Shown here: positions 1 through 64,000 of the stretch, piece by piece
Layout: every line of letters begins with the position of its first letter
How positions within the stretch are numbered: the stretch's first letter is position 1
NCBI GenBank assembly: GCA_017481945.1
Contig: JAFUOJ010000017.1
Location: 1-64,000 of the forward strand
Length of the DNA stretch: 64,000 nt
From: Parabacteroides sp.
GTDB lineage: Bacteria; Bacteroidota; Bacteroidia; Bacteroidales; Tannerellaceae
Reading direction: 5' to 3'
The notes under the pieces: model-generated
Databases searched by the model: none
What the model was told of the DNA's origin: nothing
What the model saw: the letters and a program-made list of their open reading frames with translations, nothing else
Translations under genes and position numbers: made by a program

Positions 1-2
1 AG

Positions 3-143
3 GTCTTTACAACTTCCGGAACGTTAGTCCGTAGTCTCCAACCGAATCAGTCGGTTCATACGTTCGATCTTTCTCAAGGGCTTTATCTCATCCGTGCCGT
101 AACAGACGGAATGGTGAAGACGGAGAAGGTATTGGTAAGATAA
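3..143 (+). CDS. C-terminal end of a type IX secretion (T9SS) cargo protein, partial
   Basis: Only the last 46 codons lie in the window; the gene enters from the left edge and ends at TAA 141-143. The visible residues begin VFTTSGTLVRSL, continue with TFDLSQGLYLIRAVTDG and end in KTEKVLVR. This is the usual layout of the type A T9SS sorting domain: a beta strand with SG.LV, then the L..G.Y..R turn, then a short basic C-terminal strand. In that family the domain directs export through the outer membrane and is then removed, so the full protein is probably secreted or surface-attached. Its catalytic part is outside the window, so its function cannot be told. The domain call rests on a short stretch but the pattern is characteristic. 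Confidence 0.72.
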   Translation, partial: VFTTSGTLVRSLQPNQSVHTFDLSQGLYLIRAVTDGMVKTEKVLVR

Positions 144-152
144 CTGTCAAAA

Positions 153-185
153 GGGGCATTCCTCAACGGAAATGCCTCTTTGGTT
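153..185 (+). terminator. Intrinsic terminator of the T9SS cargo gene
   Basis: GGGGCATT (153-160) pairs with AATGCCTC (171-178) through one G-T pair, with a 10-nt loop and a T-rich tail (TTTGGTTTTT). It lies 9 bp after the stop codon. Confidence 0.75.
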
Positions 186-263
186 TTTATAGGGAAAGGT
201 GGATAATGGCTATCTCTGTTCACCTTTTTTAGGTATTGGTTTTAACGGCTAAAATTATTTCCT

Positions 264-271
264 TACTTTTG
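264..271 (+). promoter_or_regulatory. Bacteroidota -7 box (TACTTTTG) for the TPR gene
   Basis: Exact match to TAnnTTTG, 33 bp before the ATG of the TPR gene. A TTGG sequence lies roughly where the -33 element is expected. Confidence 0.6.
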
Positions 272-304
272 TCGCCAATGAATGTTGAATGTTTTTAGGA
301 ATAG

Positions 305-2434
305 ATGAAAAAGGCAGTTCTCTTACTTATATTTTGTTTGTGTTCCATAAGCTTGTTTGCTCAAATCAATACGGACCGTGTGCTGGCTATTGGACGCAAT
401 GCCCTGTATTTTGAAGACTATGTGCTCTCTATACAATATTTCAACCAGGTGATCAAATCGAAACCTTGGTTGGCAGAGCCCTATTTCTACCGGGCGGTAG
501 CTAAGATCAGTTTGGATGATTATAAAGGGGCAGAGGATGACTGTACGAGCTGTCTGCAACGGAATCCCTTTTTAGTGCAGGCTTACTATGCACGAGGTAT
601 TGCTCGGCAGAATCAGGAAAAGTTTGATGAAGCCATAGAAGATTATAAGAAGGGGTTAGAGTTTCGGGTGGAAGATCGACAGATGTTAGTCAATATGGCT
701 GTTGCTAATATCCAGAAGAAGGATTTTGAAGCGGCAGAGAAGGTCTTTGAGGAGTTAATGCGGGCACATCCTAAATATTCTATGAACTATTTGACGCGTG
801 GGGCAATGTATACTGAGATGGGAGATACTGTAAAGGCTTTGGCGGATTATAACAAGGCGATTGATATGGATCCTTATTATGCTCCGGCGTATGGTAATCG
901 TGCCATCTTACATTACCAGATGAATAATTTCGAGAGTGCATTAAGTGACTTGAACGAGGCTTTACATTTAAATACTCGTGAGAGCGGTTATTATATCAAT
1001 CGCGGGTTGGTTCGTTATCAGTTGAAGGATCTGCGTGGGGCAATGGCGGATTATGATCAGGTGATCAGCATGGATAGCAATAACCTGATAGCCCGTTTTA
1101 ATCGTGGGTTGCTACGTGCACAGATTGGGGACAATAACCGAGCGATTGAGGACTTCGATGTGGTAATACAGCTTGAGTCAGATAACTATATGGCTTACTA
1201 TAACCGCGCTTTGCTGCGCTACGAGACGGGGGATTACTCGGGGGCCGTACAGGACTTTGATGTGGTATTACAGCAGTACCCGAACTTTATCTCCGGTTAC
1301 TTGAGTCGTTCGGAAGCCAAACGGAAAATGCACGATGAGGCGGGAGCAGACCGGGACTATTGGACTGCTTATAATATGGAACAGGACAAAAAGAAGGAAA
1401 AGAAGACAGCTGCGAATACGAAGCAGGATAAGTCTGCTGACAAGAAGGAGGACAAGCAGTCGGCTGATCCTACTTCCAAGGAGGAGAATACACGTGAACA
1501 ATCTGATAAGAACATTGATAAGTTCAATCGCTTAGTGGTTTATGATAAAGAGGAACAGCGGAAGACGAAGTACAACAGTGAGATTCGGGGACGTGTACAG
1601 GATCGGAATGTTCGGGTGGACTTAGAGCCGATGTTTGTCTTGACCTATTATGAGAGGATAAACGCGGTAAAGAAGTTGGTCTACTATGATAAGATGGTGG
1701 AGGATTATAACGGACGTATGGTGTTGGATCGGAAGCTACGTATAACGAATGAAGAAGCAGCGTTGACGGAGGATCAGATTGCGGTACATTTTGCCTCTAT
1801 CGACAACTATTCAGCACGTATCGTTCAGGAGCCGGAGAATGTGGATGTCTACTTTGGACGTGCCTTAGACTTTATGTTGGTGCAGGACTTCTCGGAAGCA
1901 ATAAAGGATTATTCACGGGTAATTGATCTGAATCCGGACTTTGCGATGGCCTATTTTAACCGGGCAGTTGTACGGTACAAACAATTGGATTATGAAATGT
2001 CGCAGACGAGTAGTGTACAAGAGGATCTTTCTGCTATGAGTATGAACTTGAAGGTAGGAAAGGGATCGTCTGTTGTTCGTACACCGGCTACGGCAGATCC
2101 GACCTCTGCGGCTTTAAAAGATAAGAAGCGAGCCTATGAACATGAGATGATCTCCAGAGATTACGATATGGTGATTAAACTGAATCCGAATTTCGTCTAT
2201 GCCTATTTCAACCGAGGAAATCTACGTTGTGCGCAGCGAGACTTCCGGGCAGCGATCAATGATTATACTGAGGCCATCCAGCGAGATCCTGAATTTGCAG
2301 AGGCTTATTTCAATAGAGGTCTGGCCCGTTTGTCACAAGGGCTTGCGAACGAAGGTATTGCGGATCTAAGTAAAGCCGGTGAGTTAGGAATCATCAATGC
2401 CTACAGTATTATTAAGCGCATGACGAGCAGGTAA
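305..2434 (+). CDS. Secreted tetratricopeptide-repeat protein, 709 aa
   Basis: The N-terminus is a signal peptide (MKKAVLLLIFCLCSISLFAQ) with an SPI-type A-Q end, so the protein is probably periplasmic or outer-membrane associated. Residues about 25-360 are nearly continuous 34-residue TPR units, with the typical A..Y..R / A..DY...I...P pattern. A Lys/Glu/Asp/Ser-rich charged linker follows at about 362-415, then a middle segment without clear repeats, and four or five further TPRs to the end. TPR superhelices bind other proteins; the partner is unknown. The gene is single, with its own promoter, and is followed by thrS. It could be an envelope-assembly scaffold, but nothing in the sequence names the pathway. 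Confidence 0.9.
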   Translation: MKKAVLLLIFCLCSISLFAQINTDRVLAIGRNALYFEDYVLSIQYFNQVIKSKPWLAEPYFYRAVAKISLDDYKGAEDDCTSCLQRNPFLVQAYYARGIARQNQEKFDEAIEDYKKGLEFRVEDRQMLVNMAVANIQKKDFEAAEKVFEELMRAHPKYSMNYLTRGAMYTEMGDTVKALADYNKAIDMDPYYAPAYGNRAILHYQMNNFESALSDLNEALHLNTRESGYYINRGLVRYQLKDLRGAMADYDQVISMDSNNLIARFNRGLLRAQIGDNNRAIEDFDVVIQLESDNYMAYYNRALLRYETGDYSGAVQDFDVVLQQYPNFISGYLSRSEAKRKMHDEAGADRDYWTAYNMEQDKKKEKKTAANTKQDKSADKKEDKQSADPTSKEENTREQSDKNIDKFNRLVVYDKEEQRKTKYNSEIRGRVQDRNVRVDLEPMFVLTYYERINAVKKLVYYDKMVEDYNGRMVLDRKLRITNEEAALTEDQIAVHFASIDNYSARIVQEPENVDVYFGRALDFMLVQDFSEAIKDYSRVIDLNPDFAMAYFNRAVVRYKQLDYEMSQTSSVQEDLSAMSMNLKVGKGSSVVRTPATADPTSAALKDKKRAYEHEMISRDYDMVIKLNPNFVYAYFNRGNLRCAQRDFRAAINDYTEAIQRDPEFAEAYFNRGLARLSQGLANEGIADLSKAGELGIINAYSIIKRMTSR

Positions 2435-2529
2435 GGGGGTACAGGCTTTTTGAAAGGTATTTAGGTAGGTAAAAGCATACTTTGGTGGAACTTTTTTGCT
2501 AAAAGTTCTGTTTAACAAAAAAAGAATGC

Positions 2530-2537
2530 TAAATTTG
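2530..2537 (+). promoter_or_regulatory. -7 box (TAAATTTG) for thrS
   Basis: Exact TAnnTTTG, 43 bp before the thrS ATG. An 8-bp hairpin GAACTTTT/AAAAGTTC (2488-2508) lies just upstream; it may be a weak terminator of the TPR gene and reaches into the region of the -33 element. Confidence 0.65.
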
Positions 2538-2579
2538 CAACCTCATTGAATTTAGGAATTTATATAGTAAACTAATTAT

Positions 2580-4535
2580 ATGATAAAGATTACATTTCCG
2601 GATGGTTCTGTAAGAGAATATGCTGAAGGTACAACTGCTATGCAGATTGCAGAAAGCATAAGTTCTCGTTTAGCACAGGAAGTTCTGGCTGCAAGTGTAA
2701 ATGGTGAGATTGGGGACTTGAGTCGTCCTATCCATGAAGACGCTGCTGTTAAGCTGTTCAAGTGGGAAGACGAAGAAGGAAAGCATGCTTTCTGGCACTC
2801 AAGTGCACACTTGATGGCTGAAGCTTTACAGGAATTATATCCAGGTATTAAGTTCGGTATTGGTCCGGCTATTGAAAATGGTTTCTATTATGATGTAGAT
2901 CCCGGTGAAGCTGTTATCAAAGATTCTGATTTCCCAGTTATCGAAGCTAAAATGCGAGAGTTAGTAGCTAAGAAAGAAGAAATCAAACGTCAGGATATTT
3001 CAAAGGCTGACGCGATGAAAATGTTTGGTGACAGAGGCGAAGAGTATAAGACTGAACTTATCAGCGAGTTGGAAGATGGTAAGATAACAACTTATACACA
3101 AGGTTCATTCACTGACTTATGTCGTGGTCCGCATTTGCCAAATACCTCTTATATAAAAGCAATAAAGATTACCAGCGTTGCAGGTGCTTATTGGCGTGGT
3201 GATGAAAACCGTAAACAGTTAGTACGTTTATATGGTATCACTTTCCCGAAGAAAAAGATGTTAGATGAATATTTAACATTGATGGAAGAGGCTAAGAAAC
3301 GTGACCACCGTAAGATTGGCAAAGAGTTGGAATTGTTTGCTTTCTCTTCTGCAGTAGGAGCAGGTTTGCCGTTATGGTTGCCTCGTGGTACGCAATTACG
3401 TTTGAAGTTGGAAGACTTTTTGAAACGTATTCAGAAGAAATATGGTTATCAGCAGGTGATGACTCCGCATATCGGAGGTAAACAGTTGTATGTTACTTCT
3501 GGCCACTATGCTAAGTATGGAAAGGATTCATTCCAACCGATTCATACTCCACAGGAAGGAGAAGAGTTCTTATTGAAACCGATGAACTGTCCTCATCACT
3601 GTGAGATTTTCAAGACTTTCCCACGTTCATATAAGGATCTTCCTTTACGCTTTGCTGAATTTGGAACAGTATATCGTTATGAACAGAGTGGTGAGTTGCA
3701 CGGTTTGACACGTGTTCGTGGTTTTACGCAGGATGATGCTCACCTGTTCTGTCGTCCGGATCAGTTGAAGGATGAGTTCTTGAAGGTAATGGATATTATC
3801 TTTATTATCTTCAAAGCATTGAACTTTGAGAACTTTGAAGCACAGATCTCTTTGCGTGACAAAGTAAATAGAGATAAGTATATCGGTACTGACGAAAACT
3901 GGGAAAGAGCAGAAACTGCCATTATTGAAGCTTGCCAGGAAAAAGGATTGAAGGCAAAAGTTGAATATGGGGAAGCCGCTTTCTATGGTCCGAAGTTGGA
4001 TTTCATGGTGAAAGACGCAATCGGTCGCCGTTGGCAGTTGGGAACTATTCAAGTAGACTACAATTTGCCGGAACGTTTTGAGTTGGAATATACCGGAGAG
4101 GACAATAAAAAACATCGTCCGGTTATGATTCATCGTGCACCGTTTGGTTCAATGGAACGTTTCGTAGCTGTATTGATTGAACATACAGGCGGTAAATTCC
4201 CATTGTGGTTAACACCGGATCAGGTATCTGTTTTACCGATTAGCGAAAAGTACAACGACTATGCTTATGAGGTAAAAAGTCAGTTGGAAGAAGCCGGTTT
4301 GAGCGTATTGGTAGATGATCGAAATGAGAAGATTGGACGTAAAATTCGCGATACGGAGTTGAAACGTGTGCCTTATATGCTTATTGTTGGTGAAAAAGAA
4401 GCAGAAAATTGTGAAGTTTCTGTAAGAAAACAGGGCGAAGGTGATAAAGGTTCGATGAAAATTACTACCTTTGCAGCGCTTTTGAACAGTGAGATAGAGG
4501 AACAGATGAATCACTGGAAAAAAGATAACAATTAA
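2580..4535 (+). CDS. thrS: Threonine--tRNA ligase
   Basis: Class II synthetase that charges tRNA-Thr with threonine in the cytoplasm. The 651-residue length is normal for the full bacterial enzyme. Residues 1-60 are the TGS domain. The editing (second additional) domain follows, with its HxxxH pair at H73/H77 ([11 protein letters not shown]) and the later CRGPHLPN motif at about 180. The catalytic core has the zinc-binding MNCPHH motif at about 337, motif 2 around [18 protein letters not shown] and motif 3 near [11 protein letters not shown]. The C-terminal 100 residues are the anticodon-binding domain. It heads the conserved thrS-infC-rpmI-rplT order with a 34-bp gap to infC, which implies co-transcription. 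No T-box is expected or seen. Confidence 0.98.
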
Positions 4536-4569
4536 AGTAACTAATAACGAGGAGAATAAATCTTTCTGA

Positions 4570-5157
4570 ATGAAGAATGACAGTCTAAAAGAACAGTATA
4601 GAATCAACGAACGTATTCGTGTTCGTGAAGTTCGTTTAGTAGGTGATAATGTGGAACAAGGAGTTTATCCTACTTCTCAGGCGTTAAAGATCGCCGAAGA
4701 ACAGGGTCTTGATCTGGTAGAAATATCACCAAATGCTGCCCCCCCCGTTTGTAGAGTAATTGATTATCAGAAATTTCTCTATCAACAAAAGAAGAGACAA
4801 AAAGAACAGAAAGCTAAATCTGTTAAAGTCGTTGTGAAGGAAATTCGTTTCGGACCGCAGACGGATGATCATGATTACAACTTTAAGTTGAAACATGCGA
4901 AAGGCTTCCTTGAAGAGGGATCAAAAGTGAAAGCTTATGTGTTCTTTAAAGGACGTTCTATTCTTTTCAAAGAGCAAGGAGAAGTATTACTGCTTCGTTT
5001 TGCAAACGACTTAGAAGAGTATGGTAAGGTTGAACAAATGCCAGTTTTGGAAGGAAAGCGAATGATCATTATGTTATCCCCGAAAAAGGGAGGATCATCC
5101 ACTACTAAACCAGCAGCAAAGAAGCCTGCCGCTCCTCAGTCGAAAGCAGAAGAATGA
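4570..5157 (+). CDS. infC: Translation initiation factor IF-3
   Basis: IF-3 binds the 30S subunit, blocks premature 50S joining and checks start-codon choice. The protein has the N-domain ([16 protein letters not shown] ... [18 protein letters not shown]), a basic linker ([13 protein letters not shown]) and the C-domain ([17 protein letters not shown]). A low-complexity tail of about 20 residues rich in Lys, Ala and Pro is common in this phylum. The ATG at 4570 is used here; in many bacteria infC starts at ATT or ATC, but here ATG fits the domain start. An 8-C homopolymer (4739-4746) encodes part of the conserved AAPPV. Flanked by thrS and rpmI. Confidence 0.97.
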
Positions 5158-5224
5158 TAACAAAAGAAAAATAGAAATCACCCGATAAAGGGTGTAACGT
5201 TTAATAATTAAAATATATTGCAAA

Positions 5225-5422
5225 ATGCCTAAGATGAAGACTAATTCCGGTGCCAAAAAAAGATTCGCTCTTACCGGAACAGGTAAAATCAAAAGAAAAC
5301 ACGCTTTTAAGAGTCACATTCTAACAAAGAAGACTACAAAGCAGAAGAGAAATCTTACTCACACAGGTTTAGTAGACCGTGTTGATGTTAGCAATGTTAA
5401 ACAGTTGCTTGGTTTGAAGTAA
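5225..5422 (+). CDS. rpmI: 50S ribosomal protein L35
   Basis: 65 residues, the usual length of bL35, with the signature [12 protein letters not shown] at the start and a very basic body ([11 protein letters not shown]). It sits between infC and rplT, as in most bacteria. A small hairpin (CACCC/GGGTG near 5179-5194) lies in the short infC-rpmI gap; its role is unknown. Confidence 0.97.
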
Positions 5423-5464
5423 TCTTTTAATATTAAAGCGAGTTTTACAAGATTTTTATTAACC

Positions 5465-5511
5465 GAATGTATTAGCAATAAAGATCACTTAATATAGTGA
5501 CGCTAACATTC
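5465..5511 (+). promoter_or_regulatory. Structured leader between rpmI and rplT (candidate L20 autoregulation site)
   Basis: Outer stem GAATGT..TTAGC (5465-5476) pairs with GCTAACATTC (5502-5511) with a 2-nt bulge. Inner stem TCACT (5485-5489) pairs with AGTGA (5496-5500). An asymmetric, A-rich internal loop separates them. The structure ends 17 nt before the rplT ATG. L20 is known in other phyla to bind its own mRNA leader; that this element does so is inference. Confidence 0.4.
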
Positions 5512-5527
5512 AAAACAGATTAGTATT

Positions 5528-5872
5528 ATGCCTAGATCAGTAAATCATGTTGCTTCAAGAGCAAAAAGAAAACGGATTTTAAAACTTACCCGTGGTTATT
5601 ATGGTGCACGTAAGAATGTGTGGACTGTTGCAAAAAATACATGGGAAAAAGGTTTAACTTATGCATTCCGTGACCGTCGTAACAAAAAACGTAGCTTCCG
5701 TGCATTGTGGATTCAACGTATCAATGCTGCAGCTCGTTTGGAAGGTTTATCTTATTCTCGCCTAATGGGTGCTTTGCACGCTGCAGGTATTGAAATCAAC
5801 CGTAAAGTTCTTGCCGATTTGGCTGTGAACCATCCGGAAGCTTTCAAAGCAATTGTTGCTAAAGTTAAGTAA
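5528..5872 (+). CDS. rplT: 50S ribosomal protein L20
   Basis: 114 residues, typical of bL20: a long basic N-terminal extension ([20 protein letters not shown], then [12 protein letters not shown]) followed by the globular domain with [20 protein letters not shown] and [21 protein letters not shown]20 binds 23S rRNA early in 50S assembly. Last protein gene of the thrS cluster, followed at once by a terminator. Confidence 0.98.
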
Positions 5873-5900
5873 TAGAAACAACTAGATAGCAATAGAAAAA

Positions 5901-5928
5901 AGAGCTCCAATTTGGGGCTCTTTTTTTG
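5901..5928 (+). terminator. Intrinsic terminator of the thrS-rplT operon
   Basis: AGAGCTCC (5901-5908) pairs with GGGGCTCT (5914-5921) through one G-T pair, with a 5-nt loop and a T7 tail. Confidence 0.88.
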
Positions 5929-5961
5929 TTTGAAATGTTTGTCTATTTCGTTTAAATGACT

Positions 5962-5969
5962 TATCTTTG
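5962..5969 (+). promoter_or_regulatory. Promoter of the small RNA (TTTG N20 TATCTTTG)
   Basis: TTTG at 5938-5941 and TATCTTTG at 5962-5969 are 20 bp apart, the full Bacteroidota promoter consensus. It lies just downstream of the rplT terminator, so the RNA is its own transcription unit. Confidence 0.8.
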
Positions 5970-5975
5970 TGATAA

Positions 5976-6212
5976 GAAAAATGAGTTAGCCGCACATGTT
6001 CGATTGGGAAACTCATCAGTTTATTTTAATTCCGAGACACAGCTCTTGTCGTTAATGGCGGGCCGCACCCTTCGGGGTATGCTTAGCACGGCGGATTACA
6101 AAGATGGCAAAGCACTCAAATCCTGTCATACGGAGTTTGTTCATATCTATGGTGCGGCTTTCTTTATATATAAGAAACGACTTTCCTCTTAAGGAAAGTC
6201 GTTTCTTGTTTT
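5976..6212 (+). ncRNA. Bacteroidales-1-type RNA (probable 6S-like RNA)
   Basis: An independent unit of about 230 nt downstream of rplT, with a consensus promoter before it and a strong terminator at its end. Long-range pairing closes it: AGCCGCAC (5988-5995) with GTGCGGCT (6152-6159), then AAACTC (6009-6014) with GAGTTT (6133-6138). The middle is mostly unpaired apart from an ACCC-TTCG-GGGT tetraloop hairpin inside a GCCG/CGGC stem. The position after rplT is the one recorded for the Bacteroidales-1 motif. The shape, a terminal duplex with an open middle, resembles 6S RNA, which binds RNA polymerase; I recall the motif being equated with 6S RNA but cannot check it here. Confidence 0.75.
6172..6212 (+). 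terminator. Terminator of the small RNA
   Basis: A perfect 16-bp stem: AAGAAACGACTTTCCT (6172-6187) with AGGAAAGTCGTTTCTT (6192-6207), a 4-nt loop, then GTTTTAT. Confidence 0.9.
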
Positions 6213-6279
6213 ATATGAATTGAACAACTTTCCTGTTTCTGAATTTGTTTCTCTGCTATATATAATAATGTTATACCGA

Positions 6280-8523
6280 ATGAGAAGATTCTTTTTCCTT
6301 TTTACTTTTTTAGGACTTATGCTAATGGCTTTAGCACAACAGTCCGTAGACTATGTGAATCCTTTTATAGGAACCAGCAATTATGGAACGACAAACCCGG
6401 GAGCTCTTTGTCCACAAGGAATGATGAGTGTTACTCCATTTAATGTTATGGGTTCTGATAACAATCGCTTTGATAAGGATAAACAGTGGTGGTCTACCCC
6501 TTATTCTGCAGATAATAATTTCTTTACAGGGTATGCCCATGTGAATTTGAGTGGTGTTGGATGTCCTGATTTAGGTAGTCTTTTGTTGATGCCAACCTCG
6601 GGAGAATTACAGGTTGATTATCGAGAGTACGGAAGTGAGTACAAAAACGAGGTGGCTAATCCAGGGTATTATAGTAATTATTTGACTAAATATCAGATTA
6701 AGACAGAAGCGACCGCTTCTTTGCGTACCGGATTGACTCGCTTTACTTTTCCGAAAGGACAAGGAAATATTTTGTTGAATTTGGGAGAGGGACTGACTAA
6801 TGAGACCGGGGCAACAGTTCGGATAGTAAATGATACTGAAATAGAGGGCTCAAAGTTGTTGGGAACATTCTGTTATAACCCTCAAGCTGTTTTCCCTATT
6901 TATTTTGTAATGAAAGTAAGTAAAGCCCCCAAACAGATTGGCTATTGGAAGAAACAACGAGAGATGAAGGGACCTGAAAAAGACTGGGATATTTATTCAG
7001 GGCAATATAAATTATATACTCAATATAATCGAGAAATGAGTGGGGATGATATTGGTGTATGGTTTTCTTATGAAATGGAAGAAGGTGAGATGGTTGAGGT
7101 AAAACTGGGTGTCTCTTTTGTGAGTATTGAGAATGCTCGTTTAAATATGCATACCGAACAACCCGATTTTGATTTTGAGAAGGTGCGTGATACTGCTAAT
7201 GAGATGTGGAATGAAGATTTGTCTCGTGTGAAAGTAGAAGGCGGTACAAATAATGATAAAGTTATTTTTTATACAGCTTTGTATCATCTATTGATTCATC
7301 CTAATATTATTCAAGATGTAAATGGGGAGTATCCAATGATGGAAAGCTTGAAGGTTGGACATACAACCGGAAATCGATATACAGTGTTTTCTCTTTGGGA
7401 TACTTATCGGAATGTGAGTACTTTAATGACTTTACTTTATCCGGAAAAACAATTGGATATTATTCGTACCATGATTAATATGTATAAGGAGAGTGGGTGG
7501 TTACCCAAATGGGAATTATATGGACAGGAGACGTTAACTATGGAGGGAGATCCAGCTATACCTTATATAGTAGACGCATATAGGCGAGGTTTACGTGACT
7601 ATGATATAGAGACGGCTTATGAGGGAATGCGTAAAGGTGCCACTACTCCCGGTAAGTTTAATTTGCTTCGTCCAGATAATGATGATTATTTGAGTCGAGG
7701 GTATATTCCGCTCCGAGAACCTTATGACAACTCTGTTTCACATGCTTTGGAATATTATATTGCAGATTGGAATTTATCTTTATTAGCAGAAGCATTAGGG
7801 AAGAAGGAAGACGCTGAAGTTTTTAGGAAACGGGCAATGGGATATAAACAATACTATAGTGAAGAGTTTGGTACACTTCGTCCTATTCTCCCGGATGGCT
7901 CATTTTATTCTCCTTTTGATCCTAAACAGGGAGAAAACTTTGAACCGAGTCCGGGTTTTCATGAAGGGAATGCTTGGAATTATACTTTCTATGTTCCACA
8001 TGATATTTATGGATTAGCTAAGTTAATGGGAGGACAAAAGGTGTTTGTGGATAAATTGCAGATGGTATTTGATAAAGGTTACTTTGATATGGCAAATGAA
8101 CCGGATATTGCATATCCTTATCTATTTAGTTATTTTAAAGGAGAGGCTTGGCGTACCCAGCGATTGGTTCATGAGTTATTAAATACCTATTATCATAACG
8201 CTCCCAATGGACTTCCCGGAAATGATGATACAGGAACGATGTCTACTTGGGCTATTTTTTCAATGATGGGCTTTTATCCTGCATGTCCGGGTGATTTAGA
8301 CTATGTATTAACCTCGCCTACTTTTGATAAAATAACGATTCAGTTGGATTCAGCGTTTTATCCTAAAAGGGAACTGATTATTGAAACAAAACGTAAGTCA
8401 CCAGAGTCTATTTATATAAAAGAGGTTATAGTAGGAGATAAAAAAAAGAAGAGTTATACAATATCCCAGCATGAGTTGGTGAATGCAGGAACACTTCAGT
8501 TTATTTTAGAGGAGATTAAATAA
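6280..8523 (+). CDS. GH92 family alpha-mannosidase, secreted
   Basis: Exo-acting, calcium-dependent mannosidases of family GH92 release mannose from alpha-mannosides such as N-glycans or yeast mannan. The family start is clear (VDYVNPFIGTSNYGTTNPGALCPQGMMSV), as are the FFTGYAHVNLSGVGCPDLG block and the C-terminal signature NDDTGTMSTWAIFSMMGFYP. Length, about 748 aa, is normal. The ATG at 6280 is chosen because it begins a compact signal peptide (MRRFFFLFTFLGLMLMALAQ); an ATG at 6268 is also possible, and one at 6220 falls just behind the RNA terminator and is unlikely. There is no SusC/SusD pair beside it, so it is a stand-alone enzyme. No exact -7 box is seen. Confidence 0.92.
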   Translation: MRRFFFLFTFLGLMLMALAQQSVDYVNPFIGTSNYGTTNPGALCPQGMMSVTPFNVMGSDNNRFDKDKQWWSTPYSADNNFFTGYAHVNLSGVGCPDLGSLLLMPTSGELQVDYREYGSEYKNEVANPGYYSNYLTKYQIKTEATASLRTGLTRFTFPKGQGNILLNLGEGLTNETGATVRIVNDTEIEGSKLLGTFCYNPQAVFPIYFVMKVSKAPKQIGYWKKQREMKGPEKDWDIYSGQYKLYTQYNREMSGDDIGVWFSYEMEEGEMVEVKLGVSFVSIENARLNMHTEQPDFDFEKVRDTANEMWNEDLSRVKVEGGTNNDKVIFYTALYHLLIHPNIIQDVNGEYPMMESLKVGHTTGNRYTVFSLWDTYRNVSTLMTLLYPEKQLDIIRTMINMYKESGWLPKWELYGQETLTMEGDPAIPYIVDAYRRGLRDYDIETAYEGMRKGATTPGKFNLLRPDNDDYLSRGYIPLREPYDNSVSHALEYYIADWNLSLLAEALGKKEDAEVFRKRAMGYKQYYSEEFGTLRPILPDGSFYSPFDPKQGENFEPSPGFHEGNAWNYTFYVPHDIYGLAKLMGGQKVFVDKLQMVFDKGYFDMANEPDIAYPYLFSYFKGEAWRTQRLVHELLNTYYHNAPNGLPGNDDTGTMSTWAIFSMMGFYPACPGDLDYVLTSPTFDKITIQLDSAFYPKRELIIETKRKSPESIYIKEVIVGDKKKKSYTISQHELVNAGTLQFILEEIK

Positions 8524-8545
8524 TTGAATAATCGGAGATTTTATG

Positions 8546-8553
8546 TAAGTTTG
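8546..8553 (+). promoter_or_regulatory. -7 box (TAAGTTTG) for the aspS operon
   Basis: Exact TAnnTTTG, 35 bp before the aspS ATG, with ATTG at 8523-8526 as the -33 element 19 bp upstream. Confidence 0.7.
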
Positions 8554-8587
8554 CAGCCACGGAAAAATATAATAACAAATATATACT

Positions 8588-10345
8588 ATGTATAGAACAA
8601 GAACCTGTGGTGATCTTCGCCTTACAGATGTAGGCTCGGTAATTACGTTGGCTGGCTGGGTACAGAAAACACGTAAGATGGGCGGTATGACATTTGTGGA
8701 TATCCGCGATCGTTATGGTATTACACAATTAGTGTTTAATCAGGAAGTTGATGCTACTCTTTGTGAGAAAGCAAATAAATTAGGACGTGAATATGTTATT
8801 CAGGTAACAGGAACTGTATGTGAACGTTCTAATAAGAATCCTAATTTACCAACTGGAGAAATAGAAGTCATTGTTTCTGAATTGAATATTTTGAATGCGG
8901 CTGTAACTCCTCCTTTTACAATTGAGGATGATACTGATGGTGGCGATGACTTGAGAATGAAATATCGCTATTTAGATTTACGCCGTAGTGCGGTACGTAA
9001 AAATTTGGAATTGCGTCATCGCATGGCTTTTGAGGTGCGTAATTATTTGGATAAGCAAGGATTTTTAGAAGTTGAGACTCCGATATTGGTTAATTCAACA
9101 CCGGAGGGAGCCCGTGACTTTGTCGTTCCTTCTCGTATGAATCCGGGACAATTCTATGCTTTACCTCAATCTCCACAGACATTGAAACAGTTGTTGATGG
9201 TTTCTGGGTTTGATCGTTATTTCCAGATTGTGAAGTGTTTTCGTGATGAGGACTTGCGTGCAGACCGTCAACCAGAGTTTACTCAGATTGACTGTGAAAT
9301 GAGCTTTGTTGAACAGGAAGATGTATTGAACATCTTTGAAGGCATGGCTAAGTATTTGTTTAAGACTATCAAAGGTATTGAAATTAATGAACCATTCCCA
9401 CGTATGTCTTGGCATGACGCAATGAAATATTATGGAAGCGATAAGCCAGATTTGCGTTTTGATATGAAATTCGTCGAATTGATGGATATAATGAAAGGGT
9501 ATGGTTTCTCTGTTTTCGATAATGCTACATATATAGGTGGTATTTGTGCGGAAGGAGCAGCAACTTACACTCGTAAACAGTTAGACGCATTGACTGAGTT
9601 TGTAAAGCGTCCGCAGATTGGAGCTAAAGGAATGGTTTATGCTCGTGTAGAGGCTGATGGTAATGTAAAGTCAAGTGTAGATAAATTCTATACACAAGAA
9701 GTTTTGCAACAGATGAAAGATGCCTTTGGTGCAAAACCGGGTGATTTAATCTTGATTCTTTCAGGTGATGACGCAATGAAGACTCGTAAACAACTTTGCG
9801 AATTGCGTTTGGAAGTAGCAGGACAGTTAGGATTACGGGATAAGAATAAGTTTGCTTGCTTATGGGTAATTGATTTTCCTTTGTTTGAGTGGAGCGAAGA
9901 AGACCAACGTTATTATGCAATGCACCATCCGTTTACCTCTCCCAAACCGGAAGATATTCCTTTGTTGGATAGTGATACGGGAGCTGTGCGTGCGAATGCG
10001 TATGATATGGTTATTAACGGTGTCGAAGTAGGAGGTGGTTCTATTCGTATCCATGATAGTCAGTTACAAGATAAGATGTTCAAGCTTTTAGGCTTTACAG
10101 AAGAAAAAGCACAGGAACGTTTTGGTTTCTTGATGAATGCCTTTAAATATGGAGCTCCTCCTCACGGTGGATTGGCTTATGGTTTAGACCGTTGGGTTTC
10201 ATTGTTTGCAGGATTGGATTCTATTCGTGATTGTATTGCTTTCCCAAAGAATAACTCTGGTCGTGATGTTATGTTAGATGCTCCAGGTATCTTAGATGAT
10301 TCACAGCTGGATGAGTTGTGTTTGAAAGTAGATATAAAAGAATAA
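8588..10345 (+). CDS. aspS: Aspartate--tRNA ligase
   Basis: Class IIb synthetase, 585 aa, the bacterial size class. It has an N-terminal OB-fold anticodon domain (residues 1-105, with [20 protein letters not shown]), the motif 2 region ([22 protein letters not shown]), the bacterial GAD insertion at about 300-410, and motif 3 ([15 protein letters not shown]) near the C-terminus. First gene of a run in which the following genes are 7, 1 and 4 bp apart, so aspS, the Nif3-like gene, the zinc-ribbon gene and tilS are probably one operon. Confidence 0.97.
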
Positions 10346-10352
10346 AATTATT

Positions 10353-11450
10353 ATGTTGAGGGTAAAGGATATACTGAGAGAAATTGAATTATATGCTCCA
10401 CTTCCATTACAAGAAAGTTTTGATAATGCAGGTGTACAGGTAGGTGATGTGAATCAACCTGTCATGGGGGCTCTTTTATGTTTGGATGTTACTGAAGATG
10501 TAATAGACGAAGCGATAGAGTTAAATTGTAATTTGATTATCTCTCATCATCCTTTAGCTTTCAAAGCTTTTAAATCATTGACAGGTTCGACATACATAGA
10601 ACGATGTATGATGAAGGCCTGTAAATATGATTTAGTAGTTTATGCTGCACATACAAATTTAGATAATGCGGCGCAGGGAGTTAATTTCCGCTTAGCTGAG
10701 TTAATAGGATTAGAAAATGTACGTGTCTTAAGTCCGCAAAAAGGAGCTCTGTTAAAACTGGTTACTTTTGTGCCCGAAGCTTATGCTGAATTGGTACGAA
10801 CAACTTTGTTTAATGCCGGAGCTGGTACAATTGGAAATTATGATTCTTGTAGTTTCAATTTGTCCGGGACAGGAACGTTTAGAGCGAATGAAGGAACTAA
10901 TCCTTTTTGTGGCGAGATTGGTGAACTACATGAAGAACCTGAAGTTCGTATAGAGATGATTCTTCCTGTATTCCGTAAATCGACAGTTACTCGTGCTTTG
11001 CTTTCGGTACATCCTTATGAGGAACCAGTCTTTGACTTTTATCCATTAAATAATACTTGGAATCAAGTAGGTTCCGGAGTTGTTGGTGAATTACCGGAAG
11101 AGGAAGATGAAATAAATTTCTTACAACGAATAAAAGATTTGTTTCAAGTAGGCTGTGTTAAACATTCAGCTTTAACAGGCAAACCGATACGGGAAGTTGC
11201 TTTATGTGGAGGAAGTGGAGCCTTTTTGATTAAGGACGCAATTCATTATGGGGCAGATGTTTTTATTACAGGGGAAGCAAAGTATAATGACTTTTATGAC
11301 GTAGAGGATCAGATTTTACTTGCTGTTATAGGACATTATGAAAGTGAAGTCTGTACAAAAGACATCTTTTATAATATAATATCGAAAAAATTCCCTACCT
11401 TTGCCGTACATTTTTCAAATGTTAATTCAAACCCGGTAAAATATTTATAG
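10353..11450 (+). CDS. Nif3-like dinuclear metal centre protein
   Basis: 365 aa, the long form of the NIF3/YqfO family. The metal-binding halves are at the N-terminus (SFDNAGVQVGD ... LIISHHPLAFK ... YAAHTNLDNA) and the C-terminus (CGGSGAFLIKDAIHYGADVFITGEAKYN ... VIGHYESE). Between them, at about 130-230, is the inserted CutA/PII-like domain typical of long forms. The family forms a ring hexamer. It has been proposed as a GTP cyclohydrolase I type 2 homologue, but no reaction is firmly established. It begins 7 bp after aspS and ends 1 bp before the next gene. Confidence 0.93.
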   Translation: MLRVKDILREIELYAPLPLQESFDNAGVQVGDVNQPVMGALLCLDVTEDVIDEAIELNCNLIISHHPLAFKAFKSLTGSTYIERCMMKACKYDLVVYAAHTNLDNAAQGVNFRLAELIGLENVRVLSPQKGALLKLVTFVPEAYAELVRTTLFNAGAGTIGNYDSCSFNLSGTGTFRANEGTNPFCGEIGELHEEPEVRIEMILPVFRKSTVTRALLSVHPYEEPVFDFYPLNNTWNQVGSGVVGELPEEEDEINFLQRIKDLFQVGCVKHSALTGKPIREVALCGGSGAFLIKDAIHYGADVFITGEAKYNDFYDVEDQILLAVIGHYESEVCTKDIFYNIISKKFPTFAVHFSNVNSNPVKYL

Positions 11451-11451
11451 A

Positions 11452-12216
11452 ATGGCAACAGATAAACAATCAGCTGAAAAAGAGATTACAGTTGAAGAAA
11501 AACTTTCTACGCTGTATCAGCTTCAGACGATGATGACTGAAATTGATAAGATCAAAACTCTTCGTGGTGAACTTCCTTTGGAAGTACAAGATTTAGAAGA
11601 TGAGATCGCAGGTCTGGAAACACGTCTCCAGAATTATCAGTCAGAAATTAAGGACTTTGAAAATGCTGTTGTAGGACAGAAGCATAAGATTACAGAGTCT
11701 ACCGGTCTGATCGAAAAATATAAAGCACAATTAGATAATGTGCGGAATAATCGTGAATTTGATAATTTGTCAAAAGAAATAGAATTTCAGGGACTTGAAA
11801 TAGAGTTCTCCGAAAAGAAAATTCGTGAATTTGGTGAAGCTATCAATCGTAAGAAAACTGAAATTACTGAATTAACTGAAAAGTTAGAAGGTCGTAAGGC
11901 TGACTTGGTTCAGAAGAAGAGCGAGTTAGAGCAGATTATTTCAGAAACGAAACAGGACGAAGAAAAGTTACGCGAAAAAGCAAAGAAATTAGAAGCTAAT
12001 ATCGAACCTCGTTTATTGACAGCTTTCAAGCGTATTCGTAAAGGTGCACGTAATGGTTTAGCTGTTGTATATGTACAGCGTGGAGCTTGTGGTGGTTGTT
12101 TCAATAAGATTCCGCCTCAGAAACAGTTAGATATTAAATTGCGTAAAAAGATTATTGTATGCGAATACTGTGGTCGTATCATGATTGACCCGGAATTAGC
12201 AGGAGTTGAAGATTAA
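11452..12216 (+). CDS. Coiled-coil protein with C-terminal C4 zinc ribbon
   Basis: 254 aa. Residues about 10-190 form a long charged coiled coil (repeated E, K, L and Q). The C-terminus holds a four-cysteine zinc ribbon: CGGC (RGACGGCFNKIPPQ) and CEYC (VCEYCGRIM). This is the DUF164/zf-RING_7 architecture found across bacteria. Related proteins have been linked to ribosomes or nucleic-acid binding, but the function here is not known. The position between the Nif3-like gene and tilS suggests a link to translation. Confidence 0.9.
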   Translation: MATDKQSAEKEITVEEKLSTLYQLQTMMTEIDKIKTLRGELPLEVQDLEDEIAGLETRLQNYQSEIKDFENAVVGQKHKITESTGLIEKYKAQLDNVRNNREFDNLSKEIEFQGLEIEFSEKKIREFGEAINRKKTEITELTEKLEGRKADLVQKKSELEQIISETKQDEEKLREKAKKLEANIEPRLLTAFKRIRKGARNGLAVVYVQRGACGGCFNKIPPQKQLDIKLRKKIIVCEYCGRIMIDPELAGVED

Positions 12217-12220
12217 TTCA

Positions 12221-13546
12221 ATGCGCGACTTAGTCCGTGCATATATAGAAAAATATCAGTTACTTACAGAAAACCGTCCTGTTTTGGTCGGAGTAAGTGG
12301 CGGAGCAGATTCAATAGCCTTACTCACTATTTTAGTTGAGTTGGGCTATTCCTGTATTGCTGCACATTGTAATTTCCATTTGAGAGGAGAGGAGTCTCTG
12401 CGAGATGAACGGTTTACAAAGGAGTATGTAGAAAAGTTACAAATCCCCTTTGTCAAAATAGATTTTGAGACGGAACAATATGCAGCAGAAAATCATTTAT
12501 CTATTGAAATGGCTGCCCGTGAATTACGCTATCGTTGGTTTGAAAAACAACGAATACATTGGGGAGCACAAGCAATAGCGGTAGCCCATCATCGGGATGA
12601 TAATGTAGAAACCTTTTTAATGAACTTAATACGAGGAACAGGGATTCGCGGATTAAGTGGTATTCAGCCCAAAAATGGTTTCGTTGTCCGTCCAATGTTA
12701 GCCGTTAGTCGTGAAGAAATTCAGAACTGGTTTGCAAAACGAAACTTATCGTATGTGACAGACAGTACAAATTTGTCAGACGCTTATACTCGTAATTTTA
12801 TTCGTTTGCGTATTCTGCCTTTATTAGAAGAGGTAAATCCTTCCGTTAAAAAGGCGATTGCTCGAACTTCTGAACATTTAGCTGCGACAGAGGCTATTTA
12901 TTTGCAAGTAATAGAAGAGGCGAGAAAGGAGGTTTTTGATTCCGAAAATCGTTTATCCATTGCTGCCCTGATGAAATATCCTGCTCCGAATGCAGTCTTG
13001 TATGAGCTATTGAAAGTCTATGGATTTTCTCGTTCCGTAGTGGAAGATATTTATTCATCTTTGACTAAGGAGTCAGGAAAAGTCTTTTTTTCATCTTCTT
13101 TTCGGTTGATTAAAGACCGTGATTATCTGTTGTTTTCTCCTTTAGTGAAAGAAGAAACACAAGAATATATTTTGAATGGAGATGAGAAAGAATGGATAGG
13201 CCCCATTGAACTTTCTTTTGAATCCGTTGTTATAACAACAGATTTCCAGATACGGAAAGAAAAGAATATAGCCTATTTTGACGCTGATAAACTGACTTTC
13301 CCTTTGACATTACGTAAATGGCAGGAGGGAGATTGGTTTATTCCTTTTGGTATGAAAGGACGTAAAAAGTTGAGTGACTATTTCTCAGATCGTAAGTTTA
13401 GTCGTCTTGAAAAAGAACAAACTTGGCTTTTATGTAGTGGTGATACTATTATTTGGATTGTTGGTGAACGTTCAGATAATCGTTTTTGTTTGGATAAGAT
13501 GACCAAAAGAGCCCTTGTAGTGAATTTTTTTCCAACAAAAAGATAG
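12221..13546 (+). CDS. tilS: tRNA(Ile)-lysidine synthetase
   Basis: TilS attaches lysine to C34 of the CAU-anticodon tRNA-Ile, changing it to read AUA; the gene is essential in most bacteria. The PP-loop SGGADS is at residues 26-31 (VLVGVSGGADS), followed by HCNFHLRGEES, AVAHHRDDNVETFLMNLIRGTG and the C-terminal TilS domain (LRKWQEGDWFIPFGMKGRKKLSDYF). The ATG at 12221 is taken as the start: it lies 4 bp after the upstream stop, and an in-frame TTG at 12206 would overlap that gene for no gain in homology. Last gene of the aspS operon. Confidence 0.96.
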   Translation: MRDLVRAYIEKYQLLTENRPVLVGVSGGADSIALLTILVELGYSCIAAHCNFHLRGEESLRDERFTKEYVEKLQIPFVKIDFETEQYAAENHLSIEMAARELRYRWFEKQRIHWGAQAIAVAHHRDDNVETFLMNLIRGTGIRGLSGIQPKNGFVVRPMLAVSREEIQNWFAKRNLSYVTDSTNLSDAYTRNFIRLRILPLLEEVNPSVKKAIARTSEHLAATEAIYLQVIEEARKEVFDSENRLSIAALMKYPAPNAVLYELLKVYGFSRSVVEDIYSSLTKESGKVFFSSSFRLIKDRDYLLFSPLVKEETQEYILNGDEKEWIGPIELSFESVVITTDFQIRKEKNIAYFDADKLTFPLTLRKWQEGDWFIPFGMKGRKKLSDYFSDRKFSRLEKEQTWLLCSGDTIIWIVGERSDNRFCLDKMTKRALVVNFFPTKR

Positions 13547-13564
13547 AGAATGTAAAAAGATTAT

Positions 13565-13572
13565 TACATTTG
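13565..13572 (+). promoter_or_regulatory. -7 box (TACATTTG) for rho
   Basis: Exact TAnnTTTG, giving a 5' leader of about 155 nt before the rho ATG. No clear -33 element. The long leader contains a small ORF. Confidence 0.6.
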
Positions 13573-13667
13573 CAAAGATTTACTCCGCAGATGTCGCTAA
13601 GAGGTCAATTTAGCAGAACAATCCGGTTTTATATAAATAATTAATTATCAAATTATAAAAGAAAATA

Positions 13668-13757
13668 ATGATTGCGTTGTACACGTATGTTTTTTACGAG
13701 TGTGCTTTCGTTTTATTTATTATTTACCTCGCATTATGCAAAAATATAACATTTTAG
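13668..13757 (+). CDS. Possible 29-aa hydrophobic leader ORF overlapping the rho start
   Basis: ATG at 13668, 29 codons, TAG at 13755-13757, in a different frame from rho and overlapping its first 22 nt. The peptide is hydrophobic ([16 protein letters not shown] in its middle). It lies inside the rho transcript leader. Termination next to the rho start could couple or limit rho translation. No conservation can be seen from one sequence, so this may be a chance ORF. Confidence 0.25.
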
Positions 13758-15775
13758 AGCTGAATGAAAAACTACTTCCTGAATTGCAAAGTATAGCGGA
13801 AGAGTTAGGTATAAAAAAGATAAGTGCTTTGAAAAAAGAAGAGCTTATATATCGAATTCTGGATGAACAAGCTATATCTTATGCAGGTATTCAAGCTGAG
13901 AAGGCAAAAGCTTCTCGTAGAGGTAGACCTCCAAAAGCAAAGAAAGTAGCAGAAGCCCCTGTTGCGAAAGAATCAAGTGAACCCATTGCTGCTGTTGCAG
14001 AACCTGTTGTTACTCCTTCCACTGAACAGCCAGTAGAGGCTACAGCAGAAGTTAAGGCACAACAGCCGGAACGCAAGAAAAGGGTTCGTATAGAAAAGAA
14101 AGAAAAACAGACTCCAAATAAAAGCAGTGAAGATGTTTTAGATTCAAAAGAGATGATTGTCGCTGAAAAAACAGTTGAAGTTTTAGAGGTGGCAAAGGTT
14201 GCTCCTGTAGAGAAAGCTGAATTGAAAAACAAAACTGCTGTAAAAAAGGAAAATAAGATGAATGAAAAGACACTTCTTCCTCCGGTAGTTGCAGAAACCG
14301 GATTTGAAGATAAACAAGTTGAGATTGTAGAAGAGGTTAAAGAGATTAAAGAGGTAAAGGTTGAAGAAGAAATTGCGGAGAAAGCTCCGGAAGTTACTGA
14401 AGAACCGAAACGAATGGTTTTCCGTCATCCGGATACTAAATCAGTTTTAGATCAACTTTTCCCATTCTCATCTACCCCGTCAAAAGTAAGTTCTAAAAAG
14501 TCTAATGAGCAAAATGAAAATGCTCAGCCGCAAAACAATCAGCGTCAGAATAATAATAGACCAAATAATCAGAACAACAATAACAATAATAACAATCAGC
14601 GTAACACCAATACCAACAACGCTCCGCAAGAGAAGCAATATGAGTTTGACGGTATTCTGACCGGTACAGGCGTATTGGAAATGATGCCTGATGGTTATGG
14701 TTTCTTGCGCTCTTCTGATTATAACTATTTGACCTCTCCGGATGATATTTATGTATCACAGTCACAAATCAAATTGTTTGGTTTGAAGACAGGGGATGTC
14801 GTTGAAGGCGCTATTCGTCCGCCGAAAGAGGGTGAGAAATATTTCCCGTTGGTAAAAGTCGATAAGATCAATGGCCGTACACCGGAAGAGGTGCGTGACC
14901 GTGTTCCTTTTGACCACTTGACACCGCTTTTCCCGGATGAAAAGTTTATGCTTACTGCCCGCAAGTCTCCGAAGGTATATGATAACATTGCCGTTCGTGT
15001 CGTTGATTTGTTCTCTCCGATCGGAAAGGGACAGCGTGGTTTGATTGTGGCTCAACCGAAGACTGGTAAGACCATGTTGTTGAAAGATATTGCGAACGCT
15101 ATCGCTGCTAATCACCCGGAGGTTTACATGATTATCCTTTTGATCGACGAACGTCCGGAAGAGGTAACCGATATGGCCCGCAGCGTAGACGCTGAAGTAA
15201 TTGCTTCTACTTTCGACGAACCGGCAGAACGCCACGTGAAGATTGCCGAAATCGTATTGAACAAGGCAAAACGTATGGTTGAATGCGGACATGACGTAGT
15301 GATTTTGTTGGACTCTATCACCCGTTTGGCTCGTGCTTACAATACAGTACAGCCGGCTTCAGGTAAGGTACTTTCCGGTGGTGTGGACGCGAACGCGTTG
15401 CAAAAACCGAAACGTTTCTTCGGGGCAGCTCGTAACATTGAGAATGGCGGTAGCTTGACAATCTTGGCTACGGCTTTGACTGAGACCGGCTCTAAGATGG
15501 ATGATGTTATCTTTGAAGAATTCAAGGGTACCGGTAACATGGAGTTGCAGTTAGACCGCAAGTTGGCGAATAAACGTGTTTATCCGGCTGTGGATATTAC
15601 TGCTTCCAGCACGCGCCGCGATGATTTGTTGCAGGATGAAAGTACAGTGAATCGTATGTGGATCTTGCGTAAGTATTTGGCAGACATGAACTCTATCGAA
15701 GCAATGGAATTTGTTAAACAGCGCATGGAACAGACGTTTGACAATATGGAATTCCTCGCTTCCATGAACGGATAA
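13736..15775 (+). CDS. rho: Transcription termination factor Rho with long disordered insert
   Basis: RNA-dependent ATPase hexamer that ends transcription. Residues 1-47 are the N-terminal helix bundle ([20 protein letters not shown]). About 50-300 is low complexity: Lys/Glu/Val/Ala-rich at first, then Asn/Gln-rich with eight Asn in a row (codons 14573-14596). From about 302 the conserved body begins: cold-shock RNA-binding domain (DGYGFLRS), Walker A (QPKTGKT, about 440), Walker B ([14 protein letters not shown], about 525), Q/R-loops ([21 protein letters not shown]). ATG 13736 is chosen over an upstream GTG at 13700 because the fold starts there. At 679 aa it is far longer than the 419 aa of E. 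coli Rho, because of the insert. Confidence 0.97.
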
Positions 15776-15799
15776 TACTTTTTGGATTGAATACTGAGG

Positions 15800-15855
15800 A
15801 GAATGGTCCAATCTTGTATCACTCAAAACGATGTGATACAAGATTGGGCCATTCT
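15800..15855 (+). terminator. Long hairpin terminator of rho, formed by the first two array units
   Basis: A 23-bp stem with one G-T pair: its left arm starts AGAATGGTCCAATCTTG at 15800, its right arm ends CAAGATTGGGCCATTCT at 15855, and the loop is 10 nt. The arms contain units 0 and 1 of the 41-bp-pitch array. TTTTG follows. Confidence 0.75.
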
Positions 15856-16060
15856 TTTGTTACAACATTTTTTTTGATCCAAGAATGGGGCATTCTGCTG
15901 TCAATTTGTTTTTTTAGATACCAGAATGCAGCATTCTAAGGTCAAAAATTTTGAAAAGAAAGAAGAATGCAGCGTTCTTGCGTCTCTCTGTTTGAAAAGA
16001 AAAAAGAATGCCACATTCTCGTGTCCCTTTGTTTAAATAGAGAGGAGAATGCAGCATTCT
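15800..16060. repeat. Array of seven 15-bp palindromes at exact 41-bp pitch (AGAATGCnGCATTCT)
   Basis: Unit centres are at 15807, 15848, 15889, 15930, 15971, 16012 and 16053, each 41 bp from the next. Units in order: AGAATGGTCCAATCT, AGATTGGGCCATTCT, AGAATGGGGCATTCT, AGAATGCAGCATTCT, AGAATGCAGCGTTCT, AGAATGCCACATTCT, AGAATGCAGCATTCT. The 26-bp spacers are diverged but several keep GTC at spacer positions 4-6 and TTGTTT or a variant at about 10-15, so they look like decayed copies of one 41-bp unit. The array fills the 309-bp tail-to-tail gap between rho and the GH106-like gene; no gene is visible in it. Confidence 0.93.
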
Positions 16061-16084
16061 TGCCCAAATTAATTTATAGACTAA

Positions 16085-18016
16085 TTAATCGCCAATCTTT
16101 TTAGCAGCAAACTTTAAGTCGATTTCTTCGATAGTGCCATTTCCTGTTACTTTCAATAAGATGGATTGGTTAGGCGCGAAGTTTAACGTCTTAGTCTGAC
16201 TGCCGGCAGCCGTATTGATGGTAATGTTACGCTGTGAACCTTTGTCTTCAAATGCTTGACCGTAGCGCAAAGGATATTTCAAAAGTTTTGCAGCCGGATT
16301 TGCAAAGAAGATGTATAGATCTGAACCCTCTTGTCTACACCAGAAGTCCGGAAGGTCTTCTCCTTCGATGAGCGGTTTGTTATTTAGGATCTTCGTAGGT
16401 TCCGAAGAAACGTTAGCCATTGCTTGCAAAGATTCAAGCAGGGTCGCATATTCCGGAGACTTGTTTTTACCCGGTTGCTTCGGTGCACGAGCTAAAATAA
16501 CCGGTAATCCCTCTTTCGCCAAACGAACGACCTGACGAAGGTTTGCAATATCTAAATAATCTACATCGATAGTCAAAGCCGAGAAGGTAACGTCGCCATA
16601 ACGAAGGACTCCGTTTTCATAACGAGCTTCTGAAAGAACTTTGCCATTGACCCAAAGCGGTTGATAGCCTTTCAAATAATCGGGAGCAAATTTGTAGCGT
16701 AGTTCATATTCACCCCAAACCCAAGGCATCTTGAGAGAATCCGGGTATTCGACAGCCATCCATGAGTCTTCCAACGGCAAGTAGAGAGCAACGTCTGAAT
16801 AAACTTTCCCTTTACGCATATAGTTGGAAACGGTTGCCATGTATTGGTTGAAATCGCTCAACTGATCGATGAAATAGGAGTTAGGTCCTACATGTACAGA
16901 AGCGTAGAAATAGTTAGATGTATCCCCTTTGCTGTTGTAAGGCATACCGTGCCAGATGATCTGGTTCGTTCCGTTAGCAAACAGAGCGTCTGCCACTAAA
17001 CGCATATCAGCTACCTGTTCCTGTTCTTGGTACGGACCTTTACCGCCCCAACGACGCCAGCCGTAGATACAGGTGAATGTTTCAGAAGTAACAACCGGTT
17101 TGCCGGTTAAAGCAGCAGCTGAAGCCGGGATACGACCGAAGTTCGGTTCATAAAGAATAGCTTCTGTTTCAGGAACGTCTACAATCATGAATGCAGTAAG
17201 TAAGTCCGCCGGAGCACCTCCACATTGAGAGCGGGCAAAGGCACCTACTTGATGAGCGTTATCGGTAAATGGCTGATAGAAATCATACAATACGTAATCC
17301 GATAGAAGACTCATGTAATCGTAATAAACATCTTCGTATCCCGGTTTGTATAGATTATCCATCAGAGGTTCGATTTCATAACCAAAACGTTGTTTGAACT
17401 TTTCTCCGAATCCGGCAGTCCAAAGATGACGAGTCTCTACTTCCCAAGAGTCCACGAATAATCCTGATTTGGATCCTTTATAGGCTTCATTCAAACCCTT
17501 GTTCATCTTTTGTGCGTATCGTCCGAAGGCTTCTCTGTCCAAGTGGTTTAAGATACGTGCCTTACGAGGATGTTCCCACGTAATCGTGCGGTCTAAAGGA
17601 GAGATAGAATCGTAGAAGCTGCGACTTCCGTCAGCTTCCGGTAGGTCCGGATCACTGAATGGCCATAAAGTTCCGTAAGTGTAGTCACAACCCAATCCCA
17701 AAGAGTCGGCACAACGTTTTGCATAAGCTACTGTCTTTGCCCATTCGGGAGAAAGCCAGCCGAAACGTTTAGTCGTACTGTCGCCATGCATAGGATAAAT
17801 CCAAGCAATTTCAACACCACCGAAGTTCTGTTGTTTTAGCCATTCTAATTGATACTTGACATCTGCAGTGTCGATTTCAGAAGCGAACCACCACCAGCGA
17901 GTGTATGGTTTTCCATCTGCATAAATAGTTTTTTCACTTGTATTTTTCGGACGTTCTGTAGTCGTACACGAAAAAATACCTAACGAAAGTAACCCGTAAA
18001 GGAAGAATTTTTTCAT
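16085..18016 (-). CDS. Lipoprotein glycoside hydrolase, GH106-like
   Basis: 643 aa with a lipoprotein signal (MKKFFLYGLLSLGIFSC, Cys17 as the lipid site), so anchored to a membrane and probably facing the periplasm or surface. The mature N-terminus TRWWWFASEIDTADVKYQLE followed by WLKQQNFGGVEIAWIYP matches the start of the TIM barrel in GH106 alpha-L-rhamnosidases and their relatives. Further support comes from the LGLGCDYTYGTLWPF strand and VTSETFTCIYGWRRW. It is shorter than characterised GH106 enzymes (around 1,000 aa), so it may be a distinct related family and the substrate is uncertain. Single gene, convergent with rho across the 41-bp array. Confidence 0.6.
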   Translation of the reverse strand: MKKFFLYGLLSLGIFSCTTTERPKNTSEKTIYADGKPYTRWWWFASEIDTADVKYQLEWLKQQNFGGVEIAWIYPMHGDSTTKRFGWLSPEWAKTVAYAKRCADSLGLGCDYTYGTLWPFSDPDLPEADGSRSFYDSISPLDRTITWEHPRKARILNHLDREAFGRYAQKMNKGLNEAYKGSKSGLFVDSWEVETRHLWTAGFGEKFKQRFGYEIEPLMDNLYKPGYEDVYYDYMSLLSDYVLYDFYQPFTDNAHQVGAFARSQCGGAPADLLTAFMIVDVPETEAILYEPNFGRIPASAAALTGKPVVTSETFTCIYGWRRWGGKGPYQEQEQVADMRLVADALFANGTNQIIWHGMPYNSKGDTSNYFYASVHVGPNSYFIDQLSDFNQYMATVSNYMRKGKVYSDVALYLPLEDSWMAVEYPDSLKMPWVWGEYELRYKFAPDYLKGYQPLWVNGKVLSEARYENGVLRYGDVTFSALTIDVDYLDIANLRQVVRLAKEGLPVILARAPKQPGKNKSPEYATLLESLQAMANVSSEPTKILNNKPLIEGEDLPDFWCRQEGSDLYIFFANPAAKLLKYPLRYGQAFEDKGSQRNITINTAAGSQTKTLNFAPNQSILLKVTGNGTIEEIDLKFAAKKIGD

Positions 18017-18175
18017 ATTCTATAGCGTATTTGTTAATATTAAATTTGGATATACAAAGAAAGCATATTTTTTCATTAATTCGCTTATTTTTTGAGTTCT
18101 TTGACTAAACCTTTGTTATAAAATAGGGTCAAAGCTGTTGTTTTTAAATAAGTATAAGAAAAGAAGTTAGTTATA

Positions 18176-20674
18176 ATGAAGAAAAAAACAAGTATCCTTT
18201 TGGCCGGAATGCTTTTGTGTTTAGCACCCAGTGCGAAAGGGGTTGATAGTTTAGATGGAAAGATAAAAGGTATAGTTTTAGATGGTGGATTAGGCGGACC
18301 CTTGGAATTTGTGACCATTCAAGTAAAAGCGAAAGGATCCAACAAGGTGTTGCAAGGGGCTGTTACAGGCAGTGATGGTAATTTCACTATCGGAGGGTTG
18401 AAAAAAGGAGAGTATGTAGTAACTTATACCTATCTGGGATATGGAGAGGTCTCAAAAAACATCACGATAACAAATAATAATCAGGTGTTGAATTTGGGTG
18501 AAGTCACTTTGGAAGAAGATAACACTCAATTGGAAGGAGTAGAGATTGTTGCTGAAAAGCCGCAAATGCGTTTTGAATTGGATAGAAAGGTATTTGACGC
18601 GACAAAAGACTTGGCTTCGGAAGGAGGATCTGTGAGTGATTTGTTGGCTAATATTCCATCGATTGAAGTGGATAATGAAGGTTCTGTCTCTTTACGCGGA
18701 AATTCCAGTGTGACTATTTGGATTAACGGAAAAGCTTCCGGCTTAACAGCCGATAATCAAGCGGATATATTGGAAATGATGCCGGCTGAAAGTATCAAAC
18801 AGGTGGAGGTTATTACCAATCCTTCTGCAAAATTCAGTCCGGAAGGAACTGCGGGTATTATTAATATTATTTTGAAAGATGATCGTAAGCCCGGATATTA
18901 TGGAAGTGTAAAAGTTGGTGCTGATACTTATGGAGGGTATCAAGTCAGTGGTAATATCAATTATAGCAGTAGTAAGGTAGATGCTTATGCTAATTTGAGT
19001 CGCCGTAGCCGACAGATGGAGGGTGGTGGAATAACTACTCGCCAGAATACATTGGATAATTCTTTTTTGAATCAACATAGCGATTCTGATAGAGATCATA
19101 AAAACTGGTTTGGACGTGTTGGTGCGACTTGGCATATCACAAAGAGTGATGATTTGGCGTTGAATATGACAGGTATGTCTGGTGGAGGTGATAATGAACA
19201 AAATATTCATTATATATCTACGGATGGACAAAAGAATACAGTGTACACCAGCGATCGTACAACTTTAGGCGATTCTGATATGAAAATGTATAATATCGAA
19301 TTAAATTATCGCCATAAGTTTTCTGAAAATAGCGATATTGATGTGACAGTCAGCAATAATCAATGGAGAATGGATGGATTGAATATCTATCAACAATCTA
19401 CTCTTTATACAGAAGCAGATAAGACTGTAGATCCTATTTATCAGACGCAGGAAAATAAAATTCGAGATAAAACCTGGGAAGTACAAGCTGACTACACGAA
19501 TAAAATATCAGAAGGAGCTCGTATTGAGGCGGGATATAAAGGAACTTTTCAACGAAATGCAAGTCCGGTTGATACCTATAGTGGTACGACAGCTGAAGAT
19601 ATTCAACAGGATAAATTATTGTACAATCGTTTCTTGTATAATCAAGATATTCATGCGTTCTATATGACGTATGGAGGAAAATGGAGTAATTTAAGTTTTC
19701 AGGCAGGTTTACGTGGAGAATATTGGTTGGTAGATACTCGTTCTTTGGATTACGATCAGGAATTTAATGGAGAACCTTCTCAAACGTATGAAAAGGACTA
19801 TTTTAAATTATTCCCAAGTGCTTTCCTTTCTTATGCGTTACCACAGAATAACGAGTTACAGATAAACTATACACGTCGTTTGCGTCGCCCTTGGGGAGGA
19901 CAGTTAAACTCATTCCGCAATATTTCAGACGCTTCAAATATCTCTTTCGGTAATCCAGAATTGACCCCGGAGTATTCTCATGCTTTTGAGTTGAATTATA
20001 TTAAGAATTGGGAGTCTGGACATACATTGTCTTTATCTGGTTATTATCGTGCAACAGATGATGTGATTCAACGTATTCGTTTTTTGAATGTTGAAGAAAA
20101 TGTAATGTACACCACCAGCGAGAATGTCGCTAAATCTCAAGCAAGTGGTTTAGAAATTGTAGGAAAGAACCGTTTGTTTAAAATCTTGAACTTAACGACA
20201 ACGGTGAATTTATACTATTCTAAATTGGATGGTTTCAGTTATTTACCTGAAGGAGCAGAAACACCTGTTACGGGAGAGACGGATGAGAGTTTCGCATGGA
20301 ACGTTCGTATGATTGCTAATTTTAATTTGCCTTGGGGTATTTCTTTACAAGGAACAGGTAATTATAATTCAAAACGTTTGATGGCACAGGGGTATCGTAA
20401 ACCGAATTATTCAGTCGATTTAGGTTTGCGTAAATCTTTCTTTGAAGATAAGCTTACGTTAAGTGTTAATGTTCGTGATTTATTGGATTCTCGGAAGTTC
20501 CGCACGATTACTTCTGGTGATGGTTTCTGGCAAGATTCTGAGAATTGGCGCGGTGGAAGAAGATTAGGTTTTACTTTAACCTATAATTTTGGAAACATGA
20601 AGAAGAAAAAAGATAAAGGTCACGAACGTGAACAGGGAGGAGATGATTCTTCTGAAATGATGGAAATGGAATAA
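18176..20674 (+). CDS. Outer-membrane TonB-dependent-receptor-like beta-barrel protein
   Basis: 832 aa with a signal peptide (MKKKTSILLAGMLLCLAPSA). An N-terminal carboxypeptidase-regulatory-like beta-sandwich (about 28-115: GKIKGIVLDGGLGGPLEFVT) is followed by a plug domain (about 135-240: SVSDLLANIPSIEVDNEGSV ... VITNPSAKFSPEGTAGIINI) and a C-terminal barrel of the OMP_b-brl_3 type. The very C-terminus is an unusual charged tail (MKKKKDKGHEREQGG then acidic residues). This subfamily usually stands alone, without SusD; its ligand is unknown. CTTTGAC (18100-18106) and GTCAAAG (18129-18135) form a loose inverted repeat upstream of the ATG. It converges on the helicase gene. Confidence 0.88.
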   Translation: MKKKTSILLAGMLLCLAPSAKGVDSLDGKIKGIVLDGGLGGPLEFVTIQVKAKGSNKVLQGAVTGSDGNFTIGGLKKGEYVVTYTYLGYGEVSKNITITNNNQVLNLGEVTLEEDNTQLEGVEIVAEKPQMRFELDRKVFDATKDLASEGGSVSDLLANIPSIEVDNEGSVSLRGNSSVTIWINGKASGLTADNQADILEMMPAESIKQVEVITNPSAKFSPEGTAGIINIILKDDRKPGYYGSVKVGADTYGGYQVSGNINYSSSKVDAYANLSRRSRQMEGGGITTRQNTLDNSFLNQHSDSDRDHKNWFGRVGATWHITKSDDLALNMTGMSGGGDNEQNIHYISTDGQKNTVYTSDRTTLGDSDMKMYNIELNYRHKFSENSDIDVTVSNNQWRMDGLNIYQQSTLYTEADKTVDPIYQTQENKIRDKTWEVQADYTNKISEGARIEAGYKGTFQRNASPVDTYSGTTAEDIQQDKLLYNRFLYNQDIHAFYMTYGGKWSNLSFQAGLRGEYWLVDTRSLDYDQEFNGEPSQTYEKDYFKLFPSAFLSYALPQNNELQINYTRRLRRPWGGQLNSFRNISDASNISFGNPELTPEYSHAFELNYIKNWESGHTLSLSGYYRATDDVIQRIRFLNVEENVMYTTSENVAKSQASGLEIVGKNRLFKILNLTTTVNLYYSKLDGFSYLPEGAETPVTGETDESFAWNVRMIANFNLPWGISLQGTGNYNSKRLMAQGYRKPNYSVDLGLRKSFFEDKLTLSVNVRDLLDSRKFRTITSGDGFWQDSENWRGGRRLGFTLTYNFGNMKKKKDKGHEREQGGDDSSEMMEME

Positions 20675-20680
20675 AAGAGC

Positions 20681-20711
20681 AGAAGGCTCAAGAGTTTTTC
20701 TTGGGCCTTCT
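20681..20711. terminator. Shared bidirectional terminator containing the helicase stop codon
   Basis: AGAAGGCTCAAGA (20681-20693) pairs with TCTTGGGCCTTCT (20699-20711) through one G-T pair, with a T-rich run on both strands. The TGA of the minus-strand helicase gene (20688-20690) lies inside the hairpin. Confidence 0.8.
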
Positions 20712-21953
20712 TTTATACTGTCTGTTATTGGTAGTAGATTGGGTGTTTCTTTTGTTTTTGAAAGAACGTCCTTTTCCCCGGGAAGAAGTATATTTCTCAG
20801 GCTCGTAAAGAGGTACTTCTCCAAACTTTGGACTAATCGGTATTTTATAGATATCTTTCTCTAAGAAGTCTTCTATTCGTTTAAATTGAACTTGTTCCTC
20901 CGTTGAAATAAAAGTAATAGCTAAACCTTCTCCATTGGTTCCACGTGCTGTTCGTCCGATACGATGTACATAATCTTCAGGGTCATGTGGAATATCGAAG
21001 TTTATAACTAAACGAATATCATTAATATCAATACCTCGTGAAACGACATCTGTAGCAACTAAGATATCAATGTGCCCATTTTTAAATTCTTTCATAACCT
21101 CTTCTCGCTGTATTTGCTCTAAATCGGAATGCATAGCTCCTACATTAAATTTAAGGCGTTTAAGAGTGGTTGCCAACTCTTTTACTTTCATCTTTGAAGA
21201 TGAAAATATAATGACACGTTGAGGATGGCTCTGAGTAAAGAGGTCTTCTAAAATAGGTAGTTTTTGCATATCATTACAAACATAAGCGGTTTGCATGATA
21301 GACTCTGGTGGGCGTGAAATAGCAATTTTTACTTCTTCTGGATCTTTGAGAATATTTTGAGCCAACGTACGGATTTTAGGAGGCATAGTTGCTGAGAACA
21401 TAATGGTTTGGCAAGTTTTAGGTAATAATTTATATACTTGCATGATATCATCATGAAATCCCATGTCAAGCATTCGATCTGCTTCATCCAAAATGAAAAA
21501 AGAAACTTGTGATAAATCAACAGTTCCCATCTTAATGTGAGACAATAAACGCCCTGGAGTAGCAATGACAATGTCTGCCCCCATTTCCATTCCTCGTTTT
21601 TGTTGTTCCCAAGTAATACCATCTGTTCCTCCGTAGACAGCCACAGCTGAGACGGGTACAAAATAGGTAAATCCTTCTATCTGTTGATCTATTTGTTGAG
21701 CTAATTCTCGTGTTGGAGCCATGATAATAGCATTAATAGCATTTTCTGGGTGTTCTCCTTTACTAAGCTCATTTATGACAGGTAATACATAAGCTGCCGT
21801 TTTTCCTGTTCCTGTTTGTGCACAGGCAATAATATCTTTTCCTTCTAATATGATAGGAATTGTTTGTTCTTGTACAGGTGTTGTTTCCCAAAAATTCATT
21901 GCCGCAAGACCATCTAAAACAGCCTCTTCTAAATCCAATTCGTCAAATCTCAT
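20688..21953 (-). CDS. DEAD-box RNA helicase (RhlE-like)
   Basis: ATP-dependent RNA-unwinding enzyme, 421 aa. Motifs in order: Q motif (FWETTPVQEQTIP), motif I AQTGTGKT (45-52), Ia APTRELA, Ib ATPGRLLSH, motif II DEAD (in FFILDEADRMLDMGF), motif III SAT, then in the second domain ARGID-like SRGID and motif VI HRIGRTAR. The C-terminus is a basic tail (SSRGKGRSFKNKRNT ... YKRRPKKNS) that probably binds RNA. Such helicases act in ribosome assembly, RNA decay or cold growth; which one applies here cannot be told. Confidence 0.95.
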   Translation of the reverse strand: MRFDELDLEEAVLDGLAAMNFWETTPVQEQTIPIILEGKDIIACAQTGTGKTAAYVLPVINELSKGEHPENAINAIIMAPTRELAQQIDQQIEGFTYFVPVSAVAVYGGTDGITWEQQKRGMEMGADIVIATPGRLLSHIKMGTVDLSQVSFFILDEADRMLDMGFHDDIMQVYKLLPKTCQTIMFSATMPPKIRTLAQNILKDPEEVKIAISRPPESIMQTAYVCNDMQKLPILEDLFTQSHPQRVIIFSSSKMKVKELATTLKRLKFNVGAMHSDLEQIQREEVMKEFKNGHIDILVATDVVSRGIDINDIRLVINFDIPHDPEDYVHRIGRTARGTNGEGLAITFISTEEQVQFKRIEDFLEKDIYKIPISPKFGEVPLYEPEKYTSSRGKGRSFKNKRNTQSTTNNRQYKRRPKKNS

Positions 21954-22041
21954 TTTCTATCATTAAAATTCCTGGTAAAGGTATAAATATTTAACAATAT
22001 AAAGTGATTATAAATGAGAAAATTACCGTTATCCTACTTTA

Positions 22042-22878
22042 TTACAGAGCTTTGGGGTAATATTTTTTGTAGATTTTTTCAAAAGTACCGTTCTCCCGTA
22101 TTTGTTTTAGCCAACTATTTAAACTATCGAGGAGAATAGGAGAGTCTTTACGGATTACCCAAGATTGAAGCTGTGTGAAACTTATGTCTGTGTTAATGTC
22201 AATTTCTGGTAATTGTTTTTCTGAAAGTTTAGCTATCTGTTGGTCACATACCGCATAATCAATATCTCCTTTGGCTACCATGATTGCAAGTTGTTCACTT
22301 GAATATAATTCATCTTCAATAATATAAATCGTGTCTCCAATTTCGTGTTCTAAATTTTGAAGGCGGAGTCGAGCAGGGGAGTTTTTAGGTATATAGATTG
22401 TTTTTCCAGCTAAATCTAATTGGTTTCGAACTGGCTTGATATTATTATTTGCTTTTGCTTTCCTTTGTATTAAAACTTGCTTATTGAAAACAATAGGCTC
22501 TGTGAATAGATATTTCTCTTTAATGTCACTTGTGATAGGTATATTTCGGGTTATTACATCGTATTGATTCTTCTCTAAACCATTAAAACTTTCTGTTAAA
22601 CTCATTTCTAAGAAAGTTTGTACTTCTAATCCCGATAATTGAGCGATAGCTTGGCTCAATTCATATTGAAATCCCTCGATAGTATCTCCTGCAATATAGT
22701 AGCCGGATTGGTTATATTCGGTTACCATTCGTAATATCCCTTCTTTTTGTATTTCTGGGTAATCACGTGGAAGAACATCTGTTTTAGATTGTAGATGTAA
22801 ATTCCATAGCATAATCATTGTTGCAACAACGATTACTAACAGTCCACTATATACTTTTATTAGTTTTTTTGACTTCAT
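22042..22878 (-). CDS. Membrane-anchored solute-binding domain protein (SBP family 3, MltF-N-like)
   Basis: 278 aa. One N-terminal membrane segment (about 8-27, VYSGLLVIVVATMIMLWNL) is followed by a family 3 periplasmic binding fold (EGILRMVTEYNQSGYYIAGD ... GFQYELSQAIAQLSGLEVQT ... NQYDVITRNIPIT ... YAVCDQQIA). There is no transporter beside it and no lytic transglycosylase domain, although the fold also forms the N-terminal half of MltF, which acts on peptidoglycan. It starts 4 bp after the putative porin gene, so the two are co-transcribed. The ligand is unknown; a cell-wall or amino-acid signal role is only a guess. Confidence 0.8.
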   Translation of the reverse strand: MKSKKLIKVYSGLLVIVVATMIMLWNLHLQSKTDVLPRDYPEIQKEGILRMVTEYNQSGYYIAGDTIEGFQYELSQAIAQLSGLEVQTFLEMSLTESFNGLEKNQYDVITRNIPITSDIKEKYLFTEPIVFNKQVLIQRKAKANNNIKPVRNQLDLAGKTIYIPKNSPARLRLQNLEHEIGDTIYIIEDELYSSEQLAIMVAKGDIDYAVCDQQIAKLSEKQLPEIDINTDISFTQLQSWVIRKDSPILLDSLNSWLKQIRENGTFEKIYKKYYPKAL

Positions 22879-22882
22879 TTGA

Positions 22883-25018
22883 TTAGTTGTTGAACGTAAC
22901 TGCTACTCCCATTTTTAAAACAAATGGATTTAGTGGATAATGAGCTAAAGAGAAATAGTTAGGGTCAATAAACTTAGATCCTAAATTATATCCCATAACA
23001 AAGAAACGTGCCTGCTTCAAATGAAAGTTTGCATAAGCATTAATAAGTGGATAGTTTCCAACTTTTACTTCATCCTGTAATTGGAATTGTTGAGTAGCCG
23101 GTTCATAATAGGGTGCATAATAAGAGGTATTATAATACATATTAGCTCCTAATTGGACTGTTAAAACTTTTGCAACTTTGAAGTGTAAGTAAATGTTAGT
23201 ATATAAACTGATATCGGGTAAAGGAAGAACCTCTTTATTACTGCTTAATTGATAGGCTACTTCATTTTCCCACCCAAAAGCACGAAACATAACATTTTGT
23301 TTAATGCGAGCATTTACTACTTGTATATTCCCATTTTTTTGTTCAGGCATTCCCTGTTTGTTGACAAATATATAATTTTGAATACTTTCTACTCCTGCTG
23401 ATAATTGTGTTTTGGTTGACTCCAAATTAATCTTAGCTCCGGCATAAATTTGTTGAATCATATTTAAGTTGTTGTCCCACCAAAAATAGCGAGAATGGAA
23501 GTGACGCATATAAAAAGCTGGAGTTACATTTTTAATGTACGCTTCTGTATTTATTGTCGCGTCTTTTTGGAAAAGTTTAAACTTAGTTTGTAAATCTCCT
23601 GTCACTCGAAATTCTCCAATATCATCTCCTACTACGCAGAGTTCTCCTCGAGCATTGTAAGTAAGAATATCTCCTCTACGTTTAGAAATTTCTGCTCCTA
23701 TATAAGTAGAAAATTCATCATATATTTGTTTTAATGGGAAATCAAGAGTAGAAGGTGTTGCATATAGTCCACTTCCTATTTCTGAATTATAAGATAATCC
23801 AGGAATGGCAGCCGGTAATTGAAATTTACGTTTATCAAAAGTAACAAATGCTGTAATTCCAAATTTTGCCCAATCTTGGAACCCTTCTCTAAGTGAAAGA
23901 CCGAATGTGTTTTTTAAATTCCACCAAGAGGTACGATCATCAACAATAGATATAACACTACCATTGTCAGTCGTTAAACTTGGATCTAATCCAAATACTC
24001 GTGGCTCTCCGTAAGGATTCAAATAACAATCATTTAGGTCTGTACCGTCTTCTGTACGGAAACGACGGCGATTATCTTGATATTCTAAAGTATGGATAAA
24101 ACTGGATACGGGGATAAATATTTTCACGGGATTACCGGTTGAATCAATATTTTCTTCTAATTCCCGTTTAAATCCGAGATTGTATCGATGAGTTAAAAAA
24201 TATTGTTTTCCTCGTACTCGATTCCATGCTTTCACTGGATAACGAATATCAAAAGCTTTAGTATCTCCTTGATTTCTTTCTCCTGCAAAATATTGGTCTG
24301 GATGGGTTATAACAGAATCATTTGCCAATCCTCCATTTTCATAATTAATAAAGTTATAATTATTTAAATAGGCATGTAATTCATAATGATCGGATTTATA
24401 GCTACCGAATAGACGATAGCTTAATAGTTTATTACCATTGTTTTTATAATGTCCACGACTGTAAATATAATCCAAATCACCTCCGACATTTATTTTTTTT
24501 CCAAAGTTCATTGTAAGTGTTCCTTTTAATCGCTCATTTTTATACTCGCTACCTCCTGCGGTCGTGTATGTAACATGTGTGTAAGGAACTTTTGTATCAT
24601 AATATTCTGCATTCAAAGGATCTGTAATATAATAATCATAAACGTCAGCAAAAATAAAATCACGTGCTTCTTTACGTTCTGAGAAAATACGAGTTTGTGC
24701 TGCTGAGCCTGCATTAGCAAGATAACCTACAGATAAAGAATTAGCTTCAACTAATGTACTATTAGCAAAATTTAATTTATGTGTATCCATAGGGGCTATA
24801 TAAGGTTCTCCTAATAGTGGTGTTAGTCGGTAGGCTGTTATACGTTTATTGTTAATAACAGAACTATCGGGTACTAATAAACTATCAGGAACCTCGGTAT
24901 TCACCTTTGAAAGATTACTGAGAGAGAATTTTTTACCATCTCCACTTGAACTGCGTTGTGCATATAAAGTTGAAATGGATATTATGGATGAAAATAATAT
25001 GTAGAGGTAATACTTCAT
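22883..25018 (-). CDS. Putative outer-membrane porin (Porin_10 family)
   Basis: 711 aa with a signal peptide (MKYYLYILFSSIISISTLYA). Most of the length alternates hydrophobic and polar residues with many aromatic girdle positions, ending in an amphipathic strand (PFVLKMGVAVTFNN), as in outer-membrane barrels. It matches the Bacteroidota family usually called 'putative porin'; the conserved part begins around YRLTPLLGEPYIAPMDT. Substrate and pore size are unknown. It is the first gene of a pair with the solute-binding protein and is separated from the oxidoreductase operon upstream by a 14-bp hairpin. Confidence 0.85.
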   Translation of the reverse strand: MKYYLYILFSSIISISTLYAQRSSSGDGKKFSLSNLSKVNTEVPDSLLVPDSSVINNKRITAYRLTPLLGEPYIAPMDTHKLNFANSTLVEANSLSVGYLANAGSAAQTRIFSERKEARDFIFADVYDYYITDPLNAEYYDTKVPYTHVTYTTAGGSEYKNERLKGTLTMNFGKKINVGGDLDYIYSRGHYKNNGNKLLSYRLFGSYKSDHYELHAYLNNYNFINYENGGLANDSVITHPDQYFAGERNQGDTKAFDIRYPVKAWNRVRGKQYFLTHRYNLGFKRELEENIDSTGNPVKIFIPVSSFIHTLEYQDNRRRFRTEDGTDLNDCYLNPYGEPRVFGLDPSLTTDNGSVISIVDDRTSWWNLKNTFGLSLREGFQDWAKFGITAFVTFDKRKFQLPAAIPGLSYNSEIGSGLYATPSTLDFPLKQIYDEFSTYIGAEISKRRGDILTYNARGELCVVGDDIGEFRVTGDLQTKFKLFQKDATINTEAYIKNVTPAFYMRHFHSRYFWWDNNLNMIQQIYAGAKINLESTKTQLSAGVESIQNYIFVNKQGMPEQKNGNIQVVNARIKQNVMFRAFGWENEVAYQLSSNKEVLPLPDISLYTNIYLHFKVAKVLTVQLGANMYYNTSYYAPYYEPATQQFQLQDEVKVGNYPLINAYANFHLKQARFFVMGYNLGSKFIDPNYFSLAHYPLNPFVLKMGVAVTFNN

Positions 25019-25049
25019 AAAAACAAGATAGTAATAATAGCTAATATGT

Positions 25050-25091
25050 CAATGTGTTAATGTGACCTATAAAAGGGACATTAACACATTG
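25050..25091 (-). terminator. Hairpin between the 2-oxoacid oxidoreductase operon and the porin gene
   Basis: CAATGTGTTAATGT (25050-25063) and ACATTAACACATTG (25078-25091) form a perfect 14-bp stem with a 14-nt loop. It lacks a strong T tail on the minus strand, so it may act as a processing or stabilising structure as much as a terminator. Confidence 0.55.
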
Positions 25092-25104
25092 TCTAATTGG
25101 TATA

Positions 25105-25662
25105 TTATTCCTGTGCACTTTGGCATAAAGTGATAATTTCCATGCCTTTTTTTATAGCAACTTCATTCATCGGAATGAGTTTATGATGGCGTTCTGGTAA
25201 AGACTTCTTTAACCCTAATAATACGTTTTCTAATTTTACCATAGGAACGACCTTTAGTAAACCTCCAAGGATTAGCATATTGAATGCTTTTTCATTTTTC
25301 ATTTCAGTTGCTACATCCATAGCGTCTACACGATAAACATTTACATCTTTACGTTTTACAGATGAGTTAATACCGTATCCATCATAAATGATAATGCCTC
25401 CTTTTTTAACTTTACTTTCAAACTTGTCCATGGACGGTTGATTTAGGATGATAGCAATATCGTATTCATTTAGAACTGGTGAACTGATTCGATTATCACT
25501 TAAGATAACAGTTACATTGGCTGTCCCTCCTCGTTGTTCGGGACCGTAAGAGGGCATCCAACTTACCTCCATCCCTTCCATTAAACCGGAATAAGCCAAA
25601 ATCTTACCCATTGATAAAACTCCTTGTCCACCGAAGCCTGCTATGATTATCTCTTGTTTCAT
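25105..25662 (-). CDS. 2-oxoacid:acceptor oxidoreductase, gamma subunit
   Basis: 185 aa, the gamma domain of the pyruvate/2-oxoacid:ferredoxin oxidoreductase family. It starts with EIIIAGFGGQGVLSMGKILA, the conserved nucleotide-like binding loop, followed by MEVSWMPSYGPEQRGGTANV. Together with the alpha, beta and ferredoxin subunits it oxidises a 2-oxoacid to its acyl-CoA and passes electrons to ferredoxin. Last gene of a five-gene operon, 18 bp after the beta subunit gene. The substrate is either 2-oxoglutarate (Kor) or branched-chain 2-oxoacids (Vor); sequence alone does not settle it. Confidence 0.92.
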   Translation of the reverse strand: MKQEIIIAGFGGQGVLSMGKILAYSGLMEGMEVSWMPSYGPEQRGGTANVTVILSDNRISSPVLNEYDIAIILNQPSMDKFESKVKKGGIIIYDGYGINSSVKRKDVNVYRVDAMDVATEMKNEKAFNMLILGGLLKVVPMVKLENVLLGLKKSLPERHHKLIPMNEVAIKKGMEIITLCQSAQE

Positions 25663-25680
25663 TATTATCGAATTTGTAAA

Positions 25681-26445
25681 TTATTCTATGTTTTTAAGAT
25701 CTCCTAATGGATAAAATGGAAACATATTCTCTTCTAACCATTTATTTGCTTTCTCTGGAGACATTTTCCAACCGGAAGAGCAAGTCGAAACAAATTCAAC
25801 AACAGAAGTCCCTTTACCTGCCATAGCATTTTCAAAAGCCTTACGGAGAGTTTTTTTTGCCTTACGAACAGCAGCTGCTGTTTGTACACTTTGACGCGTA
25901 ACAAAACAAGTCCCTTCTAATTGTGCAAGTAGGTTACTTATTTTTAGAGGATAGCCATTTAGTGCAATATTACGACCGTATGGACAAGTGGCAGTTGGCA
26001 TTCCTTCCAAAGTAGTAGGAGCCATTTGACCTCCAGTCATTCCATAAATAGCATTGTTGACGAAAATAATAACAATATTTTCTCCTCGATTGGCAGCATG
26101 AATTGTTTCAGCCGTACCGATTGCCGCTAAGTCTCCATCCCCTTGGTAAGTAAATACCATTTTATCTGGATTTAATCGTTTAACAGCAGAAGCGATAGCT
26201 GGTGCTCTTCCGTGAGCCGCTTCGATCCAATCTATATCAATGTAATTATAAGCGAAAACTGCACAACCAACGGGAGAAATACCGATAGTTTTATCTTCTA
26301 ATCCCATCTCGTCAACTACTTCTGCAACTAATTTGTGGATAACACCATGACTACATCCTGGGCAATAATGCATGGGATTATCATTCATTAATTTGGGCTT
26401 CTGATACACCAAATTTTCAGGTTTTATTATTTCGTTGAGTTCCAT
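25681..26445 (-). CDS. 2-oxoacid:acceptor oxidoreductase, TPP-binding beta subunit
   Basis: 254 aa. The thiamine diphosphate motif is clear: YQGDGDLAAIGTAETIHAAN followed by the NNAIYGMTGGQ end. N-terminal CPGCSHG supports an anaerobic 2-oxoacid oxidoreductase beta subunit. It carries the cofactor that attacks the 2-oxoacid carbonyl. It lies between the small membrane-protein gene (12-bp gap) and the gamma subunit gene, and works with both and with the alpha subunit. Confidence 0.94.
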   Translation of the reverse strand: MELNEIIKPENLVYQKPKLMNDNPMHYCPGCSHGVIHKLVAEVVDEMGLEDKTIGISPVGCAVFAYNYIDIDWIEAAHGRAPAIASAVKRLNPDKMVFTYQGDGDLAAIGTAETIHAANRGENIVIIFVNNAIYGMTGGQMAPTTLEGMPTATCPYGRNIALNGYPLKISNLLAQLEGTCFVTRQSVQTAAAVRKAKKTLRKAFENAMAGKGTSVVEFVSTCSSGWKMSPEKANKWLEENMFPFYPLGDLKNIE

Positions 26446-26457
26446 AAGTCTTAATTT

Positions 26458-26631
26458 TTAGCTAATAAATCTCATCAGATATTGGACTAAACGGAAGCAG
26501 ATTGCTGCACCTCCACAATATAAGAATGGTAAATGGTTATCAGGAAAAACAAAATAGAAAATGATTGCTGCAGCTGCTAGTACCATAAATAACCATGTCA
26601 ATATCGTATCAATTTTACTACCTCGTGTCAT
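26458..26631 (-). CDS. Small membrane protein (57 aa) inside the 2-oxoacid oxidoreductase operon
   Basis: ATG at 26631-26629 overlaps the TGA of the alpha-subunit gene as ATGA, so translation is probably coupled; the TAA is at 26460-26458. The peptide has a basic start (MTRGSKIDTI), a membrane segment (LTWLFMVLAAAAIIFYFVF), a short loop with PDNHLPFLYCGG, and a second hydrophobic stretch (AAICFRLVQYLM). No family is recognised. Its place between the alpha and beta genes suggests it could tether the soluble enzyme to the membrane or to an electron acceptor, but that is inference. The ATGA overlap and the strongly membrane-like composition argue that it is real. Confidence 0.75.
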   Translation of the reverse strand: MTRGSKIDTILTWLFMVLAAAAIIFYFVFPDNHLPFLYCGGAAICFRLVQYLMRFIS

Positions 26632-27710
26632 AGATTAAATAAATTTTTTAATGCATTTAGGACTTCATCAGGTGTGAATACGATTCCTCCTAAACGACCA
26701 AAATGTTCAACTTTAATTTTCCCGTTTACAGCTAAACGTATATCTTCTACCATCTGTCCTGCATTTAACTCTACAGAAAGCATTCCTTTTACCTGGTTTG
26801 CATATTTTGCAATTATTTTAGTAGGGAAAGGCCATAAAGTAATAGGACGAAGTAAACCTAATTTAATACCTTCTGAACGAGCGTTTTCCACAACCTTTTG
26901 ACAGATACGTGCTGAAGAACCAAATGCTACTAATAAGTATTCTGCATCTTCACATTGAAATTCTTCGTACCGGACTTCGTTTTCTTCTATGTTATGATAT
27001 TTAGCTTGGAAACGAAGATTGTTTTCTTCCATTTTTGCAGGATCTAATTCCAAAGATGTGATAATATTCGGTTTACGATTTCCTTTTTTACCACGTGCAG
27101 CCCAAGGACATTCTTGAATAACCTCTTCTTCTGTACGACGAGGCTGAAAAGAAGAAAGAGTTACTTTTTCCATCATTTGTCCGATAATGCCATCTGCTAA
27201 AATAATAGCAGGATTATTATACTTAAAGGCTAAATCAAATCCTAAACCAACAAAGTCTGCCATTTCTTGTACAGAAGAAGGAGCTAATGTAATTAAACGA
27301 TAATCTCCATGTCCACCACCTTTTACTGTTTGGAAATAGTCTGCTTGACTGGGTTGAATAGTTCCTAAACCGGGACCTCCACGCATAACATTAACAATTA
27401 AACATGGAAGTTCTGCCCCTGCTAAATAGGAAATGCCTTCTTGTTTTAAACTAACACCGGGACTGGAAGAGGAGGTCATAACTCGTTTCCCAGTACTTGC
27501 TCCCCCATATACCATGTTAATGGCAGCTACTTCACTCTCTGCCTGTAATACAACCATTCCAGTTGTTTCCCAAGGCATTTCTGCCATTAAAGTTTCTAAT
27601 ATTTCTGATTGCGGGGTAATTGGATAGCCAAAATAACCATCGACACCGTAGCGAATAGCTGCATGTGCAATAGCTTCATTACCCTTCATTAGTTTTATTT
27701 CTTCTGCCAT
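26628..27710 (-). CDS. vorB: 2-oxoacid:acceptor oxidoreductase, alpha subunit (VorB-like)
   Basis: 360 aa, the alpha subunit without a fused gamma domain. It holds the pyrimidine-binding half of the TPP site (GNEAIAHAAIRYGVDGYFGY, PITPQSEI) and the conserved GKRVMTSSSSPGVSLKQEG and MRGGPGLGTIQPSQADYFQ. Proteins of this exact form in Bacteroidota are commonly named 3-methyl-2-oxobutanoate dehydrogenase subunit VorB; a 2-oxoglutarate role is equally possible. In anaerobes the complex can run in reverse, building 2-oxoacids from acyl-CoA. It lies 47 bp after the ferredoxin gene and overlaps the next gene by 4 bp. Confidence 0.93.
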   Translation of the reverse strand: MAEEIKLMKGNEAIAHAAIRYGVDGYFGYPITPQSEILETLMAEMPWETTGMVVLQAESEVAAINMVYGGASTGKRVMTSSSSPGVSLKQEGISYLAGAELPCLIVNVMRGGPGLGTIQPSQADYFQTVKGGGHGDYRLITLAPSSVQEMADFVGLGFDLAFKYNNPAIILADGIIGQMMEKVTLSSFQPRRTEEEVIQECPWAARGKKGNRKPNIITSLELDPAKMEENNLRFQAKYHNIEENEVRYEEFQCEDAEYLLVAFGSSARICQKVVENARSEGIKLGLLRPITLWPFPTKIIAKYANQVKGMLSVELNAGQMVEDIRLAVNGKIKVEHFGRLGGIVFTPDEVLNALKNLFNL

Positions 27711-27757
27711 ACGAACTTATTTTTTGAACTGAAAGTTTAATCCTTAACTTTCATTTT

Positions 27758-27985
27758 CTAAATCTTAACTTTATAAATAGTCAAACAACCATCAGGACAA
27801 ACTAATCCACAGCTGGCACAACCTATGCAACTATCGGGATTTTTCATATATACATAATGATATCCTTTATTGTTTACTTCACGAGGATGTAATTCCAATA
27901 CATCCGAAGGACAAGCGACTACGCAAAGGTTACAGCCTTTACAACGTTCTGTGTTTACAACAACAGTCCCTTTTATTTTCGCCAT
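27758..27985 (-). CDS. 2[4Fe-4S] ferredoxin subunit of the 2-oxoacid oxidoreductase
   Basis: 75 aa with two complete cluster motifs: C15-x2-C18-x2-C21-x3-C25P (CKGCNLCVVACP) and C53-x2-C56-x2-C59-x3-C63P (CIGCASCGLVCP). It carries electrons from the TPP site to the free ferredoxin pool and is first in the operon. A promoter with a perfect -7 box lies 53 bp upstream. Confidence 0.95.
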   Translation of the reverse strand: MAKIKGTVVVNTERCKGCNLCVVACPSDVLELHPREVNNKGYHYVYMKNPDSCIGCASCGLVCPDGCLTIYKVKI

Positions 27986-28037
27986 AATGAATTTATTTAT
28001 AAACTAATGTAATATAATTCTTAACTGTAAGAATTGC

Positions 28038-28045
28038 CAAAGGTA
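28038..28045 (-). promoter_or_regulatory. -7 box (TACCTTTG on the minus strand) of the oxidoreductase operon
   Basis: CAAAGGTA on the plus strand is an exact TAnnTTTG on the minus strand, 53 bp before the ferredoxin start. The rest of the 285-bp divergent gap up to the phosphodiesterase gene holds nothing else I can name. Confidence 0.7.
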
Positions 28046-28270
28046 GTAAAAACTTTACAGAAAGAACCTTTTTTACTTTAATTAGCTGAATATTCACTTT
28101 GATAAGATTTCAAATTTCTTTTATAGAGAAACATTTCTCTTTTGATACAAATTTGATTTATAGGGGACGTCATTCAGAATGTAAAAAGATTTATTTTAAG
28201 ATTTAAAACAAAAAGAGGGGATTAATTAAATAAATGTCTATATTTACAAAGCATATAGAAAAAGGATATT

Positions 28271-29218
28271 ATGGAAAATTCAAGAAGAAATTTTTTCAAA
28301 AAAGGGTTAGTTGGTGCAGCTGCTTTAGGAACTTTGTCTCTATCTGATACCATAAAGGCTGCTGAAACAAGTAAAAAGAAACGTATAGCCAAACGTATTC
28401 TTTTAATTAGTTTGGATGGAATTTGTGTGGAGGGTTTTCAGAAAGCAAACACTCCAAATCTGGATACCTTGTTAGCAAAAGGTTCATTATCTATAAAAAC
28501 ACGTGTAGTAATGCCTTCTATTACCTTACCCAATTGGACCAGTCATTTGACAGGTAGTGGTCCAGAACAACATGGAGTCGTAGATAATAAGTGGGTAATC
28601 TCTAATTTTAAGTTACCTGCGATTGAAACGGATAGTGATGGGTATTATCCTTCTGTATTCAAAGTTTTGAAAGACAATCTGTCAAATATGAAGACTGCAT
28701 TTTATTATAATTGGGCAGAACTTATTAATCCTTATAATAAGAAGTACTTTGATGAAATTGGTTTTTTAGAAAATGACGGATATGTTCCCAATTATGAGAA
28801 AGCATTTAAGTTTTTAGTTGCAAATAGGAATAACCCAACATTGGTGTTCTTGTATACTGTTCATACGGACCACGCTGGTCATAAATATAAATGGATGTCA
28901 CCGGAATATATACGCTCTATAGAAGAAGCAGATGTTGAAATAGGTAAACTTTTGGACAAATTGAAAAAAGAGGACCTGTATGATGATACACATTTTATGT
29001 TCCTATCTGATCATGGAGGTATTGAAAAAGGTCATGGAGGAGTGACAACACATGAGATGATAGTTCCTTGGGGAATTACAGGACCGGGTATAAAACAAGG
29101 CTTTACTATAGAAGAGGCTAATAATACCGTAAATACCGCGTCACTTATATTATCTCTATTTAATGTGAAACAACCAGATTGTTGGACCGGAGAAGTTCCT
29201 ACTTTTATTTTTAAATAA
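28271..29218 (+). CDS. Tat-exported type I phosphodiesterase / nucleotide pyrophosphatase-like protein
   Basis: 315 aa of the alkaline-phosphatase superfamily. The N-terminus has a twin-arginine motif (SRRNFFKKG) and a hydrophobic, Ala-rich stretch, so it should be exported folded. Metal and catalytic residues follow the NPP pattern: D49 in LISLDG, nucleophile T85 in MPSITLPNWTSHLTG, then HTDHAGH, FLSDHGG and the late H in KGHGGVTTHEM. Typical substrates are nucleotide or lipid phosphodiesters; the true one is unknown. Single gene. A near-match promoter TATATTTA (28239-28246) lies upstream. Confidence 0.9.
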   Translation: MENSRRNFFKKGLVGAAALGTLSLSDTIKAAETSKKKRIAKRILLISLDGICVEGFQKANTPNLDTLLAKGSLSIKTRVVMPSITLPNWTSHLTGSGPEQHGVVDNKWVISNFKLPAIETDSDGYYPSVFKVLKDNLSNMKTAFYYNWAELINPYNKKYFDEIGFLENDGYVPNYEKAFKFLVANRNNPTLVFLYTVHTDHAGHKYKWMSPEYIRSIEEADVEIGKLLDKLKKEDLYDDTHFMFLSDHGGIEKGHGGVTTHEMIVPWGITGPGIKQGFTIEEANNTVNTASLILSLFNVKQPDCWTGEVPTFIFK

Positions 29219-29254
29219 AGAGATTCTTATTTTTACTCCTTTTGAGAGTTTATA

Positions 29255-29298
29255 TAAAGGTATGTTTTAAGAGTATTAAAGCATACCTTTATTGTTTT
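29255..29298 (+). terminator. Terminator of the phosphodiesterase gene
   Basis: TAAAGGTATG (29255-29264) pairs with CATACCTTTA (29282-29291), followed by TTGTTTTTA. Confidence 0.75.
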
Positions 29299-29309
29299 TA
29301 TAAATAGGG

Positions 29310-29347
29310 TGTCAAAAAATTAGACACTACTGTCCAATTTTTTGACA
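29310..29347 (+). promoter_or_regulatory. Two TGTC-N9-GACA sites 21 bp apart (candidate activator-binding sites)
   Basis: TGTC-N9-GACA occurs at 29310-29326 and again at 29331-29347; together they form a 40-bp inverted repeat (29309-29348) with 17-nt arms and one mismatch. Start-to-start spacing is 21 bp, two helical turns, so both dimers would face the same side. The pair lies 56 bp upstream of the -24/-12 promoter, the usual place for a bacterial enhancer-binding protein. Confidence 0.6.
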
Positions 29348-29402
29348 CTTAGATTTGGTGCTTGAATTTATATATGATTGATATTTAGTTTGTTAATTGT
29401 TT

Positions 29403-29418
29403 TGGCATGGTTTTTGAT
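29403..29418 (+). promoter_or_regulatory. Sigma-54 (-24/-12) promoter of the FtsX permease gene
   Basis: TGGCATG-N4-TTGAT has the exact spacing of the RpoN consensus TGGCACG-N4-TTGCW, with a mismatch at the -12 C and the tolerated C-to-T change in the -24 box. It is 36 bp before the ATG at 29455, and no TAnnTTTG box is present in this gap. Confidence 0.6.
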
Positions 29419-29454
29419 ACTATTTAGGCAAATGAGTAAAATAAATAGTTTGAT

Positions 29455-31827
29455 ATGAAGACAATTTTAAGGAATTTCTTTTTTGTATTGAGGCGTTTTA
29501 AAATGGCAACTATTTTGAATGTGTTGGGATTAAGCGTCGCATACGTAGCTTTTATACTAATCATGATTCAAGTAAATTTTGATAAGACTTTTGACTGTTA
29601 TTATCCGAATGCAGAAGCTATTTTTCGATTAGATGTTCAACATAGAGAACAGGCACAAGCCGTCATCAGCCGTCCTTATGCAAGGTCTTTCATAAAATCT
29701 TCACCACATATTAAAAGTGGTTGTATTATGGATTTAGCTGTTGAAGATCTCTATTTCCAAATCGAGAAAGAGGGACAACGTATGTCTTATAAAGAAAAAG
29801 GGTGGACTGTTTCTCCTGAATTTATTGATGTTTTCCAATTAGATATGATTGAAGGAGATGAAAAGGCTTTGGAAGAACCCTTATCCGTAATCGTTCCGGA
29901 AAGTATGGCAAAGAAATGGTTTGGAAATGAATCGGCATTGAATAAACAATTACATACTAAATATGGACAAAGAGGAGATGTCTCTTTGACTATAAAAGGT
30001 GTTTATCGGGATTTCCCGATGAATGTCTCTTTACAAAATACCTTATATGCAAGAATATCAGATACAAATAATAATGACAATTGGAATAATTGGAATTATG
30101 CAACGTTTGTTCGTTTAGACGATCCGAAACATGCAGCTCTTGTAAAAGAGAATTTTGAAAAATCTTTTGCTAAAGAATTAGTTGGACTAAAAGATGTAGG
30201 ATGGTTAAATGAAATGAAAATCCGTTTGACCTCTCTTCCTGAACTACATTTTGTGAAAGGAGTTGTTTTTGATAATTTCCCGAAGGCAAGTTCACAAGTA
30301 TTATTAGTTTTGTTTTCTATAGGTTTTGTCATATTAATTATTGCAGGTATCAATTTTACCAATTTTAGTACAGCACTAACACCCATGCGTATTAAAAGCA
30401 TTAATACCCAAAAGGTTTTGGGAAGCTCGGTTATGACTTTACGGAATTGTCTATTGTTAGAAGCTGTTTGTATAAGTGTTTTTGCTTATTTACTTGCTCT
30501 TTTATTATTGGAATATGTGAAGGTTTCACCCATCGTTTCCTTAATTGATGCAGATTTGGTTTGGAGTAATCACTGGAAAATTCTTGCCGGGACAGGTTTG
30601 CTTGCCATTGTTTTAGGCATATTAGCAGGGCTTTATCCTTCATACTACGTGACTTCATTTCCGCCAGCATTGGTTTTGAAAGGTAGTTTTGGACTTTCTC
30701 CGGAAGGCCGTAAAATGCGAAGTTTATTAATAGGTATTCAGTATGTGGCAGTATTTGTACTGATTATAGGTTCTCTATTTATGTATTTACAAAATTATTA
30801 TATGCAACATGCGCCTTTAGGATATGATAAAGAGGAAGTCATTGTTGCCCGATTGAATTGGGGAAACATACAAAAAGAACGGGAAGCACTTACGAATCAG
30901 TTGAAAAGTTCTGCAGGCGTGAAGGATGTCACCTATTCGGAAATATTGTTATCTAGTGGTGATCAATATATGCAATGGGGAAGAGATTATAAAAACGGTT
31001 CAATTACCTTTCAATGTATTCCTGTTACCTCTTCGTTTCTTAAGATTATGGGAGTCAAAGTGAATGAAGGGCGCGATTTCCGTTCGGAAGATGAATTAAA
31101 GGATAGAGGTTGTTTTATTTTCAATGAAACGGCACGGGCTAAATACGATTTACAACTTGGTGATAAAATTGGAGGGGATGAGGTTGTCGGTTTTATCCCT
31201 GATGTGAAGTTTGCTTCATTTCGTCAAGAGATTTCTCCAATGGCTTTTTATGTATGGGGAAAGTCTCGGTGGGGTATGCCTATAAATTATGATTATGTCT
31301 ATGTAAAGTTTAATGCAGGCAGTGATTTACAGGCAGGTATAGAACATGTACGAAAAACTTTGGCAAAGTTTGACTCGGATTATCCTTTTGATATTGAGTT
31401 TTACGATGAGGTTTTTCAAACTACTTATGAGAAAGAGCTGAAAATGGGAGCGTTGATTACCCTATTTAGTTTAGTTGCCATTTTTATTTCAATCGTAGGT
31501 GTATTTGGTTTAGTTGTTTTTGAAAGTGAATATCGAAGAAAGGAGATCGCTATTCGTAAAGTATTGGGTTCAACGACGGGACAGATATTATTCCTGTTTA
31601 ATCGAGGATACCTTTTAATAATATCAATCTGCTTCGCGATAGGAGTACCAATTGCTTGGTATGGAATTCATAAATGGTTGGAGAATTTTGCCTATCGTAT
31701 TCCTTTGTATTGGTGGGTATTTCCATTGGTTTTTGTTTTGGTTGGATTAGTTACAACCATTACAGTCACTTTCCAAAATTGGCAAGTAGCCAATGAAAAT
31801 CCGGTGAAGAATATCAAATTAGAGTAA
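29455..31827 (+). CDS. FtsX-family ABC transporter permease
   Basis: 790 aa. Membrane segments come at about 20-40, then three near 280-420, one near 430-450 and three at the C-terminus (FSLVAIFISIVGVFGLVVFE ... ). Two large extracytoplasmic segments are MacB-like periplasmic core domains. The FtsX signature is clear near the end (RRKEIAIRKVLGSTTGQILFL). This duplicated 8-TM form is frequent in Bacteroidota. These permeases do not usually move small solutes but act as mechanotransmission or peptide/lipid export systems. The partner ATPase gene follows 40 bp later. The promoter is sigma-54-like rather than the housekeeping type. Confidence 0.92.
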   Translation: MKTILRNFFFVLRRFKMATILNVLGLSVAYVAFILIMIQVNFDKTFDCYYPNAEAIFRLDVQHREQAQAVISRPYARSFIKSSPHIKSGCIMDLAVEDLYFQIEKEGQRMSYKEKGWTVSPEFIDVFQLDMIEGDEKALEEPLSVIVPESMAKKWFGNESALNKQLHTKYGQRGDVSLTIKGVYRDFPMNVSLQNTLYARISDTNNNDNWNNWNYATFVRLDDPKHAALVKENFEKSFAKELVGLKDVGWLNEMKIRLTSLPELHFVKGVVFDNFPKASSQVLLVLFSIGFVILIIAGINFTNFSTALTPMRIKSINTQKVLGSSVMTLRNCLLLEAVCISVFAYLLALLLLEYVKVSPIVSLIDADLVWSNHWKILAGTGLLAIVLGILAGLYPSYYVTSFPPALVLKGSFGLSPEGRKMRSLLIGIQYVAVFVLIIGSLFMYLQNYYMQHAPLGYDKEEVIVARLNWGNIQKEREALTNQLKSSAGVKDVTYSEILLSSGDQYMQWGRDYKNGSITFQCIPVTSSFLKIMGVKVNEGRDFRSEDELKDRGCFIFNETARAKYDLQLGDKIGGDEVVGFIPDVKFASFRQEISPMAFYVWGKSRWGMPINYDYVYVKFNAGSDLQAGIEHVRKTLAKFDSDYPFDIEFYDEVFQTTYEKELKMGALITLFSLVAIFISIVGVFGLVVFESEYRRKEIAIRKVLGSTTGQILFLFNRGYLLIISICFAIGVPIAWYGIHKWLENFAYRIPLYWWVFPLVFVLVGLVTTITVTFQNWQVANENPVKNIKLE

Positions 31828-31867
31828 TTGTTTTTAGAAAGTAAGTTTATTAAAAAAGATATAGTAT

Positions 31868-32548
31868 ATGATACAGATTAAGGATTTAAGTAAATATTTC
31901 CGTACGGAAGAGGTTGAAACGATCGCATTGAATAATGTTTCATTGGAAGTGAAAGAGGGAGAGTTCGTTGCAATCATGGGACCTTCAGGATGTGGTAAGT
32001 CTACACTATTGAATATTTTAGGATTGCTGGACAATCCAACTTCCGGTGATTACTATTTGGCAGGAAAAGAGGTGGGGCATTTGAAAGAAAGTGAACGAAC
32101 CCAAGTACGTAAGGGAACTATCGGATTTGTCTTTCAGAGTTTTAATTTGATTGATGAATTAAACGTATTTGAAAATGTTGAGTTACCGCTTACCTATTTA
32201 AATGTAAAGGCAGATGAACGCAAAGAGAGGGTTAATGCCATTTTGAAGAGAATGAATATCAGTCATCGTAGAGGACATTTTCCCCAGCAATTATCCGGTG
32301 GTCAACAACAACGTGTAGCCATTGCCCGAGCCTTAGTCTCAAATCCTAAAATTATTTTAGCGGATGAACCTACGGGAAATTTGGATTCAAAGAACGGAAC
32401 AGAAGTCATGCAGCTACTTTCTGAATTGAATAGAGAGGGGACAACTGTGGTTATGGTTACACACTCCCGCAGAGACGCCAGCTATGCTCATCGCATTATA
32501 AATCTCTTTGATGGTACCATCGTAGCGTCAGTAAATGATCTAATTTAA
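31868..32548 (+). CDS. ABC transporter ATP-binding protein (LolD/MacB type)
   Basis: 226 aa, a complete single nucleotide-binding domain. Walker A is GPSGCGKST (38-46), then FVFQSFNLIDELNVFENVELPL with the Q-loop, the signature LSGGQQQRVAIARAL, Walker B IILADEPTGNLDS and the H-loop VTHSR. The length and NLIDELNVxEN pattern fit the LolD/MacB/FtsE group, which pairs with FtsX-type permeases such as the one encoded just upstream. Confidence 0.95.
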   Translation: MIQIKDLSKYFRTEEVETIALNNVSLEVKEGEFVAIMGPSGCGKSTLLNILGLLDNPTSGDYYLAGKEVGHLKESERTQVRKGTIGFVFQSFNLIDELNVFENVELPLTYLNVKADERKERVNAILKRMNISHRRGHFPQQLSGGQQQRVAIARALVSNPKIILADEPTGNLDSKNGTEVMQLLSELNREGTTVVMVTHSRRDASYAHRIINLFDGTIVASVNDLI

Positions 32549-32579
32549 GAATGTTGTATTTATTCATTGTTTGTTGGAG

Positions 32580-32614
32580 AGGACAGGCTTTTAAATAAGT
32601 CTGTCCTTTTTTTT
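32580..32614 (+). terminator. Terminator of the FtsX/ATPase operon
   Basis: AGGACAGGCTT (32580-32590) pairs with AAGTCTGTCCT (32597-32607) through one G-T pair, followed by a T8 tract. Confidence 0.88.
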
Positions 32615-32645
32615 CGAGAATGGAACAATTTTCAGAATAAAGTTA

Positions 32646-32653
32646 TACCTTTG
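32646..32653 (+). promoter_or_regulatory. -7 box (TACCTTTG) for the sugar isomerase-like gene
   Basis: Exact TAnnTTTG, 29 bp before the ATG at 32682. Confidence 0.65.
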
Positions 32654-32681
32654 GAAAAAATCTAAAATAATTTAATAGACC

Positions 32682-33629
32682 ATGATTAATAGAAGAAACT
32701 TTTTGAAAGGTGCTTCCTTATTTACTTTAGGAGGTTTAGTCGCTTGTAATAGCAATGGTGGAAATGCAGTGGCAGAAAAAGCAGTAGCTGGTGCTGCTTC
32801 AGGAGTAAAAGCTAATAAAAATATTGGCTTGCAGATTTATTCTTTAGGGAAGGAATTATACGAAGATGTTCCCGGTGGAATGAAGAAGCTGAAAGAAATG
32901 GGATACAAGACTTTGGAGTTGGCCGGTTATAAAGAAGGTAAGATCGGCGGTATTGATATGATGGAATTCAAAAAAATGGTGGAAGACGCCGGTCTTGTAA
33001 TTACAAGTTCTCATGTGAATCCTCCGACTCGTGAATACACTAAGAGCAATCTGAATGAGATTAAAGAATACTGGAAAAAGACAGCTGACGACCATGCTAA
33101 GTTAGGTGTGAAATACTTGATTCAACCGGGCCAGCCGAAGACTCGCAGCTTGGAAGAAACCAAATATGTATGCGAAGTATTCAATGAAGCAGGTAAGATT
33201 GTAAAAGCTGCAGGTATTCCTTTCGGATATCATAACCACGAAATGGAATTTGCCAAAGTCGTTGCCGGCGGTACGGAATCTCTGTTCGGACGTCGTCAAA
33301 AAGGGGATGTTATTTATGATATTTTCTTAGCAGAAACAGATCCTTCTTTGGTGTTTTTTGAAATGGATGTTTATTGGGCAGTAATGGGACAGGTAGACCC
33401 AGTTGAATATTTAAAGAAGTATGCTGATCGTATCAAGGTATTACATATCAAGGATCGCGCTGTTCTTGGTCAGTCCGGTATGTTGAACTTTGAACAAATC
33501 TTCAAACAATTCTATGCTAATGGTCATCAGGATTATTTCGTAGAATTGGAAGGTATCAAGGACCGTACTCAGTTTGAAGGCGTGAAAGGTTGCGTTGACT
33601 ATCTTTTGAATGTTCCGTTTGTTAAGTAA
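32682..33629 (+). CDS. Tat-exported lipoprotein with sugar phosphate isomerase/epimerase (TIM-barrel) domain
   Basis: 315 aa. The signal combines a twin-arginine motif (NRRNFLKG) with a lipobox (GGLVAC), so it is exported folded and lipid-anchored. Residues about 48-310 are a xylose-isomerase-like/AP-endonuclease-2 TIM barrel (IGLQIYSL, GYKTLELAGY, YLIQPGQP, GYHNHEMEF, EMDVYWAV, VLHIKDRA, FVELEG). Metal-binding E, H and D residues sit at the expected strand ends. Homologues of this exported type often accompany oxidoreductases and DUF1080 proteins in sugar processing; a DUF1080 lipoprotein occurs 17 kb away but not in the same operon. The substrate is unknown. Confidence 0.88.
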   Translation: MINRRNFLKGASLFTLGGLVACNSNGGNAVAEKAVAGAASGVKANKNIGLQIYSLGKELYEDVPGGMKKLKEMGYKTLELAGYKEGKIGGIDMMEFKKMVEDAGLVITSSHVNPPTREYTKSNLNEIKEYWKKTADDHAKLGVKYLIQPGQPKTRSLEETKYVCEVFNEAGKIVKAAGIPFGYHNHEMEFAKVVAGGTESLFGRRQKGDVIYDIFLAETDPSLVFFEMDVYWAVMGQVDPVEYLKKYADRIKVLHIKDRAVLGQSGMLNFEQIFKQFYANGHQDYFVELEGIKDRTQFEGVKGCVDYLLNVPFVK

Positions 33630-33667
33630 ATAAGGTGTTTGAGCCATACGAATAGCTTTATTTATCA

Positions 33668-33699
33668 CAGGTAGGCTATTACAGCCTGCCTGTTTTTTT
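33668..33699 (+). terminator. Terminator of the isomerase-like gene
   Basis: CAGGTAGGCT (33668-33677) pairs with AGCCTGCCTG (33683-33692) through one G-T pair, followed by T7. Confidence 0.88.
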
Positions 33700-33725
33700 A
33701 TAATGACATCTTAAAGAATTACTAT

Positions 33726-35219
33726 ATGATAAGAAATTTGAAATTACTGATTGCTTTTTGGCTCCTTCAAAGCTGCTGGATGGCAGGATTCGCAAAAGAT
33801 TACTTTGTGACGGATTTTGGAGCAAAAGGGGATGGAATCACATTAAATACGACAATTATTCAGAAAGCCATTGATTTTGCAAATGAAAATGGAGGTGGAC
33901 GTGTCGTTTTTACTCCCGGTAACTTCGTGACGGGGACTATCTATCTTAAGTCAAACGTGACGCTGCATTTGGAAGCCGGTGCGACTATTTTAGCTTCGAC
34001 AAATCCTTGGGATTTTGTGAAAGAAAGTTGTGTGAACTGGACTTCGATGATATTTGCCATAAAACAGACCAATATTGGTATAACCGGCAAAGGAACAATC
34101 AACGGAAGAGGATTTATTACAGCAAATAATCTGGTTGATTACATTCATCGCGGATTGTTTAAAGATCCGATGAAGTTAGACCGCCCGTATGAAGGAAACC
34201 GACATCAGAACATCTATTTCCGCGAATGCACGAATGTAACGGTTCAAGATATTACCTTAAAAGATCCTGCCAGCTGGAATCAGACATACGATCAGTGTAA
34301 AAATGTCTTGGTCGAAAGAGAAAAAGTCGATAGCAAGTCCTATTGGAATAATGATGGCATTGACATTATCGACTGTGAAGATGTGGTGATTCGGGATTGC
34401 TATATCGACGCGGCAGATGATGTTTTTTGCTTCAAATCTCATGATTTTAAGGGCAGTTGCAAGAATGTACTGTTGGAAAACTGTGTCGGTCGTTCAAGTG
34501 CAAGCGGTATTAAATTCGGTACGGTCTCTCGAGGAGAATTTAAGAACTTCAAGATTCGTAACGTGACGATGTACGACACCTATCGCTCTGCCATTACGTT
34601 TGCTGCGGTTGACGGTGCTGAAATAGAGAATATCGAGGTTGACGGCGTTCGCGCTTATCATACCGGAAACGTTATTTTCCTTCGTACAGGCCGTCGTTGG
34701 AACAGAGGAAAAGAGCCTTATATGAGAAACATTGTCATCAAAAATGTTTATGCCGAAGTTCCTATGGATAAGCCGGACGCAGGATATAGCTACGAAGGAC
34801 CGATAGAAGATTTGCCTCGTAACATATCTCCGGCAAGTATTGTAGGGTTGCCTGATTGCAAAATACAAGATGTAAGGATGGAGAATATCGAAATCGTAAC
34901 TTGCGGAGGCGGTAATCCGTTGTATGCTTATCGCGGTTTGACACCGGCAGATTTGGATAGTATTCCGGAGATGGAATCCACCTATCCGGAGTTCTCTCAA
35001 TTTAAGGAGTTGCCTGCTTGGGGCTTTTATATCCGTCATGCGGAAGGTATTACCTTTAATAATGTAAAGTTTAAAGCTTTGAAAAAGGATTACCGTCCGG
35101 CTATAGTAACAGACGATGTAAATGGGCTGGTATTGAAAAACGTAGAGTTTAAAGAACCGGAAAGTGACAAAAAAGAGCAAGTGTTTACGTATAAAACGGA
35201 AGGCGTAGTTATAGAATAG
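33726..35219 (+). CDS. GH28-family (polygalacturonase-like) enzyme
   Basis: 497 aa with a signal peptide (ending near AGFAKDYF). The mature N-terminus VTDFGAKGDGITLNTTIIQK is the GH28 parallel beta-helix entry. Catalytic-site parts NNDGIDIIDCED and AADDVFCFKS supply the Asp residues of the family. The normal GHG segment is replaced by SSASGIKFGT, so the usual histidine is missing; many Bacteroidota GH28-like proteins share this and may act on other pectic or rhamnogalacturonan linkages. Single gene with no close exact promoter. Its terminator is the first complete unit of the 41-bp-pitch array. Confidence 0.85.
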   Translation: MIRNLKLLIAFWLLQSCWMAGFAKDYFVTDFGAKGDGITLNTTIIQKAIDFANENGGGRVVFTPGNFVTGTIYLKSNVTLHLEAGATILASTNPWDFVKESCVNWTSMIFAIKQTNIGITGKGTINGRGFITANNLVDYIHRGLFKDPMKLDRPYEGNRHQNIYFRECTNVTVQDITLKDPASWNQTYDQCKNVLVEREKVDSKSYWNNDGIDIIDCEDVVIRDCYIDAADDVFCFKSHDFKGSCKNVLLENCVGRSSASGIKFGTVSRGEFKNFKIRNVTMYDTYRSAITFAAVDGAEIENIEVDGVRAYHTGNVIFLRTGRRWNRGKEPYMRNIVIKNVYAEVPMDKPDAGYSYEGPIEDLPRNISPASIVGLPDCKIQDVRMENIEIVTCGGGNPLYAYRGLTPADLDSIPEMESTYPEFSQFKELPAWGFYIRHAEGITFNNVKFKALKKDYRPAIVTDDVNGLVLKNVEFKEPESDKKEQVFTYKTEGVVIE

Positions 35220-35221
35220 TT

Positions 35222-35514
35222 GTAGAATCCTTTTAAAACGTGTTTCTCATGCTTTCTACCTGGTAGAATCCTTGGGAAACACGTTTTTTGTGTTTTCTAC
35301 GATGTAGAATTTATAAATGTTGACATTCTACTGTTTTCTACATTGTAGAATTAGTAAATTTTGACGTTTTTGTCTTTTCTACATTGTAGAATTAACAGAA
35401 ATTGGTTTTCTCACATTTTCTACGATGTAGAAACCACAAATTACATGATTTGTGAGCTTTCTACACCGTAGAATCTGCTAACTACGCCGCTTTTATCTTT
35501 TCTACTTTGAAGAA
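35222..35514. repeat. Array of seven complete 15-bp palindromes at exact 41-bp pitch (TTCTACnnnGTAGAA)
   Basis: Unit centres are at 35261, 35302, 35343, 35384, 35425, 35466 and 35507, every step exactly 41 bp; a right half-unit GTAGAA at 35222-35227 fits a further centre at 35220. Middles are CTG, GAT, ATT, ATT, GAT, ACC and TTT; only the last unit has an arm mismatch (GAAGAA). The 26-bp spacers are mostly diverged, with TTGAC kept in two. The array fills the 324-bp tail-to-tail gap between the GH28 and HIT genes, in which no gene is visible. Confidence 0.95.
35235..35287 (+). terminator. Terminator of the GH28 gene centred on array unit 1
   Basis: AAAACGTGTTTC (35235-35246) pairs with GAAACACGTTTT (35276-35287), enclosing the palindrome TTCTACCTGGTAGAA; both share the centre 35261. 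T6 follows. Confidence 0.75.
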
Positions 35515-35543
35515 TGAATATTCGTTGTGTTGTGGAATGAATT

Positions 35544-35978
35544 TTACAATGCCGCTTTGATCTTTTCGATCATTTCTTGGTATTCGCTATCCGATAAATA
35601 GACTTTCTGCGGATTCATCGTAAATGTACCTCCGAAATCGGGACCGTCTTCATACTTTGGAGCCAAATGGAAATGAAGATGGGAGAGTTTGTCCGAATAG
35701 GCACCGTAATTGATCTTTTGAGGATTAAACACCTTCTGCATTGCCCGCGTCACACGTACAACATCTGCCATGAATGCGTTTCGCTCTTCATCACTCAACT
35801 GGTTTAAATCATGTACATGATCTTTATACGAGACTAAACAACGGCCGTAGTAGGTTTGTTCCTTGAATAAGAAAAGTCTGGAAACGGACAAAGGAGCAAT
35901 TTCAATCATCAGATCATGTAAAGTCTGATTATTCTGGCAATACAAACAATCTTTAGGATCACTTAGTTTCATGTTCAT
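35544..35978 (-). CDS. HIT family protein
   Basis: 144 aa with the histidine triad HLHFHLAPK (HxHxHxxP) at about 100-108 and the usual N-terminal half (CLYCQNN ... LFKEQTYYGRCLVSYKDHVHDLNQL). HIT proteins hydrolyse nucleotide phosphoramidates and dinucleoside polyphosphates. C12 and C15 could be half of a zinc site, as in the HINT/Fhit-like bacterial group. An in-frame ATG two codons in (MKLSDPKD) is an equally good start. Divergent from the CNNM gene. Confidence 0.92.
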   Translation of the reverse strand: MNMKLSDPKDCLYCQNNQTLHDLMIEIAPLSVSRLFLFKEQTYYGRCLVSYKDHVHDLNQLSDEERNAFMADVVRVTRAMQKVFNPQKINYGAYSDKLSHLHFHLAPKYEDGPDFGGTFTMNPQKVYLSDSEYQEMIEKIKAAL

Positions 35979-36056
35979 TAGATTTTAATATTAATGTGGC
36001 TAAATTAGTAATAATTTTTTTATCTTCGCCCACCTAATCAATGCTGAATTTAGCAA

Positions 36057-37334
36057 ATGGAAATATTTATTATTATAGGTCTTATTTTATTGAATGGACT
36101 TCTTTCGATGTCAGAGATCGCTTTGGTGTCAGCGCGTAAAGCCCGTTTGGAATTGGAAGCGAAACGAGGTGACAAATCCGCTCAAAAAGCATTACAGTTA
36201 GCGAATGATCCCGATAAATTTCTTTCGACAGTTCAAATCGGAATAACTCTGATAGGTATTTTAACCGGTTTATATTCAGGAGAAGCCTTTGCTTCTGATT
36301 TGGCGGAATATGTCAAACGTATCCCGGTCTTGGAACCGTATGCGTTAGGACTTTCGGAGGCAATCATAGTTTTGGTTGTGACCTATCTGACTTTGGTGTT
36401 AGGAGAATTGGTACCGAAGCGGATTGGGATGGGATATGCGGAGAAAGTCTCAATGTGGATGGCAACACCGATGAGTGCCTTGTCATGGATTGCTTCGCCG
36501 TTTGTCTGGTTGCTTTCTAAAAGTACAGCTTTGACAGTCAGTTGGATTGGAACAGAAGGTTCGGAAGAGAGTAAAGTAACCGAAGAAGAGATAAAAGCAA
36601 TCGTACAGGAGGGGCTGGATGATGGCGAAGTACAGGAAGTGGAGCAGGATATTGTGGAGCGTGTGTTCAATTTAGGAGATTGTAAGGTAAGCTCTATAAT
36701 GACTCACCGAAGTGATCTGATTTGGTTAGATCTAAACGATAGTGTGCAGCAAATCAAAGATAAGGTACAAGAGAACCTGTTTAATATCTATCCGGTTGCA
36801 GATGGTAAGTTCGACAATATAAAAGGGGTGGTTTATCTCAAAGATCTGTTCGGAAAGGTTGAAGATTCGGATTTCTCTTTGTCCCGAGTAATTCGTCCGG
36901 CAGAGTTTCTACCTGAAAACCAAAGTGTATATAATGCTTTGGAACAGTTCAAGAAAGATCGGGTAAAATATGGAATCGTAACGGATGAGTTTGGCGGTAT
37001 TCAGGGAATTGTGACGCTGAAAGACATAATGGAAGGGTTGATAGGACAGGTGCCTGAGGCCGGGGATGAAATGGAGATCGTTCAACGGACAGACGGGACT
37101 TGGTTGGTAGACGGACAATTCCGTTTCTATGATTTCCTTAAATATTTTGAGATGGAGAATCTCTATTCGGACTATGACCACAATACGTTGAGTGGGTTGA
37201 TACTGGAAATATTGGGGCATATCCCGGTAGTGGGCGAGAGTATGACCTGGCTGAATTTTAAGTTTGAGATTGTGGATATGGACGGAGCACGTATCGATAA
37301 AGTCTTAGTTAGTCTGAATTCCGAGAAAAAATAG
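36057..37334 (+). CDS. CNNM/HlyC-CorC family transporter-like protein
   Basis: 425 aa. An N-terminal DUF21/CNNM membrane domain covers about 1-185 with four hydrophobic segments, starting MEIFIIIGLILLNGLLSMSE. A CBS pair follows at about 200-330 (VSSIMTHRSDLIWLDLND ... YGIVTDEFGGIQGIVTLKD), then the CorC_HlyC domain (DGTWLVDGQFRFYDF). Members are implicated in Mg2+ or Co2+ transport. The older 'hemolysin' label is not supported by anything here. A near-promoter TATCTTCG lies just upstream. lipB follows 35 bp later. Confidence 0.92.
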   Translation: MEIFIIIGLILLNGLLSMSEIALVSARKARLELEAKRGDKSAQKALQLANDPDKFLSTVQIGITLIGILTGLYSGEAFASDLAEYVKRIPVLEPYALGLSEAIIVLVVTYLTLVLGELVPKRIGMGYAEKVSMWMATPMSALSWIASPFVWLLSKSTALTVSWIGTEGSEESKVTEEEIKAIVQEGLDDGEVQEVEQDIVERVFNLGDCKVSSIMTHRSDLIWLDLNDSVQQIKDKVQENLFNIYPVADGKFDNIKGVVYLKDLFGKVEDSDFSLSRVIRPAEFLPENQSVYNALEQFKKDRVKYGIVTDEFGGIQGIVTLKDIMEGLIGQVPEAGDEMEIVQRTDGTWLVDGQFRFYDFLKYFEMENLYSDYDHNTLSGLILEILGHIPVVGESMTWLNFKFEIVDMDGARIDKVLVSLNSEKK

Positions 37335-37369
37335 GTGATAAAGGATAGATAGGGTAAAAAGTAAGGAAT

Positions 37370-38035
37370 ATGGAAAGTTTCATCTACCGCGATTTAGGAG
37401 TTATTGATTATGAAGAGGCTTTAGATTGTCAACAAAAGGCTTTCAATGAATTATTAAAAGAGAAAGCACAAGACCGAAAGGGGGAAAATTGTCTGTTCTT
37501 TTGTGAACATCAGCCGGTATTGACGATTGGGAAAAGCGGAAAGGATTCAAATTTATTGATACCGGAAACTTTGCTGGCTCAACGCGGGGTCTCTTTCTAC
37601 CATGTTCAGCGAGGAGGTGATATTACCTATCATGGTCCCGGACAAATTACCGGTTATCCAGTGTTTGATTTGGATAGCTGGCAGTTGGGATTAAAGCAAT
37701 ATATAGAGCGGTTAGAGGAGGTCATCATTCGTTTCTTATCTCTTTACCGGATAAAGGGAGAACGGTTGCCGGGAGCTACCGGAGTTTGGATTGAACCGAA
37801 CACACCGGGTAAAGCTCGTAAGATTTGTGCGATCGGGGTGAAGAGTAGCCGTTTCGTTACTATGCATGGGTTTGCCTTAAATATCAATACTGATTTGAAT
37901 TATTTTTCGTTGATTAATCCCTGCGGATTTAAAGACAAAGGAGTTACCTCTTTGGAAAAGGAGTTGGGAGAGAGGCAGGACTTTGAATTGGCCAAGAAAC
38001 AATTATGTGAGCTTTTCAGAGAGCTGTTCCCATAG
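37370..38035 (+). CDS. lipB: Octanoyltransferase LipB
   Basis: 221 aa. Transfers octanoyl from octanoyl-ACP to lipoyl domains, the first step of lipoate synthesis. Motifs are RGGDITYHGPGQITGYPVFDL, the Lys-containing KICAIGVKSSRFVTMHGFALNI and the catalytic Cys region INPCGFKDKGVTSL. No lipA is adjacent. Probably co-transcribed with the upstream CNNM gene. Confidence 0.96.
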   Translation: MESFIYRDLGVIDYEEALDCQQKAFNELLKEKAQDRKGENCLFFCEHQPVLTIGKSGKDSNLLIPETLLAQRGVSFYHVQRGGDITYHGPGQITGYPVFDLDSWQLGLKQYIERLEEVIIRFLSLYRIKGERLPGATGVWIEPNTPGKARKICAIGVKSSRFVTMHGFALNINTDLNYFSLINPCGFKDKGVTSLEKELGERQDFELAKKQLCELFRELFP

Positions 38036-38050
38036 GAATAAGGATATAAA

Positions 38051-38096
38051 AAGAATGCCGGACAAGATAACAGACCTTGTCCGGCATTCTTCTTTT
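38051..38096. terminator. Bidirectional terminator between lipB and the cyclophilin gene
   Basis: A perfect 16-bp stem, AAGAATGCCGGACAAG (38051-38066) with CTTGTCCGGCATTCTT (38076-38091), and TCTTTTCTT after it. Its outer arms repeat the AGAATGC/GCATTCT half-sites of the array after rho, here only once. Confidence 0.88.
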
Positions 38097-38112
38097 CTTA
38101 TAAAGCTGTTTG

Positions 38113-38961
38113 TTATTTTACAGAAACGCTGATAATACGAACATCCTGTTTCGGACGATCGTATTCGTCACGAGCTTGGCTGGCGATAGCGTCCAGAACC
38201 TCAAACCCTTCAATAAGTTCTCCATATACGGTATAGTTCCCATCTAAATGATGACAACCCCCTTCTGTTGTATATATTTTTCGCTGTTCTTCTGTGAAGA
38301 ATAAATGTCCGGGGGTAGCTCGAATTACGGAGTCTACTTGCGCATTGATTTTACGTAAACGCTTTTGATATTCTCGTTTGTTGCTTGCTTTCTGCATACG
38401 TAATTCGGCACGGTACGGATAGAAATATTTTTCCATTGCCTTTTCTTTGATGTCTTGATTGGCAATCATTTCTAAAGTGTCCAGTTCTCCTTGGGTATAA
38501 ACTTTCCCTTGTACGATATAAAACTGAGACATATCCGATTTCTTTTGAGGATTAATATCGTCATTCTGGCGCGGGGCAGCTAATGCACCTCGTTTATTGA
38601 AGTGATGAGATTTCATTTCCGGCATGATTTCGGAATTTCGGTCTCCAAAGCCACAACGAGCACCGGCTGGAGCATTGCGAGAATCAGGAGCTCCTCCTTG
38701 TATCATAAATTCAGGAAGTACGCGAGTGAAAAGGGTCCCGTTGTACTCTCCTTGATTCGCACGCGCAATAAAGGTACGAACATGGTTGGGTACGTCATCG
38801 TACAGTTTCGCTTTCAGTGTTCCTGCACTGGTATTAATTGTTACAATTTTAGCCGGAACTTCTTCGGAAGTAGTGGCTGTTGCGTTGTCCGGACTGTTTT
38901 GTCCGAATAGTGGTGATAGACATGCAACTAAGCAAAATAAGATATAATAACTCTTTTTCAT
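38113..38961 (-). CDS. Exported cyclophilin-type peptidyl-prolyl isomerase
   Basis: 282 aa. The start at 38961 (MKKSYYILFCLVACLSPLFGQ) gives a clean signal peptide; LVAC at 11-14 could instead be a lipobox. The cyclophilin fold begins at VTINTSAGTLKAKLYDDVPN and ends at EGFEVLDAIASQ. An insert of about 70 charged residues (KVYTQGELDTLEM ... LRKINAQVDSVIRATP) splits the domain before YTVYGELIEGFEVLD. It catalyses proline isomerisation during folding of envelope proteins. The insert is larger than in standard cyclophilins and its role is unknown. Confidence 0.92.
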   Translation of the reverse strand: MKKSYYILFCLVACLSPLFGQNSPDNATATTSEEVPAKIVTINTSAGTLKAKLYDDVPNHVRTFIARANQGEYNGTLFTRVLPEFMIQGGAPDSRNAPAGARCGFGDRNSEIMPEMKSHHFNKRGALAAPRQNDDINPQKKSDMSQFYIVQGKVYTQGELDTLEMIANQDIKEKAMEKYFYPYRAELRMQKASNKREYQKRLRKINAQVDSVIRATPGHLFFTEEQRKIYTTEGGCHHLDGNYTVYGELIEGFEVLDAIASQARDEYDRPKQDVRIISVSVK

Positions 38962-39021
38962 CTTAAAAAATATTTGGTGTGTAAAGATACAATTTATGTT
39001 GTTAAACACAAAGTAAATGTC

Positions 39022-39029
39022 TACCTTTG
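39022..39029 (+). promoter_or_regulatory. -7 box (TACCTTTG) for the AspT-type transporter
   Basis: Exact TAnnTTTG, 42 bp before the ATG at 39071. Confidence 0.65.
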
Positions 39030-39070
39030 CAGCCCTTAATAGAAATTAAGATTATAACAAAACAAAAATT

Positions 39071-40747
39071 ATGAATTGGGTTAATGATTTGTTGTGGGGT
39101 GGTGGAATAGGACACTCCATACTTTTGCTCTCCATTGTGATTGCCGCAGGTATCCAATTAGGGAAAATTAAAGTCTTCGGCGTCTCGTTAGGTATTACTC
39201 TTGTATTATTTGTAGGGATTGTATTAGGGCATTTTGGCTTTACGATCAATCATGATGTTCTTCACTTTTTTAAAGAATTTGGACTGATACTTTTTGTCTA
39301 TTCAGTAGGTATGCAGGTAGGTCCGGGTTTCTTTTCTTCATTTAAACAGGGGGGAGTTACATTAAATTTATTGGCGTGTGGGGTTGTGCTATTAGGTGTA
39401 ACAACAGCTATTATCCTGCATTTTGTAACAGGTATTCCTATGCCGACAATGGTAGGTATTTTGTCTGGTGCAGTGACAAATACTCCGGGATTGGGAGCTG
39501 CTCAGCAGGCTTATTCGGATATGTATGGTGTAGCAGATAATACAATTGCTTTGGGATATGCAGTGGCTTATCCATTGGGTGTGATTGGTATTATATTGGC
39601 TATTATCTTAGTACGTTATTTTTTCCGAGTAAACTTTGAAAAGGAAAATGAACAGCTGAATAATGAAGATGCTTCGCATGCAAATGAAGCTAAACCGATC
39701 TCTTTAGTAGTAAAGAATCCGGCTATTTTCAATAAAACGGTAGCAGATTTGTCCAACTTGATGGAACATCGTGATTTTGTGATTTCTCGAATTTGGCATG
39801 ATCACAATAAACAGATTGAGATTGCTTCTGCTAATACAGTTCTAAAAGAGAATGATAAGGTCTTTGTAATTACAACAGAAACAGATGTTGAAACTGTCAA
39901 GACATTTATCGGTGAAGAAATCGATATGGAACGTAAGCAGTGGATTCGTATGGAGAGTCAATTTATTAATCGTCGTATTTTGGTGACGAAACCGGAATTG
40001 AATGGTAAACGATTAGGACAGTTGAAGCTTCGTAAATTATATGGAATCAATATTACTCGTATCAATCGTGCCGGAGTAGATTTAGTTGCTATGCCGGGAT
40101 TAACTTTACAAGTGGGTGACCGTGTAAATGTTGTGGGTACGGAAACAGCTGTCGCAAATGTAGAAAAGGTATTGGGTAATTCAATGAAGCGTTTGAATGA
40201 GCCGAATTTGATTACTATTTTCGTGGGTATTGCGTTGGGTATTATATTAGGTAGTATTCCTATTACTTTCCCGGGTATTCCACAGCCGGTGAAATTAGGT
40301 TTAGCAGGAGGTCCGTTGATTGTAGCTATCTTAGTAAGCCGTTTTGGTTATCATTATAAGTTGGTTACTTATACGACACAGAGTGCAAATTTAATGTTAC
40401 GTGAAATCGGTATAACTATCTTTTTAGCGTGTGTAGGTATTGGTGCCGGTGATGGTTTTGTAGATACGATTGTGAATAATGGAGGTTTTGCATGGATTGG
40501 TTATGGATTTATTATCACATTTGTTCCTTTACTTATCATAGGATGTGTAGGACGTTACTTCTGTAAAGTTAACTATTTCACATTGATGGGACTTATGGCA
40601 GGTAGTACAACAGATCCACCTGCATTAGCTTATTCAAATGCAACAGCAGGAAACGATGCTCCTTCTGTTGGTTATGCAACTGTTTATCCATTAACAATGT
40701 TCTTACGCGTATTAACCGCTCAGTTGCTGATATTGTTTTTTGCATAA
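39071..40747 (+). CDS. AspT/YidE-type putative transporter
   Basis: 558 aa. Two homologous membrane halves of about five helices each (1-180 and 375-558) surround two RCK_C/TrkA_C domains (about 205-290 and 290-375: [14 protein letters not shown] ... [16 protein letters not shown]). Each half has the conserved GxxxxPPA or [13 protein letters not shown]-like re-entrant loop ([32 protein letters not shown]). The family includes the aspartate:alanine exchanger AspT; the substrate of this branch is unknown. Single gene ended by a terminator shared with the tamB-like gene. Confidence 0.92.
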
Positions 40748-40786
40748 AGAAAATGGTGATTAGTTATAGTTAATCCAATAACGAAA

Positions 40787-40827
40787 AATACTCACAATGG
40801 AATTATTCTATTGTGAGTATTTTTTGT
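40787..40827. terminator. Bidirectional terminator between the AspT-type and TamB-like genes
   Basis: AATACTCACAAT (40787-40798) pairs perfectly with ATTGTGAGTATT (40810-40821), followed by T5 on the plus strand. Confidence 0.88.
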
Positions 40828-43800
40828 TACTTATTTTCTTCTTTTGCCTTTTCGATAGGAGTTGTAAATAAACTATCTGGGGTATTTATTAGTGAATACT
40901 TTTTTCTGCGACGGAATATATCGGAGAAACGAGTAAAGTCTTTTTTATACATAATACCGACACCTTGGGTTGTTAGAGCTTGTTTAAGAAACATATACAT
41001 ATCGTTAGCGTGATTGTAAGCTTTTAGCCGAATATCACCACTTGGAGTTAATAAATATTCTAAATCGAACTCTCCAATAAATGCATTTTTCTGTAAAGCA
41101 TTATTTTTATATCCAAAGTTTCCGTTAAAGATTAATCGGTTATTTAATAATTGACTGGATAATAACATCTCAACTTCAGTATCTTCAATACCGTCTTGGC
41201 TCGTTCGAATGTTTGTACCTAATTGTACTTTGTCTGTAAAGCTATTCATTAAACTAGATATCTGCGAAGAAAGAGCTGAAGATGCAACAGCACTGAAGTC
41301 ATTTGATTTGTATTGATTGTTAATATATTCCGGAGTATAGAATTTATTTAATACCAACAGATAAATAATCTGTTTAGTTATCATATCATCAGTATTAATC
41401 AAGCTTTTTACTCGCCGTTCTAACTCTTCATTAGATCCTGGTAATTCTAAATCAAAAGAAATAGTTGGGTTACGTAATACTCCATCTAAGTTTAGAACAC
41501 AGTTAACAGGTATGTTACGGCGGGCACTTTCTTCTGCAAGACTTGCGTCTAAGTCTTGGATATTGGCCGTTACATTATAGATGGTATTAATATTCATTGT
41601 TGCTTCAAATGGATCTCCTCGGAAGTTGATAGTACTACCTTCTCGAATCTTAAAGTTTTTATGAATAAGTTGTTGCAAACTGAAATTATAGTTTCCTTCC
41701 ACAATACCTACGTTTCCATACATACGCAAGTCAGACTTTGTTCCATATTGAATTTGAAGGCTACCATTACAATTCCCTGCAATTTTATCTCCTGCAACAG
41801 GATCCATTATAAGATCTATATTTGCTTCTGGAGTAATGTCTAAAAGAAAATTCATGCGCATTTCTGCTCCTTCGTTTTCTTCTTTAAAGATTAAAGGTTT
41901 AATAGAGTCGACAGGTTGTCTCTGTGCTATTTCTTGTAATTCTTTTTTATTTATAAACGTGATGAAATCGTAATCCTCTGCTGTGGAGTTATTCATAAAG
42001 TCTAATTTTATATCTGTTTTGGGACTACTTTGCATATTAATATCAAAATTAATTACTTGAGTATTCCCTTTGATAGAAGCAGTCCCCGTTCCAAATACAG
42101 TTCCATAGATTAAAGGGTTTTGTTTTTGAGGCGCGTCATAGACTAAAGTATTATTTGCTTGAATATTAACATCGAAACTAACGTCCTTGAAGTTTTGATG
42201 GTTGACAATAAGATTTACTTTTGCCGGGTTTCCAAATTTATCATAAACTGTTACATTTTGTCCAATAATCGCATTGGGTCTAAGATGAACAGAATCGGAG
42301 AATGTATAATAAGTATTTAAAAATTCGATACCTAATCCTCCGTTTTGTACATAGGCGTCTCCTTCTATATTTAATTTACTGAAAGGACCATACAAATGTA
42401 CATTGCCAAATCCCTGACCTTGCATATTTTGAGCAATATTTTCTACAAAAGGATGTAAGAAAGCCAAATTTATATCATTAGCTCCAAAATGTAAAGATAA
42501 CCCCGCGTCTTTACCTACAGGGTAGATGTAACCATTCACATCTGTCCAGGTTGAATCATTCTTATAAATACTTCCCAACATCAAAATCCCTTTTTGCTGA
42601 TCATCCCACTCGCTAAAAAGATTAAGGCGTCCTAAATTTACTTGGTTGAAAGCAAAATTTTGAACTTCGAGATTTGTATTTAATATACGGCTACCATATA
42701 GATCTGTGATATTGAATGTACCAGTCGCTTTTCCAGCAAATTGTAGAACGGGTATATTTAAGATGTCAAAAATGTAGCTTAATTCTATTTGTTTCAAATC
42801 TAAAAGTAATGTGTCAGTAGGATCTTTGGATATATTTCCATCCATATAGAGGTATTCGTTCCCGTTTGTGATAGAAAAATCCTGTATCCCAATTCTTCCA
42901 TTTGCGATTTGAATATTAGCTGGTGCTATGCGCCAAATAGAATCATTTAAAATCAAAGGACTTTCATTTAAAGATATTTCAGTACGTAATTGAGGACGTC
43001 CTTTTTCTTGTTTTTCTTCTATAAATAGGGTTGAAGCTGAGAGATCCGCTTTGAATAAACGCTCTTTATTGTTTGCCCACTCGATTTGAGTATTTATTTG
43101 ATTCTCTTTTGCATTTGAGTTTAAGCTCAGATAATTTCGCAAACCTTTAACATTGTATTGGGTTGCTTTGAGAAGAAGATTCACCTTGTCTTGTGGATTA
43201 TCACAAGTTAGATACCCTGATTCAAACATTGTTTTTCCAATATTAAATTTAGGTAAATAAGCTTCTAAGCGGAAACGGTCATATTGATTATTATAATGTC
43301 CTGTGATACGTCCCTGATTTAACATAGTAAAAGGAAGCTTCAGGGTGTTAGATATTGCTTCTGTATTTTCGATTGTTAACAGAAGAGAGAAATTATTCTC
43401 TTTTATCGGTCGTTTTTTCTGTGTCGTATTGATTAAAGCAGGTATATAATTTTCTAAAGTTTTCATGAAGCTTGGAACAATAGTTGTAAAGGAATATGCT
43501 CCCGTTACTTCTCCATTTAAGATGTCCGATGTTATTTGTAAATGACGATCAGACGAATGTCCTGTTGCTTCAATCTTAAGTTGTTTTATAAAAAAACTAT
43601 CAGGTGTTGTATAAAAAGAAAGACTATCTAATTGGATATCTCCCTCTGCGTTATCAATGTTGTTCCCGGTGAAGTTGGCATTTAAAACACAAGAAATCTC
43701 AGGAGATTCATATTTGTTGGTTAAATGTAGGCTATCTGGACGAAAATGATTTAGACGGGAGGTGAAATTAAATACTGAATTTTCCCCTTGATTAAGAAAT

Positions 43801-45386
43801 AATCCTTTAGCATATAATTCTCCATTGGGGTCATTAATATTTAATACTCCGTTAAAACCATTCTTTTGAAAATCACCAGATAATAAGATGTTTTCATATT
43901 TGTATCCTTTAAATTCAAATTCATCAATGTTAGCTTTTATATTACCTGTAAAAGAACCTTCTTTAGATAATTGTGTATCTAAATTGATGTTTAGTTTAGT
44001 TGTTCCCAAAGGTGTCCCTTCTGAAAAGATCTCTTTTAGATGTAAATGAGAAGTAGATAGGGATCCTGTTATATGAGAAATGTTTTTTTCTTTATTTTGT
44101 TTTACTCTGAGATTAGTCTCTATAGAACCAATAGTAGAGGAAAGTTTTCCAAAAGCTTCTAAATGATTAAAAAAGCCAGATACTTCACCAGTGAAATTAA
44201 TTGTCCCTAAATTAGAAATAGTCGGAGGTAATTGCACTGGGTTTGGACTAAAGTTATTGACTAAGCCAGAAAGACCTTCAGTTGTTACATACATTTTATT
44301 TACTTGTCCGGAAATATAAGCTTCTTGGGGTTTGGTGATATTTTGCAATCCCATTTTCCCAATGAAAAGCATTTCGTCACTATACTTCAGTGTCAAATGT
44401 TTGAGATTTATATCGTTTATACGTCCCGAAGCTTCCGCAGAGAGTTCAACGGTTTCTGTGAAATTTTTAAATGCAGGAACGAATGCAGATAGATCTTTTA
44501 AACCTATCTGAGAAGGAGCAATAATAATTGCTATAGGCGATTGCTCTAACAAAGTAGATAAACTGTCTGTTTTTTCTGTTTGTAAGTGAGCATGAGCAAT
44601 TTTTAAATTAGTGTTTGGAAGTTTAACTTCAAAATCTTGAATGATAGTACTATCCTTATTCGCGATAACATTAAGAGATATTTTGTTCAGAGAGAAGCCG
44701 GATGTCTCTTCAAAACTCATTTTCTTTATGGTAGCATTGATACTATCTTTATTAAGTGCTTTTATTGCAATTTTAGCACTTAAGTTCTTAACATGAACAT
44801 GTTTAGCATTGAACTTGTTAGGAGTATAAGATGCATTCTTTATATCATAACGGAAGTTTCCTCGTCTGATCAAAATAGAATTGAAACGCAAATCTATGTT
44901 GGGATTTTTCTTAATACTATCCTTACTGGCAAAAGCGTCTAATACAAATTGTAGATTTAATTTTTCTTTAGGTGCCGCTTTATTTAAGTTAACCGAGAAA
45001 CCAAATAACCGGACAGCAGAGAAAACCAATTTACCTTTGGCTAAAGGAAGCATTTCAATACCTGCGGAAACATGGTTCGCAGTGAATAAGACATCCCCAT
45101 TTTGATCTTCTAAATATAAGTCTTCCAGCACCAAACGGTTAAACCATTCGATGTCCACATTCCCTATTTTTACAGGTACACTCAGATATTCGGATAATTC
45201 TGTTGTTGCAATGTTTGCTACTTTTTGCTGTATATAAGGAATACGCAATAAGATAGCTGGAGCCACATAGAATATCCAAAATAGGGTAAATAGGATAATA
45301 ATTATGTATTTTAGTCCTCTGATATCTTTATTTATATTTAAGTACAAAACTACAACAATATCTCGATAGATTTCGTTAATTTGCAC
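40827..45386 (-). CDS. TamB-like translocation and assembly module protein
   Basis: Up to 1,519 aa. One membrane anchor near the N-terminus (KYIIIILFTLFWIFYVAPAI) precedes a long run of beta-rich repeats (AsmA/TamB-like) and ends in the DUF490/TamB domain (about 1,080-1,460). TamB spans the periplasm and is thought to carry lipids or help insert outer-membrane proteins; in Bacteroidota it pairs with a TamA/BamA homologue, not seen here. The start is uncertain: the frame opens at a GTG (45386), but a good minus-strand promoter lies at 45345-45352, inside that frame, and no in-frame ATG follows before the anchor. Homologues begin near RGLKY, so initiation at a non-ATG codon is likely. Confidence 0.9.
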   Translation of the reverse strand: MQINEIYRDIVVVLYLNINKDIRGLKYIIIILFTLFWIFYVAPAILLRIPYIQQKVANIATTELSEYLSVPVKIGNVDIEWFNRLVLEDLYLEDQNGDVLFTANHVSAGIEMLPLAKGKLVFSAVRLFGFSVNLNKAAPKEKLNLQFVLDAFASKDSIKKNPNIDLRFNSILIRRGNFRYDIKNASYTPNKFNAKHVHVKNLSAKIAIKALNKDSINATIKKMSFEETSGFSLNKISLNVIANKDSTIIQDFEVKLPNTNLKIAHAHLQTEKTDSLSTLLEQSPIAIIIAPSQIGLKDLSAFVPAFKNFTETVELSAEASGRINDINLKHLTLKYSDEMLFIGKMGLQNITKPQEAYISGQVNKMYVTTEGLSGLVNNFSPNPVQLPPTISNLGTINFTGEVSGFFNHLEAFGKLSSTIGSIETNLRVKQNKEKNISHITGSLSTSHLHLKEIFSEGTPLGTTKLNINLDTQLSKEGSFTGNIKANIDEFEFKGYKYENILLSGDFQKNGFNGVLNINDPNGELYAKGLFLNQGENSVFNFTSRLNHFRPDSLHLTNKYESPEISCVLNANFTGNNIDNAEGDIQLDSLSFYTTPDSFFIKQLKIEATGHSSDRHLQITSDILNGEVTGAYSFTTIVPSFMKTLENYIPALINTTQKKRPIKENNFSLLLTIENTEAISNTLKLPFTMLNQGRITGHYNNQYDRFRLEAYLPKFNIGKTMFESGYLTCDNPQDKVNLLLKATQYNVKGLRNYLSLNSNAKENQINTQIEWANNKERLFKADLSASTLFIEEKQEKGRPQLRTEISLNESPLILNDSIWRIAPANIQIANGRIGIQDFSITNGNEYLYMDGNISKDPTDTLLLDLKQIELSYIFDILNIPVLQFAGKATGTFNITDLYGSRILNTNLEVQNFAFNQVNLGRLNLFSEWDDQQKGILMLGSIYKNDSTWTDVNGYIYPVGKDAGLSLHFGANDINLAFLHPFVENIAQNMQGQGFGNVHLYGPFSKLNIEGDAYVQNGGLGIEFLNTYYTFSDSVHLRPNAIIGQNVTVYDKFGNPAKVNLIVNHQNFKDVSFDVNIQANNTLVYDAPQKQNPLIYGTVFGTGTASIKGNTQVINFDINMQSSPKTDIKLDFMNNSTAEDYDFITFINKKELQEIAQRQPVDSIKPLIFKEENEGAEMRMNFLLDITPEANIDLIMDPVAGDKIAGNCNGSLQIQYGTKSDLRMYGNVGIVEGNYNFSLQQLIHKNFKIREGSTINFRGDPFEATMNINTIYNVTANIQDLDASLAEESARRNIPVNCVLNLDGVLRNPTISFDLELPGSNEELERRVKSLINTDDMITKQIIYLLVLNKFYTPEYINNQYKSNDFSAVASSALSSQISSLMNSFTDKVQLGTNIRTSQDGIEDTEVEMLLSSQLLNNRLIFNGNFGYKNNALQKNAFIGEFDLEYLLTPSGDIRLKAYNHANDMYMFLKQALTTQGVGIMYKKDFTRFSDIFRRRKKYSLINTPDSLFTTPIEKAKEENK
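45345..45352 (-). promoter_or_regulatory. -7 box (TAGTTTTG on the minus strand) of the TamB-like gene
   Basis: CAAAACTA on the plus strand is an exact TAnnTTTG on the minus strand. If used, the mRNA would start near 45338, downstream of the GTG at 45386. Confidence 0.5.
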
Positions 45387-45405
45387 AAAAAATAAAACGA
45401 AAGGT

Positions 45406-46434
45406 ATGAGTGTAACTATATTAGGTATAGAATCATCGTGTGATGATACTTCCTCTTCTGTGATACGTGATGGTGTAATGTTATCAAATGTAATAGCAAG
45501 TCAGGCAGTTCATGAAGCTTATGGTGGGGTTGTTCCTGAATTAGCTTCTCGGGCACACCAACAAAATATAATACCAGTAGTAGCTGAGGCCATAAAAAGA
45601 GCAGGAATTGATAAATCAGAGTTAGATGCTATTGCTTTTACTCGTGGGCCAGGTTTGATGGGATCTTTATTAGTTGGAACCTCTTTTGCTAAAGGTTTTG
45701 CTGCAGCTCTGGATATTCCAATGGTAGAAGTAAATCATTTGCAAGCCCATGTATTAGCTCATTTTATTAAAGAGACGCCAGAAGATGATCATGCTCCCTC
45801 TTTTCCTTTCCTTTGTTTGTTAGTCTCTGGAGGTAATTCACAAATTATAAAGGTGAATGCTTATAATGATATGGAAGTCATTGGGCAAACAATTGATGAT
45901 GCGGCTGGGGAAGCTTTTGATAAATGTGCTAAGGTAATGGGATTAGGATATCCGGGAGGTCCGATTGTAAATCGTTTAGCCAATGAAGGAAATCCTAAAG
46001 CATTTACTTTTAGTAAGCCTCATATTCCGGGATATGATTATAGCTTTAGTGGATTAAAAACCTCTTTTCTCTATACGTTAAGAGATAAATTACAGGAAGA
46101 TCCTGATTTTATTGAAAAGAATAAACAGGACCTTTGTGCCTCTTTACAAGCAACAGTTGTAGATATATTAATGAATAAGTTACGCAAAGCGGCAAAGGAT
46201 TTGAACATAAAAGAGGTAGCAGTTGCAGGAGGAGTCTCGGCAAATTCCGGTTTACGTGATGCTTTTTTAGATCATGCAAAACGGTTTGGATGGAAAGTAC
46301 ATATCCCTAAGTTTTCATTTACAACAGATAATGCAGCTATGGTAGCTATAACCGGTTATTATAAATATTTAGATAAAGAATTTTGTCCGATGGACGCAGC
46401 TCCGTTTGCTCGTATGCAAAGTAAGTTGGGATGA
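45406..46434 (+). CDS. tsaD: tRNA N6-threonylcarbamoyladenosine (t6A) transferase subunit
   Basis: 342 aa. TsaD transfers threonylcarbamoyl to A37 of ANN-decoding tRNAs, working with TsaB, TsaC and TsaE. It has the ASKHA fold with ILGIESSCDDTSSSVI at the start, metal ligands in NHLQAHVLAHF, the LVSGGNSQI phosphate loop and VAGGVSANSGLR near the end. The gene is divergent from the TamB-like gene with only 19 bp to the nominal start of the latter, and is followed at 16 bp by the CinA-C gene. Confidence 0.97.
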   Translation: MSVTILGIESSCDDTSSSVIRDGVMLSNVIASQAVHEAYGGVVPELASRAHQQNIIPVVAEAIKRAGIDKSELDAIAFTRGPGLMGSLLVGTSFAKGFAAALDIPMVEVNHLQAHVLAHFIKETPEDDHAPSFPFLCLLVSGGNSQIIKVNAYNDMEVIGQTIDDAAGEAFDKCAKVMGLGYPGGPIVNRLANEGNPKAFTFSKPHIPGYDYSFSGLKTSFLYTLRDKLQEDPDFIEKNKQDLCASLQATVVDILMNKLRKAAKDLNIKEVAVAGGVSANSGLRDAFLDHAKRFGWKVHIPKFSFTTDNAAMVAITGYYKYLDKEFCPMDAAPFARMQSKLG

Positions 46435-46450
46435 TAATAAGAAAATGTGA

Positions 46451-46942
46451 ATGAAGATTGAAGAACAGATAGGCGTAGAACTTCGTTCTCGCCATTTAAT
46501 GATGGGGACTGCGGAAAGTTGTACCGGGGGATATATCGCTCATTTGATAACACGTATTGCTGGTAGTTCAGATTATTTTAGTGGAGGAATAATCTCTTAT
46601 AGTAATGAGGTAAAACAACATGTATTAGGGGTTTCTGCGACAAGTTTGTCTGAATATGGCGCTGTTAGCTGTTCTGTAGTAGAACAAATGGCGTTAGGAG
46701 CTATCCGTGTATTAGGTTGTGATTGTGCTGTTGCTACCTCTGGTATTGCAGGACCTGGGGGAGGAACTCCCGATAAACCTGTCGGAACAGTCTGGATTGC
46801 TGCCGCTTTTAAGGATAAAGTGCTTTCTAAATGTTTTCATTTTGGAACGGAACGAATAGAAAATATTCAATTGGCAGCGAATACTGCACTGGAAATGTTA
46901 ATGGATTTATTGAATAATAGGAATATAGAAGAACAAAAATAA
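46451..46942 (+). CDS. CinA C-terminal domain / nicotinamide-nucleotide amidase
   Basis: 163 aa, the stand-alone PncC domain. It contains MMGTAESCTGGYIAHLITRI, SSDYFSGGIISYSNEVKQ and ATSGIAGPGGGTPDKPVGTV, the last being the active-site glycine loop. The family deamidates nicotinamide mononucleotide in pyridine nucleotide recycling. There is no N-terminal MoaB-like CinA domain. It lies between tsaD and nfo with gaps of 16 and 14 bp, so one operon is likely. Confidence 0.95.
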   Translation: MKIEEQIGVELRSRHLMMGTAESCTGGYIAHLITRIAGSSDYFSGGIISYSNEVKQHVLGVSATSLSEYGAVSCSVVEQMALGAIRVLGCDCAVATSGIAGPGGGTPDKPVGTVWIAAAFKDKVLSKCFHFGTERIENIQLAANTALEMLMDLLNNRNIEEQK

Positions 46943-46956
46943 AACGATAAAAGGAC

Positions 46957-47796
46957 ATGAAATTTATAGGTGCACATGTTTCTTCATCAGGAGGAGTTGA
47001 GAATGCTCCTTTAAATGCGCAGGCAATAGGTGCAAAAGCTTTTGCTCTATTTACCCGTAATCAACGACAATGGAAGTCTGCTCCTTTGACAAAAAAGAGT
47101 ATCTCTTTGTTCAAAGAACGTTGTGAAGCATTTGGATATACAGCTAAACAGATACTTCCTCACGATAGTTATTTGATTAATCTGGGGCATCCTGAAGAAG
47201 AAGGGCTAAAAAAATCTCGAGAAGCATTTTTGGATGAAATGCAGCGTTGCGAACAATTAGGCTTGGACCGTTTGAACTTTCATCCGGGAAGTCACTTAAA
47301 TAAAATGAGTATTGAGGATTGTTTGACTCGTATTGCTGAATCTATTAATTGGACTTTGGAACAAACGACCGGAGTATGTGCCGTATTAGAAAATACAGCC
47401 GGACAAGGTTCTAATTTAGGTCACACCTTTGAGCAATTAGCTTATATTATAGATAAGGTAGAAGATAAGACTCGCGTAGGTGTTTGTATTGATACTGCTC
47501 ATACTTTAGCTGCAGGTTATGAGATACGAACAGTGGATGGTTTTACCGAGACCTTTAAGAAATTCGATGAGATTATTGGTTTTTCTTATTTGAGAGGTAT
47601 GCATATTAACGACTCAAAGAAAGAATTAGCCACACGAGTAGACCGTCATGACAGTATAGGAAAAGGATTTATGGGATTGACTACTTTTGAGTTATTGATG
47701 AAAGATCCCCGTTTTGATGATATACCTTTGATATTGGAGACTCCGGATGAGGCTATTTGGGCAGAAGAAATAGCGGCTCTTTATGCAATGGAATGA
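46957..47796 (+). CDS. nfo: Deoxyribonuclease IV (endonuclease IV)
   Basis: 279 aa TIM-barrel AP endonuclease of base-excision repair. It contains [15 protein letters not shown] at the start, [63 protein letters not shown] and the closing [14 protein letters not shown], which together provide the three-zinc site. Length is typical. Third gene of the tsaD group. Confidence 0.97.
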
Positions 47797-47820
47797 TAAC
47801 TTGATAAACTTAATTTATAT

Positions 47821-49461
47821 ATGAGAAAAACAGGTATTTTAATGACTGTCAGTCTTGTTTTGCTTTCTTGTATGGAAGCAATTGCTTGTACTGGCTTATT
47901 AGTAGGAAAGAAAGCCTCGGTAGATGGCTCAGTAATGATTAGCTATGCGGCTGATTCGCATACATTATATGGTGAATTATATCGTTGGCCGGCTGCAAAA
48001 TGGCCGAAAGGTTCCATGTTAGATATTTATGAATGGGATACAAATAAATTCTTAGGAAAGATTCCTCAAGTAGAAGAAACCTATTCTGTTGTCGGTAACA
48101 TGAATGAACATCAGTTAGCTATTACGGAAAGTACTTTCGGTGGTCGCGAGGAATTGATTGATTCAACGGGTATTATGGATTACGGAAGTTTAATCTATGT
48201 GACGTTGCAACGCTGCAAAACAGCTCGTGAAGCGATTAAAACTATGACTGATTTAGTGAAGGAATACGGTTATTATAGTACCGGAGAATCTTTCTCTATT
48301 GCAGATAAAAACGAAGTTTGGATCATGGAAATGATCGGAAAAGGCGTTGGAAATAAGGGAGCAGTTTGGGTGGCTATCCGTATTCCAGACGATTGTATTT
48401 CGGCACATGCTAATCAATCTCGTATTCAACAGATTCCTTTTGACGATAAAGAAAACTGTATTTATTCACCCGATGTAGTATCTTTTGCACGTGAGAAAGG
48501 ATACTTTAAAGGAAAAGATAAAGATTTTAGTTTCCAACAAGCCTATTGTCCTTATGATTTTGGTGGGTTACGTGGCTGTGAAGCTCGTGTATGGTCTTTC
48601 TTCCGCAAGTATGATAAGTCAATGGATCAGTACACAGATTTGATAAAAGGAGACGCAACTAAGAAACCTATGCCGTTATATATCAAGCCTGATCGTCTGT
48701 TATCTGTACAAGATGTACAAGCTTGTATGCGCGATCATTATGAAGGAACGGATTTAGATATGACAAAAGACGCAGGGGCAGGTCCTTATAAAGTTCCATA
48801 TCGTTGGCGTCCTTCTCGTTTTGAAGTTGACGGACAGTTGTACACAAATGAACGTGCGATTGCTACACAACAGACAGGTTTTGTTATAGTTCCTCAGTTA
48901 CGTAGCTGGTTACCTGACGCAATTGGTGGTATTCTTTGGTTCGGAGTTGACGACGCAGATATGGCCGTTTTTACTCCGTTGTATTGTTCTATCCAAGCTT
49001 CTCCGGAATGTTATCGCGTTGGAAATGGGGATATGATGAATTTTTCTTGGACATCTGCTTTCTGGATTCATAACTGGGTTGCGAATATGGCTTACCATAA
49101 ATATAGCTATATGATTAAGGATATTCGTCTTGTTCAGCAGGAATTAGAAAATGGTTTTCAGGAGACTCTTCCGGCTATAGACAAAGCTGCACAGGAATTG
49201 TATAATAAAGATCCCAAAGAAGCTGTTAAGTTCCTGACTTGGTATAGCACGACAACTGCAGACCAAACAACGGAACGTTGGAAGAAGTTAGGCGAATATC
49301 TGTTGGTAAAATACATCGATGGGAATATGAAAAAAGAGAAAGATGGCAAGTTTATGCAAAACGGTTATGGCTTGTCAGAATACCCGGAATTCCCTGGTTA
49401 TGATGAAGAATTTTATCGTAATATCGTAAAAAGCGCAGGTGAACGATTAAAAGCTTATTAA
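47821..49461 (+). CDS. Secreted C69-family dipeptidase
   Basis: 546 aa N-terminal-nucleophile hydrolase. The signal peptide ends at EAIA and the next residue, C23 (ACTGLLVGKKAS), is the expected catalytic Cys exposed by cleavage. Further family blocks are DGSVMISYAADSH, YSVVGNMNEHQLAITESTFG and GESFSIADKNEVWIMEMIG. Members release dipeptides or single residues from peptides; in a gut or oral anaerobe this supports peptide use. It starts 24 bp after nfo and may be co-transcribed. Confidence 0.93.
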   Translation: MRKTGILMTVSLVLLSCMEAIACTGLLVGKKASVDGSVMISYAADSHTLYGELYRWPAAKWPKGSMLDIYEWDTNKFLGKIPQVEETYSVVGNMNEHQLAITESTFGGREELIDSTGIMDYGSLIYVTLQRCKTAREAIKTMTDLVKEYGYYSTGESFSIADKNEVWIMEMIGKGVGNKGAVWVAIRIPDDCISAHANQSRIQQIPFDDKENCIYSPDVVSFAREKGYFKGKDKDFSFQQAYCPYDFGGLRGCEARVWSFFRKYDKSMDQYTDLIKGDATKKPMPLYIKPDRLLSVQDVQACMRDHYEGTDLDMTKDAGAGPYKVPYRWRPSRFEVDGQLYTNERAIATQQTGFVIVPQLRSWLPDAIGGILWFGVDDADMAVFTPLYCSIQASPECYRVGNGDMMNFSWTSAFWIHNWVANMAYHKYSYMIKDIRLVQQELENGFQETLPAIDKAAQELYNKDPKEAVKFLTWYSTTTADQTTERWKKLGEYLLVKYIDGNMKKEKDGKFMQNGYGLSEYPEFPGYDEEFYRNIVKSAGERLKAY

Positions 49462-49483
49462 TTGAAATCTTTAGAAAAAGTAT

Positions 49484-49491
49484 TATATTTG
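49484..49491 (+). promoter_or_regulatory. -7 box (TATATTTG) for the small beta-barrel protein
   Basis: Exact TAnnTTTG, 34 bp before the ATG at 49525, with ATTG at 49461-49464 as the -33 element 19 bp upstream. Confidence 0.68.
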
Positions 49492-49524
49492 GCACGATTG
49501 TTGAATTTAATTAAAAAAGAAAGT

Positions 49525-50034
49525 ATGAAGAAGTTATTAGTTATGTTTATGCTGACCCTATTCAGCATGGGTGCATTTGCACAAACGGAGCAGGGACAAT
49601 CTGCATTTGGCTTTAATTTAGGCTATAATTTTAATGATATTGGTAATGCTTCTTTAGGTATTGATTATCGTTATTGCTTGACAGATGAAGTACGTTTGAC
49701 TCCTTCTATCAGCCATTTAATTAAGAATGATGGTCTAAGTGCATGGGCAATTGATATGAATGCTCATTACATATTTAAGCTAAGTGAGATGTGTAGTTTC
49801 TATCCTTTAGCCGGTTTAAGTCTCTCTTTCTGGAAAGCCGATTTAGGAGGTTTTAGTGATATTTTGGGGACTGATTTAGGATCTGCTAAGGAAACTTATT
49901 TCGGAGTTAACTTAGGTTTAGGTGGTGAAATATATGCAACTGATCAAATAACCGTTGGTTTAGAAGCTAAATATAATATCATAAAAGATTTTGACGGAGC
50001 AGCTGTTGCGGTTCGAGTTGGGTATAGTTTCTGA
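49525..50034 (+). CDS. Small outer-membrane beta-barrel protein
   Basis: 169 aa. ATG at 49525 begins a clear signal peptide (MKKLLVMFMLTLFSMGAFAQ); an upstream in-frame TTG at 49462 precedes the promoter and is rejected. The mature part has eight or so amphipathic strands (FGFNLGYNFN, LGIDYRYCLTDEVRLTP, WAIDMNAHYIFKL, SFYPLAGLSLSFWK, YFGVNLGLGGEIYATDQI, TVGLEAKYNIIKDFDGAAVAV) and ends in VRVGYSF, the terminal aromatic signal for barrel insertion. It belongs to the OmpA-barrel/'outer membrane beta-barrel' group; function unknown. Own promoter and terminator. Confidence 0.9.
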   Translation: MKKLLVMFMLTLFSMGAFAQTEQGQSAFGFNLGYNFNDIGNASLGIDYRYCLTDEVRLTPSISHLIKNDGLSAWAIDMNAHYIFKLSEMCSFYPLAGLSLSFWKADLGGFSDILGTDLGSAKETYFGVNLGLGGEIYATDQITVGLEAKYNIIKDFDGAAVAVRVGYSF

Positions 50035-50065
50035 TAAGAGAATTAGAAGTTTTATTTAATAAAGG

Positions 50066-50102
50066 TCCCTGTTTGATGTAAAAGTTCAGACAGGGATTTT
50101 TT
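50066..50102 (+). terminator. Terminator of the small beta-barrel gene
   Basis: TCCCTGTTTGA (50066-50076) pairs with TCAGACAGGGA (50086-50096) through one G-T pair, followed by T6. The 22-bp array starts shortly after. Confidence 0.82.
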
Positions 50103-50120
50103 GTGGCTAAAAGTTCATGA

Positions 50121-50207
50121 AAAAAAGTCTAAACTTTTTCTCCAAAAAGTCTAAACATTTTTACAAAAAAGTCTGGACATTTTCTGAAAAAAGTCCAGAC
50201 TTTTTTG
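50121..50207. repeat. Four tandem 22-bp repeats with GTC..GAC palindromic cores
   Basis: Cores GTCTAAAC, GTCTAAAC, GTCTGGAC and GTCCAGAC have centres at 50130.5, 50152.5, 50174.5 and 50196.5, an exact 22-bp pitch. Each is flanked by A5-6 on the left and a T4-6-rich run on the right; the last is a perfect 20-bp palindrome (AAAAAAGTCC/AGACTTTTTT with centre CA) and could terminate transcription in either direction. A decayed unit (GGCTAAAA) fits one step upstream. Bases 50208-50294 hold nothing I can identify. Confidence 0.85.
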
Positions 50208-50294
50208 AGCCTTCATAAAGCGATTATTGAAACTTTTTATTTCTTGTTGGATTAAAACCTTTTGATTGATCTTAAGGTTTTGATAGATAGTTGT

Positions 50295-50924
50295 TTACCA
50301 TTGTTTGTAATCTTCGATGGTAACCTTTTCAAAGTTGGGAATGACTTGGTAGACTTTGTCCTGAATAGCTTCCTGTGGATTGGTCGTACTAAGCCCGATT
50401 ACTCGCATACCTGCATTATTCCCTGACTGAATACCTGCGAAAGAGTCTTCAAAAACTAAACAGTCTTCCGGTGCTTTTTGTAGATCTTTTGCGGCTAATA
50501 AGTAACACATCGGGTCCGGTTTCCCTTGTGTGATTCGGTCGGCACTGACAATTGTGTCGAATGTCTTTTCTAAATTTAAAAGACGAAGTGCCCGGTTTAG
50601 CTTGGCATTGTCTGAACTGGTGACTAATCCGATCTTTACTCCGTTCTCTTTAAGTAGTTGGATAAATTCTAAAGCTCCCGGAACTGTGGGGAAAGGCATT
50701 TGTTGTTCAAACTCAGTTGCATTGCGTATGATTTCTTCTTGTTCAGCCTTTGGACGGTCAGAAAAGAAGTTTTTAATGATGGAAGGCAGAGTTGTTCCTT
50801 TGATATGTGCTGCGAAATTGGGGATTCCTGTATGGTATCGTTCTCCCATTTCATTCCAATAGAGATCATAAATAGGCTCAGTGTCAACTATAACACCGTC
50901 AAAATCGAAAAAAGCAGTTTTCAT
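50295..50924 (-). CDS. HAD-superfamily phosphatase/phosphomutase, beta-phosphoglucomutase-like
   Basis: 209 aa. The start at 50924 places DFDGVIVDTEP (D7 nucleophile, D9 acid/base) at the N-terminus; the open frame continues 63 codons further upstream, but that part crosses two promoters and resembles no HAD domain. Later motifs are LVTSSDNAKLNRAL (motif II), KPDPMCYLLAAKDL (motif III Lys) and CLVFEDSFAGIQSGNNAGM (motif IV). The cap is the alpha-helical type of beta-phosphoglucomutase and 2-deoxyglucose-6-phosphatase. The substrate is probably a sugar phosphate but is not certain. Confidence 0.92.
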   Translation of the reverse strand: MKTAFFDFDGVIVDTEPIYDLYWNEMGERYHTGIPNFAAHIKGTTLPSIIKNFFSDRPKAEQEEIIRNATEFEQQMPFPTVPGALEFIQLLKENGVKIGLVTSSDNAKLNRALRLLNLEKTFDTIVSADRITQGKPDPMCYLLAAKDLQKAPEDCLVFEDSFAGIQSGNNAGMRVIGLSTTNPQEAIQDKVYQVIPNFEKVTIEDYKQW

Positions 50925-50957
50925 ATTTATTTTGAGTAGATTTATAAAAATAAAGCG

Positions 50958-50965
50958 CAAAGATA
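50958..50965 (-). promoter_or_regulatory. -7 box (TATCTTTG on the minus strand) of the HAD gene
   Basis: CAAAGATA on the plus strand, 34 bp from the HAD start. One base separates it from the -7 box of the divergent gene. Confidence 0.72.
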
Positions 50966-50966
50966 C

Positions 50967-50974
50967 TAACTTTG
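50967..50974 (+). promoter_or_regulatory. -7 box (TAACTTTG) of the DUF1080 gene
   Basis: Exact TAnnTTTG, 33 bp before the ATG at 51007. It forms a near-perfect 17-bp palindrome (CAAAGATA-C-TAACTTTG) with the opposing box. Confidence 0.72.
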
Positions 50975-51006
50975 TATAAATAAATTTTTTACAAGTAATA
51001 GAAAGT

Positions 51007-51816
51007 ATGAAAAAGTATCTACCGATGGCAGCTGCTTCTTTGGCGATATTATGCGCAGCTTGCCAGCCGAATAACAAATCGGCAAATGCAGACTCTACCA
51101 GTTTACAGAACACACAACAAGCAGAAGTGGCTCTTAATACCCTTTCTGAAAGTGAAAAAGCCGCAGGTTGGAAATTATTATTTGACGGAAGTACAACGAA
51201 AGGTTGGCGCGGAGCAGGACAAGAAACTTTCCCGGAGTTTGGTTGGAAGATTGATAATGGGGAGCTTCAAGTGATTAAGAAAGCAGATTTAAATGGTCAG
51301 AAGGGACGCGATATTGTGACTGTTGATCAGTACACCTATTTTGAATTGAGTTTTGAATTTAAGCTGACTCCGGGAGCAAATAGTGGTGTGAAGTACAGAG
51401 TATTGGAAAGTGAAAAGAGAAAAGGGTTTGCTTTCGGACCGGAATATCAGGTGTTGGATGACGAATTACATCCGGACGCTAAGCTGTTTACTTCCGTACC
51501 GGGCAGCCGTACTGTTGCAGGTTTGTATGATATTATAGCTCCTCAGGAGAAGAAAGTGAAAGCAGTAGGGGAGTGGAACCAAGGTGTTATTAAGGTGTTA
51601 CCAAATAAACATGTGGAACATTGGCTGAATGGTCAGAAGACAGTTGAATATGATTGGGGTTCAGAAGCCTTTATGGAACAGGTGAAAGGTAGTAAATTCA
51701 TCAAAGACGCTTATGCTGAATTTGGTCCTTTTGGTACGGCAGAAAAAGGACATATTCTTCTTCAATATCATGAAGACGCTGTTGCTTTTAGAAATATAAA
51801 GATTAGAGAATTATAA
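51007..51816 (+). CDS. DUF1080 / 3-keto-disaccharide hydrolase-like lipoprotein
   Basis: 269 aa. The N-terminus MKKYLPMAAASLAILCAAC suggests a lipoprotein with Cys19 as the lipid site, followed by a Ser/Asn/Gln-rich linker. Residues about 53-269 are the concanavalin-like beta-jelly roll of DUF1080 (GWKLLFDGSTTKGWRGAGQE ... FELSFEFKLTPGANSGVKYR ... GPEYQVLDDE ... VEHWLNGQKTVEYDWGSE ... GHILLQYHEDAVAFRNIKI). Characterised relatives cleave 3-keto-glycosides after an oxidase step. No oxidoreductase partner is adjacent. Transcribed divergently from the HAD gene. Confidence 0.9.
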   Translation: MKKYLPMAAASLAILCAACQPNNKSANADSTSLQNTQQAEVALNTLSESEKAAGWKLLFDGSTTKGWRGAGQETFPEFGWKIDNGELQVIKKADLNGQKGRDIVTVDQYTYFELSFEFKLTPGANSGVKYRVLESEKRKGFAFGPEYQVLDDELHPDAKLFTSVPGSRTVAGLYDIIAPQEKKVKAVGEWNQGVIKVLPNKHVEHWLNGQKTVEYDWGSEAFMEQVKGSKFIKDAYAEFGPFGTAEKGHILLQYHEDAVAFRNIKIREL

Positions 51817-51827
51817 AGAAAAGAGAC

Positions 51828-51864
51828 AAAAAAGGTTGATAGTTCTGAGCTATCAACCTTTTTT
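51828..51864. terminator. Bidirectional terminator after the DUF1080 and GT39-type genes
   Basis: AAAAAAGGTTGATAG (51828-51842) pairs perfectly with CTATCAACCTTTTTT (51850-51864), with a 7-nt loop. Confidence 0.92.
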
Positions 51865-51867
51865 ATG

Positions 51868-53631
51868 TTACTTCTTAGAGAAACTGCACAGAACAATTCG
51901 GTCTCGAACGTCTGCAATTACATTCGGAGTTGAGGTGAGTTCTTGGAATGTATAGCGGTTTCCGTAGTTTTCCAATACCTTTTCCATATCTTTTACTCGG
52001 CAGAAGAAAAATCCGTTTGCCGGTTGTTCCTGACCGAAGTTATGAAACTTGTTTCCTAAATAGAAATTCAATCCATATAGATTAGCGTACGTTTTCAACT
52101 CGTTCATCACGTACATATTTGTTTCATCCAAAGGATATTCTTTCTGAACTTGCTCCGCAAATGGGCGAGCAGAGCTGCCTTTGCGGATACCACGCATAAC
52201 AATTCCGTCAATAAGTAGGTTAATTGAGAAGGTCAATGCGATAGTTGCATATAGGATTTTGATATTGATTTTTTTGAGTAACTGATAGAAAACCGTAACT
52301 AAAATAGCAACAACTACCAACAGGATTGTAATGGTTAGTGCTCCCGGATGTATAAACATATTGGAAGCATATTCAACCATTTCCAACGTAGATTGACGAC
52401 TTGTGTATTGACTAACGAGTTCAACCGGATGAATGATACCCACCATTGTCCCTCCGATAATAAGAAGAACGACAGAGGTAATCGCTGCTAAAAATGTAGC
52501 AAATATACGAGTTACTTTAGTCCGATACTCCGTAATATAGAGCGCATATTGGGCTAAGAAAATTGCAATGAACGGATAAGCCGGCATTAAATATACGCTT
52601 CGTTTGCTGGAAGGTATGGAATAGAAGAAAATAATACAAACCAATGCTACCAAACTAAAGAGTTTCTCTTTCTCCATATTCTGAATGTAGTTCCAGATCT
52701 GTTTTAAAGAATCTTTGACTGATTTCTCCGGTTTATGCAATTTCAAGCCGAATAAAGAGAAAAAGAAGAAGATTGTCCAAGGAATAAATCCGGTAGCCAA
52801 TGTCATAAAGTTGTACCAAACACCATTTTCATGTCCTAAATCGTAATTGATATTAGGAGTATTCAAATGGAAGAAGCGCCCGAAGTTTTCCGCCAAAACT
52901 ACGTTTAGAAAATCTTCACCTCCCTGTTTCCACGCTGCAATATACCAAAGCGATGGTAAGAAAAGGGAAGATATTCCCGAATAAAGTAATGTTTTGAAAA
53001 TCTTTAAATAGGAATATTTTCGGAGCATAAGCAGATAAACGGCGAAAACAAAAAGCGGTAAGATAACTCCAACGGGGCCTTTTGTCAGGATCGCACACCC
53101 CAATAATGCGGGGATTGTAATAGGGAGTCCTTTCAATTCCAGCTGATCTTCCCATCGGTAAAGCTGGTACAATCCGATGACCATAAAGGTCGTTAGCAAC
53201 ATATCTACACGGGTTGTCATCCCGGCTCGATGGAGTTCTACGCAGGTAATCATCAACAATGTTGCGATAAAAGCTTGTTGAAACTTGAGCCGTTTCCCGA
53301 AAAAGACCAATGTAAAACCGATCAATACGATAAAAGCTAAAGCGGAAGGGAGCCGAGAAGTAAACTCAGAAACATACCCTTGCGGTAAAGAAGCAGCAGC
53401 CATTAACCAATGTGCCAAAGGAGGTTTATAGGCAAATTCATTGGCATATACCTCTGGTAAAATCCAGTTATCGGTTTCTAACATCGAAACAGCTACGGCA
53501 GCTTCACGCGGTTCTCCCTTTGTTGAGAAATCTCCTAAACCAATCCAGGGCAAGATAGATATTATACAAATGATAATAACCATCGTTACCGGCTTTTGCA
53601 GGTAGAGATATTGAAGATTAGGTGTTCGCAT
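51868..53631 (-). CDS. ArnT-like GT39/GT83 glycosyltransferase
   Basis: 587 aa with about eleven membrane helices over residues 15-470 and a soluble C-terminal tail. The first periplasmic loop holds GLGDFSTKGEPREAAVAVSM with the Asp and Glu that act in catalysis in the PMT/ArnT family, then FAYKPPLAHWL. It uses a polyprenyl-phosphate sugar to glycosylate lipid A, protein or another acceptor on the periplasmic side. No lipid A modification genes are adjacent, so the acceptor is unknown. Single gene convergent with the DUF1080 gene. Confidence 0.9.
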   Translation of the reverse strand: MRTPNLQYLYLQKPVTMVIIICIISILPWIGLGDFSTKGEPREAAVAVSMLETDNWILPEVYANEFAYKPPLAHWLMAAASLPQGYVSEFTSRLPSALAFIVLIGFTLVFFGKRLKFQQAFIATLLMITCVELHRAGMTTRVDMLLTTFMVIGLYQLYRWEDQLELKGLPITIPALLGCAILTKGPVGVILPLFVFAVYLLMLRKYSYLKIFKTLLYSGISSLFLPSLWYIAAWKQGGEDFLNVVLAENFGRFFHLNTPNINYDLGHENGVWYNFMTLATGFIPWTIFFFFSLFGLKLHKPEKSVKDSLKQIWNYIQNMEKEKLFSLVALVCIIFFYSIPSSKRSVYLMPAYPFIAIFLAQYALYITEYRTKVTRIFATFLAAITSVVLLIIGGTMVGIIHPVELVSQYTSRQSTLEMVEYASNMFIHPGALTITILLVVVAILVTVFYQLLKKINIKILYATIALTFSINLLIDGIVMRGIRKGSSARPFAEQVQKEYPLDETNMYVMNELKTYANLYGLNFYLGNKFHNFGQEQPANGFFFCRVKDMEKVLENYGNRYTFQELTSTPNVIADVRDRIVLCSFSKK

Positions 53632-53732
53632 AACTTGAATTAATAAAGAGCTTTCACTCCATTCTAACCATTTTAATTAAAATGCAAAAGAAAGACTTTT
53701 TACGGACATTTCTTCCGTTTTCAGAAATTTTA

Positions 53733-55292
53733 TTATGTTCCTAAACATGTTTTGATGGAAGTTCGAATGATTTCTGCGTCCTCTTTGTTCTCCTTTAGTA
53801 TAGAAAGAATCAAATTTAAGTAGCTTTCTTTATTGCTGATACCACAGATTTTACACAATTGAGATTGTGGTAACATCCCTTTTTGATTGTAGACTCGGAG
53901 AATGTTTGGATAGTCTCCGCTCTCGGCATATTGAGTAAACTGCTCTTTTAATCCATTATAGATTTCTTCGACATGCACCGTTTCACGAATACTTTCTACA
54001 TGCTCTGTCAGCTCTTCGACTGTACTCATTTTGCGATTTAAAGCCGTTTCCAACTTCTTTTGTACGCGGTGTCGTGCGTGAAGCAGCACTTGACTTTCCA
54101 GATCTTTGAGGAAAAGTTTGATGACATTTTCTTTGACCTGATTAAAAATTTGGTTGGGATCTTTCATCAAACGGCTGGCAACGGTTTTGATAACAGGTTC
54201 CAACATAAGCAGGTTTTCGACTTCTGCTACGTCTGGGACATAGATCTGTTGCTCGCGTAGATAGGCAATTTCTCCCTCGGTCCGGCGATCTCGGTCTACA
54301 ATTCCTTTGGAATCCAACGTATGAAAGTCTTTTAGTTGGGCGAAAGCTTTGGTGGTTTCAATTACCTTTTGGCAGCCTCCCATCGGCTTCACTTTGTAAT
54401 CCGGGAAGATCAAAGGATATAGTCTACTGTCGATACTATTAGAATCTGTCCCTTCAATAAATAGAATTGGTTTGCGGCTTCCGAGGATTTCCATGTAAAC
54501 CTCTTCCGGGAAACTATCCTTACTTTCAATTAATTCATAATCCCAAATGTGCGTATCTCCATTGTAAGAACGAATCCAAATCCGTTTACTATTGTCACGA
54601 GAGGCAGCAAAATCAATATCATGCGTCAGGTAAACATACGTACAGTCGGGACGCAAAGCTTCAATTTCATCCCACAAAGGATTCTTTATCGAGTCATGTA
54701 AAAGAATTTCCGGCTCCTCAATAATAAGTAAAGCCTGTTCGGGTGCGCACAGAACAGCACCGATTAGATAGAATACCAGCTTTTCGCCATCACTCATTCT
54801 GCCTGCCGTATAGGAATCTCCATCCCGATAGGTTGACGCTAATTCTATAAAACCAGACTTGCGAATCAACCGATTATGCGGAAACATCTTTTCCCAAATC
54901 GTCTGAATACGGTCGATTTTTGTGATGGGAGGGAGCTGCTCCGGATGAGATTTACAATCCTCTTTATATTGAACTGCTGCTTCAAACTCTTCCGTCTGCA
55001 GATGTAAAATCAACTTCTCATATTCTGAAAGGCGAGGCATAAACAGTCGCTCAGCTATCATAGATTGAAGCCGAGTTAGTTCATTTCCTTCTGTTGGAAT
55101 CTTAGGTTCCTCGCTACTTAAAAAGAGAGAATGCATTCCCGAAATCCATACACTTTTATCCGCATAATGTTGATGTAGGTTTCTGCCAAAAGAGCTTTTG
55201 CCAGAACCATTAGCTCCTAAAACGACTAATACTTTGGTATCTAAAGTAATCGGAGCCGTAGTATTTTGATTGGTAGGAAGAATAAGTTCCAT
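53733..55292 (-). CDS. AAA/ABC-type ATPase fused to a DUF4435 (TOPRIM-like) domain
   Basis: 519 aa. The ATPase half has Walker A GANGSGKS (26-33), an ABC signature MSDGEK (166-171), Walker B LLIIEEPE (188-195) and an H-loop YLTHD. The second half starts with ILFIEGTDSNSID and has GIVDRDRR (D333-R-D335) and VAEVENLLM, the conserved acidic pattern of DUF4435. The same pairing of domains occurs in OLD-type nucleases and, as separate or fused genes, in the PARIS anti-phage system (AriA/AriB). The start at 55292 is chosen because a promoter (-7 box 55317-55324) overlaps the alternative TTG at 55319. A defence role is inference. Confidence 0.85.
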   Translation of the reverse strand: MELILPTNQNTTAPITLDTKVLVVLGANGSGKSSFGRNLHQHYADKSVWISGMHSLFLSSEEPKIPTEGNELTRLQSMIAERLFMPRLSEYEKLILHLQTEEFEAAVQYKEDCKSHPEQLPPITKIDRIQTIWEKMFPHNRLIRKSGFIELASTYRDGDSYTAGRMSDGEKLVFYLIGAVLCAPEQALLIIEEPEILLHDSIKNPLWDEIEALRPDCTYVYLTHDIDFAASRDNSKRIWIRSYNGDTHIWDYELIESKDSFPEEVYMEILGSRKPILFIEGTDSNSIDSRLYPLIFPDYKVKPMGGCQKVIETTKAFAQLKDFHTLDSKGIVDRDRRTEGEIAYLREQQIYVPDVAEVENLLMLEPVIKTVASRLMKDPNQIFNQVKENVIKLFLKDLESQVLLHARHRVQKKLETALNRKMSTVEELTEHVESIRETVHVEEIYNGLKEQFTQYAESGDYPNILRVYNQKGMLPQSQLCKICGISNKESYLNLILSILKENKEDAEIIRTSIKTCLGT

Positions 55293-55316
55293 AAGCTGGT
55301 TCTTGATTAGTTTTTC

Positions 55317-55324
55317 CAAAGATA
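55317..55324 (-). promoter_or_regulatory. -7 box (TATCTTTG on the minus strand) of the ATPase-DUF4435 gene
   Basis: CAAAGATA on the plus strand, 24 bp before the ATG at 55292; this decides the start of the gene. Confidence 0.65.
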
Positions 55325-55371
55325 GGGAATTTTTTCATTAAAGAAATGGTCTTGGAAATGGATTCTATATT

Positions 55372-55812
55372 TTAATTATGTTGAGTAATAACTAAATCAT
55401 CTATAGGATGTCCTCCTGCATTAAGACAAATTCTTATAATTCTATCGTTCTTTGTCTTGTTTTCATCAATACAAACGTTCAGTTTTGAATTTTCTTGTTT
55501 TAAAGAAAAGAAGTTCCCATTTAGTTCTTTTTCATAGGTGTTAGTTTCTAATCCTTTGATAAATGTGTTATAAATAACAGTGTCTTGTTCGTTTTCTGTA
55601 ATACAAACTTTTTCGATACCCCAGAAGAAATATTTCGCTTCTCCAGTCTCATTAACTATGGTAAAAATATGATTGTATTCATCTGAAGAAATTACCAATT
55701 CAGGATTCCCACAATCATAATATAACATTTCTCCTATGCCTGTTACATCTTTGTTTTCGTTACAAGAGAAAAAGCAAAATATACATAATATAGTAATAAC
55801 GATTTTTTTCAT
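55372..55812 (-). CDS. Small lipoprotein of unknown function
   Basis: 146 aa. Lipoprotein signal MKKIVITILCIFCFFSC with Cys17 as the lipid site, followed by NENKDVTG. The mature protein is mostly beta-strand-like (LVISSDEYNHIFTIVNE ... YFFWGIEKVCI ... RIIRICLNAGGHPIDDLVITQ). The end looks like a BACON or Ig-like sandwich as found in Bacteroidales lipoproteins, but the match is weak. I do not recognise a family. It is on the same strand as the ATPase-DUF4435 gene and 80 bp upstream of it, but that gene has its own promoter. Confidence 0.75.
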   Translation of the reverse strand: MKKIVITILCIFCFFSCNENKDVTGIGEMLYYDCGNPELVISSDEYNHIFTIVNETGEAKYFFWGIEKVCITENEQDTVIYNTFIKGLETNTYEKELNGNFFSLKQENSKLNVCIDENKTKNDRIIRICLNAGGHPIDDLVITQHN

Positions 55813-56005
55813 TTTAGGTGATTTTAATTAATGAATAATATTTAGGGTACAAGTAAATAAAAAAACTACAGAAGAAAAACAAAATGGTCGTTTTTTGTGA
55901 TTTTTTGTGTCATCTACAAGGTTGAATAACTAAAATAACGTTGTTGAATTGTCTGTAGGATGGAATTGAAAGAAAGAATTAACTCCCTTGTTTGATAAAA
56001 TTTTT

Positions 56006-56024
56006 TTCGATAGCTGTTATCGAA
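56006..56024 (+). promoter_or_regulatory. Palindrome TTCGATA-N5-TATCGAA, candidate LysR recognition site
   Basis: Perfect 7-bp arms around GCTGT. The centre (56015) is about 65 bp upstream of the start expected from the -7 box at 56066, which is where LysR-type regulators place their recognition site. The LysR gene is the last of this operon. The rest of the 55813-56101 gap shows nothing else. Confidence 0.4.
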
Positions 56025-56065
56025 TCTTCCGTGAATCATCTCTTTTTATTTTGTGAACAGTCCTT

Positions 56066-56073
56066 TACTTTTG
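56066..56073 (+). promoter_or_regulatory. -7 box (TACTTTTG) of the ThrE/LysR operon
   Basis: Exact TAnnTTTG, 29 bp before the ATG at 56102. Confidence 0.65.
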
Positions 56074-56101
56074 CCGGTGTTTTTAAAAAGATAAAATTAA
56101 T

Positions 56102-56290
56102 ATGAGTGAACCGATGATTGTATGGGCTATTATCATTGCAGTTTTGGTTTTAGCTTTTGTGTTTAGAGTGATTGAGAAGTTTCGTAAGATGACGAAGCGA
56201 AAGAGCCACATTATAGAATGTGGTACAGAGAAGGAGATGTTTTTTTGTCCGGGCGATAAAAGAATATGGGATGAATTCGATGATATGTAA
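56102..56290 (+). CDS. Small single-pass membrane protein, 62 aa
   Basis: One membrane helix (about 6-22, VWAIIIAVLVLAFVF) followed by a basic stretch (RVIEKFRKMTKRKSH) and an acidic end (KRIWDEFDDM). Positive-inside placement puts the tail in the cytoplasm. It is first in the operon and its end overlaps the start of the ThrE N-domain gene by 20 bp. No family is recognised; it could be an accessory subunit of the exporter. Support comes from its own promoter, the membrane helix and the overlap. Confidence 0.65.
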   Translation: MSEPMIVWAIIIAVLVLAFVFRVIEKFRKMTKRKSHIIECGTEKEMFFCPGDKRIWDEFDDM

Positions 56291-57077
56291 ACCGACAGAA
56301 TCTTCCGTTTATCTCCCTTCCATCAAAGAGCTTTGCATATTTCTTTCTGATTATGCAGCCGGGCTATTGGGATGTGGAGCCACTTGTATTCGGATTGAAA
56401 AGAACATAACTCGAATTTCCCTGTTTTTCGGCTATGATTCCGAAATGACAATTATGCCTTCGCATATCCATTTGACTATTTGGAACAAAGAGCATACGGA
56501 CTCTTATAGCATTATTCGGCGTATGCACAAAACGGGAATCAGTTTTGATATGAATACCAAGTTGAGCAAACTAAGCTGGGAAATTGCGGATGGTAAAATA
56601 GGTTTTCAAGAGGCAACCCTCCTTGCGGAGCGAATCTATCACACTTCTTCCGTCAATCCTCGGGTTGTTCTGTTCTTGGCTTCGTGTGCTAATGCCTCCT
56701 TCTGCCGACTGTTTGGAGGGGATTTTATATCAATGGGAGTCGTTTTTATTGCGACACTCGTCGGTTATTACATCAAACAAATCATGTTGGAGGATGGAGC
56801 AGACGTTCGTTTTGTCTTTTTTTGCTCTGCTTTTTTCTCTTCAGTGATTGGAGCCGGCGGACATATTTTCGGTTGGGGAACAACTCCTGAAATTGCTTTA
56901 GGGACAAGTGTCCTCTATCTGATACCGGGTATTCCCTATATTAATTCGGTAAGCGATATGTTGGATGGACATTATATCTGTGCTTTTAGTCGTTTTATGA
57001 ATGCGATTGTTCTCACAGCTTGTCTTTCAACCGGACTTTGTGGAGGATTATTTTTGATGGGATTAGGTTGTTTTTAG
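56271..57077 (+). CDS. Threonine/serine exporter, N-terminal half (ThrE_1/DUF1212)
   Basis: About 268 aa. The first 110 residues form the soluble DUF1212 domain (LSDYAAGLLGCGATCIRIEKN), followed by five hydrophobic segments (VVLFLASCANASFCRLFGGD, MGVVFIATLVGYYIKQI, FVFFCSAFFSSVIGAGGHIF, TSVLYLIPGIPYINSVSDML, VLTACLSTGLCGGLFL). The C-terminal membrane domain is a separate gene just downstream. In Corynebacterium ThrE is one protein that exports threonine and serine. The ATG at 56271 is used; 56280 is possible; an earlier frame start lies within the preceding gene. Confidence 0.88.
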   Translation: MNSMICKPTESSVYLPSIKELCIFLSDYAAGLLGCGATCIRIEKNITRISLFFGYDSEMTIMPSHIHLTIWNKEHTDSYSIIRRMHKTGISFDMNTKLSKLSWEIADGKIGFQEATLLAERIYHTSSVNPRVVLFLASCANASFCRLFGGDFISMGVVFIATLVGYYIKQIMLEDGADVRFVFFCSAFFSSVIGAGGHIFGWGTTPEIALGTSVLYLIPGIPYINSVSDMLDGHYICAFSRFMNAIVLTACLSTGLCGGLFLMGLGCF

Positions 57078-57096
57078 ATACTAAATCAATTATGAT

Positions 57097-57579
57097 ATGT
57101 GGATAGATATTTTACAAGACGCTTTTTTTGCCGCTATTGCTGCGATTGGCTTTTCCTGTATTAGCAATCCGCCTCGAAATTCTTATTGCTATTGTGCTTT
57201 TATTGCAGCCGTGGGACATTCTATTCGTTACGTCCTATTAAATAATGAATGGTTACCAATTCATATCATTCTTTCCAGTACGATTGCTGCTTTTGTGATT
57301 GGTTTGTTGGCGGTTTACTTAGCTCCCCATGCGAAATGTCCGGCAGAGACTTGTTTATATCCGGCTTTGTTACCGATGATTCCGGGGATATACGCCTATC
57401 GTACGGTAGCAGCTTTATTACTCTGTTTGTATCATCCGGAAGAAACTTTATTCGGACATTATTTTTATTTATTGGCTTATAATGGATTTACTTGTATTTT
57501 TATTGTTTTAGGAATGGTTATCGGAGCAACAATTCCTATATTTTTGTTTAAAAATACCTCTTTTCAAGCAACAAGATAA
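57097..57579 (+). CDS. Threonine/serine exporter, C-terminal half (ThrE_2/DUF3815)
   Basis: 160 aa with about five membrane segments. It contains the ThrE_2 block NNEWLPIHIILSSTIAAFVI and LYPALLPMIPGIYAYRTVAA, the matching proline-glycine loop to that of the first half. It starts 20 bp after the N-terminal half and the two should act as one transporter. Substrates are inferred from the family. Confidence 0.88.
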   Translation: MWIDILQDAFFAAIAAIGFSCISNPPRNSYCYCAFIAAVGHSIRYVLLNNEWLPIHIILSSTIAAFVIGLLAVYLAPHAKCPAETCLYPALLPMIPGIYAYRTVAALLLCLYHPEETLFGHYFYLLAYNGFTCIFIVLGMVIGATIPIFLFKNTSFQATR

Positions 57580-57593
57580 CGAAATCGTAATTT

Positions 57594-58493
57594 ATGGAAC
57601 TTCGACAATTGAAATATTTTGTCAAAGCCGCTGAATTGTTAAACTTTTCTGAAGCGGCGAAAGTATTGTGTATAACTCAGAGTACCCTTTCTCAACAAAT
57701 CCGTCAGTTAGAGCAAGAAATGAATGTACAACTCTTTCAACGGAATAGTCATGTAGTCGCATTAACAGAAATAGGAGAGATCTTACTTCCGCAGGCACAA
57801 CATACGTTACACGCAGCGGAAACCTGTTTCGATCGTATTCATGATTTGCAGCAATTACTATTAGGAACTCTCAATATCGGAGTGACCTTCACGTTTAGTC
57901 CCATATTGACTGAAACGTTACTTACCTTTATGAAACAATATCCACACGTGAAACTGAATATCTATTATAAACCGATGGCAGAACTAATGGAGTTACTTGA
58001 ACATCGTGAGGTTGACTTTGTACTGGCATTTAAACCTTCTAAACGGCATGAGGGAATCGAATCTCATGTTTTATTTGATAACCATTTGGCTGTTATTGTA
58101 CATGAAAACCATCCTTTAGCTCAAAAGAAAAAAGTTACGTTAGAAGAGTTGGAAGGGCATGATATTGCTTTGCCGGCGAAAGGTTTGCAGGCACGTAATG
58201 CCTTTGATAAGGTACTCTCTCAATATTTTACCCATTTTAGGATTCGTATTGAACTGAATGAAGTCAATATTTTATTGAAGTTGATCAAGCAAAGTAACTT
58301 AGTCACTATTCTATCCGAGGCAACGATTCATAACGAACAAGGAGTAAAGGCAATTCCTTTGGATGTTCTTGAGAATGAAATGGAGGGGTGTGTACACATG
58401 TTGAAGAATGTCTATCGGAAACGAGCGGCACAAGTTTTTATACAGATGTTAAGTGAATCGAATGCAATTCGTGAACGTGCTCGTAATTGGTAA
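57594..58493 (+). CDS. LysR-type transcriptional regulator
   Basis: 299 aa. The N-terminal winged helix (MELRQLKYFVKAAELLNFSE, AAKVLCITQSTLSQQIRQLE) is standard, followed by an effector-binding domain (about 90-295: LLGTLNIGVTFTFSPILTET ... VDFVLAFKPSKRHEGIESHV). It lies 14 bp after the exporter gene, same strand, so it is probably co-transcribed and likely to control the exporter and itself. The effector may be an amino acid, but this is inference. A candidate binding site lies at 56006-56024. Confidence 0.94.
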   Translation: MELRQLKYFVKAAELLNFSEAAKVLCITQSTLSQQIRQLEQEMNVQLFQRNSHVVALTEIGEILLPQAQHTLHAAETCFDRIHDLQQLLLGTLNIGVTFTFSPILTETLLTFMKQYPHVKLNIYYKPMAELMELLEHREVDFVLAFKPSKRHEGIESHVLFDNHLAVIVHENHPLAQKKKVTLEELEGHDIALPAKGLQARNAFDKVLSQYFTHFRIRIELNEVNILLKLIKQSNLVTILSEATIHNEQGVKAIPLDVLENEMEGCVHMLKNVYRKRAAQVFIQMLSESNAIRERARNW

Positions 58494-58530
58494 ATAAAAT
58501 CTTTTTTTTTAAAGTTTTAGGGGAAAAAAT

Positions 58531-58572
58531 AAAGTCGGAAGAAAACGGAATCGTTTTCCCTCCGACTTTTTA
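58531..58572. terminator. Bidirectional terminator between the LysR and proS genes
   Basis: AAAGTCGGA (58531-58539) pairs with TCCGACTTT (58561-58569), with an inner GAAAACG/CGTTTTC stem (58541-58547 and 58552-58558) and a GAAT loop; T4 follows. Confidence 0.85.
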
Positions 58573-58594
58573 TGTACAATTATGAAGAAATTGC

Positions 58595-60076
58595 TTAGTA
58601 AGCACGTGCAAATAATACACGCTGTGCAGAAGGTTTACCAGTAACCATACATTTACCCGGTGTTTTGTCGCCTTCCAAAGGAATACAACGGATAGTTGCT
58701 TTGGTTTCGTTTTTCACTAACTCTTCTGTTTCCGGAGTACCGTCCCAGTGAGCCATGATGAAGTAACCTTCTTCGATTTTTTCTTTAAATTCTTCGTAAG
58801 TATCAACTGCAACTGTTTTTTCTTCTCGATGTTTCAATGCTTTCTGGAAGATGTTCTGCTGAATTTTTTCCAATAAGTTCTGAACGTAGGTCTCGATATT
58901 GTCGCAAGTGACAGTTTCTTTTTCCAAAGTATCACGACGCATAACCTCGATTGTATTGTTTTCCAAATCACGTCCACCCATAGCTAAACGTACAGGAACC
59001 CCTTTCAATTCATATTCAGCGAACTTCCAACCCGGTTTCTTGTTGTCTGCGTCGTCGTATTTAACAGAAATACCTAATGCCTTTAAGTTAGCAACGATCT
59101 TGTCTACCTTTTCAGTGATCTGTGCCAATTGTTCTGCGCTGCGATAGATAGGAACAATTACTACCTGAATCGGAGCCAAATGAGGAGGCAATACCAAACC
59201 GTTATCGTCAGAGTGAGACATAATCAAAGCACCGATCAAACGAGTGGAAACACCCCAAGAGGTTGCCCAAGCATAATCGCTCTTACCGTTCTTGTCGATG
59301 AAAGTTACGTCAAATGCTTTACCGAAGTTCTGACCTAAGAAGTGAGAAGTACCTGCTTGAAGGGCTTTTCCGTCTTGCATCATGGCTTCAATAGTGTAGG
59401 TGTCTAAAGCACCGGCAAAACGTTCGCTGGCTGATTTAACCCCTCTGATAACTGGCATAGCCATATAGTTTTCAGCAAAGTTTGCATATACTTGCTGCAT
59501 TTTCTTAGTTTCAATTTCAGCCTCTTCGCGAGTAGCATGTGCTGTGTGTCCTTCTTGCCACAAGAATTCAGCTGTACGAAGGAAAAGACGTGTACGCATT
59601 TCCCAACGCATTACGTTTGCCCACTGATTACAAAGAATAGGCAGATCGCGATAAGATTGAATCCAATTACGATACGTATTCCAGATGATTGTTTCAGAAG
59701 TCGGACGGATAATCAATTCTTCTTCCAGTTTTGCAGCCGGGTCAACGACAACGCCTGAACCTTCGCTATTTGTTTTCAGACGGTAATGAGTGACTACGGC
59801 ACATTCTTTAGCGAAACCTTCTACGTGCTCAGCTTCGCGGCTTAGAAAAGATTTCGGGATTAAAAGAGGGAAATAGGCATTTACGTGTCCTGTTTCTTTG
59901 AACATATCGTCAAGGATACGTTGCATTTTTTCCCAAATTGCATATCCATAAGGCTTAATCACCATGCAACCGCGTACAGCAGAATTTTCTGCCAAGTCTG
60001 CTTTGATTACCAAATCCTGATACCACTGTGAGTAGTTCACACTTCTCGGAGTAAGTTCTTTCAGCTCTTTTGCCAT
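58595..60076 (-). CDS. proS: Proline--tRNA ligase (archaeal/eukaryotic type)
   Basis: Class II synthetase, 493 aa, the short type without the bacterial INS editing domain. It contains [15 protein letters not shown], the motif 2 region ([21 protein letters not shown]), motif 3-type loop ([20 protein letters not shown]), an HGTP anticodon-binding domain ([13 protein letters not shown]) and the C-terminal domain of this type ending in the invariant Tyr (RVLFARAY). Single gene with its own promoter and a shared terminator. Confidence 0.97.
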
Positions 60077-60128
60077 GTCTTTATAATTCTATGATGTTTT
60101 TTCTTTTTGATTTTTCTATATAGACGCG

Positions 60129-60136
60129 CAAAGGTA
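60129..60136 (-). promoter_or_regulatory. -7 box (TACCTTTG on the minus strand) of proS
   Basis: CAAAGGTA on the plus strand, 53 bp before the proS start. Confidence 0.72.
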
Positions 60137-60171
60137 TAAAAATATTTGCATACTAATTAAAAAAGATATTC

Positions 60172-61065
60172 TTAAAGAGCAGCCTTATATTCTCCGGGAG
60201 TCATACCGGTATGCCGTTTGAAATATTTACCAAAGAAAGATGCATTGGAGAAATTGAGACAATCTGCAATCTCTTGTATCGACTTGTCTGAATATTTTAA
60301 AAGGGATTGAGCTTCCAATATGACATATCGGTTTATCCAGTTGGTCGCGTTGTATCCGCTTGTTCTTTTGATGACGGTTGAAAGGTATTTCGGAGTGATG
60401 AATAACTTTTCTGCATAAAATTCAACGCTGCGTTCTTGTTGATGATATTTATCCAATAGATCAATGAATTTAGACAACCAAATGGAATCTCTTTGTGGAT
60501 TCTTATTGGGAGAAATGGGTGTTTGACTTGTTAAAATATTGTCTAACTCAATGAGGTATGCGGCAATCAATTTTTCTAATAATTTTTCTTGATTGCTGTT
60601 TTCTCTCGTGATGTTTTTCTTGATAAGTGTAAAGATGGCACTCAATTCTTCAATGTTCTCTTCGGTCAGATTTAGAACAGGAGTTTGGTTAATTCGGTTT
60701 AAAGCCGTTTGTAAATTCTCGATGCCTAACTTTAGTCCTAAGATGAAATCGATGGATATTACCATGATTTTGGAAGAACTGAATTGGGGGGATTTCATCT
60801 GTAGGATATTTTGTGGAGAACATATTAGTAGTTGGTTCTTTCTCCCTTGAAAGTTCCGAAGATTAATATAACCGTCAATGTAATCTTCTAAAATGATCAT
60901 GATGACTAAAGCGTCTAACTTAAAAGGATACCTGAATAGTTGATAGATCGGTTCTAAAGGAATCTCGCTGTTATTGGCAAGAATCACGCTGTTTTTGTAA
61001 TGGGCTAATTCAGGATTGAATTTGAGTAACTGTTCAATAGGAATTAATGTTATCTTAGAAATCAT
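60172..61065 (-). CDS. AraC-family transcriptional regulator
   Basis: 297 aa. The C-terminal 100 residues hold the two helix-turn-helix motifs (SVEFYAEKLFITPKYLSTVI and SIQEIADCLNFSNASFFGKY, then FKRHTGMTPGEYK). The N-terminal 190 residues are a sensor half of the cupin type, without a recognised ligand. It is divergent from the RND efflux operon across a 169-bp gap, so control of that operon is likely but not shown. Confidence 0.93.
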   Translation of the reverse strand: MISKITLIPIEQLLKFNPELAHYKNSVILANNSEIPLEPIYQLFRYPFKLDALVIMIILEDYIDGYINLRNFQGRKNQLLICSPQNILQMKSPQFSSSKIMVISIDFILGLKLGIENLQTALNRINQTPVLNLTEENIEELSAIFTLIKKNITRENSNQEKLLEKLIAAYLIELDNILTSQTPISPNKNPQRDSIWLSKFIDLLDKYHQQERSVEFYAEKLFITPKYLSTVIKRTSGYNATNWINRYVILEAQSLLKYSDKSIQEIADCLNFSNASFFGKYFKRHTGMTPGEYKAAL

Positions 61066-61133
61066 CGTTTTTTCTTTTGATACACAAAAGAAGAAAATAA
61101 TCCATAATAGAACAAGTATTTAGGAGGTTGTAT

Positions 61134-61220
61134 ATGAAAAAAAGGAAAAATAGAACATTCATAGAAGAAAAAAGAGGATTGTTGTATTCCAAAAACTACA
61201 TTTCTTTACCGATAAAATAA
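61134..61220 (+). CDS. Possible 28-aa basic leader ORF before the RND operon
   Basis: ATG at 61134 with a perfect AGGAGG (61122-61127) 6 bp upstream, which is rare in this phylum; TAA is at 61218-61220. The peptide is basic (begins MKKRKNRTFIEEKRG). No promoter is seen before it, and its stop overlaps the -7 box of the RND operon. It may be a chance ORF. Confidence 0.2.
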   Translation: MKKRKNRTFIEEKRGLLYSKNYISLPIK

Positions 61221-61225
61221 TTTTG
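61218..61225 (+). promoter_or_regulatory. -7 box (TAATTTTG) of the RND efflux operon
   Basis: Exact TAnnTTTG only 9 bp before the ATG at 61235, implying a nearly leaderless mRNA. No clear -33 element, which fits dependence on an activator such as the divergent AraC protein. Confidence 0.5.
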
Positions 61226-61234
61226 TAAGAAGAT

Positions 61235-62257
61235 ATGATAAAAAAAGGACTATTAGTAGCAGTTTTATTGCTGAATATCTTATACTCTGGCTGTTCGTCA
61301 GAGAAGAAAGAGGAGAAGAAAGAACCGGTCACTGTACGTACGATAAAATTAAATAGTACCTCAACCGTTTCTGCGTTGAATTATGTAGGAACAATAGAGG
61401 AGGAAAGCAAGATTAATGTCAGCTTTAAAGTGCAAGGAACAGTCTTGAATGTAAATGTGCATGAAGGACAATTTGTTAGAAAAGGGACAGTACTTGCTAC
61501 ATTGGATATTGAAAATTTACAGCAGGTTTACAATGCTTCCAAAGCAACTTATACACAGGCGGAAGACGCTGTGAAGCGAATGAAACAAATGTACGACAAT
61601 CAGAGTTTGCCGGAAATTAAATGGATAGAGGCACAAACATCGTTGGAACAGGCAAAGTCTGCTTATCTAATTGCCAAGAAGAATTTGGAAGAGGCTCGTT
61701 TAGTTGCTCCGATTGATGGAATAATAGGGAAACAGCTGGTTGAGGCCGGTGAGAATGTTATGCCTTCACAAACGGTGTTTACTTTGTTGGATATTCATAC
61801 GGTCAAAGCTAAGATAGCGGTGCCTGAAAATGAGATACCTTTATTGTCTACAAATGATACTGCTTGTGTGAATGTGCCTGTATTGGGAAAGACACTTTTA
61901 CAGGGACGAATTACAGAGAAAGGGGTAGATGGAAATAGGCTCACTCATACGTATGCTGTAAAGATCCGTTTGGATAATAAGGAAAGAAAGATAATGCCAG
62001 GTATGATTTGTAATGTAGCTTTCTCACAAGGGGGAGGAGCTACATTTGTTTTACCAATTCAATGTGTACAAATAGGTAATCAAAAAGATCGTTTCGTTTG
62101 GTGTGTGAAAGATGGAAAAGCAACGGCGGTTAAGGTAGAAGTAGGAGAGCTTACAGACAAAGGGGTTTGTATAGAAAGTGGACTTACCGAAGAGACAGTC
62201 GTTATTATAGAGGGTATGCAGAAAGTCAGTGAGGGTATGAAGGTTACGGTGCTATGA
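61235..62257 (+). CDS. RND efflux periplasmic adaptor (membrane fusion) lipoprotein
   Basis: 340 aa. The lipoprotein signal ends at YSGC (Cys20). Order of parts: beta-barrel/barrel-sandwich start (TVSALNYVGTIEEESKINVS), lipoyl half (VLNVNVHEGQFVRKGTVLAT), alpha-hairpin (about 95-150), second lipoyl half (LVAPIDGIIGKQLVEAGENV), beta-barrel, and membrane-proximal domain to the end. It links an inner-membrane RND pump to an outer-membrane channel. Its TGA overlaps the permease ATG (ATGA), so the two are coupled. Confidence 0.93.
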   Translation: MIKKGLLVAVLLLNILYSGCSSEKKEEKKEPVTVRTIKLNSTSTVSALNYVGTIEEESKINVSFKVQGTVLNVNVHEGQFVRKGTVLATLDIENLQQVYNASKATYTQAEDAVKRMKQMYDNQSLPEIKWIEAQTSLEQAKSAYLIAKKNLEEARLVAPIDGIIGKQLVEAGENVMPSQTVFTLLDIHTVKAKIAVPENEIPLLSTNDTACVNVPVLGKTLLQGRITEKGVDGNRLTHTYAVKIRLDNKERKIMPGMICNVAFSQGGGATFVLPIQCVQIGNQKDRFVWCVKDGKATAVKVEVGELTDKGVCIESGLTEETVVIIEGMQKVSEGMKVTVL

Positions 62258-64000
62258 GAAAGAGGCAAAACTTAATAGAAGCTTGTATGCGACATCATAA
62301 ATTGATGTTGTTGTTCGTGGGTGTTATGGTTCTTTTGGGGGCTTATGGAGTGTACGATATGCCTAAGCAGGAATTTCCGATATTTACCATTCGCCAAGGG
62401 GTGATTGTGGCTGTTTATCCAGGTGCTACGGTTGAACAGGTGGAGGAACAGGTGGCGAAGCCTTTGGAAGAATTTATCTTTACCTACAAAGAGGTAAAGC
62501 GGAAGAAAACATATACTATTTCGCAAGAGGGAAGTTTGTTGATGATGGTTGAACTGAATGATGAGGTGGATAATAAAGATGAGGTATGGTCGAAGATTAA
62601 ACATGGTCTTACTTTATTCAAGCAGCAACTTCCAGCAGGAGTATTGGCTTTGATTGCAAATGATGATTTCGGGGATACCTCAGCATTGCTTATTACATTA
62701 GAATCTAATGATAAAACATATCGTGAGTTAGAGAATTATTTAACGACATTGGAGGGGCGTTTACGTCCGATAGAATCGGTTTCAAACTTGCGCCGTTATG
62801 GCTTACAAAAGGAGCAAATCAGTGTTTATTTAGATAAAGAGAAATTAGCAGCTTATGGTATTGATACCAAAGGACTACTTACAGAATTAATGTTGCAAGG
62901 AGTAACCACAGGAGGAGCTTCGGTTTCTAATGAAGAAGTGGAAATGCCTATTCATGTAAACGTCTCGTATGCAAATGAGTTTGAAATAGCGGAACAGATT
63001 ATAACGACCGATGTGGAGGGAAATCATATCCGTCTGAAAGATGTTGCGACGATTGTCCGTGAATATGACAAACCGGATAGTTATATTACAAACAATGGAA
63101 AGAGGGCCATATTACTTTCTTTAGAGGTACGTGCGGGTGAAAATATTGTCGCGTTTGGAAAAAAAGTTGATAAGGTATTAACAGACTTTCAAAAGGAGTT
63201 GCCGGAGAGTGTGACTATGCAACGTATTGCCGACCAACCTAAAGTGGTAGATACTTCTGTTACCTCCTTTTTACGGGATTTGGTTGTTTCGATTGTGATT
63301 GTGATTGCCGTAATGTTAGTTTTATTCTCCTTGCATTCGGCCATTGTTGCGGCAACCTCGATTCCTATTAGTATTTTCATTACGATAGGATTGATGTATC
63401 TTTTCGGTATTGAGTTGAATACGGTAACGTTAGCCGTATTGATAGTTGTGTTAGGTATGATTGTTGACAACTCAGTGATTGTGATTGACGCGTATGTAGA
63501 GAACTTAGATAAGGGAATGTCACGCTGGCATGCGGCTATCCGAAGTGCGAAAGATTATTTTCCTTCCATCCTTTTAGCGACTTTGTGTATATGTAGTATT
63601 TTTTATCCCTTTTTGAAAACAATGACGGGACAGTTTGGTGATTTCTTGGTAGACCTGCCGAATACATTTACCATCTCATTGATGACTTCGCTGGTAATAG
63701 CCATGATTTTTATCCCATTTGTGGAGTTTGTTGTGATTCGTAAAGGAAATAAACAGAGGAAAGCCAATAAGAAGAAACGGTTTGATCTATTCTCATTTGT
63801 TCAAAAGACTTATGAGACAGCTTTAGGATGGACATTCCGTCACCCCTGGCTTACAATAAGTGGAGGGGTTGTGAGTGTGGTTGTCGGTGCTTTTATTTTG
63901 TTGTCTCTTCCTCAACGTATGATGCCATTTGCTGATCGAGACCAATTTGCGGTAGAGATTTATCTGCCACAAGGCTCTGCATTGGAACGAACGAGTGCAG
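62254..64000 (+). CDS. RND efflux permease, N-terminal 582 residues (gene runs off the window)
   Basis: Inner-membrane proton-driven pump of the AcrB/HAE superfamily. Seen here are TM1 (LMLLFVGVMVLLGAYGVYDM), the first periplasmic porter domain (EQVEEQVAKPLEEFIFTY ... LKDVATIVREYDKPDSYITN), TM2-TM6 from about 345 and TM7 near 540. The TM4 motif is LGMIVDNSVIVIDAYVEN: the first of the two proton-relay aspartates (AcrB D407) is kept, the second (D408) is Asn. The remaining half of the gene and any TolC-like partner lie beyond 64000. Starts in the ATGA overlap with the adaptor gene. Substrates unknown. Confidence 0.93.
   Translation, partial: MRKRQNLIEACMRHHKLMLLFVGVMVLLGAYGVYDMPKQEFPIFTIRQGVIVAVYPGATVEQVEEQVAKPLEEFIFTYKEVKRKKTYTISQEGSLLMMVELNDEVDNKDEVWSKIKHGLTLFKQQLPAGVLALIANDDFGDTSALLITLESNDKTYRELENYLTTLEGRLRPIESVSNLRRYGLQKEQISVYLDKEKLAAYGIDTKGLLTELMLQGVTTGGASVSNEEVEMPIHVNVSYANEFEIAEQIITTDVEGNHIRLKDVATIVREYDKPDSYITNNGKRAILLSLEVRAGENIVAFGKKVDKVLTDFQKELPESVTMQRIADQPKVVDTSVTSFLRDLVVSIVIVIAVMLVLFSLHSAIVAATSIPISIFITIGLMYLFGIELNTVTLAVLIVVLGMIVDNSVIVIDAYVENLDKGMSRWHAAIRSAKDYFPSILLATLCICSIFYPFLKTMTGQFGDFLVDLPNTFTISLMTSLVIAMIFIPFVEFVVIRKGNKQRKANKKKRFDLFSFVQKTYETALGWTFRHPWLTISGGVVSVVVGAFILLSLPQRMMPFADRDQFAVEIYLPQGSALERTSA

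Follow-up and report, generated by a model that had tools for sequence, protein, structure and literature searches.

A dispersed palindromic array of 41-bp pitch behind a GH28 gene of Parabacteroides sp., and arrays of unrelated sequence with similar periods in its relatives

Background

The closest described counterparts of the array reported here are tandem repeats of Porphyromonas gingivalis: in the accessible text of Klein et al. 2015 (PMC4596501), BrickBuilt elements consist of 23-nt and MITE464/PgRS elements of 41-nt repeats, and tandem repeats of 41, 23 and 22 nt are cited for strain W83. As far as that text goes, these 22-, 23- and 41-nt units are described as repeats of the species P. 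gingivalis, some lying within MITEs; BrickBuilt, for which stem-loops are predicted, matched only P. gingivalis in default BLAST searches and has homologues in P. gulae. Another comparable group comprises the REP and BIME elements, which are short, clustered intergenic palindromes, those of the GTAG type carrying their tag unpaired according to the accessible part of PMC3733652. The accessible portions of a literature taken largely without subscription papers (PMC4596501, PMC5771137, PMC12306157, PMC3733652, PMC2267715) hold no account of the Parabacteroides arrays described below.

The array lies in a 64,000-nt stretch of Parabacteroides sp. DNA (GCA_017481945.1, contig JAFUOJ010000017.1, positions 1 to 64,000), which is here called the window. 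Like BrickBuilt and PgRS, as described in the accessible text of PMC4596501, the arrays of this genome are intergenic, repeat in tandem with units of 23 or 41 nt and occur as several dispersed copies: a TTCTAC family occupies the loci C6, C1 and C5, and three loci carry a 23-bp CTACTTA family. Unlike the MITEs of that account, the window array was not found to be bounded by terminal inverted repeats of the IS5 type: the pattern GAGACYNTTGCA, with up to 2 mismatches, was not found between 31972 and 41793, and its 26 matches in the window compare with 24.6 expected by chance. The present analysis goes beyond the same account in measuring 15-bp dyads and unit-by-unit paralogy, and beyond P. gingivalis in recording arrays of these periods, unrelated in sequence, from further Bacteroidales (21-24 bp) and from two more genomes of the genus to which the window belongs (41-42 bp). 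On the whole, the window array is close in kind to the BrickBuilt/PgRS repeats and is filed as a variant rather than a member. The first-pass annotation of this DNA had noted neither the 22-23 bp period class nor the occurrence of the same periods in P. gingivalis (PMC4596501, in its accessible text).

Results and discussion

Anatomy of the array

The array occupies the interval between two genes that face each other:
33726..35219, + strand: GH28 gene (glycoside hydrolase family 28; Pfam PF00295), with orthologues at L027 (80%) and L029 (79%)
35213..35514, no strand assigned: 41-bp-pitch array of 15-bp dyads TTCTAC-n3-GTAGAA, with a half unit, six perfect units and one imperfect unit (copy C6)
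35544..35978, - strand: convergent gene for a HIT-domain protein (Pfam PF01230), its stop 29 bp from the last array unit

The units, of the form TTCTACnnnGTAGAA, follow one another at steps of exactly 41 bp. Perfect dyads, with 6-bp arms around a 3-bp middle, start at 35254, 35295, 35336, 35377, 35418 and 35459, and a seventh unit starting at 35500, TTCTACTTTGAAGAA, has one broken pair, so that the centres of the full units run from 35261 to 35507. The right arm GTAGAA at 35222-35227 represents a half unit fitting a centre at 35220; the array begins at the GH28 stop codon (35217-35219), and its full units lie 34 and 29 bp from the flanking stops. This agrees with the first-pass annotation, which had recognized seven full units at exact 41-bp steps, a right half-unit and arms intact in all units but one, at the same coordinates. 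It had further proposed that intact arms beside varied middles demonstrate maintenance of dyad symmetry. For the window array taken alone this is overstated, because the arm letters are identical in all intact units, and hence the array by itself is no proof that symmetry rather than sequence is kept.

With a loop of 3, this array and a second one at 15800 each form a run of seven dyads at one pitch, whereas none of 20 dinucleotide-shuffled versions of the window produced as many as four. The possibility, raised beforehand, that shuffled sequence might yield such arrays was thus borne out in 0 of 20 cases, and the search without any given sequence that had been proposed alongside it did uncover further arrays. 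A search of Rfam with window 35000-35700 gave 15 matches up to an E value of 5, none of them at its gathering score, and a known RNA family was accordingly rejected; a plasmid origin was also considered and found no match.

Like CRISPR arrays, in which short palindromic repeats alternate with spacers of constant length, the window array combines a palindromic repeat with a constant-length spacer. Unlike them, it has a 15-bp repeat with a variable middle, and its spacers, rather than being unrelated sequences between identical repeats, are partly related to one another and common to the copies C6 and C1.

Paralogous copies in the same genome

The window array, which the first-pass annotation had treated singly, belongs to a family found at three or more loci of this genome, namely C6 in the window, C1 and C5. 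A fourth match is weak, covering 26 bp within a variant array on contig C4 (L218). C1 is a paralogue of the entire array: the two correspond unit by unit, ungapped through the units, and their similarity ends at the array ends, where neither terminal inverted repeats nor target duplications were observed. They differ at 5 of 90 arm sites, 10 of 23 middle sites and 34 of 182 spacer sites (arms versus spacers, Fisher p 0.003). C5 consists of units that are almost identical and in the same register; its best match to the window array is on the opposite strand (73% over 205 columns). A whole-array paralogue thus exists elsewhere in the genome, and between C6 and C1 the arms have been kept while the middle has changed most. 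The constraint that this suggests for the arms rests mainly on the single paralogue pair C6-C1. The earlier description of both middles and spacers as variable needs a qualification for the spacers, which do not vary freely: the seven comparable same-index spacers of C6 and C1 are 65-92% identical.

Among 37 other genomes of the genus none matched the TTCTAC array, and among 59 other genomes of the phylum sample none matched a two-unit TTCTAC pattern, with each species represented by one genome. The assembly itself is 83% complete with an estimated contamination of 5%, and 30% of the genome was read for arrays. A resistance of the pitch to indels was considered and dropped: the ratio of gaps to substitutions, 72:768 in arrays against 17:77 in a small control, depends on alignment settings, and C6 and C1 themselves show 2 gaps in one alignment and none within the array in another.

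We consider the chances about even that the window array represents a dispersed palindromic minisatellite, non-coding and private to the species, with dyads and a period that matter in DNA.

The clustering of intergenic palindromes near gene ends also recalls REP/BIME elements mobilised by a RAYT transposase. The units here, however, have a fixed pitch and private arm sequences, and no Y1 transposase was found in the genome: PF01797 (Y1 transposase, RAYT) has 0 matches in this 83%-complete assembly (G000), while it is positive in 41 of 60 genomes of the order. Unlike in the GTAG and CGTC REPs, as presented in the accessible part of PMC3733652, the letters GTAG sit inside the paired arm and do not form an unpaired tag, and inspection by eye found no unpaired GTAG or CGTC tag beside the arms of the TTCTAC units. 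A REP/RAYT origin is therefore highly improbable and was rejected on the absence of PF01797.

The array after rho and other arm families

A second array of the same pitch lies elsewhere in the window, behind the gene for rho:
13700..15775, + strand: rho gene (Pfam PF07497, PF07498), upstream of the AGAATG array
15800..16060, no strand assigned: second 41-bp array, AGAATG-n3-CATTCT, 7 units

It shares its pitch and not its sequence with the GH28 array, as had been stated before. A long terminator-like hairpin (dG -38.5) has the first two units of this array in its arms, and the RNA fold of the array has a z of -10.4. In total, the 41-bp arrays of this genome employ three arm sequences, [AT]TCTAC/GTAGA[AT], AGAATG/CATTCT and TTCCAG/CTGGAA, which are unrelated in their letters and identical in their 15-bp, 6-3-6 dyad geometry.

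The slot after rho was matched in 35 of 38 genomes of the genus, and the 30 loci returned were scanned without a shuffle control. At this slot genome G033 carries a 41-bp array of another sequence, about TTCAGAG-n-CTCTGAA (L250:2185-2445), and genome G025 a 22-bp array of different sequence (L230:2125-2208); of the remaining 27 slots, 26 were without a hit and L233 had a marginal one, of three units at 15 bp. The G033 array belongs to a dispersed 41-bp family with 13 matches in G033 and 1 weak match in G025, and 0 in either the present genome or G036. A tentative and rather doubtful extension of these observations is that the arrays constitute a non-coding class of Bacteroidales in which geometry, namely a dyad recurring every two or four helical turns, is inherited while the letters are replaced species by species, even after rho.

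Other families occur as well. A 22-bp family is found at three loci of this genome, in the window and at L015:19754-19839 and L205:6141-6227:
50123..50204, no strand assigned: 22-bp-pitch array AAAAGT-n4-ACTTTT, 4 units

The 23-bp CTACTTA family lies between convergent genes at L015:12403-12565, tandem genes at L023:12537-12698 and divergent genes at L222:4052-4237, with short flanks in common. In G036, L132:2101-2241 is a 42-bp array of four units, TTTAAACACTTTAAA, in which another dyad, rich in GC, stands roughly half a period off.

Period classes across genomes

The dyad scan accepted 6-bp arms with at least 5 pairs, a middle of 0-9 bp and any pitch from 14 to 130 bp; on shuffled sequence it found no arrays. 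Within this genome it detected 11 arrays in 409 kb and a further 9 in a second 400 kb. Other Parabacteroides gave 2 (506 kb), named Bacteroidales loci 14 (1.30 Mb) and other families of the order 1 (381 kb). G033 and G036, two genomes chosen because an earlier scan had already shown arrays there, gave 17 and 10, from 200 kb each. The finder detected 0 in 165 kb of the class and 0 in 163 kb of the phylum (328 kb together), and 0 in 100 kb of E. coli K-12, a small control whose empty result implies that the dyad finder is no detector of REP/BIME clusters. Of these 64 arrays, which leave out two picked for their motif (L005, L006), 57 fall into two pitch classes, 35 at 21-24 bp and 22 at 41-42 bp; the other seven have pitches of 14, 45, 69 (three, inside one long open frame), 83 and 108, and none lies at 25 to 40. 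Members of the 41-42 class came from this genome, G033 and G036 alone. Several of those at 42 bp may be coding, because a period divisible by three keeps frames open; when the 21 arrays in a long open frame are dropped, 42 of 45 remain in the two classes, a count that includes L005 and L006. G033 and G036 (L253-L272) are very rich in dyad arrays, with many 42-bp ones of ambiguous coding status. The 69-bp repeats at L060:11846-13451 lie within one open frame of 3,492 nt and are probably a coding repeat of another kind than these arrays.

Repeats called by TRF outside ORFs, with at least 2.5 copies and no dyad required, gave a related picture. Periods of 21-23 or 41-42 account for 17 of 18 repeats in this genome, and periods of 21-24 or 41-42 for 12 of 14 in G033, 8 of 9 in G036, 6 of 8 in other Parabacteroides, 4 of 5 in other families of the order and 1 of 4 in the class and phylum. 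In Bacteroidaceae and Prevotella, 32 of 53 belong to the 21-24 class and none to 41-42, and no repeats were found in E. coli. The two classes are thus less sharp in Bacteroidaceae and Prevotella and do not show in the rest of the phylum, which speaks against a general two-period rule.

That two periods are common to many sequences, including repeats without a dyad in their consensus, might be taken to mean that the arrays are functionless, neutral by-products of replication slippage at chance hairpins, the pitch reflecting a slipping mode of the polymerase. The nearly identical units of C5 look as expected after a recent expansion of this kind. Since the split of C6 and C1, however, the arms have been kept while middles and spacers drifted, and the copy of a whole array at another locus demands more than slippage. 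We also know of no slippage rule that yields both 22-23 and 41-42, and on the whole consider a neutral origin improbable.

Pairing of the dyads and the phase of the pitch

Evidence for symmetry as the feature that is kept comes from the larger set: across 34 arrays with 159 units, arm pairs changed on both sides number 17, whereas 500 re-dealings averaged 9.0 and never exceeded 15, a count to be read with the proviso that the finder demanded 5 of 6 pairs and was biased toward paired units. The three positions beside the arms pair no more than by chance (41 of 150 in the 41-bp arrays of this genome). Further out, at positions 4-7 from the arms, pairing stands at 0.42-0.47 without being specific to the unit. 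No unit-specific pairing past the 6-bp arms was found overall, L219 alone, at 0.03, being perhaps an exception. Across the arrays of relatives, spacing and symmetry seem to be kept more than sequence.

This pattern is compatible with the dyads serving as sites for a putative dimeric DNA-binding or nucleoid protein, helically phased by the 41-bp pitch. Such a role would fit the excess of both-side arm changes over re-dealt controls, the chance-level pairing next to the arms, the recurrence of one 6-3-6 geometry in the 15-bp dyads of three sequence families of one genome, and pitches near two or four helical turns with none at 25 to 40. Nevertheless, arms that are private to a species and of several kinds per genome would need several fast-changing proteins, the partial pairing at positions 4-7 is out of keeping with it, and pitches of 22-24 fit poorly to 10.5 bp per turn; hence we place this explanation on the unlikely side.

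In 14 of 28 arrays, where 2.3 would be expected, the second-best dyad lies within 1 bp of half the pitch, although only 5 of the 28 are individually significant, 9 of the 28 are 42-bp arrays and maybe coding, and rows of the same family are not independent. The window array is not among the significant ones (0.57 of permutations reach its value). Among the 41-bp arrays 9 of 19, from two families, show such a dyad, and in an earlier test C5 alone gave a clear signal (11 of 500 permutations). The half-pitch dyad is a lead, not a result.

Transcript ends and gene settings

The first full unit is embedded in a candidate transcript end:
35234..35288, + strand: terminator-like hairpin around the first full unit, followed by a T-run; predicted 3' end of the GH28 transcript (dG -25.6 kcal/mol)

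A hairpin and T-run are thus present on the sense strand after a stop codon, as in intrinsic terminators, and the RNA fold of the whole array has a z of -12.4 on the + and -8.4 on the - strand. The window array therefore probably also ends the GH28 transcript, as judged from the predicted fold. The hairpin at 35234-35288 explains one or two units and not the whole array, and unlike intrinsic terminators the array has seven to eight repeats at a fixed pitch.

An array acting entirely as RNA, be it as a bidirectional terminator or as a set of hairpins stabilising the 3' end of mRNA, would accord with the stops 34 and 29 bp away on its two sides and with the strong RNA folds. It would also accord with the T-run hairpins found inside 6 of the 11 arrays that lie within 60 bp of a stop in this genome (both 41-bp arrays of the window, L023, L214, L218 and L219), and with the position of arrays in tandem genes, which are closer to the upstream stop than to the downstream start in 10 of 11 cases here (sign test by hand, p 0.006, with ORFs called mechanically) and 4 of 5 elsewhere. 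Against this, the other five near-stop arrays (L013, L018, L020, L024, L204) lack a T-run hairpin, and an ordinary terminator precedes the array at L006 and L215 and, by eye, at L250. Members of the same families also lie between divergent ORFs, at L005, where the left ORF has no Pfam match, and at L222, where the genes are supported by Pfam. The sense-strand mismatches of tandem arrays (7 G-T, 11 A-C and 16 others) show no RNA wobble bias, and pairing is not extended in a unit-specific manner past the arms, except perhaps at L219. A purely RNA-level role is thus unlikely, and the window array is not only a terminator.

The convergent setting of the window array is found in 5 of the 19 placeable arrays among the 21 of this genome and in 2 of 9 elsewhere, by which a location restricted to convergent genes was rejected. 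Convergent intervals make up 0.115 of gaps of at least 100 bp (p 0.06) and 0.149 of intergenic bases (p 0.14), and an excess of arrays between convergent genes is suggestive only.

The GH28-HIT junction

Six Parabacteroides records match the HIT protein at 90-94% identity, which places the genome with that genus. A GH28 orthologue was present at L027 and L029 among the 14 loci compared. At these two, GH28 is followed by two more genes (759 and 1,467 nt), a plain hairpin terminator and then HIT; both genes and the plain terminator are absent from the window. Because the relatives that lack the array differ from the window by two whole genes at this junction, a comparison of filled and empty sites, or for a target-site duplication, lacks a clean empty site. 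In the relatives the GH28 orthologue ends in TATAGAATAA (window 35200-35230 against L027:7800-7820), which is close to the array arm GTAGAAT, and the short stretch common to the two may have guided the junction between GH28 and the array.

Origin and implications

A dispersed minisatellite whose dyads and period matter at the level of DNA is preferred because a terminator does not account for all the observations, the arms covary, the adjoining letters pair no more than by chance and the dyad periods lie near two or four turns, with none from 25 to 40. Its units would persist because it is important in DNA to have a dyad recurring at a constant distance, roughly two or four helical turns: a small hairpin or cruciform might drive in-register duplication and correction of the arms or, alternatively, the dyads might be putative dimer-binding sites. 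Arrays would settle mostly just after stop codons, as such places presumably tolerate insertion, and may then take over as transcript ends, for example at GH28, which lacks the downstream genes and terminator of its orthologues. Several points count against the minisatellite reading: terminal inverted repeats and target duplications went unseen at the paralogue ends, most other samples yielded few dyad arrays or none, no transposase was identified, and the reading by itself is silent on the preference for 41-42 and 21-24.

The same period classes recur here in unrelated sequences of private families whose dyad arms are conserved, which suggests that repeat length in Bacteroidales is set by some shared process. 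The arrays raise the testable questions of what sets a period near two and four helical turns, and of whether they end transcripts, bind protein or hold supercoils. If geometry is indeed inherited while the letters are replaced, this would hint at some process or protein of the host that recognises or generates helical phase, not sequence.
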